Positions 1-37,730 of a DNA stretch of 37,730 bases are shown piece after piece (within the stretch, counting starts at the first letter, position 1; every line of letters begins with the position of its first letter). The stretch is from Candidatus Arthromitus sp. SFB-turkey. Its GTDB lineage: Bacteria > Bacillota > Clostridia > Clostridiales > Clostridiaceae. Location: assembly GCF_001655775.1 (NCBI RefSeq), contig NZ_LXFF01000015.1:1-37730 (forward strand), in the 5' to 3' direction. The notes beneath the pieces are model-generated. The model saw nothing but the letters and a program-made list of their open reading frames with translations, did no database searches and was not told the DNA's origin. The translations under genes and the position numbers were made by a program.

Positions 1-2
1 AA

Positions 3-602
3 TCATATTTTTTGTCTAAAATCTAAAGCTTTACTTAAAGTTATCTCGTCTACATACTCTAAATCACTACCTAAAGGTACTCCATATGCTAATCTTGTTA
101 TTTTTAAATTTTCACCAAATAACAATTTAGATATATACACACTTGTTGCTTCTCCCTCTAAAGTTGGACTAGTCGAAAGTATTATTTCTTGAATTTTTTC
201 CTCTTTAATTCTTTTAATAAGATTATCTATATTTAAACTATCTGGTCCAATCCCTTTACTTGGTGAAATAACTCCATGTAAAACATGATAAACCCCATTA
301 AAATTTCTAGTTTTTTCAAAAGCATATATATCTTTTACATCTTGTACAACACAAATAATCGAAACATCTCTAGACTTATCACTACATATAAAGCAAAATC
401 TTTCTTCAGAAAAATTTCCGCACTTTTCACAATATTTTAAATTTATTTTACAATTTTTTATAGCATCAGAAAATTTCATAACATCTTCTAAATTTTTATT
501 TATAACATACATACTTAAACGAACTGCTGTTTTATATCCAATTCCAGGTAATTTTGAAAATTCAGCTATAATATCTTGTAAATATTTTGGATAATCATTC
601 AT
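3..602 (-). CDS. recR: Recombination mediator protein RecR
   Basis: RecR (199 aa, normal length) acts with RecF and RecO to load RecA at single-strand gaps. Visible features in order: a helix-hairpin-helix (LPGIGYKTA, residues 18-26), a C4 zinc finger (C58, C61, C70, C73), and a Toprim domain starting at IICVVQDVKD (about 82-91). The C-terminal part carries GEATSVYISKLL and YVDEITLSKAL, which are typical of the family. An SD (AGGAG) sits just before the ATG. It is the last gene of dnaX-ybaB-recR, the usual Firmicute order. A strong hairpin lies between ybaB and recR and may dampen recR expression. The gene is complete; its stop codon lies at the window edge. Confidence 0.97.
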   Translation of the reverse strand: MNDYPKYLQDIIAEFSKLPGIGYKTAVRLSMYVINKNLEDVMKFSDAIKNCKINLKYCEKCGNFSEERFCFICSDKSRDVSIICVVQDVKDIYAFEKTRNFNGVYHVLHGVISPSKGIGPDSLNIDNLIKRIKEEKIQEIILSTSPTLEGEATSVYISKLLFGENLKITRLAYGVPLGSDLEYVDEITLSKALDFRQKI

Positions 603-621
603 AATTTAATCTCCTATAAAA

Positions 622-654
622 TTTAAGGCACGGTACAATTTACCATGCCTTTAA
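622..654 (-). terminator. Hairpin between ybaB and recR (terminator or attenuator)
   Basis: On the minus strand an 11-bp stem (AAGGCATGGTA with TACCGTGCCTT, one G-U pair) with a 5-nt loop is followed by a broken U tract. It starts right after the ybaB stop, and the recR ribosome binding site follows within about 10 nt. It probably terminates part of the transcripts or stabilises the ybaB 3' end. There is little room for a separate recR promoter. Confidence 0.6.
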
Positions 655-655
655 A

Positions 656-991
656 CTAAAATCCCGGTATATTAAATCCACCAGTTAATTTAGACATTTC
701 CTTATTACTTTCTTCATCAACTTTTTTATAAGCCTCATTTATACAACTTATTATCAAATCTTGAAGCATTTCAATATCTTCTGGATCAACTACCTCTGGC
801 TTTAAATTTAATTCTAAAATTTCTTTTTTACCATTCATTTTTACAGAAATAACTCCACCTCCTGAAGTTACCTCAAATTCTTTTTCTTCCAAATTTTTCT
901 TAGCTTCTTCCATATCCTTTTGAAGCTTTTGAGCTTGTTTTAAGAGGTTATTCATATTACCTCCACCAAATCCTCCAGGAAAACCTTTCAT
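656..991 (-). CDS. ybaB: YbaB/EbfC family nucleoid-associated protein
   Basis: Small DNA-binding protein (111 aa) of the YbaB/EbfC family, which forms tweezer-like dimers on DNA. Typical features: a Gly/Met/Asn-rich N-terminus ([18 protein letters not shown]), an amphipathic helix with many Lys/Glu residues, and the core [18 protein letters not shown]. The ATG has an AAGGAG SD. It lies between dnaX and recR, its conserved location in Firmicutes and many other bacteria. Its exact cellular role in Gram-positive bacteria is not settled. Confidence 0.95.
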
Positions 992-1055
992 AAATAACTT
1001 CTCCTTATAAAATCTTAATTATTTAAATTATATATAACATTTTAGTTTTAAACAA

Positions 1056-2546
1056 TTATTTATTTTCTATTTCAATATGATCTCCAAAAACTTTTTTAAC
1101 TCTATCTTCTATAGATTCATCATTTTGCTCCATTTCTGAAAAAACTTCAAAAATTAAAGGCTTACCAAAAAAACTTTTTAAATTTTCCTCAATCTGCTTT
1201 ATTGTGTTCATATTTTTTAATCTATTCATTATTCCAATAGTATTACATTTAAACAAAACTTTATCATTTTGAAAACTTTGTACACTACCATTTTGAAGTA
1301 GGGAATAAAGCACCATAAAACTTGATTTTCTTAAATAATCTAAAAAATCTTTCCAAACATTTAAATCAACCATTTCTTCGTTAGAATTAAAGTTTGGATT
1401 TTTATCTAAAACTTCTGGTTTCTCAAAATTATTTTTTATATGTTTTACTTCTGTTAAAAAACTATTTTTACAAAATTTTACCATAAACATTTCCAAATAT
1501 ATTCTGTATTCAATCTCACTAGAAAAACTTCTATCATTTATATCATTTATTTTATCTATTATAAAAGTTAGCTCATCTACATTTACTTTTTCACATAACA
1601 GTTTCATTTTATCAATATTTTTATTATTTTTTTCAACTAATAAATCACAATTTATTTTATCGAATTTCAAAAAAATTAAATCTCTTAAAATATTTCTAAA
1701 ACTATTTATAAACCCTCTTATATCCAGACCATCTTCAAAAATTTCATTTATTAATTTAAGCCCATTATGTAAATCTTTTTCAAAAATAAATTTCAAAAGT
1801 TCAAATATAAATTCACTTGAAGTTATTCCAAGTATTTCTCTTACATTTTCAATTTTAATATTTTCTGTATAAAGCAAAACTCTTTCTAAAATACTTATAG
1901 AATCTCTCATTGAACCATTTCCCATATAAGAAATAAGTTCAAGTGATTCATTATCTATATTAATTTTTTCACTATCAGCTATGTATTTAAGTCTACTAAC
2001 AATATCCTGGATTTCAATATTTTTAAATTCAAACTTTTGACATCTAGATACAACCGTTTGAGGGATTTTTTTTATTTCCGTAGTTGATAAAATAAATATA
2101 ACATTTTTAGGAGGTTCCTCGAGGGTTTTAAGAAGTGCATTAAAAGCATTCATAGATAACATATGAACCTCATCTAAAATATAAACTTTATAACCTCCTA
2201 CAAAATTTGAATATCTAAGCTCCTCAATTAAACTTTTAATTTGATCAACACTGTTATTAGAAGCTGCATCTAGTTCAATTACATTTAAAATGCTAGTATT
2301 TTCCTGATTACACATACTACATTCATAACAAGGATTTCCATCAGTATTATTAAGACAATTTATTGCCTTGGCAAAAATTCTAGCACAAGTAGTTTTACCT
2401 GTACCTCTAGTTCCTGAAAATAAATAAGCATGAGTAAATCTTCTACACTTAATTTGATTTTCAAGAATTTCAGATATATATTTTTGGCCATAAACATCAT
2501 AAAATTTTTTGGGTCTATATTTTGTATATAAAGAATCGTTAACCAT
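1056..2546 (-). CDS. dnaX: DNA polymerase III subunit gamma/tau (DnaX)
   Basis: Clamp-loader ATPase that loads the DnaN clamp and organises the replisome. Counting from the ATG at 2546 (496 aa): Walker A GTRGTGKT (45-52), zinc module C64/C73/C76/C79, Walker B region ILDEVHM (about 123-129), and the arginine-finger SRC motif near 168. I chose the ATG at 2546 because AGGGG lies 7 nt upstream. A TTG six codons earlier would start inside the ribosome binding site. The tau-specific C-terminus is short and diverged. The SRP RNA terminator ends about 17 nt before the start codon, so transcription probably comes by read-through from the tRNA-Ser/SRP promoter. Confidence 0.96.
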   Translation of the reverse strand: MVNDSLYTKYRPKKFYDVYGQKYISEILENQIKCRRFTHAYLFSGTRGTGKTTCARIFAKAINCLNNTDGNPCYECSMCNQENTSILNVIELDAASNNSVDQIKSLIEELRYSNFVGGYKVYILDEVHMLSMNAFNALLKTLEEPPKNVIFILSTTEIKKIPQTVVSRCQKFEFKNIEIQDIVSRLKYIADSEKINIDNESLELISYMGNGSMRDSISILERVLLYTENIKIENVREILGITSSEFIFELLKFIFEKDLHNGLKLINEIFEDGLDIRGFINSFRNILRDLIFLKFDKINCDLLVEKNNKNIDKMKLLCEKVNVDELTFIIDKINDINDRSFSSEIEYRIYLEMFMVKFCKNSFLTEVKHIKNNFEKPEVLDKNPNFNSNEEMVDLNVWKDFLDYLRKSSFMVLYSLLQNGSVQSFQNDKVLFKCNTIGIMNRLKNMNTIKQIEENLKSFFGKPLIFEVFSEMEQNDESIEDRVKKVFGDHIEIENK

Positions 2547-2562
2547 AAAAATACCCCTATAC

Positions 2563-2593
2563 AAAAAGCATTCTACAGAAATAGAATGCTTTC
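2563..2593 (-). terminator. Intrinsic terminator of the tRNA-Ser/SRP RNA unit
   Basis: On the minus strand a stem of about 10 bp (AGCATTCTA with TAGAATGCT, extended by A-T pairs) with a short loop is followed by a run of five T. It ends the SRP RNA transcript. The dnaX ribosome binding site (AGGGG) begins about 5 nt beyond the T run. Confidence 0.85.
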
Positions 2594-2619
2594 AAATACT
2601 AATTATTAATTAATTTAAA

Positions 2620-2886
2620 GTTGTGCATCTCCCGTCGATAAATTTTCCCAAAGCGGAAGAATAAATCTTCAACTCAAATTAAGTGATTCCATATCACTTA
2701 AAAGATACTACTTACCGTTGCTATCTTCCGATCCTGGCGGGGTTTGTAGGCTTTTAATGCATGGAGCTTAACTCTCAACGAATCCAATTTACCTCAGACC
2801 TTCAGAAAAATAACCTAAGGGAGCCTTCGACTCTGCTGTAGCGGATTGCAGATACAGGGCACCGCTAGTTCCCCATCTAGCACAAC
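2620..2886 (-). ncRNA. ffs: Signal recognition particle RNA, large (Alu-containing) bacterial type
   Basis: RNA scaffold of the SRP, which targets membrane and secreted proteins through Ffh. The S-domain tip is clear: CAGGATCGGAAGATAGCA shows the GGAA tetraloop and the asymmetric loop bound by Ffh. The 5' half contains GGTGCCCTGTA and GCAATCCGCT, which match the Alu domain of the Bacillus/Clostridium scRNA. The ends pair (GTTGTGC at 2880-2886 with GCACAAC at 2620-2626), giving about 267 nt. It lies 3 nt downstream of tRNA-Ser and shares its promoter, so the 5' end is probably generated by tRNA 3' processing. The end points are judged from the terminal helix. Confidence 0.95.
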
Positions 2887-2889
2887 AAG

Positions 2890-2979
2890 TGGCGGAAAGA
2901 GAGGGATTCGAACCCTCGATAGAATTTCTCCTATACATGCGTTCCAGGCATGCCTCTTAAACCACTCGAGCATCTTTCC
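2890..2979 (-). tRNA. tRNA-Ser(GGA)
   Basis: A 90-nt cloverleaf with encoded CCA and the long variable arm of class II tRNAs. The acceptor stem GGAAAGA pairs with TCTTTCC. The anticodon loop CTGGAAC gives GGA, reading UCC and UCU. The T arm GAGGG-TTCGAAT-CCCTC is intact. It is the first gene of a unit with the SRP RNA. Confidence 0.97.
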
Positions 2980-2989
2980 ATACATTCAG

Positions 2990-3018
2990 ATTATATATTA
3001 TACAATTTATATTTGCAA
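2990..3018 (-). promoter_or_regulatory. Promoter of the tRNA-Ser/SRP RNA unit
   Basis: -35 TTGCAA (3013-3018), 17-nt spacer and -10 TATAAT (2990-2995) on the minus strand. Transcription would start only a few bases before the tRNA 5' end. Confidence 0.85.
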
Positions 3019-3064
3019 CAAATAAACATTAAACATTTTTAAAAATCTAAACAACAAATAAAAT

Positions 3065-3094
3065 AAAAAGCTTAGAATTAAATCCAAGCTTTTT
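3065..3094. terminator. Orphan bidirectional terminator-like hairpin
   Basis: AAAAAGCTT and AAGCTTTTT form a 9-bp stem with a 12-nt loop, with T runs in both orientations. It lies in the divergent tRNA-Ser/tadA gap, upstream of both genes, so it does not terminate either. It may end a short unannotated minus-strand RNA or be a relic. Confidence 0.4.
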
Positions 3095-3239
3095 AAAATA
3101 TTCCTGTAACAGTCTACTTATACACCAATTGTACTATAAAATAAAAAAATATAAGTTTTAAATATAATTTTAAAATTTTATTATGTTATTTTATATGTTA
3201 TATTTACAATAAAAAAATACAAAAGGAATATTTTTATCT

Positions 3240-3677
3240 ATGAATAAATTTTTTATAAAAGAAACAATTAAGGAAGCTCTTTATTCTTATAAAATAAATG
3301 AAATTCCAGTAGGATGTATAATTACAAAAAATGATACAATTATAGCACGAGGACATAATTTAAAAGAACAAACAAACATTTCAACAAATCACGCAGAAAT
3401 TATTTGCATAAATAATGCGTGTTCTTATTTAAAATCTTGGAAATTAAATAGTTTATCTATGTATGTATCATTAGAACCTTGTATAATGTGTGCAGGTGCT
3501 ATTTTTGAAAGTAGAATTCAAAATTTATATATAGGAACATCAAACCCCTTTAATGGTTTTTTTTCATGTAATTATCATAAACCTAATTTAAATCTAAATA
3601 TTACTTGGCTTAATAATAAAACCTGCGAACTTTTAATAAATAAATTTTTCAAAAAACTAAGAAAAGGTCATGAATAA
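3240..3677 (+). CDS. tadA: tRNA-specific adenosine deaminase TadA
   Basis: Deaminates A34 to inosine in tRNA-Arg(ACG), which is encoded in this window at 12764-12840. It is a 145-aa cytidine/deoxycytidylate-deaminase-fold protein. Zinc and catalytic residues are H51 and E53 in HAEII, and C81 and C84 in EPCIMC. Substrate-contact regions such as PVGC and SRIQNLYIGT are present. The ATG is preceded by AAAGGA. It is transcribed away from the SRP RNA and dnaX. In Bacillus subtilis the equivalent gene runs in the same direction as them, so the gene order is kept but tadA is inverted. The stop codon lies inside a hairpin shared with the convergent CNNM gene. Confidence 0.96.
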   Translation: MNKFFIKETIKEALYSYKINEIPVGCIITKNDTIIARGHNLKEQTNISTNHAEIICINNACSYLKSWKLNSLSMYVSLEPCIMCAGAIFESRIQNLYIGTSNPFNGFFSCNYHKPNLNLNITWLNNKTCELLINKFFKKLRKGHE

Positions 3678-3689
3678 ATTCATCACCTT
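3664..3689. terminator. Bidirectional terminator between tadA and the CNNM gene
   Basis: An inverted repeat AAGGT-C-ATGAAT / ATTCAT-C-ACCTT with one mismatch spans the tadA stop codon, in the 14-nt gap between convergent genes. The minus-strand T tract (CCTTTTCTT) is better than the plus-strand one. Confidence 0.5.
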
Positions 3690-3691
3690 AT

Positions 3692-4954
3692 TTAAACATC
3701 ATTATCAAAATAAACTCTAAGACCTTTAATTCTATTTTTTCCTATGTTCTCAATTTTAAATTTAACATTATCAACTTCAACAATTTCTCCATTTTGAGGA
3801 AGTCTTCCAATTTTTTCAATTATATACCCACCAATAGTCTCAAACTCTGATTCTATATTTATACCTAACATATCATTTAACGTATCTATCTTTAAGGTTC
3901 CTACTATCAAATATTCTTTTTCATTAACTACTTGTATTTCTTTATCAACAACTTCATCATACTCATCTTCAATATCTCCAACAATTTCTTCAATTAAATC
4001 CTCAATTGTAACAAGCCCTATAGTTCCACCATACTCATCTCTTACAATTGCCATATGATTCCTTTTCTTCTTCATTTCATTAAATAAATCTCTAATTTTT
4101 TTATACTCATGAGTTGAATGAACATCTCTTATATATTTATCAATTACAAAATCATCTTCTTTATCTATAAAAAACAAATCTTTTATATTAATAACTCCAA
4201 TAATATTATCTATATTATCTTTATAAACAGGTACTCTTGAAAATCTCTCGGTTTTAAAAACAGAAACAATCTCATCATAAGTTGAATTTTTAGATAGTGT
4301 TATCATATCAACTCTTGGGATCATAACATCTTTTACCTTTAGATCTCCAAACTCAAAAACATTATATATAAGCTTCTTATCTTCTACCTCTAAAACTCCT
4401 TCTTCTTGACTAAAACTAACTATAGATTTAAGCTCTTCTTCAGTAATGTTTGTGTGTAATCCTTGTTCTTTTATACCAAGTATTAACATTATAAATTTAG
4501 ATATTTTGGAAAATATAAACACAATAGGTTTAAGTAATACAAGAACTAATTTCAATGGTTTATATAATGCAAATGCAAGTTTTTCAGCCTTAATTACAGC
4601 AATAGTCTTAGGAGTAATCTCCCCAAAAATTAAAATAACTATAGTCAAAACCAAAGTTGACACAGAAGTAGCAACAGCTGTACCAAATCTATCAAGTAAA
4701 TTTATAAAAATAACTGTAGAAACAGAGGAAGCTAAAATGTTTACAATATTATTACAAACTAGTATTGTACTCAAAGTTTCACTAGGATTATCAGTAATTT
4801 CCTGAATTTCCTTAGATCCCTTAACTCCATCTTCAACCAATTGTTTAATTTTAATTTTGTTTAAAGACATAAGCGCTGTCTCAGCAGCTGAAAAAAAACC
4901 TGAAAGTAAAATTAGAAATACTAAAAATACCACAAGCCAACCATTCGATTCCAA
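3692..4954 (-). CDS. CNNM/CorC-HlyC family membrane protein with CBS domains
   Basis: A 420-aa protein with the standard three-part layout. The N-terminal CNNM (DUF21) domain has several membrane helices (start GWLVVFLVFLILLSGFFSAAE, which contains the conserved SAAETA motif). A CBS pair follows (VKDVMIPRVDM near 206; MAIVRDEYGGTIGLVTIEDL near 305-325). The C-terminal CorC/HlyC domain contains FETIGGYIIEKIGRLPQNGE. Family members (e.g. YhdP in B. subtilis, MpfA in S. aureus) are linked to magnesium export or tolerance, which is the likely role. The start is a TTG with a strong AGGAGTGG SD 7 nt upstream; no in-frame ATG is near. It appears to be a single-gene unit. Confidence 0.9.
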   Translation of the reverse strand: MESNGWLVVFLVFLILLSGFFSAAETALMSLNKIKIKQLVEDGVKGSKEIQEITDNPSETLSTILVCNNIVNILASSVSTVIFINLLDRFGTAVATSVSTLVLTIVILIFGEITPKTIAVIKAEKLAFALYKPLKLVLVLLKPIVFIFSKISKFIMLILGIKEQGLHTNITEEELKSIVSFSQEEGVLEVEDKKLIYNVFEFGDLKVKDVMIPRVDMITLSKNSTYDEIVSVFKTERFSRVPVYKDNIDNIIGVINIKDLFFIDKEDDFVIDKYIRDVHSTHEYKKIRDLFNEMKKKRNHMAIVRDEYGGTIGLVTIEDLIEEIVGDIEDEYDEVVDKEIQVVNEKEYLIVGTLKIDTLNDMLGINIESEFETIGGYIIEKIGRLPQNGEIVEVDNVKFKIENIGKNRIKGLRVYFDNDV

Positions 4955-5071
4955 AAAATAACCACTCCTAAAAATAATCTTGTATAAATCTTTAATTCAT
5001 ACTCTCATCTCATATTATAATATTTTATTTTTTATAATACAAATTCTTTAATACATAAATATTTTTAAATT

Positions 5072-5107
5072 AAAAAAAATAGTGTCACATAAAACATATG
5101 ACACTAT
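5072..5107 (-). terminator. Terminator of tRNA-Arg(CCT)
   Basis: On the minus strand ATAGTGTCATA and TATGTGACACTAT form a long stem followed by eight T. It begins about 6 nt past the tRNA CCA end. Confidence 0.9.
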
Positions 5108-5112
5108 CTAAC

Positions 5113-5187
5113 TGGCACTCTCAACAGGAATCGAACCTGTATCTACTCCTTAGGAGGGAGCTATTCTATCCATTAAACTATGAGAGC
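5113..5187 (-). tRNA. tRNA-Arg(CCT)
   Basis: A 75-nt cloverleaf with encoded CCA. The acceptor GCTCTCA pairs with TGAGAGT. The anticodon loop CTCCTAA gives CCT, reading AGG. The T loop TTCGATT is intact. It forms a single-gene unit with its own promoter and terminator. Confidence 0.96.
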
Positions 5188-5213
5188 AAATAAATACAAC
5201 AAACCACACACTA

Positions 5214-5242
5214 ATTCTATTAAATTTTAATAATATTGTCAA
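5214..5242 (-). promoter_or_regulatory. Promoter of tRNA-Arg(CCT)
   Basis: Perfect -35 TTGACA (5237-5242), 17-nt spacer and -10 TAGAAT (5214-5219) on the minus strand, giving a leader of about 20 nt before the tRNA. Confidence 0.85.
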
Positions 5243-5252
5243 ACAATATAAA

Positions 5253-5852
5253 TTATATATATTCTTTTAAATATTTGAAAATATTTTTGTGAAAACCACT
5301 TTTTACCAATCCATAATTTTTAAACTTAACATAAATTTCTTCAAAATCTTCTATGCAAAATAAAAAAGAATTTATGTTTCTAAGTCTAATATTTTTAATG
5401 TACTCATCATTTATCTTCAATCTATCAAAGTTATTAATAATTACTATATTACTTCCTATTTTGTTCAATCTATACTTCAAAACTCTAGAAATATGTTTCG
5501 AATTTATTATATCAATTATTGATGTAATAAACAAACTGTTTTTAAACTCATGACTTCCTATTAGTTTATATATATTTTTTAGAGATAAATAATCCCCTTC
5601 TATTAAAACTCTGTGTGGTTTATACATATTTATCAAGTAATTAAGTTTTTTTTCATTTATTTCAAAAATTGAGTTAAACATTTTAACTTTTATATATACA
5701 TTTTTAAACTTGTTTTCTAATTTAGTATTTCCATTCCCAACTATTATTAAAAGTATTCTCTCTTCTTTAACATTAGTTATTTCCAAATACGTATTTAAAA
5801 ATAATGTTTTTCCACTATGATTTAATCCCATTATTATTTCAACTTCACTCAT
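5253..5852 (-). CDS. P-loop protein resembling CobW/G3E-type nucleotide-binding proteins
   Basis: A 199-aa protein that I cannot assign to a named gene. It starts with a clear Walker A motif, GLNHSGKT (residues 9-16), followed by LFLNTYL as in the CobW-type G3E GTPases. IEGDYLS (84-90) is at the expected Walker B place, and IVIINNFDRL (136-145) resembles the NKxD base-recognition strand with N-N-F-D. The CXCC metal motif of metallochaperone CobW proteins is absent, and the protein is shorter than those. SD GAGG lies 4 nt before the ATG. It is divergent from proS across a 99-nt gap, with the tRNA-Arg promoter just beyond its stop. The nucleotide-binding call is solid; the GTPase subfamily and function are inference. 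Confidence 0.75.
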   Translation of the reverse strand: MSEVEIIMGLNHSGKTLFLNTYLEITNVKEERILLIIVGNGNTKLENKFKNVYIKVKMFNSIFEINEKKLNYLINMYKPHRVLIEGDYLSLKNIYKLIGSHEFKNSLFITSIIDIINSKHISRVLKYRLNKIGSNIVIINNFDRLKINDEYIKNIRLRNINSFLFCIEDFEEIYVKFKNYGLVKSGFHKNIFKYLKEYI

Positions 5853-5951
5853 AAAACCTCAATAAATATAATTATTCCCAAAAATATATATTGATGTTAT
5901 AATTTATTTATTACAGAAGATTCTTTAAATAAGTTTATAGGAGTTTAAATA

Positions 5952-7391
5952 ATGAAAAACGAAAAAAAATTAGTCAAAGAAATTACCTCAATGAATGATG
6001 ATTTTGCTAAATGGTATACAGATATAGTTAAAAAATCTGAACTTGTTGAGTACTCAAGCGTAAAAGGATGTATGATAATTCGCCCTTATGGATACAAAAT
6101 TTGGGAAAATATACAAAATTACTTAGATAAAAAATTCAAAGAAACTGGTCATGAAAATGTATATATGCCTATGTTTATACCTGAATCTTTACTAAAAAAA
6201 GAAAGTGACCATGTAGAAGGATTTTCCCCAGAAGTTGCATGGATAACTCATGGTGGAAATGAACCTTTAAATGAAAGACTTTGTGTTAGACCAACTTCTG
6301 AAACTTTATTTTGTGAACACTATTCAAACATAATTGAATCTTACAAAGATTTACCTAAACTTTATAACCAGTGGTGTTCTGTTGTAAGATGGGAAAAATC
6401 TACTAGACCTTTTCTAAGAACAACAGAATTTTTATGGCAAGAAGGTCACACAGCCCATGAAACAGAAGATGAAGCTATAAAAGAAGCTTTAAAAATGTTA
6501 GATGTTTATGGAGATTTTTGTGAAAATGTATTGGCAATTCCTGTTATTAAAGGTAAAAAAACCCAAAAAGAAAAATTTGCAGGTACAAAAGATACATATA
6601 CAATTGAAAGTATGATGCATGATGGAAAAGCATTGCAAAGTGGAACAACTCATAATTTTTCAGATATTTTTTCTAAAGCATTTAATATAACTTTTTCTGA
6701 TAAAGATGGACTTCGGAAAAATGTTTTTCAAACTTCATGGGGAGTTTCTACTCGTTTGATTGGGGCAATAATTATGGTTCATGGTGATGATAGAGGACTT
6801 TGTCTTCCTCCTAGAATAGCTCCTATTGAAGTTATGCTAATTCCTATAAATACTAAAAATGAAGATGTCATGGAAAAAATTTCATCAATTTATGATTCTT
6901 TAAAAAATAATTTTAAGTGTAAACTTGATACATCAAGTAAATCTGCTGGTTGGAAATTTAATGAATACGACATGAAAGGTGTTCCTGTAAGACTTGAGCT
7001 TGGAGCAAGAGATTTGGAAAATAACTCTATTACACTTTATAGAAGAGATACTGGTGAGAAAAAAGTTATATCTCTTGATTTAAATTTAGAACATATTATA
7101 AAAGAAACTTTAAACTCAATCCATGAAAATTTATTTAACAAAGCATTAAACAAAAGAAATGAAAAAACTTATTCTGCTAAAACAATGGATGAATTTAAAG
7201 AGATATACAAAACTAAAGATGGATTTACAAAAGTTATGCTTTGTAGTAATCCTGAATGTGAATTAAAAATTAAAGAAGAAATTGGAGTTTCTTCAAGATG
7301 CATTCCATTTGTTCAAACCAAAATAACAAATACATGTATTTGTTGCAATAAACCAACAGATACTATGGTTATATTTGGAAAATCTTATTAG
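5952..7391 (+). CDS. proS: Prolyl-tRNA synthetase, archaeal/eukaryotic-like type
   Basis: Charges tRNA-Pro. The protein (479 aa) is the short form without the INS editing domain. Class II features: RPTSET (113-118), motif 2 region RPFLRTTEFLWQEGHTAH (152-169), and motif 3 near GVPVRLELGARD. The C-terminal zinc-like domain has cysteines in CSNPEC and CICC, and the chain ends in FGKSY, with the terminal tyrosine typical of this type. The ATG is preceded by AGGAG. It heads a plus-strand run continuing into the lipoprotein/MBOAT genes (15-nt gap), probably from a promoter in the 99-nt divergent gap. This archaeal-like type is common in clostridia. Confidence 0.96.
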   Translation: MKNEKKLVKEITSMNDDFAKWYTDIVKKSELVEYSSVKGCMIIRPYGYKIWENIQNYLDKKFKETGHENVYMPMFIPESLLKKESDHVEGFSPEVAWITHGGNEPLNERLCVRPTSETLFCEHYSNIIESYKDLPKLYNQWCSVVRWEKSTRPFLRTTEFLWQEGHTAHETEDEAIKEALKMLDVYGDFCENVLAIPVIKGKKTQKEKFAGTKDTYTIESMMHDGKALQSGTTHNFSDIFSKAFNITFSDKDGLRKNVFQTSWGVSTRLIGAIIMVHGDDRGLCLPPRIAPIEVMLIPINTKNEDVMEKISSIYDSLKNNFKCKLDTSSKSAGWKFNEYDMKGVPVRLELGARDLENNSITLYRRDTGEKKVISLDLNLEHIIKETLNSIHENLFNKALNKRNEKTYSAKTMDEFKEIYKTKDGFTKVMLCSNPECELKIKEEIGVSSRCIPFVQTKITNTCICCNKPTDTMVIFGKSY

Positions 7392-7406
7392 AATTGAGGC
7401 TTTTTA

Positions 7407-7892
7407 GTGAAATTTTTTAAATATATATTTGTTGTTTTTATAATTAGTTTTTTTACTTCATGTATTAATACTGATTATTTAAATACAACTTCCAACTCGA
7501 ATACCGTAAATTTATCATCAAATGAAATATTTAACACCATAACTAAAGAATTATCACTTCCTAATTTTAAAAGTTTAAATGAAAATGAACTTCTAGACTT
7601 ATATGCTATTGATCCAAAAATTTTATTAGATTATGTAGCAAATATACCAAACGATAATATTTCAGGTACAGAAATTTCTATATTTAGATTAAAAGATAAA
7701 TCAAATACTACTGAAGTTGTTTTAGGTATTGAAAGAAGAATCGAAGAATTAAGAAATGATTTTATGATTAACAAACAAAGTGAATACGACTTAATTAAAA
7801 ACCCTTATATTAAAGTTTTTGATAACTATGTTGTATTTGCATTACATAAAAATACAGACACAATAGATAAAATTTTAAACGAGATATTTTAA
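7407..7892 (+). CDS. DUF4358-type lipoprotein (short paralogue)
   Basis: A 161-aa predicted lipoprotein. It has a charged start, a hydrophobic stretch (IFVVFIISFF) and a lipobox ending FTSC with C19 as the lipidated residue. The rest matches what I know of DUF4358: an ELSLPNF start, LLDLYAIDPKILLDYVA, a Glu-containing strand (TEISIFRLKDKS), a RRIEELRNDF helix and a final NYVVFALHKNTDTIDKIL. The start is GTG with TTGAGG upstream. It is followed by a longer paralogue and by MBOAT and DHHW genes. In Firmicutes, DUF4358 lipoproteins often accompany such O-acyltransferase loci, so a surface role in polymer modification is likely but unproven. Confidence 0.85.
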   Translation: MKFFKYIFVVFIISFFTSCINTDYLNTTSNSNTVNLSSNEIFNTITKELSLPNFKSLNENELLDLYAIDPKILLDYVANIPNDNISGTEISIFRLKDKSNTTEVVLGIERRIEELRNDFMINKQSEYDLIKNPYIKVFDNYVVFALHKNTDTIDKILNEIF

Positions 7893-7900
7893 ATTTAACC

Positions 7901-7923
7901 GGAGGATATTTTATATATTCTCC
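7901..7923 (+). terminator. Weak hairpin between the two DUF4358 lipoprotein genes
   Basis: GGAG-G-ATAT pairs with ATAT-T-CTCC, followed by a T-rich tract (TTGTATTTTATTT), just before the strong AGGAGG ribosome binding site of the next gene. It could attenuate transcription or act as an mRNA 3' stabiliser. The stem is short. Confidence 0.35.
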
Positions 7924-7947
7924 TTGTATTTTATTTAGGAGGTTTAT

Positions 7948-9093
7948 ATGAATAAATTAAATAAACTATACGTTACAATTTCTTCTCTACTTTTAATTAG
8001 TTTAACTTCTTGTACAAATTCAAATAACAAAAATTCCACTTCTCCTGAAGATACAGAACAAAATATATATACAAGTACAAGAACAATATCAGAAAATGAT
8101 ACTGTAAACATTATTAATGAAGATTTTTCTTCAAAAACATATGACCATACTTCAGGTGTTTCTACATATCCTCCAATTGGAGAAATTAAAGAAAATGAAG
8201 AAATTTCTAGTGATACTAATCAAAATGAAACCTTATTTACATTAAAAGATGTTCAGCAAATTACTAATGATTTAGCTAATGAATACAATTCTCACCTAGA
8301 AGCCACATCGAGTGAATACGAAAATTATATAAGTGCTCTAACTGAAGATTACGTAGCACTTGAAAATGATTATATTGGACTTTTAAATGATATTTCAAGT
8401 ATTATTGATCTTTCTGAACCTGAAATTGAAAACAATAACACAAATACATCTGAACAGCCTGAAAATTCTGAGAATATTTCTCAAAATACAACAAATAAAG
8501 AAGATAGTTCTCAAAATACAAATAATGAAAATAATTTTGAAGAAAAACCTGAAAATATTCCTCAGACAAGAGAAGAAGAGGTTGATCTTATATATAACAA
8601 AGCTTTAGATACTGCTTCTAAAAACCTTGATGAATTCGAACCAATACAAGGACAAGCTCCAAATGTTACAAATGAACAAATTAACAATTCAACTGAAACT
8701 CCTCAAAATAATGAATCTGAAAAAATAGACGCAGAAACTATTTTTCAAATAATAAAAGAAAATGTTTCACTTCCTAGTTATTCAAATAAAGATATTAATT
8801 TTTTAACAACTAACTATAATTTAACCTCAGATAAAGTTAATGATTTTAAATTAGTATCATCGGATTCTTCTCAAAATTTCTTTGAAATGCTAATAATAAA
8901 AACATCTAACATAAGCGAAGAAGATTTAATAAATAAAATACAATTAAGAGTTGATAACATTTTAAATAATATTTCAGAAATTGATAATACTAATATTAAT
9001 GATAAACTACTTTTAATTAATATTGATGATTACATATTATTTTGTTTTTCAGATATAAGTATGGATATATTAAATTTTCTTGAAAGTATATAA
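7948..9093 (+). CDS. DUF4358-type lipoprotein with long low-complexity spacer
   Basis: A 381-aa predicted lipoprotein. A signal peptide ends in the lipobox LTSC (C22). Residues about 25-100 are Ser/Thr/Asn/Glu rich. A helical, coiled-coil-like stretch with many acidic residues and regularly spaced leucines follows (about 100-155), then a repetitive Asn/Gln/Ser/Glu linker (about 155-260, with SQNT repeated). From about residue 263 the C-terminus parallels the shorter upstream lipoprotein (TIFQIIKENVSLPSYSNKD against EIFNTITKELSLPNFKSLN), but it is more diverged. So this is a duplicated DUF4358 domain lifted off the membrane by a spacer. SD AGGAGG. It lies 15 nt before the MBOAT gene. Confidence 0.8.
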   Translation: MNKLNKLYVTISSLLLISLTSCTNSNNKNSTSPEDTEQNIYTSTRTISENDTVNIINEDFSSKTYDHTSGVSTYPPIGEIKENEEISSDTNQNETLFTLKDVQQITNDLANEYNSHLEATSSEYENYISALTEDYVALENDYIGLLNDISSIIDLSEPEIENNNTNTSEQPENSENISQNTTNKEDSSQNTNNENNFEEKPENIPQTREEEVDLIYNKALDTASKNLDEFEPIQGQAPNVTNEQINNSTETPQNNESEKIDAETIFQIIKENVSLPSYSNKDINFLTTNYNLTSDKVNDFKLVSSDSSQNFFEMLIIKTSNISEEDLINKIQLRVDNILNNISEIDNTNINDKLLLINIDDYILFCFSDISMDILNFLESI

Positions 9094-9107
9094 AGGATGA
9101 ATATTAA

Positions 9108-10481
9108 ATGGTTTTTTCTAGTTTACTATTTCTCTTTTTTTTCCTACCTCTGGTTTTAATAATCTATTATATATCTCCAAAAAATATTAGACTTGCTATA
9201 TTATTCATAGCAAGTTTAATATTTTATGCTTGGGGTGAACCAGTATATATTATCTTAATAATATTTTCAACACTTGTAGATTATTGTATTGGTTTTCTCA
9301 TATATAAATTTTCCAATTCAAAATTCAAAAAAATATTTCTTTTAATTGTTTCAGTAACAATAAATTTATCTTTATTGGGTTTCTTTAAATACTCAAACTT
9401 TCTTATAAATATCATCAATTATATTTTTAAAACTAATTTTAATATGCTTGATATTTCTTTACCTATTGGAATTTCTTTCTACACTTTTCAAACATTATCA
9501 TACACAATAGATATTTTTAGAAATAAATTTAAACCTCAAAAAAACATTATAGCATTTGGTGCATATGTATCTTTATTTCCTCAATTAATAGCAGGTCCAA
9601 TAGTTACATATGAAAGTGTAGAAAATGATATAAACAATAAAAATCGTGAAAATATTTTGAAATTCAATGAAGGTGTTTGTAGATTCATTGAAGGTTTATC
9701 AAAAAAAATAATACTAGCAAATAATTTAGGGTATTTATTTGAAACTTTAAAATCTTCTGATTTAACAACTATGTCTACAATGACATCATGGCTTTGTATA
9801 TTATCATATTTTTTTCAAATATATTTTGACTTCAGTGGATACTCTGATATGGCAATAGGACTTGGAAAAATGTTCGGTTTTAATTTTAATGAAAATTTTA
9901 ATTATCCCTACATTTCAAGAAGTATATCAGAATTTTGGAGAAGGTGGCATATATCTCTTGGAAGTTGGTTTAAAAACTATTTATATATACCTTTAGGTGG
10001 TAATAAAGTAAAATTCAAATATTTAAACTTATTAATCGTTTGGATATTTACAGGACTTTGGCATGGTGCTAACTTAAATTTTTTACTTTGGGGACTATAC
10101 TTTTTTATAATAATAATGATCGAAAAATTATTTTTAATTAAATATTTAAACAAGTACAATATACTATCTAGAATATATACTTTATTTTTAATTTTAATTG
10201 GTTGGTGTATTTTTGTATTTGAAGATATAAATTATTTAATTTTATTTTTGAAAAAAATGTTTTCAGTTAATTTATTTATAGATAATTATTTCCTATACTA
10301 TTTTAAAAATTTTTTATTATATATTTTAATTGCATGTTTATTTTCTACTCCTATTATGAAAAACCTAAAACTAAAACTTCCCCAATTTATATCAAATACA
10401 TTTTTAATTTTAATTTTTATAATAAGTATATCTTTTATAGTTAATTCTTCATTTAACCCATTTTTATATTTCAGATTTTAA
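9108..10481 (+). CDS. MBOAT family membrane O-acyltransferase (AlgI/DltB-like)
   Basis: A polytopic membrane protein (457 aa, about ten hydrophobic segments) that probably moves acyl groups, usually acetyl, to an extracytoplasmic polymer. Diagnostic motifs: FYTFQTLSY and FPQLIAGPI in the first half, QIYFDFSGYSDMAIGLGKMF, FWRRWHISLGSWFKNYLYIPLGG with H281, and GLWHGAN with the putative catalytic H319. SD AAAGGA. The adjacent DHHW gene supplies the likely extracytoplasmic partner, as AlgJ/AlgX-type proteins do for AlgI. No dltA or dltC genes are in this window, so teichoic-acid D-alanylation is not indicated. The natural substrate is unknown. Confidence 0.93.
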   Translation: MVFSSLLFLFFFLPLVLIIYYISPKNIRLAILFIASLIFYAWGEPVYIILIIFSTLVDYCIGFLIYKFSNSKFKKIFLLIVSVTINLSLLGFFKYSNFLINIINYIFKTNFNMLDISLPIGISFYTFQTLSYTIDIFRNKFKPQKNIIAFGAYVSLFPQLIAGPIVTYESVENDINNKNRENILKFNEGVCRFIEGLSKKIILANNLGYLFETLKSSDLTTMSTMTSWLCILSYFFQIYFDFSGYSDMAIGLGKMFGFNFNENFNYPYISRSISEFWRRWHISLGSWFKNYLYIPLGGNKVKFKYLNLLIVWIFTGLWHGANLNFLLWGLYFFIIIMIEKLFLIKYLNKYNILSRIYTLFLILIGWCIFVFEDINYLILFLKKMFSVNLFIDNYFLYYFKNFLLYILIACLFSTPIMKNLKLKLPQFISNTFLILIFIISISFIVNSSFNPFLYFRF

Positions 10482-10502
10482 AAATTTAGGAGGTGGATAT
10501 CT

Positions 10503-11630
10503 ATTTTTAATAAAAAATATTTTATAACATACCTATTCTTATTAATAATTTTTTTATTTCCAATACTTCATATAACAATTAAAGACAATGATTTTTCATT
10601 AATTGAAAATAGATATTTAGAAAAATTTCCAAAATTTACTTTAGATAATTTTTTATCAGGAAATTTTTCTGAAAAATTAAATAACTATCTTGAAGACCAC
10701 TTTCCTTTTAGAAATCAATTTGTATCTTTAAATTCTTATTTTGAAATTATTATGGGAAGAAACGATATTAATGAAGTGTATTTAGCTAAAAATAACTACT
10801 TAATTGACATGTTTAACAAAATAGATTTAAATATTACAGATAGAAATATTAATCTAATAAATAAATTCTCCAAAAATATGAATGTAAGCCTTATGCTAAT
10901 TCCTACTTCTACGGAAGTTTTAAAAGATTATCTTCCAAAATTTTCTGTAAACATAAATCAAGAAGAATATTTAAATTATGTAGAAACCAATCTTAATAAA
11001 AATATTAACTTTATTAATCCCTTGCATATTTTAAAATCTAAAAAAAATGAGTATATCTACTACCGTACAGATCATCATTATACAACCTTCGGTGCATACT
11101 ACTCTTACTTAAAATTTTGTGAATCTTATAACTTAACTCCTCTTAAAATAAATGACTTTAAAATAACACAAATATCAAATGATTTTTTAGGATCACTTTT
11201 TTCAAATGTTAATCTAAATCACCAAAAAAAAGACTCTGTATACATTTTTGAACCATTAACCAAAAATGATTTAACAGTTTATTACGGTGACAGAGTAACA
11301 AACTCCCTTTACGAATTTTCACATTTACAAAATAATAGAAGTCACTATAATATTTTTTTAGATAACAATCATCCTTTAATTAAAATAAAAACATCTATAA
11401 AAAATGGTAAAAATATAGTAGTTATAAAAGATTCTTATGCAAATTCTTTCATACCATTTTTAACAAAAAATTTTGAGGAAATACATGTAATAGATTTACG
11501 ATTTTACAATTCAAATATAAATGCTTACTTAAATGAAAATAATTTAAAAGATATACTATTTTTTTATAATGTTAAAAACTTTTCAGAAGAAAACAATTTA
11601 ATTTTTATAAACAAATTAGAGGAGGATTAA
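10503..11630 (+). CDS. DHHW family protein (AlgJ/AlgX-like partner), probable AUU start
   Basis: Membrane-anchored extracytoplasmic protein predicted to work with the MBOAT enzyme. The first in-frame ATG is at 10752, but the frame is open upstream to 10503 and encodes the family N-terminus: a hydrophobic anchor (FITYLFLLIIFLFPIL, about residues 7-22), FSLIENRYLEKFPKF, and YLEDHFPFRNQF (62-73). No ATG, GTG or TTG occurs in that extension. AGGAGG at 10488-10493 is spaced 9 nt from an ATT at 10503, which I take as the start (375 aa). The signature motif is D190-H191-H192-Y193 (DHHY, not DHHW). KDSYANSF further on is also typical of the family. The next gene's SD overlaps its stop codon. Confidence 0.85.
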   Translation: MFNKKYFITYLFLLIIFLFPILHITIKDNDFSLIENRYLEKFPKFTLDNFLSGNFSEKLNNYLEDHFPFRNQFVSLNSYFEIIMGRNDINEVYLAKNNYLIDMFNKIDLNITDRNINLINKFSKNMNVSLMLIPTSTEVLKDYLPKFSVNINQEEYLNYVETNLNKNINFINPLHILKSKKNEYIYYRTDHHYTTFGAYYSYLKFCESYNLTPLKINDFKITQISNDFLGSLFSNVNLNHQKKDSVYIFEPLTKNDLTVYYGDRVTNSLYEFSHLQNNRSHYNIFLDNNHPLIKIKTSIKNGKNIVVIKDSYANSFIPFLTKNFEEIHVIDLRFYNSNINAYLNENNLKDILFFYNVKNFSEENNLIFINKLEED

Positions 11631-11633
11631 TTT

Positions 11634-12182
11634 TTGAAAAACAAAAATTTAATAATTCTTTTTAATACATTTTTTAAAATTGGTTTGTTTACTTTCGGTG
11701 GAGGATATTCTATGATACCTTTTATTGAAAAGGAGATAACTCAAAAACATAAATTCATTACATCAGATGAACTTTTAGATATTTTTTCAATTTCGGAATG
11801 TACTCCCGGTCCAATCTCTATAAATTGTGCAACTTTTATTGGATATAAAGTTTGTGGTTTTTTAGGTTCTTTAATATCAACCCTTGGAATTGTATTACCA
11901 TCATTTATTATAATTTTAATTCTTTCATTATTTTTTAATTCCCTAAAAGAGTTTTCAATAATAGTTAAATTTTTACAAGGAATTAAAGTCGGTGTTGTTA
12001 TACTTTTAATTTCTTCAATTATAAAAATAAATTCCAAATCACAAAAATCAAAATCCTATTATGTAATAATATTTTCAGTCCTTTTGTTATGCCTCTTAAC
12101 AAACATTAGTACTATAACAATTTTATTTTCTTCAATACTTCTATACTCTTTGATATTTACCATAAAACAAAAAAGGAGATAA
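11634..12182 (+). CDS. Chromate transporter family protein, short form (first of pair)
   Basis: A 182-aa single-domain CHR family membrane protein. Motifs: FKIGLFTFGGGYSMIPFIEKE (about 14-34), SECTPGPISIN (about 62-72) and GFLGSLISTLGIVLPS. About five to six hydrophobic segments. Short CHR proteins usually occur in tandem pairs and probably work as heterodimers; the partner follows after 6 nt. The start is TTG, with GAGGAGGAT overlapping the stop codon of the preceding gene. Family members export chromate, but in anaerobes the natural anion is often unknown, so substrate is left open. It is probably co-transcribed with the MBOAT/DHHW genes without an obvious functional link. Confidence 0.9.
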   Translation: MKNKNLIILFNTFFKIGLFTFGGGYSMIPFIEKEITQKHKFITSDELLDIFSISECTPGPISINCATFIGYKVCGFLGSLISTLGIVLPSFIIILILSLFFNSLKEFSIIVKFLQGIKVGVVILLISSIIKINSKSQKSKSYYVIIFSVLLLCLLTNISTITILFSSILLYSLIFTIKQKRR

Positions 12183-12188
12183 AACAAC

Positions 12189-12725
12189 TTGAATATATTC
12201 TTTACATTATTTATAACATTTTTCAAAATCGGTCTTTTTACAATAGGTGGAGGATATGCCATGATTCCTCTAATAAAAGAATATATTTTTAAATATTCAT
12301 GGGCCACCAATGAAGAACTTTTAGAATTTATTGCAATTTCTGAATCAACTCCTGGACCATTTGCAATTAATATTAGTACATTTATTGGTTTTAAAACTGG
12401 AGGATTTTTAGGAGCTCTCCTATCAACTCTCGGGGTTGTATTACCTTCATTTATAATTATTTTAATAATCATAAAATTCTTAAACAAATTCAAAAAAAAT
12501 AAAACATTACAATATGTTTTACAAAATTTAAGACCAATTATTTTATCTCTTTTAATTTACTCTGTATTAACTATATCTTTTAAAGTATTCTTTAAAGACA
12601 ACATTATAAATTTAAAACACATTTTTATATTCTTAATATTATCAATATTAAATTTAAATTTTAAATTTTCTCCAATAAAACTTATTTTAATTTCTGGTTT
12701 TCTAGGGGTTTTATTATTAAATTAA
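12189..12725 (+). CDS. Chromate transporter family protein, short form (second of pair)
   Basis: A 178-aa CHR-domain membrane protein paralogous to the preceding gene: FKIGLFTIGGGYAMIPLIKEY, SESTPGPFAIN and GFLGALLSTLGVVLPS align block by block. The start is TTG with AAGGAGAT about 8 nt upstream, overlapping the end of the first gene's frame region. It is the last gene of the plus-strand run and ends in a strong bidirectional terminator whose stem begins 6 nt after the stop. The two halves probably form one transporter. Confidence 0.9.
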   Translation: MNIFFTLFITFFKIGLFTIGGGYAMIPLIKEYIFKYSWATNEELLEFIAISESTPGPFAINISTFIGFKTGGFLGALLSTLGVVLPSFIIILIIIKFLNKFKKNKTLQYVLQNLRPIILSLLIYSVLTISFKVFFKDNIINLKHIFIFLILSILNLNFKFSPIKLILISGFLGVLLLN

Positions 12726-12764
12726 AAAAAGAGCTTTTATTTTAAAAATAAAAGCTCCTTTTTT
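12724..12764. terminator. Bidirectional terminator between the CHR gene and tRNA-Arg(ACG)
   Basis: A near-perfect palindrome, GAGCTTTTATTTT / AAAATAAAAGCTC (12731-12757), is flanked by a T run on each strand. It ends the plus-strand operon and the minus-strand tRNA. The plus-strand T run abuts the encoded CCA of the tRNA. Confidence 0.92.
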
Positions 12765-12840
12765 GGTGCACAGGAGAGGATTCGAACCCCCGACCAACTG
12801 GTTCGTAGCCAGCTACTCTATCCAACTGAGCTACCTGTGC
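12764..12840 (-). tRNA. tRNA-Arg(ACG)
   Basis: A 77-nt cloverleaf with encoded CCA. The acceptor GCACAGG pairs with CCTGTGC, followed by discriminator A. The anticodon loop CTACGAA gives ACG, which needs TadA deamination to ICG to read CGU/CGC/CGA; tadA is at 3240. The T loop TTCGAAT is intact. Confidence 0.96.
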
Positions 12841-12851
12841 ACATCAATTAC

Positions 12852-12880
12852 ATTCTACCAAATCAATGAAATTTTTTCAA
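12852..12880 (-). promoter_or_regulatory. Promoter of tRNA-Arg(ACG)
   Basis: -35 TTGAAA (12875-12880), 17-nt spacer and -10 TAGAAT (12852-12857) on the minus strand, about 12 nt before the tRNA 5' end. Confidence 0.78.
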
Positions 12881-12887
12881 TTAGTTT

Positions 12888-13718
12888 TTATCTTCTATTA
12901 TTTAAACTTTTCTTGATTTTATCTTTTTTAATTGAAAATATACTTATTAAAAATACCATTAATGTTAAAAACTCAAGTATATGTGATGGGAACAATACAC
13001 TAACATTATTAAATTTAGCTATTATCTCAAATATAGAAATTATTAAAAATGGAATTCCTTGAGCAAACAAAATCATTTTATAAACCTGACTAAATTTCAC
13101 TTTAAATCTAGTAATAATTGAACAAAAAAATGCAAAGAATGAAGTTAGAAATGCAAGAAAGAAAAAATTAAATATCATAAATAATGGTAAAATTACATAC
13201 ACCAAATATTTAAAAGTGTTTGTAATTGAATCTATAAACATAAATATTATATCTTTATTAAGTACACTATCTTTAACAACTAAATCAATCATTGAAAAAT
13301 CAGAATACTTAATCTCAAATTCTTTAAGGTTATTTTTTAAAATAAAAGAATTCTTTAGTAAAACAACTGAAGTTTTATAATTATCGTATTCACTAAATTC
13401 ATTTATATTAAATTCTTCCCTAGTATCTCCTATTAATAAAAAATCTCCACTTTTAAATATAACAGGTGAATTTTGTATATGAAGTGTGCCATTTGAATAA
13501 CTAATATCTTCAAATATTTCATATTTACTTTTATTAAAATCATTTAAAATTTTTATATCTCTATTTAAAAAAAGAACATAAAATAAACTTATTAAAAAAA
13601 CAAACAACACTCTATTTAAGGTAACTTTTAAAAAAGGCATATCAATAAATTTTCCATAGGATTTAAAATCAAAAGCTGATATACGCAGTGTTTCAAAAAA
13701 ACCTAATTCCTTTTTCAA
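12888..13718 (-). CDS. DUF1189 family membrane protein
   Basis: A 276-aa protein of unknown function. The N-terminus (ELGFFETLRISAFDFKSYGKFI) and the layout fit DUF1189: one membrane segment near residues 30-50, an extracytoplasmic domain of about 110 residues, then three to four hydrophobic segments. I chose the TTG at 13718 because AGGAG at 13729-13733 is 10 nt upstream. A GTG at 13727 is only 1 nt from that SD. It lies immediately downstream of the YhaM-type exonuclease gene, with the SD just past that stop codon, so the two are co-transcribed. The function cannot be told from context. Confidence 0.8.
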   Translation of the reverse strand: MKKELGFFETLRISAFDFKSYGKFIDMPFLKVTLNRVLFVFLISLFYVLFLNRDIKILNDFNKSKYEIFEDISYSNGTLHIQNSPVIFKSGDFLLIGDTREEFNINEFSEYDNYKTSVVLLKNSFILKNNLKEFEIKYSDFSMIDLVVKDSVLNKDIIFMFIDSITNTFKYLVYVILPLFMIFNFFFLAFLTSFFAFFCSIITRFKVKFSQVYKMILFAQGIPFLIISIFEIIAKFNNVSVLFPSHILEFLTLMVFLISIFSIKKDKIKKSLNNRR

Positions 13719-13736
13719 AAAAATCACACTCCTAAT

Positions 13737-14696
13737 TTAAAATTTAGGTTTATATACTTTTCTATTATTAAGTGAAAAAATCCTCTCAGAAAAATTCCCC
13801 TCATCTACTCCATCTAAAATCTTTTTCATATCATACATTCTAGCATCTATTACATCTATATAATGAAGAAGTTCCGCTTCAATTATCATAGGTTTAATTG
13901 GACTTCCATACTCAGGTTCATAATGATGAGAAAGAATCATATGTTGAAGAAGCATTCTAATTTCACTAGAAGCCCCAACCTTACTAGACACCCTGTCTAC
14001 CAAAGTAATACCTTGTATTAAATGAGAAAGTAGTTGTCCTTCAACTGTATATGTACTTACTATTCCTAATTCACTAGAATTCATCTCTTCGGTTTTTTCA
14101 ATATCATGGAGTATTATTCCTGCAAAAAGTAATTCTTTATTCACAATGGAGTATAGTTCACATATTTTCTCTCCAAGCTTTATCATACTTAAAATATGAT
14201 ATAAAAGCCCTCCTTTTATTGAATGGTGATTACTTTTAGCTGCTGGATAATACAAAAGTTTTTCCTTTTTAATACTGAGTATTTCAAGTAAAATATTTCT
14301 TATATCATCATTTTTAAAAGATGAAACAATTTTATGAAGTTCATTAAACATTTCATTTGAATCAATTGGAGCGCACTTAACGTAATCGGAAATATTTATA
14401 TTTTCTCTATCAAAATCATTTGAAATACTCTCAAGCTTAAGTTGCATAATACTTTGCCAACTTAACACGCAACCTTTTACACAAACTAAAGTATTTTCTA
14501 CAAACTCATTATTATTAAAATCCTCTTTTAAATCCCATAACTTTGCATTAATATCACCTGTTTTATCTGAAAGAGTAATATCTAAATATTTTTTATTATT
14601 AGAATTAGTAATTTTAACAGCTATACTTTTTATAAGATATACTCCCTTTATTCTCTGACCAACTTTAAAATCTTTTATATTTACATACTCTAACAT
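13737..14696 (-). CDS. yhaM: 3'-5' exoribonuclease YhaM-type (OB fold plus HD domain)
   Basis: A 319-aa protein matching the YhaM/CbfA family in length and architecture. The N-terminal OB-fold contains VGQRIKGVYLIKSIAVK and ITLSDKTGDINAKLWD. The C-terminal HD phosphohydrolase domain shows NHHSIKGGLLYHILSM and a GIILHDIEKTEE motif (HD at about 197-198), with HHYEPEYGSP later. The ATG at 14696 is chosen because GAGGTG lies 4 nt upstream. A TTG four codons earlier starts inside the SD. The family trims RNA or ssDNA 3' ends in the cytoplasm. It is the first gene of a two-gene unit with the DUF1189 protein and diverges from the CCA enzyme. Confidence 0.9.
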   Translation of the reverse strand: MLEYVNIKDFKVGQRIKGVYLIKSIAVKITNSNNKKYLDITLSDKTGDINAKLWDLKEDFNNNEFVENTLVCVKGCVLSWQSIMQLKLESISNDFDRENINISDYVKCAPIDSNEMFNELHKIVSSFKNDDIRNILLEILSIKKEKLLYYPAAKSNHHSIKGGLLYHILSMIKLGEKICELYSIVNKELLFAGIILHDIEKTEEMNSSELGIVSTYTVEGQLLSHLIQGITLVDRVSSKVGASSEIRMLLQHMILSHHYEPEYGSPIKPMIIEAELLHYIDVIDARMYDMKKILDGVDEGNFSERIFSLNNRKVYKPKF

Positions 14697-14748
14697 TAAA
14701 CACCTCAATTATGTAATAAATACCTACTCTAAATTATTTTATATAAAA

Positions 14749-15966
14749 ATGAAAGGAATTACAATTATAATAATTAATATGAATATTTTTTTACCTAAAC
14801 AAATAAAAAAAATAATTAAAATTTTTGAAGATAATAATTTTAAATGTTACGTAGTTGGTGGCGCTATTCGTGATAGTTTACTTAATTTAACACCAAATGA
14901 ATTTGATATATCCACAAATGCTCTTCCTTGTAATATAAAATCCTTATTTAAAAAAGTTATAACTATTGGAGAAACTTATGGGTGTATTAAAATATTTTTT
15001 GAAAACACATGGTTTGAAATAACAACTTTTAGAATTGAAAATAATTACACAGACTTTCGGCATGCAAAATTTATAAAATTTATAAACTCTCCTAAATTAG
15101 ACGCATTAAGAAGAGACTTTACTATAAACTCAATTTACTTTAATGGAAAATCCTTAATAGATCCTTTTAATGGAATAGAGGATTTAAATAAAAAAATCAT
15201 ACGTTTAATAGGAGATAAAAATTTAAAATTTTATGAAGATCCTTTAAGAATCCTCCGTGCTTTAAAATTTAAATCAAAACTTAATTTTAAAATAGAATTT
15301 TTAACACTACTTTCTTTAAAAAACAATTTTTATTTAATAAAACACCTAAGTAAATACAGAATACATGAAGAATTACATAAAATATTTGAAAATTTATATT
15401 CTTATGATTCTATGAAAATTTTTTCAATACTAAATGGATTTCAAATTATTTTAAACTCTAAATTTAAAATTTTTAACTTTGAAAAAATACTTAAACTAAC
15501 AAATAAATTTCATATAAGACTTTTTTGTATACTATATTTTCATTCTGACATAAATAAACTTTTAATTCCTGAGATACTAAAAAATCATTTAAATTTTAAT
15601 AAAACAGAATTATACGAAATTAATTTAATTTTTAAAATTCTTCAGGAAAAACTTTTTGAAAATAACAAAGGTTTTATTAAATTTTTAATTTTCAATTATG
15701 ATTATAATTCTACTTTTTTTATATTAAATGTATTAAATACTTACATACCTTCATGTACAGATATTTTAAATAAATTTTTTAAAATCAAATGGGGTTATGA
15801 ACCTATAAAAATAAAACATTTAAATATACAATTAAGAAAGATTTTAAAAAACAAAAAAAATGTTACCAAATACAATAAATATTTGATAACACTTGTTCAT
15901 ATAAATCCAAAATTAAACAAAAGAGATTTATTAATTCATTTATTAAAAAATAAATTTAAATTCTAA
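14749..15966 (+). CDS. cca: CCA tRNA nucleotidyltransferase (class II poly(A) polymerase family)
   Basis: Adds or repairs the 3' CCA of tRNAs. N-terminal signature YVVGGAIRDSLL, then EFDIST where most homologues have DxD, then RRDFTINSIYF (about 120-130) and DPLRILRALKFKSKLNF. The E-x-D catalytic pair is unusual but chemically plausible. The C-terminal half is Lys/Asn/Phe-rich and diverged. Starts: the ATG at 14749 has no SD. An ATG at 14779 (MNIFLPKQIKKI) matches the usual N-terminus better but has its nearest AAAGGA 21 nt away, so the exact start is uncertain. The 3' end overlaps addA by 11 bp, tail to tail. All tRNAs in this window already encode CCA, so repair is its main task for them. 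Confidence 0.92.
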   Translation: MKGITIIIINMNIFLPKQIKKIIKIFEDNNFKCYVVGGAIRDSLLNLTPNEFDISTNALPCNIKSLFKKVITIGETYGCIKIFFENTWFEITTFRIENNYTDFRHAKFIKFINSPKLDALRRDFTINSIYFNGKSLIDPFNGIEDLNKKIIRLIGDKNLKFYEDPLRILRALKFKSKLNFKIEFLTLLSLKNNFYLIKHLSKYRIHEELHKIFENLYSYDSMKIFSILNGFQIILNSKFKIFNFEKILKLTNKFHIRLFCILYFHSDINKLLIPEILKNHLNFNKTELYEINLIFKILQEKLFENNKGFIKFLIFNYDYNSTFFILNVLNTYIPSCTDILNKFFKIKWGYEPIKIKHLNIQLRKILKNKKNVTKYNKYLITLVHINPKLNKRDLLIHLLKNKFKF

Positions 15967-18900
15967 TTTCTTCTGATATTTCAAAAGAATATATATATTT
16001 TTCCTTAACTTCTTTTTTAAATATTTTTTCAAGTGCAAGTTTATAATACTTAAGTTGTTCTTTATATTTTAAAGGAATTTGTTTATTATTTTTAAAAATC
16101 ATTTTGTCTGTTTTATAGTCTACTAAAATTAATTTATCATCTTCAAAGAAAAATAAATCTATTATACCTTGAATTCTAATACTTTCATTTTTACATATTT
16201 TATCAACTTTATGTTTCATTAAAAACTCAAATTCTCTATAAATTTTATTTTTGTTATCATTTAAACATTTAATTAATCTAATTCCAAGATTAGTGTTAAA
16301 AAATTTTAATATTTTATGAGGATTTAAATAATTTAAATCTTCATTTTCTAATATTTGAGTATTTATCATTCTATTTATTTCACTATTTATATAATCAATA
16401 TCTATTTTAGATTTTAATTCCATATTTTGCATAAACAAATGATATAAATTACCTATATCAATACTTGTATAAATTTTTTTATTATCCTCATTTAAAAAAT
16501 TCGGCTTTTTAAAAAATACATTTACATCATTCTTATGTTCATATGATAAAATTTCTGAAACTGAAACATTCATTGGAGTATCTATAACATCTTGAAATTT
16601 ATAGTTAAAATTCAAAATTTCTTCAACTTCCTTTAAATACTTTGAATCTCCATTTAAAATATTTTTAAAATCATTAATATCACTTACTTTTAACTCTTTA
16701 TCTTCACTAATTAAATCCATAGAATTAAAAATTTCAATAAAAACTTCACACTGATTTTCTAAAACTTTAAAATCCTGTTTTTCACTTTTATCTCTAAAAT
16801 AGTTTCCCTCTTTATGGCTCATTAAAGCATTACATATAAAATCTAAATAACTTTTACATTTATAAAGATCATAAACTCTTTTAAAAACCCTCTCATCTTT
16901 ATAAGTTCCTGTTATAAATAATTTTTCCTTAGCTCTAGTAAGTGCAACATATAAAATTCTTAATTCTTCAGAAACAATACTTCTTTTTAATTTGTGTTTA
17001 ATAGCTATTTTTATTAAACTATCTATCTCTAAATTATTTTCATAATCTATATAATTAATTCCAATTCCTATTTCATCATCTAAAACAATAGGAGAATTTA
17101 AATTTTTCATATTAAATGAACTTGAGGTATTACAAAGAATTACAACTGGAAATTCCAGTCCTTTACTTTTGTGAATACTCATAATTCTAACTACATTTTC
17201 ATTTTTAGAAATATTTTTAGGAACTAATATATCATCTCCAGATTTCTTAGAATTTTTTAAATATTCTATAAAATTAAATAATCCTGAAAAACTAGCTATT
17301 CTAAATTCTTTTGCTTTATTAAATATAAGTTTTAAATTATTTTGACGATTTAATCCATCATCTTTAATAGATACATTAAAATAATAATTAGTATCTACAT
17401 ACAAATACCATATAAAATCATCAATTTTCATAAAAAGAGATTTTTCTCTATACTCATTTACTTTATGTAAAAAATTTTTGCATTTATTATATAAATCAAA
17501 AAACTCTTCATAATTTAAAAAGAACTCTTCATTTAAATAAAATTTTTCATTATCATTTACATTAAAATCACAAACAAATTTAATGTTATTATATAAATAA
17601 TCTTCATTATTTATAATTCTTAAATATGCTAAATCATTTTCAGAAAATTTAAAAATATCACTTCTTAAAATAGTTAACAAATCAATATCATCTAATGGAT
17701 TATCAATAACTTTTAATAAGCTAACAACAACCATAACCTCTATTGAATCAAAAAACGTATCTCCCCCATCAAAATAAACAGGTATATTATTTTTAAGTAA
17801 AACTTCTTCTAATGTAGAAGACTTTATAGAAGCTTTAACATTTCTCATTAAAATTACTATATCTCTATATTCAATTTTTCTATATTGTTTTATATCCTTA
17901 TCAAAAATTTTGTGTTCAATATCATTTGAGGAGATTAAATCTTTTATGTACTTAACAATTAAATTACATTCTCCTTCATCTATCTCATCTATTATAACCT
18001 CATTTTCATTTAACTCTTTAAAATCTTTACCCTCTTTAAGTACAACTCCAAGTTTCACTTCTCCAAAATAAGATTCACCATTTTCTTTAGATGTTTCATA
18101 ATCACCCATATAATTTAAATGCTCTTCTTCTGTATACTCTATATCCGAAATATCTTTAACCATTACATTTCTAAAAATATAATTAATAAACTCTATTATC
18201 TCTTTTCTACTTCTGTAGTTATCATAAAGTAAAATTTTATTTTCTCTATCATTACATTCATTTAAAGAATTCACTTTGTTAAAAAGCTTATATTTTTTAT
18301 GAAATAAATCTACCTTAGCTCCTCTAAAAGAATATATACTTTGTTTAATATCTCCAACCATAAATACATTTGGTTCATCATGTCTTTTTATTTTATTAAT
18401 CAAATGTTCTTGAATATAGTTTGTATCTTGATACTCATCTATAAAAATATATTTAAACTTATTTCTAAAGCTCTCTGACACAAATTTATCTTCTAAAAGT
18501 TTTAAAGTTAAATGCTCCATATCATTAAAATCTATTAAATTTTGATTTCTTTTCTTTGAATCAAATACATTTTTAAACTCATATACAACTTCAATAAGCG
18601 TATTAATTACTTTATATAATTCTTTTATATTACTTCTTACTACTTCTTCTCCATTAAAAAATATATCTTTTTTAAAAGTTTCAAATACTTTTTTAAGTTT
18701 TACTCTATAATCTTTATACTCCTCAAAATCATCACCTAATTTTGATGGAAATCTTAAAAATTTAACTTCTTCTAAAAATTTACTACATTCTTTATATCCC
18801 TTATTTATTTTATAAATAAATTCCTCAACTATGGATATATCATTCGAAATAACCTCATATACTTTTTCTTCTCTATTTATTAATTCTATAAAATTAAGAG

Positions 18901-19576
18901 CATAATTTTTAAATTCTAAAATCTGAAAAATACACTCATTTTTCAAAATATTTCCCCAAAAAGTATTTAATATTTCTTCATTATCATTTAATTTATATGT
19001 ATTTAAGATTTCTTCTTTAAACTCATCCATATTAGGCTTTGTTTGTATAAAATTATAAATCAAAATTATAAATTCTCTTAATTTTTCATCTGAATATTTA
19101 CCACCGTATTTATTTACAAGAGATATAAATTCTTCATGATTTTTCTCATAATAACTTAGAAAAACTTCCTCAATTACCTCATTTATTAAAATTTTTCTTT
19201 GACTATCTTTTAGTATTTTTAAATTCCCACTTAAATTTAATTTATAATAATTATTTTTCAAAATTTCTAAGCAAAAAGCATGAAATGTTTGAATATTAGC
19301 ATTTGATATTAAAAACATTTGCTCTTCTAACAAGCTTTTATTTTCATCATTTATTTTACTTTCAATAACATTTAAAATTCTTTCACTCATTTCAGAAGCT
19401 GCAGCATTTGTAAATGTAATAATTAAAATTTCATCAATAGATACTCCATGATTTAAAATTAAATTTATTATTCTTTCAACTAATACTGCTGTTTTTCCTG
19501 ATCCAGCTGAAGCTGAAACTAATAAATCTCCCTTAATTAAATTTATAATGTTTTCCTGATTAAAACTCCAATTCAC
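15956..19576 (-). CDS. addA: ATP-dependent helicase/nuclease subunit A
   Basis: The 3'-5' helicase-nuclease subunit of AddAB, which resects double-strand breaks for RecA loading (1206 aa, normal length). Motifs: Walker A SAGSGKT (23-29), IITFTNAAASEM, Walker B FIDEYQDTN, GDIKQSIYSFRGA, RIMSIHKSKGLEFPVV, LYVALTRAKEKLFITG, and the C-terminal RecB-type nuclease with D1153-Y-K1155 in LVDYKTDK. The GTG start has AGGAGA 8 nt upstream. It follows addB with a 2-nt gap, so translation is probably coupled. It converges on the CCA gene with an 11-bp overlap and no visible terminator in between. Confidence 0.97.
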   Translation of the reverse strand: MNWSFNQENIINLIKGDLLVSASAGSGKTAVLVERIINLILNHGVSIDEILIITFTNAAASEMSERILNVIESKINDENKSLLEEQMFLISNANIQTFHAFCLEILKNNYYKLNLSGNLKILKDSQRKILINEVIEEVFLSYYEKNHEEFISLVNKYGGKYSDEKLREFIILIYNFIQTKPNMDEFKEEILNTYKLNDNEEILNTFWGNILKNECIFQILEFKNYALNFIELINREEKVYEVISNDISIVEEFIYKINKGYKECSKFLEEVKFLRFPSKLGDDFEEYKDYRVKLKKVFETFKKDIFFNGEEVVRSNIKELYKVINTLIEVVYEFKNVFDSKKRNQNLIDFNDMEHLTLKLLEDKFVSESFRNKFKYIFIDEYQDTNYIQEHLINKIKRHDEPNVFMVGDIKQSIYSFRGAKVDLFHKKYKLFNKVNSLNECNDRENKILLYDNYRSRKEIIEFINYIFRNVMVKDISDIEYTEEEHLNYMGDYETSKENGESYFGEVKLGVVLKEGKDFKELNENEVIIDEIDEGECNLIVKYIKDLISSNDIEHKIFDKDIKQYRKIEYRDIVILMRNVKASIKSSTLEEVLLKNNIPVYFDGGDTFFDSIEVMVVVSLLKVIDNPLDDIDLLTILRSDIFKFSENDLAYLRIINNEDYLYNNIKFVCDFNVNDNEKFYLNEEFFLNYEEFFDLYNKCKNFLHKVNEYREKSLFMKIDDFIWYLYVDTNYYFNVSIKDDGLNRQNNLKLIFNKAKEFRIASFSGLFNFIEYLKNSKKSGDDILVPKNISKNENVVRIMSIHKSKGLEFPVVILCNTSSSFNMKNLNSPIVLDDEIGIGINYIDYENNLEIDSLIKIAIKHKLKRSIVSEELRILYVALTRAKEKLFITGTYKDERVFKRVYDLYKCKSYLDFICNALMSHKEGNYFRDKSEKQDFKVLENQCEVFIEIFNSMDLISEDKELKVSDINDFKNILNGDSKYLKEVEEILNFNYKFQDVIDTPMNVSVSEILSYEHKNDVNVFFKKPNFLNEDNKKIYTSIDIGNLYHLFMQNMELKSKIDIDYINSEINRMINTQILENEDLNYLNPHKILKFFNTNLGIRLIKCLNDNKNKIYREFEFLMKHKVDKICKNESIRIQGIIDLFFFEDDKLILVDYKTDKMIFKNNKQIPLKYKEQLKYYKLALEKIFKKEVKEKYIYSFEISEEIRI

Positions 19577-19578
19577 AA

Positions 19579-22500
19579 TTAAGTTCTCCTCTTTATTAAA
19601 TCAAAAAATCCTATTTTATCTAAATCACTTAACACTTCAAAAGAATTTATATTTTTTGAAAATTTGCATACTCCTAAATAATCACAATTGGTACACTTTT
19701 TAGAAGAGTAAGTTTCAAGAATAGGATAAACATAAAAATCTCCACTAAAAATTTTCTTAAGTTTAGCCTTTATAGAATTATTTACAAACTCTAAAAGGTC
19801 ACTAAATTCATCATCATTTAAAATTCTATCTGAAGAAGCATTTTTATAAAATTCACCATTTTTATTAACCTTTAAAGGTAAAATATTTGAAGTATTATCA
19901 AATAAATTCTTATCAATTAACATTAATTTGTTTATATCATTTGTAAAAATTCCCTCATATTTATAATTTTTTTGAATTTCACTATGTAAATCTAAATTAT
20001 ATTTATTTTTAATATTTGGACTATGTAACGTAAAATAAAATATACCACAAGGGATAATACTTTCTTCATAAATATTTTTATAAATTTCCAAAATATATTT
20101 CATATAGGCAATTGTTTGTATATTTAAATTTTGATATATTTTTCCATAATCAAAACTTCTTACACTTGATTTATAATCAACTATATTTACAAAAGTTTCT
20201 CCATTATGGGTGCAAAAATCAACCCTATCAATTTTTCCTACAAACTCAACTTTTTTCCCTTCAAAAACCTCTATTTGAATTTTTGATTTTTTGTTTCCAA
20301 TTTCAAATTCATAAAACTTATGAAAAAATTCTGAATTAAGAAGATGTCTCGCAGTAAAAAATATTGAATCATTTATTATCTTTTTTATTTTGACTCCAAA
20401 TACTTTAAATTTAAAACTGGTATTTAAAATATAGTTTTCATTTTCATCACAAAAAATATTTTTTTCAAAATAAGAATCTACAAATTTTTTTATTTCCTCT
20501 CTAGATGCATTTTTAAAATCATACAATTTATTTATATCTTTACATATATTTTCCATTAAAAAATGCATAAAATTACCACAATCAAGAGGATCAAAAGAAT
20601 ATATTTTCCTTCTTTTAACTCTTATTATGTAATCTATAAAATATTTAAAAGAACATTTAGCGTATGTCTCTATACTAGAAATTGAAAATTTTGAATTATA
20701 ATATAAATGGTCTATTAACTTGGTGTTTAACTTCTCACAAGAATTCATAAAATTTAGATTATCAAAAAAAACATCCATATTTTTACTATATTTGTCATGA
20801 TTTTTATAAAAATTATATAAACTAATTAAAACTTCATTACTTTTATTATTATTAAAATCTTCTCTAAGCTTCACCACTAAATTATTTAATGTAGCTTTTT
20901 TAGATGATATATCTTCTAATGAAAATTCCTTTGAGATAATATTAGAATTTTTTTCAATTAAATGAGGGAAAATATATTTTATTTTAGAAATCATTATGGA
21001 AGGAGATAAAGACATACTATTCATATCAGAAATTGGATAACTTAAATACAAAAATTCTCTAGATATATTAATAATAGAGTACATCAAATACCTTTCCGAT
21101 AAATTTTTATCTACATTAGTTCCTGATAATTCTATTCCCTTATTTCTCAAATATTTTTTATCCATATCACTTAAAAGATCTTCTTTTTTATAACTTTTAG
21201 GAAAGTTTGATGATATACATCCTATAACAAACAAAGCTTTATAATCACCAATCATTAACCTTGAAACATCCCCAATCATAACTTCATCTACTCTCATAGG
21301 AACGTGAGATATTTCAATTTTTGAGATTGAATCCATTAAAATTTCTCCAAACTCAGAAAAACTCATTACCTCATCTTTAAAAACATTATTTATTTCATCA
21401 AATACATTAAAAATATCATTAATAGTTTGGTTAAGCTCATCTGCATAAATAAAATTCTTCTCTTCATTAAATTTTTTACACATATCATATAAATTTTGTA
21501 CAATAGAGTTGTTTTCAAGAAAATTATAAAATTCAATTATAAAATAATTTACATTATTTTTATCTTTGACTTTATTAAATAATTTTAATAATGGAGAAAC
21601 AATTCTATCTCTAATTGAATTTATATAATCTAATTCCTCATCAAAATCATTTTCTAACTTTTTCATGGAATATTTTATCTTTGTATTTTTCTTAAACTCT
21701 TCTTTCCATTTATATCCTGTTATACCATTTTCTAAAGCAAAATTTTCAATTAGAAAAATTTCATCAAAAGTCAAATTAATAAGACCACTTTTTATATATT
21801 TAAATAAAGAAACATAGGAAAAATTATAATTAAATATTTCAAATATGGAGGTTAAAAAAATTACAAAAATATTAGATTTTATATCATTTTTTTTATCTAT
21901 AAAATATGGGATATTAAATTCATCAAAAGAAACTCTTATAAAATTCTCATATGAATCAATATCCCTACATAAAACACCAATATCTTTATACCTATATCCT
22001 CTTTGTCTAACAACCCTTCTAATATTTTTACAAAGTTCTTCCACCTCATAAAAATTATTTAAACATTTATTAATGAAAATATTTTTAGGCTCATCTTTAT
22101 ATGTTAAACATTTATAATCCAAATAATTTTCATCTAAATATTTAAGTTCCTTATCTTTATTTACATTCTCTAAAAAAATCTCTTCTATATCGTAACATTT
22201 TTTATCAAACAATATTTTTAATATTTTATCTTTTATAGTTTTTATATGAGAATAAATCAAACTATCTTGATTTTTATCTAAAGTTAAGGACAAATTTATT
22301 TCTCTTGTTCTTTCAATAATTATTTTTAAAAATTCATATTGGTAATAAGTTAAAATTTCAAATCCATCTATGTAAAATTTATATCCTGAAAATATATTTT
22401 TATCGTTTTTTATAATAGAATTAACAATAATCATTTCATCTAAAGGATCTAAGTATTTTTCATTTAAATATTTTTCATATATATTATTTATAAACTTAAA

Positions 22501-22959
22501 ATCATGTAATTTTTTATACAACTCATTATTTTCTTCTAATTCATGTAAAACTTCATTAATCATTGAATCTTTAAAATTAAAATTCTTAAAATCTATTAAC
22601 ATCGATAATATATCATCAGAAAAATCAAATCTATTATTAACATTAAAATATTTTAAATTCTTATTATTATTTCTTAAAATATAATTAATCAATAAATTTT
22701 TTCCAATGTCTGAAATTCTTTTAGTTTTAAAGCCTTTATATACATTAAGCAGTCTTGAAGTTAATTTTTTAAAATCCATAACTTCAACTCGTGAAAATAT
22801 TTCTTCTCCAAAATAATCAATCAATCTATTTTCAATCATAAACGTATTATGACTAGGAACAAAAATTATAATATTATTTTCAAATGACTTAGAAATATCT
22901 TCGAAAATATATTTTGTTTTTCCATAACCTTTTTTAGAATGAATAAATTTAAATTTCAA
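19579..22959 (-). CDS. addB: ATP-dependent helicase/deoxyribonuclease subunit B
   Basis: The second AddAB subunit (1126 aa). It has an inactivated-looking helicase fold, a C-terminal nuclease and an iron-sulfur cluster. The nuclease motif is D928-Y-K930 (VDYKSS). The cluster cysteines are C769 in ETYAKCSFKYF plus C1089, C1092 and C1098 in CTNCDYLGVC, the AddB pattern. The N-terminal P-loop reads SKKGYGKT (8-15) and lacks the first glycine of GxxxxGKT. The start is TTG with AAGGAG about 10 nt upstream. The gene begins 19 nt after the T run of the tRNA-Ser terminator, leaving no room for a normal promoter. Expression of addBA probably relies on terminator read-through. Confidence 0.96.
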   Translation of the reverse strand: MKFKFIHSKKGYGKTKYIFEDISKSFENNIIIFVPSHNTFMIENRLIDYFGEEIFSRVEVMDFKKLTSRLLNVYKGFKTKRISDIGKNLLINYILRNNNKNLKYFNVNNRFDFSDDILSMLIDFKNFNFKDSMINEVLHELEENNELYKKLHDFKFINNIYEKYLNEKYLDPLDEMIIVNSIIKNDKNIFSGYKFYIDGFEILTYYQYEFLKIIIERTREINLSLTLDKNQDSLIYSHIKTIKDKILKILFDKKCYDIEEIFLENVNKDKELKYLDENYLDYKCLTYKDEPKNIFINKCLNNFYEVEELCKNIRRVVRQRGYRYKDIGVLCRDIDSYENFIRVSFDEFNIPYFIDKKNDIKSNIFVIFLTSIFEIFNYNFSYVSLFKYIKSGLINLTFDEIFLIENFALENGITGYKWKEEFKKNTKIKYSMKKLENDFDEELDYINSIRDRIVSPLLKLFNKVKDKNNVNYFIIEFYNFLENNSIVQNLYDMCKKFNEEKNFIYADELNQTINDIFNVFDEINNVFKDEVMSFSEFGEILMDSISKIEISHVPMRVDEVMIGDVSRLMIGDYKALFVIGCISSNFPKSYKKEDLLSDMDKKYLRNKGIELSGTNVDKNLSERYLMYSIINISREFLYLSYPISDMNSMSLSPSIMISKIKYIFPHLIEKNSNIISKEFSLEDISSKKATLNNLVVKLREDFNNNKSNEVLISLYNFYKNHDKYSKNMDVFFDNLNFMNSCEKLNTKLIDHLYYNSKFSISSIETYAKCSFKYFIDYIIRVKRRKIYSFDPLDCGNFMHFLMENICKDINKLYDFKNASREEIKKFVDSYFEKNIFCDENENYILNTSFKFKVFGVKIKKIINDSIFFTARHLLNSEFFHKFYEFEIGNKKSKIQIEVFEGKKVEFVGKIDRVDFCTHNGETFVNIVDYKSSVRSFDYGKIYQNLNIQTIAYMKYILEIYKNIYEESIIPCGIFYFTLHSPNIKNKYNLDLHSEIQKNYKYEGIFTNDINKLMLIDKNLFDNTSNILPLKVNKNGEFYKNASSDRILNDDEFSDLLEFVNNSIKAKLKKIFSGDFYVYPILETYSSKKCTNCDYLGVCKFSKNINSFEVLSDLDKIGFFDLIKRRT

Positions 22960-22982
22960 CCTTATAATCTCCTTAAAATTAT

Positions 22983-23010
22983 AAAAAAAATACCTAGTTA
23001 AAACTAGGTA
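22983..23010 (-). terminator. Terminator of the tRNA-Ser pair
   Basis: On the minus strand TACCTAGTT and AACTAGGTA form a 9-bp perfect stem with a minimal loop, followed by eight T (22983-22990). The addB SD begins about 10 nt further on. Confidence 0.92.
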
Positions 23011-23016
23011 TTAAAC

Positions 23017-23107
23017 TGGCGGAGAAAGAGGGATTTGAACCCTCGCACCGGTTTCCCGGTCTACGCCCTTAGCAGGGGCGCCTCTTCAGCCACTTGAGTA
23101 TTTCTCC
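23017..23107 (-). tRNA. tRNA-Ser(GCT)
   Basis: A 91-nt class II cloverleaf with encoded CCA. The acceptor GGAGAAA pairs with TTTCTCC. The anticodon loop CTGCTAA gives GCT, reading AGC/AGU. It has a long variable arm (GACCGGGAAACCGGT region). Second gene of a tRNA-Ser pair. Confidence 0.96.
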
Positions 23108-23127
23108 AAAAATATACTTATATAAAA

Positions 23128-23218
23128 TGGCGGAGAGAGTGGGATTCGAACCCACGGTACGCTATCAACGCACGCCGGTTTTCAAGACCGGTGCCTTAAA
23201 CCACTCGACCATCTCTCC
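23128..23218 (-). tRNA. tRNA-Ser(TGA)
   Basis: A 91-nt class II cloverleaf with encoded CCA. The acceptor GGAGAGA pairs with TCTCTCC. The anticodon loop CTTGAAA gives TGA, reading UCA and other UCN codons. It has a long variable arm and T loop TTCGAAT. First gene of the pair. Confidence 0.97.
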
Positions 23219-23232
23219 ATAATTACAGAACT

Positions 23233-23261
23233 ATTATATCAGTAGTATGCTTAAATGTCAA
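23233..23261 (-). promoter_or_regulatory. Consensus promoter of the tRNA-Ser pair
   Basis: Perfect -35 TTGACA (23256-23261), 17-nt spacer and perfect -10 TATAAT (23233-23238) on the minus strand. By read-through it may also feed addBA. Confidence 0.92.
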
Positions 23262-23296
23262 CATTTTTATTCTACTAAATATAATAGTTTTTAAAT

Positions 23297-24907
23297 TTAA
23301 TTAATTATAGATTTCACTTTAAGTATATAACTTTGATCAAAATAATTTTCACTATATTTTTCTCTATAATGTCTCTGTTTTTCTATAGGTATTAAAGTAA
23401 AATTAAGCTGTTCAATCATAATATTTTTCATTTTATCTTGTAAATTTAAATTTGTATCTTTTATAATTTGTTCAACTTTTTTAATGTAAATTTCTCTAAA
23501 ATAATCACTAAAAATATTATCTAAAACCTCTTTATTAAGTGCAAACTCTTTAAGGGAATCAATATCTTTTATTTCATCATACAAAAAACCATAATATCCT
23601 GGAGCATACTTTATTCTTTCATTACTTTCCTCTAAAACTTCAATCTCTCCATATTTTTCCCTCATTTTTTCTAACTGCAACTCATCTACAACAACAAATG
23701 CATTTTGAATTTCAACAATCATATCATTTTTCTTCTCATAATCAATATCTGAATCATTAATTATTATATTTACAAAATTTTCGTAAACATTTTTATATCT
23801 CTCAGGAATGTTATATAAAAGATCATCTTCATAAAAAGCCAAAGAATATAAATTAGCTGGATAATTAAACAAATCAAATAAAAATTCATGATTTATTCTA
23901 AAAGTTTTTCTATTATCATTAATAATATTTAAATTTTTAATTCTCTCTATCCTTAAAGCAAAATCTTCCCTTGAAGTTGGTTTATACTTAGAATATAAAA
24001 TTTGTTTTAAAAGTATAACCTTATCTTTTAATGAATACTTTTCATTATTTATAATATTAAATACATCCTTAACATAACTTTTATATAAATCTTGAGAAAT
24101 TTCCTGAAGTATAAAATCATGAAATGCAAAATCAATTAAATCTTCATTACTCTCTATCTTATTATACAAATATCCATAATCATCGCCTTTATATATGTAA
24201 TAAGATACATTTTTCTCAATATTTTCATTTTGCTTAAATTCATTAGCATAATAAATATTATCTCCAAATTTAATAACAAAATCATTATTCTTAGTTCTAT
24301 AAATCCTAATTTTTATATAAATATCCTCATATATCTTATTAGGTATTCTTATTTCATAAGCAAATTCAGACAAATCATGTTTTACCCCATCATAAATTCT
24401 ATCTTCTGAATTATTTCCCAAAACTATATCTCTAATAATTTTGCTTTCATTTTCAGATAATGTAAAACTTTTAGGTTCAACATTTTCATCACTGGATATT
24501 TCCTTATAATACTCATTAAAATTAAAAGTACTTAAAAATTCCTTATAATAAGCTTCCTCTACATATATTCCTCCATATATGTAAATTTCTTCCTCATTTT
24601 GATAATATTGAAACGGATCTATATAAATTACTTTATCTTTATCTACATTATAAATTTTTATATTATCTTTAAAATAATTATTTTCATTTAAAAAAGCACT
24701 ATTTTCATAATTACTGGTATTTAAATTTATAAAACTAAAATCCTCATTATAAAGTTTAGTATATTTTAAATTTTCTATATTAATTATTCCTTTATTATAA
24801 AAATATACATCCTTTCTTAAATCATCTAAGTTCCATAAAACTGATAATATAATAAACACAATAACTGTTACTATAATTATCAAAATATTTATAGTACTTT
24901 TTTTCAT
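23297..24907 (-). CDS. Unrecognised membrane-anchored protein with a threefold repeat
   Basis: A 536-aa protein I do not recognise. Residues 5-25 form one hydrophobic segment (signal anchor), so the rest is probably outside the cell. It is Asp/Glu/Asn/Tyr rich, with no cysteine in most of its length. From about residue 242 it contains three diverged copies of a 65-70 residue helical unit (about 242-311, 352-420 and 437-507). Each has an aromatic/Leu start, a Phe/Val-Asn-Ile-Ile-like centre and a charged turn; copies 1 and 3 share GYLY/GFLY-x-x-I at their start. GGAGG has ideal spacing to an AUG followed at once by a stop (24912-24907), and the real ATG overlaps that stop. It lies 32 nt downstream of serS. 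Confidence 0.75.
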   Translation of the reverse strand: MKKSTINILIIIVTVIVFIILSVLWNLDDLRKDVYFYNKGIINIENLKYTKLYNEDFSFINLNTSNYENSAFLNENNYFKDNIKIYNVDKDKVIYIDPFQYYQNEEEIYIYGGIYVEEAYYKEFLSTFNFNEYYKEISSDENVEPKSFTLSENESKIIRDIVLGNNSEDRIYDGVKHDLSEFAYEIRIPNKIYEDIYIKIRIYRTKNNDFVIKFGDNIYYANEFKQNENIEKNVSYYIYKGDDYGYLYNKIESNEDLIDFAFHDFILQEISQDLYKSYVKDVFNIINNEKYSLKDKVILLKQILYSKYKPTSREDFALRIERIKNLNIINDNRKTFRINHEFLFDLFNYPANLYSLAFYEDDLLYNIPERYKNVYENFVNIIINDSDIDYEKKNDMIVEIQNAFVVVDELQLEKMREKYGEIEVLEESNERIKYAPGYYGFLYDEIKDIDSLKEFALNKEVLDNIFSDYFREIYIKKVEQIIKDTNLNLQDKMKNIMIEQLNFTLIPIEKQRHYREKYSENYFDQSYILKVKSIIN

Positions 24908-24939
24908 TACATAAAAATCCTCCTTAATAATATAAATAA

Positions 24940-26235
24940 TTATTTTTTAGATTGTACCTTACTTAACCCTCCAAAATACTTTCTTAAAACCTCTGGTATT
25001 ATAACACTACCATCTGGTTGTTGAAAATTCTCAAGTATAGCAGCAAAAGTTCTACCAACCGCAAGTCCAGATCCGTTTAACGTATGTACAAACTTAGGTT
25101 TATCATTAATTTCCTCTTTATATCTTATATTACAACGCCTACTTTGAAAATCTTCAAAATTACTACAACTTGAAATCTCAACATATCTTTTATAACTAGG
25201 CATCCAAACTTCTATATCATACTTAAATGCTTGAGAAAATCCTAAATCTCCCTTACAAACTTTTACAACTCTATATGGAATACCCAATTCAATAAGTAAC
25301 CCCTCTGCATCATTAACAAGTTTTTCTAATTCACTATAAGAATATTCCTCTTTACAAAATTTAACAAGTTCAACCTTATTAAACTGATGTTGTCTTATAA
25401 GACCTCTAGTATCTCGTCCAGCAGATCCCGCCTCAGATCTAAAACATGCACTATAAGCAACAAATTTACAAACAGGATTTTCAATACTTAAATTTATAAT
25501 TTCACCTCTATAAAAATTAGTTATAGGAATTTCAGCAGTTGGTATTAAAAAATAATTACTATCCTTAATTGAAAATGCATCATTTTCAAACTTTGGCAAC
25601 TGTCCAGTTCCTGTAAAACTATCTCTATTGGCTAAAAAAGGAGGAAAAATCTCAGTATATCCATTTTCTGTTGTATGTTTATCTAAAAAATAATTTATCA
25701 AAACTCTCTCAAGTTTGGCTCCCATACCTTTATAAAATACAAATCTAGATCCCGTAACCTTAGAGCTTCTCTCAAAATCTAAAATATCCAAATCTTTTGC
25801 TATATCCCAATGAGGTTTAATTTCAAAATCAAATTCTGTAGGAGTACCCCACTTTCTAACTTCCACATTCGAACTTTCATCTTCACCTTCTGGAACATTA
25901 TCATTTGGTATATTAGGTATTCTTAACATAATATATTCTATCTTTTCATTTAAACAATTAATTTCATTATCAATTTTTTTAATCTTTTCTCCAACTTCTC
26001 TCATATCATTAAATAAATGTTCTACATTTTCACCTTTTTTCTTTAATAGAGGTATGAGTGAAGATGTTTCATTTCTTTTCTTTTTTAACTCTTCTACATC
26101 TAAAATATAACTTTTCTTCTTATTATAAAGCTCTACTACCTCATCTATCATATTTATGGAAAACTTTTCACCTCTATTAGTCAATTTTTTTTTGACTAAC
26201 TCTTTATTAAAAGCAATAAATTTTAAATCTAGCAT
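24940..26235 (-). CDS. serS: Seryl-tRNA synthetase
   Basis: Charges the three tRNA-Ser isoacceptors found in this window. It has 431 aa, normal length. The N-terminal long coiled-coil arm spans about residues 30-105 and binds the tRNA long variable arm. Class II motif 2 lies in [21 protein letters not shown], and motif 3 is [16 protein letters not shown]. The N-terminus [14 protein letters not shown] is typical. SD AAGGAGGAG precedes the ATG. It lies 20 nt downstream of the DUF1667 homologue, in the same order as in Clostridium as far as I recall. Confidence 0.98.
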
Positions 26236-26255
26236 AAAAATCTCCTCCTTAAAAT

Positions 26256-26564
26256 TTAATTTTTGTTGAAATTATATGCATTTATAAAAATTATATCTGC
26301 CCCAGAATTAATAATGTTTTTACAAACTATCTCTCCAAATTTAATATTATCACTAACAAAAATTCTTCTTATTGCCTTAGAACATTCAAGTAACTTATGA
26401 GAATTTATTTTTATATTTGTTTTAACAGGAATAACTTTTCTAAAACTATCTCCCTTAAACTTAACAACCGAAATAAAATATTCGTTATCAATACAAAAAT
26501 ACATTTTATAATTAGAATATAATTCAAAATATTTATTATACAATAATTTTTCCTCAAATCTCAT
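26256..26564 (-). CDS. Diverged DUF1667 homologue
   Basis: A 102-aa protein. The C-terminal half matches DUF1667, the small partner of GlpO-type FAD dehydrogenases in clostridia: [20 protein letters not shown] followed by [20 protein letters not shown] and [11 protein letters not shown]. The N-terminal cysteine pattern usual in the family (CPxGC...GNxCxRG) is missing; only C24 remains there. Its start overlaps the end of the upstream oxidoreductase homologue by 11 nt, so translation is probably coupled. The reading frame is intact, but the loss of the cysteines argues against the ancestral metal or redox role. Family assignment rests on the C-terminal half only. Confidence 0.65.
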
Positions 26565-27702
26565 TAAAATTCTTAATTCTTAAAACATTCTCATCTAAAA
26601 TTTGATATATGGATCTTCCTGTATACTCAACTAATATATTACACATTTTATCATAACAATCAACACAATTATTAAACCTACATTCAATCCTACACAGCAA
26701 TTGCTCTAAAGTATTTATACTGCTTTTCTCTAGAATTTTCATAATATCACCTTTTGATAACAAATTACAATAACATACAATATCATTAAAAAATTTCTTA
26801 TCAATGCTTCTTTCCAAAGAACACTCCTTATAATCTTTGTAAGAATCTCTTTTTCTTAAAGAAAGCTGATTTTTTAACTCTTTACAAATTTCCTGAACAG
26901 AATAAAAAATACCATTAAATCCTAAATAATTTTTATTTAACGCCAATTCATTAAAATTAAACTTATCAAATAAAGAAAACTTCAAATATTCAACTTGTTT
27001 TATTATTATAAAATTAAAATCAATATCTGAAATAAATTCTTTAATTGCTTCCATATGATTAATATTTAAATTTATATCATGTATAATATCGACCTTAATA
27101 TTTCCTATAAAATTTTTATAAAATAATATATCATAGCCGTCTTTTTTTAAATAAATAAATTTATCAAAATACTTATTAAACTCTAAATTTACATTATAAG
27201 TGGTTAAAACATACTTATAATTTCCAAAATTTCTAGTATCTATACATATTTTCCCTCTTAAGTCTTTCTCTTTTCCATTTACACAAAACTCATTTTTTAT
27301 TTTTACAACATCTTTAAATCCTTCATCAAAAACAAAATTTACAGAGTTTTTAATTAAAAAATTATATAGTACGTCTTTAATATTAGCTAAATTTAAAATA
27401 ATTGAATCACGTAAAATAAAATTTTTATCTTTAGTAATAAATTCAATATCATTTAATTCGTTTTTCAAATTAAATTCATTGCATATTTTTTTTACAAACT
27501 CATAGCAACTATTATCTTTTAATTTCTCATAATTAAAATATGAGACCCCATTATAAACTATAATAGAGTCTTTATCTAAATAATTTTTACTATAACCTAT
27601 ATATTTATCTGCAATAACAAACTTCACATCATACTTAATCATCTCATAAGCCAATAACAAACTAAATTCATTAAATCCAAATATAATTAAATCAAAATTC
27701 AT
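26554..27702 (-). CDS. Degenerate FAD-dependent oxidoreductase (GlpO-like) with BFD-type [2Fe-2S] domain
   Basis: A 382-aa protein. The layout and neighbours match clostridial GlpO-like FAD dehydrogenases with a C-terminal BFD-like [2Fe-2S] domain. The N-terminus FDLIIFGFNEFSLLLAYEMI sits where DVVIIGAGxxG should be, and all but one of the dinucleotide-binding glycines are gone. In contrast the BFD domain keeps C310-x-C312 and C341-x4-C346. The catalytic region in the middle is hard to recognise. SD AGAGG. It overlaps the DUF1667 homologue. Either it has a new role that needs the cluster but not FAD, or it is decaying. Normal-length relatives are about 100 residues longer. Confidence 0.62.
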   Translation of the reverse strand: MNFDLIIFGFNEFSLLLAYEMIKYDVKFVIADKYIGYSKNYLDKDSIIVYNGVSYFNYEKLKDNSCYEFVKKICNEFNLKNELNDIEFITKDKNFILRDSIILNLANIKDVLYNFLIKNSVNFVFDEGFKDVVKIKNEFCVNGKEKDLRGKICIDTRNFGNYKYVLTTYNVNLEFNKYFDKFIYLKKDGYDILFYKNFIGNIKVDIIHDINLNINHMEAIKEFISDIDFNFIIIKQVEYLKFSLFDKFNFNELALNKNYLGFNGIFYSVQEICKELKNQLSLRKRDSYKDYKECSLERSIDKKFFNDIVCYCNLLSKGDIMKILEKSSINTLEQLLCRIECRFNNCVDCYDKMCNILVEYTGRSIYQILDENVLRIKNFNEI

Positions 27703-27797
27703 TGCATACCTCTTAATACTCTTAAGCTTTATAAATATTTTTCAAACTACAAAATCTACAACTAACATATATTCCAAATAAATTATAACTTTGTAAA

Positions 27798-28187
27798 TCA
27801 AGAAATATTATCACAATACTTCAAAAGTCTTATATATTTACTATCTACTATATTTCTACTAGAATGATGATACTTTATAGAATTTAATATATCTAAAGAA
27901 TAATTTAAGGTTTTCAAAATTTCAAAACTATATCTTGAATGATTAAAATATTTACAAACCTTCTCTCTATCCAAAAAAAAGAAAATTTTTCTAAACCTTT
28001 TCTTATATGAAATAAATACAATAAATGGTTTTAAAAATAAATTTATACCCGAATAACTTTTTCCAATATCATGCAATAAACACATCTTAACTACCAAATT
28101 AATTTCTTCATCATATATTTCAAAATCTTTACAAACATTCAAACACTTTTTTGCAACTCTAATAGAATGTTGTTTTTCAGTTTTTAT
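27798..28187 (-). CDS. HD-domain (HDIG-type) protein, 5' end missing or noncanonical
   Basis: The frame encodes a good HD phosphohydrolase core: EKQHSIRVAKKC (first metal histidine), VVKMCLLHDIGKSY (HD), FNHSRYSFEIL, IKYHHSS and a final LLKYCDN, as in clostridial HD proteins next to this locus. The first usual start codon (TTG at 28142) lies after the first metal histidine, so a product from there would lack it. The frame is open to 28187, where it begins ATA after a stop, with no good SD. Removing one A near 28182-28186 would join it to a short upstream frame ending in RFVNK. So it is either a 5'-truncated pseudogene or uses an unusual start. The function of the family is unclear. Confidence 0.6.
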   Translation of the reverse strand: MKTEKQHSIRVAKKCLNVCKDFEIYDEEINLVVKMCLLHDIGKSYSGINLFLKPFIVFISYKKRFRKIFFFLDREKVCKYFNHSRYSFEILKTLNYSLDILNSIKYHHSSRNIVDSKYIRLLKYCDNIS

Positions 28188-28237
28188 TTACAAATCTATT
28201 ATTCTTACTATACCCTTAATACTAAGATAAAATACAA

Positions 28238-28267
28238 ATAAAAAAGTACGTAGAAAACCACGTACTT
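28238..28267 (-). terminator. Terminator of the CAU-tRNA/tRNA-Ala unit
   Basis: On the minus strand AAGTACGT and ACGTACTT form an 8-bp stem with an 8-nt loop, followed by a T run (TTTTTTATTT). It begins about 9 nt past the tRNA-Ala CCA. Confidence 0.9.
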
Positions 28268-28276
28268 CTAAAAATA

Positions 28277-28352
28277 TGGTGGAGATAAAGGGACTCGAAC
28301 CCTTGACCCCCTGCGTGCAAGGCAGGTGCTCTCCCAACTGAGCTATACCCCC
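28277..28352 (-). tRNA. tRNA-Ala(TGC)
   Basis: A 76-nt cloverleaf with encoded CCA. The acceptor GGGGGTA pairs with TATCTCC and includes the G3-U70 pair that is the alanine identity element. The anticodon loop CTTGCAC gives TGC, reading GCN codons. Second of two tRNAs, 1 nt after the CAU tRNA. Confidence 0.97.
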
Positions 28353-28353
28353 A

Positions 28354-28430
28354 TGGTGGATCTTCAGGGACTCGAACCCCGGACCAACCGGTTATGAGCC
28401 GGTTGCTCTAACCAACTGAGCTAAAGATCC
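28354..28430 (-). tRNA. tRNA with CAU anticodon: tRNA-Ile2 (lysidine) or elongator tRNA-Met
   Basis: A 77-nt cloverleaf with encoded CCA. The acceptor GGATCTT pairs with AAGATCC. The anticodon loop CTCATAA gives CAT. The pattern GGAxCTTTAGCTCAGTTGG plus loop CTCATAA is close to the B. subtilis tRNA-Ile2 that TilS modifies to read AUA. The elongator tRNA-Met of that species has loop TTCATAC and a different acceptor stem. I lean to Ile2, which fits an AT-rich genome with many AUA codons, but cannot exclude Met. It is not an initiator: the anticodon stem lacks the three G-C pairs, and 1-72 is paired. Confidence 0.85.
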
Positions 28431-28455
28431 TAAACACATAACAACTTACATACTA

Positions 28456-28484
28456 ATTATATATTTAAATATATAAGTTGTCAA
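28456..28484 (-). promoter_or_regulatory. Consensus promoter of the CAU-tRNA/tRNA-Ala unit
   Basis: Perfect -35 TTGACA (28479-28484), 17-nt spacer and perfect -10 TATAAT (28456-28461) on the minus strand, 20 nt past the gyrA stop. An 8-bp inverted repeat, ACAACTTA (28441-28448) / TAAGTTGT (28474-28481), brackets the -10 and reaches into the -35. No terminator is seen after gyrA, so gyrase transcripts may run into the tRNAs. Confidence 0.9.
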
Positions 28485-28503
28485 TACATTTTAATTTATT
28501 TTT

Positions 28504-30933
28504 TTAATCTTTTATTTTTCCTACAGCAATTACTTTTTCACTAACATTTGTTTTCATTAATTTAACTCCAAGAGAACTTCTTCCAATTCTTGATATATCC
28601 TCGGTTTTAATTCTAATTCCAACACCATTTGAATTAACAAGCATTATATCATTATTTTGATTTACAACACTTGCACAAGAAACTTTTCCTGTTTTTTCAG
28701 TTACTTTATATGTTTTTATTCCTTTTCCACCTCTATTTTGAATAGGGTACTGTTTTAAATCTGTTCTCTTTCCATATCCATTTTCACTTACAATCATAAG
28801 ATCCTCACCTTGTGTTGCAATATCTAATGCTATTAAAGAATCTCCACTTCTTAAAGTTATGGCTTTAACTCCACTTGCACTTCTTCCCATAGCTCTAATG
28901 TTTTTCTCATTAAATATTATTGCATATCCATCACTTGTAATCATTACAATATTAGCATCCCCTCTGGTTTGCTTAACATTTAACAACTCATCTTTATCTC
29001 GTATTCCAATAGCAATAAGTCCGCTCTTTCTTATTTTACTAAATTCAGAAATAGCTGTCTTTTTAATAAGTCCAAATTTAGTTGCCATTAAAATATATCC
29101 TTCTTCATTTAAATTCTCAAGACATAATACAGCTTGAACTTTCTCATCACTATTTATTTGAATTAAATTAACTATATTTATTCCTCTTGCAACTCTAGAT
29201 GCATCAGGGATTTCATAAGCTTTTATACTATAAACACGCCCTAAATTTGTAAAGAATAATAAATTATGATGAGTTGTTGTATGAAAAATCTTTTTAATAA
29301 AATCATTTTCCTTAACTGACATGGCTTGCATACCTCTTCCGCCTCTTCTTTGGCTTGAATAAGTATTAGATGCCATTCTCTTTATGTACCCATCATGAGT
29401 TAACGTAATTACAATATCTTCTTTTTGTATAAGATCATCTTTATTAACATCTCCCTCAGATGTTAATAAATCTATTTGAGTTCTTCTCTCATCCCCATAT
29501 TTTTCTTTAATTTCTATTAACTCTTCTTTAATCAAGTTTAACAATACATGTTCATCATTTAATATTTCTTGAAGTTTATTAATAAGCTCAATTTTTTCTC
29601 TAAGTTCCTCATCTATTTTATCTCTTTCAAGAGCAGTAAGTCTTCTAAGCCTCATCTCTAAAATAGAATTAGCTTGAATTTCGCTAAAATTAAACTTTTC
29701 TATTAAAGTATCTCTTGCAATTTCTATTGTTTTTGATGACTTTATAATTTTAATTATTTCATCAATATTGTCTAATGCAATTTTATATCCTTCTAAAATA
29801 TGTTTTCTTTGTTCAGCTTTATTTAAATCATATTTCGTCCTTCTAGTTACAACATCTTTTTGATGAAGTAAATAATAATTTAAACTCTCCTTTAAATTTA
29901 GAACTTTAGGCTCATTATCAACAAGAGCAAGCATTATAACTCCAAAACTATCTTGAAGTTTGGTTAACTTATATAATTGATTTAATAAAACATTTGGATT
30001 AGCATCTTTCTTAAGTTCAATTACTATTCTAATACCTTCTCTATCAGATTCATCTCTTAAATCACTTATCCCAACTATTTTTTTATCTCTTATAAGTTCT
30101 GCAATATGCTCTATTAATCTCGACTTGTTAACTTGATAAGGAAGCTCTGTTACAATAATGTTGTTTTTATTGTTTATCTCCTCAATTAAAACCTTAGATC
30201 TAACAACAATTTTTCCTCTCCCTTTTTCATAAGCTTCTCTTATACCAATATTTCCAAGTATAACTCCTCCAAGTGGAAAATCAGGACCTTTAATGTAATT
30301 CATTAAATCATTTGTTGTTGTATTTTCAAAACCATTTTCAATTATGTGAACTACTCCATCTATAACCTCACCTAAATTATGAGGGGGAATATTAGTTGCC
30401 ATACCAACTGCAATTCCTGATGATCCGTTTACTAAAAGGTTTGGAAATCTACTTGGAAGTACAACAGGTTCTTTTTCAGATCCATCATAGTTATCCATAA
30501 AATCTACTGTTTCTTTATTTATATCTCTAATCATTTCAACAGTAATTTTATTCATTTTAGCTTCTGTATAACGCATTGCAGCTGCTGAATCACCATCAAT
30601 TGATCCAAAGTTCCCATGTCCATTTACAAGAGGACTTCTCATTGAAAAATCTTGTGCCATACGAACAAGAGCATCATAAACAGAAACATCCCCATGAGGG
30701 TGAAAATTTGCTAAAACATCCCCAACAATTTTAGCACTTTTTCTATATGGCTTATCAGGATATAAAGACAAACTATGCATTGAATATAAAATTCTTCTAT
30801 GTACAGGTTTTAATCCATCTCTAATGTCAGGTAGTGCTCTTCCAACAATTACACTCATGGAATATTCCATATAACATTTTTTCATTTCACTACTTATATC
30901 AACCGGTAATATTCTTCCCTGATTATTTTCCAT
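28504..30933 (-). CDS. gyrA: DNA gyrase subunit A
   Basis: The DNA-cleaving subunit of gyrase (809 aa, normal length). Catalytic Y122 is in AAMRYTEAKM. The GyrA-box QRRGGRG, needed for negative supercoiling, is in the C-terminal beta-pinwheel and separates it from ParC. The quinolone-determining region reads HPHGDVSVYDALV: V83 replaces the Ser/Thr that binds the drug through water and magnesium, while the acidic D87 is kept. SD AAGGAGG lies 5 nt before the ATG and begins at the gyrB stop codon. It is co-transcribed with gyrB, in the conserved clostridial order. Confidence 0.98.
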   Translation of the reverse strand: MENNQGRILPVDISSEMKKCYMEYSMSVIVGRALPDIRDGLKPVHRRILYSMHSLSLYPDKPYRKSAKIVGDVLANFHPHGDVSVYDALVRMAQDFSMRSPLVNGHGNFGSIDGDSAAAMRYTEAKMNKITVEMIRDINKETVDFMDNYDGSEKEPVVLPSRFPNLLVNGSSGIAVGMATNIPPHNLGEVIDGVVHIIENGFENTTTNDLMNYIKGPDFPLGGVILGNIGIREAYEKGRGKIVVRSKVLIEEINNKNNIIVTELPYQVNKSRLIEHIAELIRDKKIVGISDLRDESDREGIRIVIELKKDANPNVLLNQLYKLTKLQDSFGVIMLALVDNEPKVLNLKESLNYYLLHQKDVVTRRTKYDLNKAEQRKHILEGYKIALDNIDEIIKIIKSSKTIEIARDTLIEKFNFSEIQANSILEMRLRRLTALERDKIDEELREKIELINKLQEILNDEHVLLNLIKEELIEIKEKYGDERRTQIDLLTSEGDVNKDDLIQKEDIVITLTHDGYIKRMASNTYSSQRRGGRGMQAMSVKENDFIKKIFHTTTHHNLLFFTNLGRVYSIKAYEIPDASRVARGINIVNLIQINSDEKVQAVLCLENLNEEGYILMATKFGLIKKTAISEFSKIRKSGLIAIGIRDKDELLNVKQTRGDANIVMITSDGYAIIFNEKNIRAMGRSASGVKAITLRSGDSLIALDIATQGEDLMIVSENGYGKRTDLKQYPIQNRGGKGIKTYKVTEKTGKVSCASVVNQNNDIMLVNSNGVGIRIKTEDISRIGRSSLGVKLMKTNVSEKVIAVGKIKD

Positions 30934-30944
30934 ATTTCCTCCTT

Positions 30945-32861
<1,917 letters not shown>

Positions 32862-32895
32862 CTAAATTCCTCCAAACATATTATATATTTGAATT

Positions 32896-33153
32896 TTATT
32901 TTTTTTCATCACAAATTCTTTTAATAAGTGTAGTAGGTGAAATAGAAGATAAAAATATTTTACTGTTTTTATCAATCTCTGTTAATATAACAGACTTTCC
33001 CATATTCTCACACAAATCAAAAACAAAACCATCTTCATCTGAAATTTTTAAAAATTCATTACTATCTGCACAACAAAAAGTAGTATTAAAAGAAAATATT
33101 CCTATTATATCTTTAACTCTAACACTAGTTTCAGCTCCCAATTGTAAATACAT
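32896..33153 (-). CDS. remB: RemB/YaaB-like DUF370 protein
   Basis: An 85-aa protein of the DUF370 (RemA/RemB) family. The start MYLQLGAETSVRVKDIIGIF is typical. A frame extension back to 33213 overlaps recF and precedes the SD (AAGGAG 8 nt before 33153), so I reject it. The location between recF and gyrB is that of B. subtilis yaaB (remB). RemA activates biofilm matrix genes in B. subtilis; the role of RemB is less clear, so a regulatory function here is only inferred. Confidence 0.88.
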   Translation of the reverse strand: MYLQLGAETSVRVKDIIGIFSFNTTFCCADSNEFLKISDEDGFVFDLCENMGKSVILTEIDKNSKIFLSSISPTTLIKRICDEKK

Positions 33154-33166
33154 ATTTAAAATCTCC

Positions 33167-34264
33167 TTACAAAACTTTACCATTGTAAATATTAAAAACT
33201 TTATGAGAGTCAACTATACTCTCATATAAATCCGTTCCTGTTATAAATGTTTGAGCATTTTTTATAAAATTTAATATAAAATTCCTTCTATTTTTATCAA
33301 GTTCTGATAATATATCATCAAGTAATAAAACAGGATATTCTTGAGTCAAACTTTTAATTATTTCTATTATTCCAAGTTTTATAGAAATAACCGCACTCCT
33401 TTGTTGTCCTTGTGATGAGTAATTAGAAATCTGTTTATTGTTCATCCAAATTATAAAATCATCTTTATGTACACCTATTGTCGAAAATTTTTTAAATTTA
33501 TCTATTTTCCTATTTTCCTTAAGTATATCAAAAATATTATTCTTTATATCAATGTTATCATTTAAATTTTCAAAATCCAAATTCAAAAAATTTTTATATG
33601 TAATATTTAATTTTTCATAGTAATTTGAAATATCATTATGTAATTTAACACAAAAATATTTTAACTTATTTAAATACATAAACCTCTTATTTATTATAAC
33701 ATCACTATAAAAAGCAATTTGTTCATCATATACATCTAAAAGCATATCATCTATTTTTTGTTGCTTTAATAAATTGTTTTTCATATTTAAAATTTTATTA
33801 TAATTAATTATTGAATTTAAATATTTTTTATCTATTTGAGATATATTCATATCTAAAAATCTACGTCTTATAGAAGGTGATTCTTTAACTATTTTTAAAT
33901 CTTCTGGAGAAAACATTACAACTTTTATACATCCAATAAAATCCGAAATTTTTTGAATTTTCAATTCGTTAATAGATATATTTTTCTTCCCATTGTTGTT
34001 TAAAATAATATCTGTATTTATTATCCTACCTTTATCAGTCTTACATTTTATATTAACATTAAATTTTTCCTCACCAAATTTTATCAAATCTACTATTTTA
34101 TTACTTCTATGAGATTTTAAAATAGATGAAAAAAATATACCTTCTAATATATTTGTTTTGCCGTATCCATTTCCTCCAAGAAAAATATTTAATCTTTCAT
34201 GAAATTCAATATCCAGTTCTTTATAATTTCTAAAATTTTTAAAATATAACTTTTGTAAATACAT
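33167..34264 (-). CDS. recF: DNA replication and repair protein RecF
   Basis: SMC-like ATPase (365 aa) that helps load RecA at gaps with RecO/RecR; recR is at the other end of this window. Walker A GGNGYGKT (30-37) after LYFKNFRNYKELDIEF, RRRFLDMNISQ in the middle, ABC signature YSSQGQQRSAVISIKLG, and Walker B YPVLLLDDILSELD. SD GGAG lies just before the ATG. It directly follows dnaN; the small S4-domain gene (yaaA/rlbA) usual between them in Firmicutes is absent. A hairpin fills the gap. Confidence 0.97.
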   Translation of the reverse strand: MYLQKLYFKNFRNYKELDIEFHERLNIFLGGNGYGKTNILEGIFFSSILKSHRSNKIVDLIKFGEEKFNVNIKCKTDKGRIINTDIILNNNGKKNISINELKIQKISDFIGCIKVVMFSPEDLKIVKESPSIRRRFLDMNISQIDKKYLNSIINYNKILNMKNNLLKQQKIDDMLLDVYDEQIAFYSDVIINKRFMYLNKLKYFCVKLHNDISNYYEKLNITYKNFLNLDFENLNDNIDIKNNIFDILKENRKIDKFKKFSTIGVHKDDFIIWMNNKQISNYSSQGQQRSAVISIKLGIIEIIKSLTQEYPVLLLDDILSELDKNRRNFILNFIKNAQTFITGTDLYESIVDSHKVFNIYNGKVL

Positions 34265-34286
34265 TTTTTCTCCAACAAAATATTAA

Positions 34287-34313
34287 GATCATTTACAAAC
34301 ATTATAAATGATC
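34287..34313 (-). terminator. Hairpin between dnaN and recF
   Basis: On the minus strand GATCATTTA and TAAATGATC form a 9-bp stem with a 9-nt loop. The following tract (TTAATATTTTG) is only partly U-rich. It probably attenuates dnaN transcripts before recF. The recF SD follows about 14 nt later. Confidence 0.6.
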
Positions 34314-34331
34314 CTAATTACTACTTAAATA

Positions 34332-35438
34332 TTAAATAACAAATCTAACAGGTAACACCATATATTTAGAATTTTCATTTTTATTACTCTTAATAATACA
34401 TGGTGTTATATTATTATTAAACTCAATTTTTATTTCCTCATCTTCAATAGCTTTTACTGCATCCATTAAATACCTAGAATTAAAAGCTATATCTAAGTCA
34501 ATACCTTCTTTTTTAATATAAATTTCTTCCTTTAATTGTCCAAATTGTGAATTAGATTTAAGTATAATTTTATCATCTTTAATTTCTAACTTAACTAAAT
34601 TGGTATTTTTATCTTTTGTTAAAAGAGTAGATCTTTCAAGTCCATTTATAAATTCATACTTAGATAAAACCACAGAAAGTTTATTTTCTTTGGGTATTAT
34701 AGTTTCATATTTTATAAAATCTCCTTGAAGTAATCTCAAAACGATTTTATCTTCATTAATTTTCAACATTACAAAATTATTTGTAATGTATATATCTATT
34801 AACTCATCATTTTCTTTTAAAATTTTATTTATTTCATTTAAGGTTTTTGCTGGAACAACAATGTTCACATTACAATTATTATCTATAATTTCACTTTTTA
34901 AAGCAAGTCTAAAACCATCTAAAGCAACAAAAGTTAAAATGTTATTTTTAATATTAACAAGCACACCTGTTATCACTCCCTTTGATTCATCAAAAGAAGC
35001 TGAAAAAGTTGTACTTTTTATCATATTTTTAAAAACATTTTGTTTTAAAGAAATTTTATTATTTGAATCAACTTTTGGAATTTTAGGATATTCCTCTGAA
35101 TTTAAATTAATTAAACTAAATTCTGTATTTCCACTAGAAATAATTATATTATTTTCATCTTCTTTATCATTTTTTATTTCAATTTTTTCTTCAGGAAGTC
35201 TTTTTATTATTTCTCCAAATAATCTTGAATCTAATAATAATTTTCCTTTTTCTAAAACTTGAGCAGAAACTTTTGTTTCTATAGATAAATCAGTATCTAT
35301 ACCCATCATTGTTAAAATATTATCATCAATTTGTATAAATATACAACTAAATATTGGTGAATTAGATTTATTAGTAATAGCTCTTTGAACAATATTTATT
35401 TTTTCAACTAATTCATTTTTATTACAATAGAATTTCAT
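34332..35438 (-). CDS. dnaN: DNA polymerase III subunit beta (sliding clamp)
   Basis: The processivity clamp (368 aa). N-terminus MKFYCNKNELVEKINIVQRA, then NSPIFSCIFIQ, SGNTEFSLINLNSEEYPKIP, and the C-terminal KYMVLPVRFVI, the family's usual VMPVRL-type ending. I chose the ATG at 35438 because AAGGAAG lies 8 nt upstream; a GTG three codons earlier overlaps that SD. It follows dnaA across an origin segment of about 240 bp that contains a dnaA terminator, so it probably has its own promoter there. Confidence 0.97.
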   Translation of the reverse strand: MKFYCNKNELVEKINIVQRAITNKSNSPIFSCIFIQIDDNILTMMGIDTDLSIETKVSAQVLEKGKLLLDSRLFGEIIKRLPEEKIEIKNDKEDENNIIISSGNTEFSLINLNSEEYPKIPKVDSNNKISLKQNVFKNMIKSTTFSASFDESKGVITGVLVNIKNNILTFVALDGFRLALKSEIIDNNCNVNIVVPAKTLNEINKILKENDELIDIYITNNFVMLKINEDKIVLRLLQGDFIKYETIIPKENKLSVVLSKYEFINGLERSTLLTKDKNTNLVKLEIKDDKIILKSNSQFGQLKEEIYIKKEGIDLDIAFNSRYLMDAVKAIEDEEIKIEFNNNITPCIIKSNKNENSKYMVLPVRFVI

Positions 35439-35480
35439 AATAAACACTTCCTTATAAATATAAAAAAAATTTTTTAAAAG

Positions 35481-35675
35481 TATAATAATATTAGTAATAG
35501 GTGTTGTTAATATTGTTGAAATTTATGTAATGCAGTAATAATAAAAATTTTAATAAAAAAACATTGTTGATAATTTTTATAAAAACAACAATGTTTTTAT
35601 GGAAAATAATATATAAAAGTACACAAAAAGATTTTTAAACAAAAAAAATAATAGTTATTAACAAAAAAATAAAAA
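35481..35675. other. oriC segment between dnaA and dnaN: DnaA boxes and probable unwinding element
   Basis: This AT-rich gap holds DnaA-box-like sites: TTATTAACA at 35655-35663 (plus), TTATCAACA at 35565-35573 (minus) and a weaker TTAACAACA at 35502-35510 (minus). Directly beside the last one, 35483-35500 on the plus strand reads as six trinucleotides TAA TAA TAT TAG TAA TAG. This T-A-N run resembles the DnaA-trio of the B. subtilis unwinding element, in the same place (dnaN side of dnaA) and orientation relative to a box. So this is the likely strand-opening site. The assignment is from pattern, not experiment. Confidence 0.7.
35556..35598 (-). terminator. dnaA terminator overlapping a DnaA box
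   Basis: On the minus strand AAAAACATTGTTG pairs with CAACAATGTTTTT (13 bp, loop of about 16 nt), followed by seven T. The DnaA box TTATCAACA (35565-35573) forms part of the 3' arm and loop, so DnaA binding and dnaA termination share DNA. Confidence 0.85.
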
Positions 35676-37034
35676 CTATCTATTATTTAATATTTTATTT
35701 GATAATTCATTGATTGTATTATTAAAATCTTGATCAGATTCTATTTTGTTTAATATTTTTTCATAAGCGTGTATAACTGTTGTGTGATCACGACCTCCAA
35801 AGTTTTCTCCAATTTTAGGGAGAGATGAGTCCGTAAGTTTTCTACATAAATACATAGCTATTTGACGTGGAAATGCAATATTTTGAGTTCTTCTTTGGGA
35901 TTTTAACATCTCTATATTTAAATCAAAGTAATTTGCAATAGTTTCTTGTATATATTCTATTGTTATTGTTTTTGAATTTTTAGTATTTATTAAATCTTTT
36001 AATGCTTCTTTTGCTAAATCTAAAGATACATTACTATTGGTTAAATTTGTATAAGCAACAACTCTTAACAAGGCACCTTCTAATTCACGTATATTAGATT
36101 TTATCTTCGTTGCTATATATATTAAAACTTCATTAGGTATATTTAATTTATCAACATCTGCTTTTTTTCTAAGTATTGCTATTCTTGTTTCGTAATCAGG
36201 TGGCTGAATGTCTGCAATAAGTCCCCATTCAAACCGTGAACATAAACGTTCCTCAAGAGTTTTAATTTCTTTAGGTGGCCTATCACTTGATAAAATTATT
36301 TGTTTGTTTGATTCATGGAGAGCATTAAATGTGTGGAAAAATTCTTCTTGAGTTCTTTCCTTTCCAGCTATGAATTGAACATCATCTATTAGAAGAACAT
36401 CAACATTTCTATATTTATTTCTAAACTCTATGTTTTTGTCGTCCTTTATTGCACTTATTAATTCATTTATAAATTTTTCAGAAGTTATATATACAACCTT
36501 TAAATTTTTATTATTTTCATTAATTAAATGTCCTATGGCATGCATTAAATGCGTTTTACCAAGACCAACACCGCCGTATATAAAAAGTGGATTATATGCT
36601 TTTGAAGGAGATTCTGCAACAGCTAAAGAAGCTGCGTGAGCAAACCGATTACTGTTTCCAACAACAAAAGTTTCAAAGGTATATTTATTATTTAAATTTG
36701 TACTAAAATTATTTGAGATTTCTTTATTTGAAGATGAAACAGTCAAATTTTTAGTGTTAGAGGGTGTGTGATCTTTTTTGAAATCTTCTTTTAACATAAC
36801 TTTTATTTTATAGTTTTGATTTGTTAAAGAGTAAGTAATGTTATTTAAAGTATCTATGTATCTTAAATTTATTGTTTCAAGTATTAAGGAGTTATTACAA
36901 CCAATAATAATTTTTGAATCTGACATAGATAATATTTCAGTATCAGAAAACCAAGTATTAAAACTTATATCAGATAGTGTTTTTTTCAATTCAGATAAAA
37001 TATCAATCCATAAATCTTTATAGTTAGGTTCCAC
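35676..37034 (-). CDS. dnaA: Chromosomal replication initiator protein DnaA
   Basis: Origin-binding AAA+ initiator (452 aa). Domain I at the N-terminus ([22 protein letters not shown]), a variable linker, domain III with Walker A GGVGLGKT (154-161), Walker [15 protein letters not shown] and the sensor/arginine finger region [10 protein letters not shown], then domain IV with [15 protein letters not shown], which binds DnaA boxes. The start is the GTG at 37034, with GGAGG 8 nt upstream; a TTG at 37049 lies inside that SD. DnaA-box clusters lie on both sides of the gene. The Clostridium/Bacillus neighbours rpmH and dnaN are conserved. Confidence 0.98.
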
Positions 37035-37049
37035 GATAATTACCTCCAA

Positions 37050-37380
37050 AGAAATACAAATTTTAAAATAAACAAATTAACATTAATTTATAAACAGACA
37101 TTTAACGCTTAATATGTAAAAAATAATCTATGTTTAAAAATAAGAAAAAGTAGTACTTATTAACAATAATATTTTTTATAAAAAATAAGCAAAATACTTA
37201 TAAAATAGGATTTACAGATATCTATCAACAGAGATATAAACATAAAAATATATGTAGATATTTTTGTTTATAAGTTTAAAAGTTATCAACAGTTTAAAAA
37301 CATAATATCATAAGAAAAGTTAAATATCCAATAAATTTTATAAAATTAAAAATGTGATAAAAAATAGTGAATTTTTTGTA
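37050..37380. other. oriC segment upstream of dnaA (DnaA box cluster)
   Basis: A gene-free, very AT-rich stretch between divergent dnaA and rpmH. DnaA-box-like nonamers: TTATAAACA at 37088-37096 (plus), TTATTAACA at 37157-37165 (plus), CTATCAACA at 37222-37230 (plus), TTATAAACA at 37265-37273 (minus) and TTATCAACA at 37283-37291 (plus). None is the E. coli consensus TTATCCACA, which fits an AT-shifted genome. The dnaA promoter must lie here. The best -35 (TTGATA on the minus strand) overlaps the CTATCAACA box, which would allow autoregulation, but the -10 is not clear. Confidence 0.8.
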
Positions 37381-37382
37381 TA

Positions 37383-37411
37383 TTGACATATGAAATTTAA
37401 GAATATATAAT
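37383..37411 (+). promoter_or_regulatory. Consensus promoter of rpmH
   Basis: Perfect -35 TTGACA (37383-37388), 17-nt spacer and perfect -10 TATAAT (37406-37411), giving a leader of about 40 nt before rpmH. Confidence 0.9.
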
Positions 37412-37458
37412 TGATTTAAAATATAAATTAGAAAATTAAATTATAATGGGGTGATTAC

Positions 37459-37593
37459 ATGTTTATGACATATCAACCAAAAAAGAGACAAAGGAAAAAG
37501 GAGCATGGATTTAGAAAGAGAATGAGAACTGCTTCAGGAAGAGCTGTCATAAAAAGAAGAAGATTAAAAGGAAGAAAAAGACTAACTTATTAA
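37459..37593 (+). CDS. rpmH: 50S ribosomal protein L34
   Basis: A 44-aa basic ribosomal protein. It starts [18 protein letters not shown], continues [18 protein letters not shown] and ends GRKRLTY, the clostridial L34 pattern. GGGGTG lies 5 nt before the ATG at 37459; a second ATG two codons later would also work, but the SD spacing favours the first. It is divergent from dnaA and followed by rnpA, as in nearly all bacteria. Confidence 0.97.
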
Positions 37594-37635
37594 TTAAAGA
37601 GGCACTTTATTTTGTATGTAAATGTGCCTCTTTAA
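37594..37635 (+). terminator. Hairpin between rpmH and rnpA
   Basis: TTAAAGAGGCAC and GTGCCTCTTTAA form a 12-bp perfect stem with an 18-nt loop. No T run follows the stem, so partial termination or mRNA processing is more likely than full termination. It would lower rnpA output relative to L34. Confidence 0.7.
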
Positions 37636-37671
37636 ACTTGTAAAGGAGTTATTTCAAAAATTAATTGTGTT

Positions 37672-37730
37672 ATGAAGGTATGTAAAATACACAAAAATTA
37701 TGATTTTAGAATTGTTTATAATAGAGGAAA
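37672..37730 (+). CDS. rnpA: Ribonuclease P protein component (5' end only)
   Basis: The protein subunit of RNase P, which matures tRNA 5' ends. Only about 19 codons are in the window; the visible product KIHKNYDFRIVYNRGK matches the RnpA start (KxxDFxxVYxxG). Start uncertain: the ATG at 37672 is 23 nt from the AAAGGAG SD (37642-37648), too far. An in-frame ATT at 37660 is 11 nt from it and would add four residues. The coordinates use the ATG. The gene runs off the right edge. Confidence 0.85.
   Translation, partial: MKVCKIHKNYDFRIVYNRG

Follow-up and report, generated by a model that had tools for sequence, protein, structure and literature searches.

The MBOAT–DHHW gene pair

The window analysed here, 37,730 nucleotides of the turkey segmented filamentous bacterium (SFB) genome (contig positions 1-37730, the contig measuring 57,760 bases; 1,631,326 bases in 41 contigs overall), carries a gene for an MBOAT-family O-acyltransferase and, behind it, a gene for a DHHW-family protein (Table 1). 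The top NCBIfam model for the MBOAT gene is DltB (E 9.1e-36), which stays under its cut-off (123.9 vs 375 bits), and for the DHHW protein a threshold of E 0.001 left no NCBIfam match. The predicted DHHW protein is a relative of the SGNH/AlgX-like acetyltransferases. Its signature reads DHHY in SFB (TDHHYTT, window positions 11070-11085); a motif search of 80 related loci returned DHHW in 70, DHHY in 3, another residue in 3 and no match in 4. Two ORFs of chromate-transporter type follow 3' of DHHW (11634-12725; Pfam was run on the first one), and the earliest start of both is a TTG behind a purine-rich, SD-like stretch.

Table 1. Features of the DHHW locus (window positions), genes with a conserved AUH start and a TGA-containing frame.
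Feature	Position	Strand	Start codon, turkey/rat SFB	Start codon, MAG.106	Remarks
MBOAT-family O-acyltransferase gene	9108..10481	+			PF03062, E 2.6e-26; directly 5' of DHHW
Extended Shine-Dalgarno (SD) AGGAGGTG	10488..10495	+			8 contiguous Watson-Crick pairs with anti-SD (9 including one G-U)
DHHW-family protein, 375 aa	10503..11630	+	ATT/ATT	ATG	PF14286, E 4e-40; PF16822 ALGX, E 3.8e-6
ATT, proposed AUU start codon	10503..10505	+			9 nt past AGGAGG; ATT in rat SFB too
N-terminal 83 residues	10503..10751	+			lost with a start at ATG 10752
First in-frame ATG	10752..10754	+			on the AUU-start reading, not the natural start
ABC ATPase, haem/siderophore type			ATT/ATT	ATT	best NCBIfam models under cut-offs
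Histidine kinase			ATT/ATT	ATT	HisKA and HATPase_c; shortened in rat
MnmH (mnmH)			ATT/ATT	ATT	above two NCBIfam cut-offs
Phosphodiester glycosidase			ATT/ATA		PF09992
infC			ATA/ATA	ATA	
Candidate selenoprotein	turkey contig C9, ~8.4-8.7 kb (T_C9|-|77869); rat 129789	- (turkey)			

The DHHW frame is open from 10482, right after the MBOAT stop (TAA, 10479-10481), to 11630, and holds no ATG, GTG or TTG before 10752. This first ATG lies 90 codons past the MBOAT stop and 83 codons past the ATT at 10503, which is separated from the MBOAT end by a 21-nt gap. A survey of 338,776 bases from this genome covered 276 overlap-resolved ORFs of at least 120 codons. Their first canonical start falls at a median codon of 4.5, and the DHHW ORF, at 90, ranks second; the sole ORF above it (position 136) is without family evidence.

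ATG 10752, as the first canonical start, would be the pick of a standard gene finder, and translation from it would leave turkey SFB with a truncated protein. The sequence-only reading had held that such a start would cut off the membrane anchor and that the 83 codons upstream are family-like and free of ATG, GTG and TTG, and both points are borne out. The 83 residues contain a hydrophobic anchor and the beginning of the DHHW domain (YLEDHFPFRN), and on their own match positions 1-44 of the Pfam DHHW profile (PF14286) with E 1.4e-6. They also align along their length with both congeners, with dN below dS: identity is 68% to MAG.106 (dN 0.22, dS 0.69) and 54% to rat SFB (dN 0.37, dS 1.79), over 81 aligned codons each, and the corresponding dN/dS values of the remainder of the protein are 0.21/1.30 and 0.30/1.71. 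By these comparisons, the residues before ATG 10752 are the real N-terminus of the DHHW protein and are under purifying selection. Outside SFB, a canonical codon lies within 25 codons of the aligned start, a loose criterion, in all 55 DHHW loci (of 79) whose match begins by query residue 15; the best canonical choice in 49 of them is ATG (41), GTG (5) or TTG (3), with 8 of the 49 having no SD-like element by the score used, and the further six were positive as well. A start at 10752, which would drop the anchor and the beginning of the DHHW domain, is very unlikely.

Probable initiation at ATT 10503

The AGGAGG at 10488-10493, which the same reading had placed 9 nt before ATT 10503, is there and extends to AGGAGGTG, 7 nt before the ATT. 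The sampled rat SFB sequence supplied the anti-SD, its 16S 3' end being GGATCACCTCCTTTCT. SD spacings of canonical starts sampled in SFB centre on 7-9 nt, and the DHHW ATT, 9 nt from AGGAGG, shows two marks of an infC-type start: an AUH codon without a compatible canonical codon, and an extended SD at normal spacing.

The comparison of orthologous starts that had been proposed as a check gives ATT in two of the three SFB species. The rat start region reads GGAGGTGTCGCAA-ATT-AAAAAGAATTAT, with the ATT behind GGAGGTG, and that of MAG.106 reads GGAGGATTTATA-ATG-AACAAGAATTAT; the rat ATT shares its alignment column with the homologous MAG.106 ATG, and the turkey ATT sits one codon further upstream. 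AUU is therefore not obligatory for DHHW, since MAG.106 uses ATG. The rat start carries some uncertainty because a further ATG, part of TAATG, stands in the same frame five codons 5' of the rat ATT, overlapping the MBOAT end and without a preceding SD; the rat gene likely, but not certainly, starts at the ATT, with the TAATG codon as a possible alternative. The conserved N-terminus, the rat ATT behind a like SD and the MAG.106 ATG give strong comparative support to initiation at AUU 10503, and we consider it highly probable that the turkey DHHW gene is translated from this codon.

The rat ATT behind GGAGGTG and the MAG.106 ATG also make two further explanations unlikely. The true codon at 10503 might be an ATG altered by sequencing or assembly error, for which one changed base would be enough in a genome described, in the accessible part of its report, as a metagenome-derived draft of 41 contigs (PMC9482736). 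However, rat SFB, a separate single-contig genome (1,515,556 bp), has ATT as well, and the same turkey genome holds ATT starts of three other genes that are conserved in rat and MAG.106, so that we regard such an error as extremely unlikely. Scarcely credible, too, is readthrough of the MBOAT TAA into an MBOAT–DHHW fusion that needs no separate start, as the two genes share a frame in the window and in MAG.106 but not in rat, a strong SD stands between them in all three species, and MAG.106 has a proper ATG.

How might initiation at AUU 10503 proceed? The extended SD AGGAGGTG would keep the 30S subunit at normal spacing, the initiator tRNA would then be accepted at a codon with a third-base mismatch, and Met would be inserted at AUU. 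Initiation at AUU being presumably weaker than at AUG, the second gene of the pair may be expressed below the first; output could even be very low, because in Listeria reporters ATT ranks under ATA. IF3, its own gene starting at AUA, may discriminate against AUH starts and could shift them together. Both a low DHHW output and a link to IF3 are plausible by analogy, the former with S. aureus and Listeria and the latter with infC. All three SFB genomes encode an IF3 with family sequence, and an alignment of 9 of 13 intended sequences, those recovered by a motif filter, displayed no obvious change that would explain relaxed start selection. Searched for tRNA genes, the 1.2 Mb of rat sequence gave 27 tRNAs and a tmRNA among those listed, with one tRNA-Met (CAT); the initiator tRNA was not identified among them.

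Probable AUH starts elsewhere in SFB genomes

The starting assumption that AUU starts are very rare does not hold for the SFB genus, where AUU and AUA are not exceptional. Among 354 turkey/rat orthologue pairs (at least 100 bits), a strong-SD non-canonical codon occupies the homologous position as ATH in both species in 6 pairs (Table 1) and as other codons in 2; one-sided hits were left out of this count. Every turkey ATT codon of the set stands 9 nt downstream of the AGGAGG register, rat spacings are 7-9 nt, and SD complementarity across the set amounts to 6-8 contiguous Watson-Crick pairs. Three members are second genes: DHHW, the ABC ATPase (6 nt 3' of a permease-like ORF) and the turkey histidine kinase, which overlaps the end of a 229-codon frame containing a response regulator; no ORF of at least 80 codons ends just upstream of the remaining members. 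MnmH homologues outside the genus mostly have ATG at the corresponding place (seven loci, one also with an upstream TTG). The rat histidine kinase frame (L269, rat 448190-448945) ends after 254 aa, past the H-box, and may therefore be decaying. A further conserved ATT/ATT site (T_C9|-|49996) was rejected as internal, as it sits in a GGGTG(I) loop.

A homology screen that made no use of SDs (376 pairs after overlap resolution; before it 146 rows, mostly antisense ORFs) returned an apparent extension of at least 7 aa in 30 pairs, mostly alignment spill-over. On our reading, four of these have genuine AUH starts (ATT or ATA) and two are genes with a TGA in frame (Sec), the rest being spill-over or antisense. 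A strong SD precedes all four genuine starts, compared with a strong-SD canonical start in 100 of the 354 pairs (Fisher p 0.007). This screen could not return DHHW and infC, since at least one of the two genomes has a canonical codon that overlaps their SD or comes before it.

An SD-anchored scan covered 693,777 bases from turkey and 1.2 Mb from rat (1.89 Mb of SFB sequence in total). It sought strong SDs with an open frame of at least 80 codons following at 7-9 nt, near the upstream stop of that frame, and counted as non-canonical those lacking a canonical start at 4-13 nt. Turkey gave 182 canonical anchors and 16 non-canonical ones, 6 of these ATT; rat gave 286 canonical and 18 non-canonical, 11 of them ATH (6 ATT, 3 ATA, 2 ATC). 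The raw SFB total of 17 ATH, 17 other and 468 canonical codons includes several false ATH, among them SelD and, as we read them, a few antisense or internal sites. Low-GC controls without infC loci (614,280 bases in 46 sequences, including 200 kb each of the genomes G010 and G028) yielded 0 ATH, 8 other and 188 canonical codons, and all controls without infC (1,040,648 bases) yielded 2 ATH and 25 other, i.e. 27 non-canonical, with 327 canonical. The ATH excess of SFB over the low-GC controls has a Fisher p of 0.005 against canonical and 0.013 against other codons. The scan is able to see AUH starts, since it picked up 8 infC loci of other Firmicutes that were kept among the controls.

Could this excess be an artefact of very low GC and the picking of examples? 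About five of the 17 raw ATH read as false or doubtful (T_L194 12455, SelD after an in-frame TGA, and rat 979877, 653053 and 941415), and the controls comprise less sequence and are slightly richer in GC (31% vs 27%). On the other side stand the 17 raw ATH against none in the low-GC controls without infC, and conservation between species that share ~69% amino-acid identity, as given in the accessible part of PMC7474095. We consider an artefact improbable and an AUH enrichment at the level of the genus likely.

Additional candidates lie outside the conserved pairs. An ATT at turkey L134 7428, behind the weaker SD GGGGGAG, would open a frame with no Pfam match and no rat match within the sample. 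Rat 519581 is a candidate ATC start of an ORF that we take to be diacylglycerol-kinase/PAP2-like, and the ATT ORF at rat 941415 is presumably SpoIIIAA-like; neither has a turkey match within the sample. A short conserved ORF of 86 codons or more (86 aa in rat) has an apparent ATA start behind GAGGTGA in both species, outside the 354 pairs (turkey C23 136670, i.e. L132 16670, where it is cut by the contig end; rat 471303).

A bolder and more doubtful proposition, which we put forward as a tentative possibility, is that AUU, AUA and AUC form a small but regular group of SFB start codons, backed in every case by an extended SD, in ~10-20 genes per 1.5-1.6 Mb genome; this figure is an extrapolation from samples that cover 42% (turkey) and 79% (rat) of the genome. 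The level of IF3 could then tune the set jointly, because infC itself starts at AUA, and would do so across surface-polysaccharide modification, metal/haem-type uptake, signalling and tRNA selenation.

rnpA and TGA-containing frames

The sequence-only reading had named an AUU at 37660 as a second, weaker candidate, for rnpA. We rejected it, because the ATG at 37672 aligns with the ATGs of the congeners and suffices: from there the protein begins MKVCKIHKN, and the congeners' ATG-initiated proteins begin MKVYKIHKN and MKVYKIKKN. Two N letters right past the window end at 37730, inside rnpA (L039 1544-1545, contig C15), are an assembly gap or masked stretch, across which the frame shifts.

In turkey (T_C23 67808, i.e. 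L129 7809) and rat (406517), a SelD-like gene carries a TGA in frame where Sec is presumed, and the sampled rat sequence contains a tRNA-Sec (L226). The frame that directly follows another in-frame TGA (LDYSK-TGA-TSVRKAK), presumably ArsC/Spx-like, is conserved in both species and is a candidate selenoprotein (Table 1).

Implications and relation to known systems

Starts of the infC type are known; the DHHW AUU start and an apparent genus-level set are new. We found no report on SFB start codons in the open-licence literature, nor anything there for 'ATT start codon' with 'Clostridium', and the term 'start codon' is absent from the accessible parts of three SFB genome papers (PMC9482736, PMC12942676, PMC7474095). 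As far as sequence comparison can tell, the DHHW AUU start is real and comparatively well supported; of greater interest is the likely enrichment across the genus.

Such starts matter because ordinary gene finders shorten the proteins concerned: programs limited to ATG, GTG and TTG will truncate or miss AUH-started proteins. SFB adhere to the host gut and signal to it, and the partner of a surface acyltransferase, a sensor kinase and an ATPase for uptake are among the genes affected. Should the set prove real at the protein level, SFB would lend themselves to the question of whether IF3, together with extended SDs, coordinates several genes and not infC alone.

The DHHW start resembles that of infC in having an AUH codon behind a strong SD (for infC, AUA in each of the three SFB species, and AUU or AUC at the outgroup loci that were read). 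According to the accessible part of PMC9410913, infC is autoregulated by its product, IF3, whereas DHHW has no role in translation, so its codon would set a level and not close a feedback loop.

For S. aureus, the accessible part of PMC13009471 describes four AUH sites including infC, tested by Ribo-Ret and reporters; cvfC1 (AUU), ccpN and citZ (both AUA) have conserved AUH starts with extended SDs, and AUU/AUA starts give ~10% of AUG output in poor medium. The genes in SFB are different ones, and their starts are known here from comparison alone. Listeria offers a further Firmicute with fixed AUH-type starts: the available part of PMC13068326 lists six non-canonical starts as fixed, out of 2265 conserved genes (infC ATT, rnhC ATC and four more) and reporters ranking ATG > ATA > ATT, the ATT reporter giving undetectable eGFP fluorescence and a weak Western signal. 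Set against these 6 of 2265, the 6 of 354 pairs in SFB are more frequent (Fisher p 0.003), a rough comparison because the two analyses used different methods and gene sets and the SFB genomes were sampled in part. In E. coli, pcnB is likewise a gene outside the initiation factors with an AUU start, published, in the text accessible to us, as translationally limited; E. coli has two AUU genes by the accessible part of PMC9410913, whereas the SFB sample already holds more.
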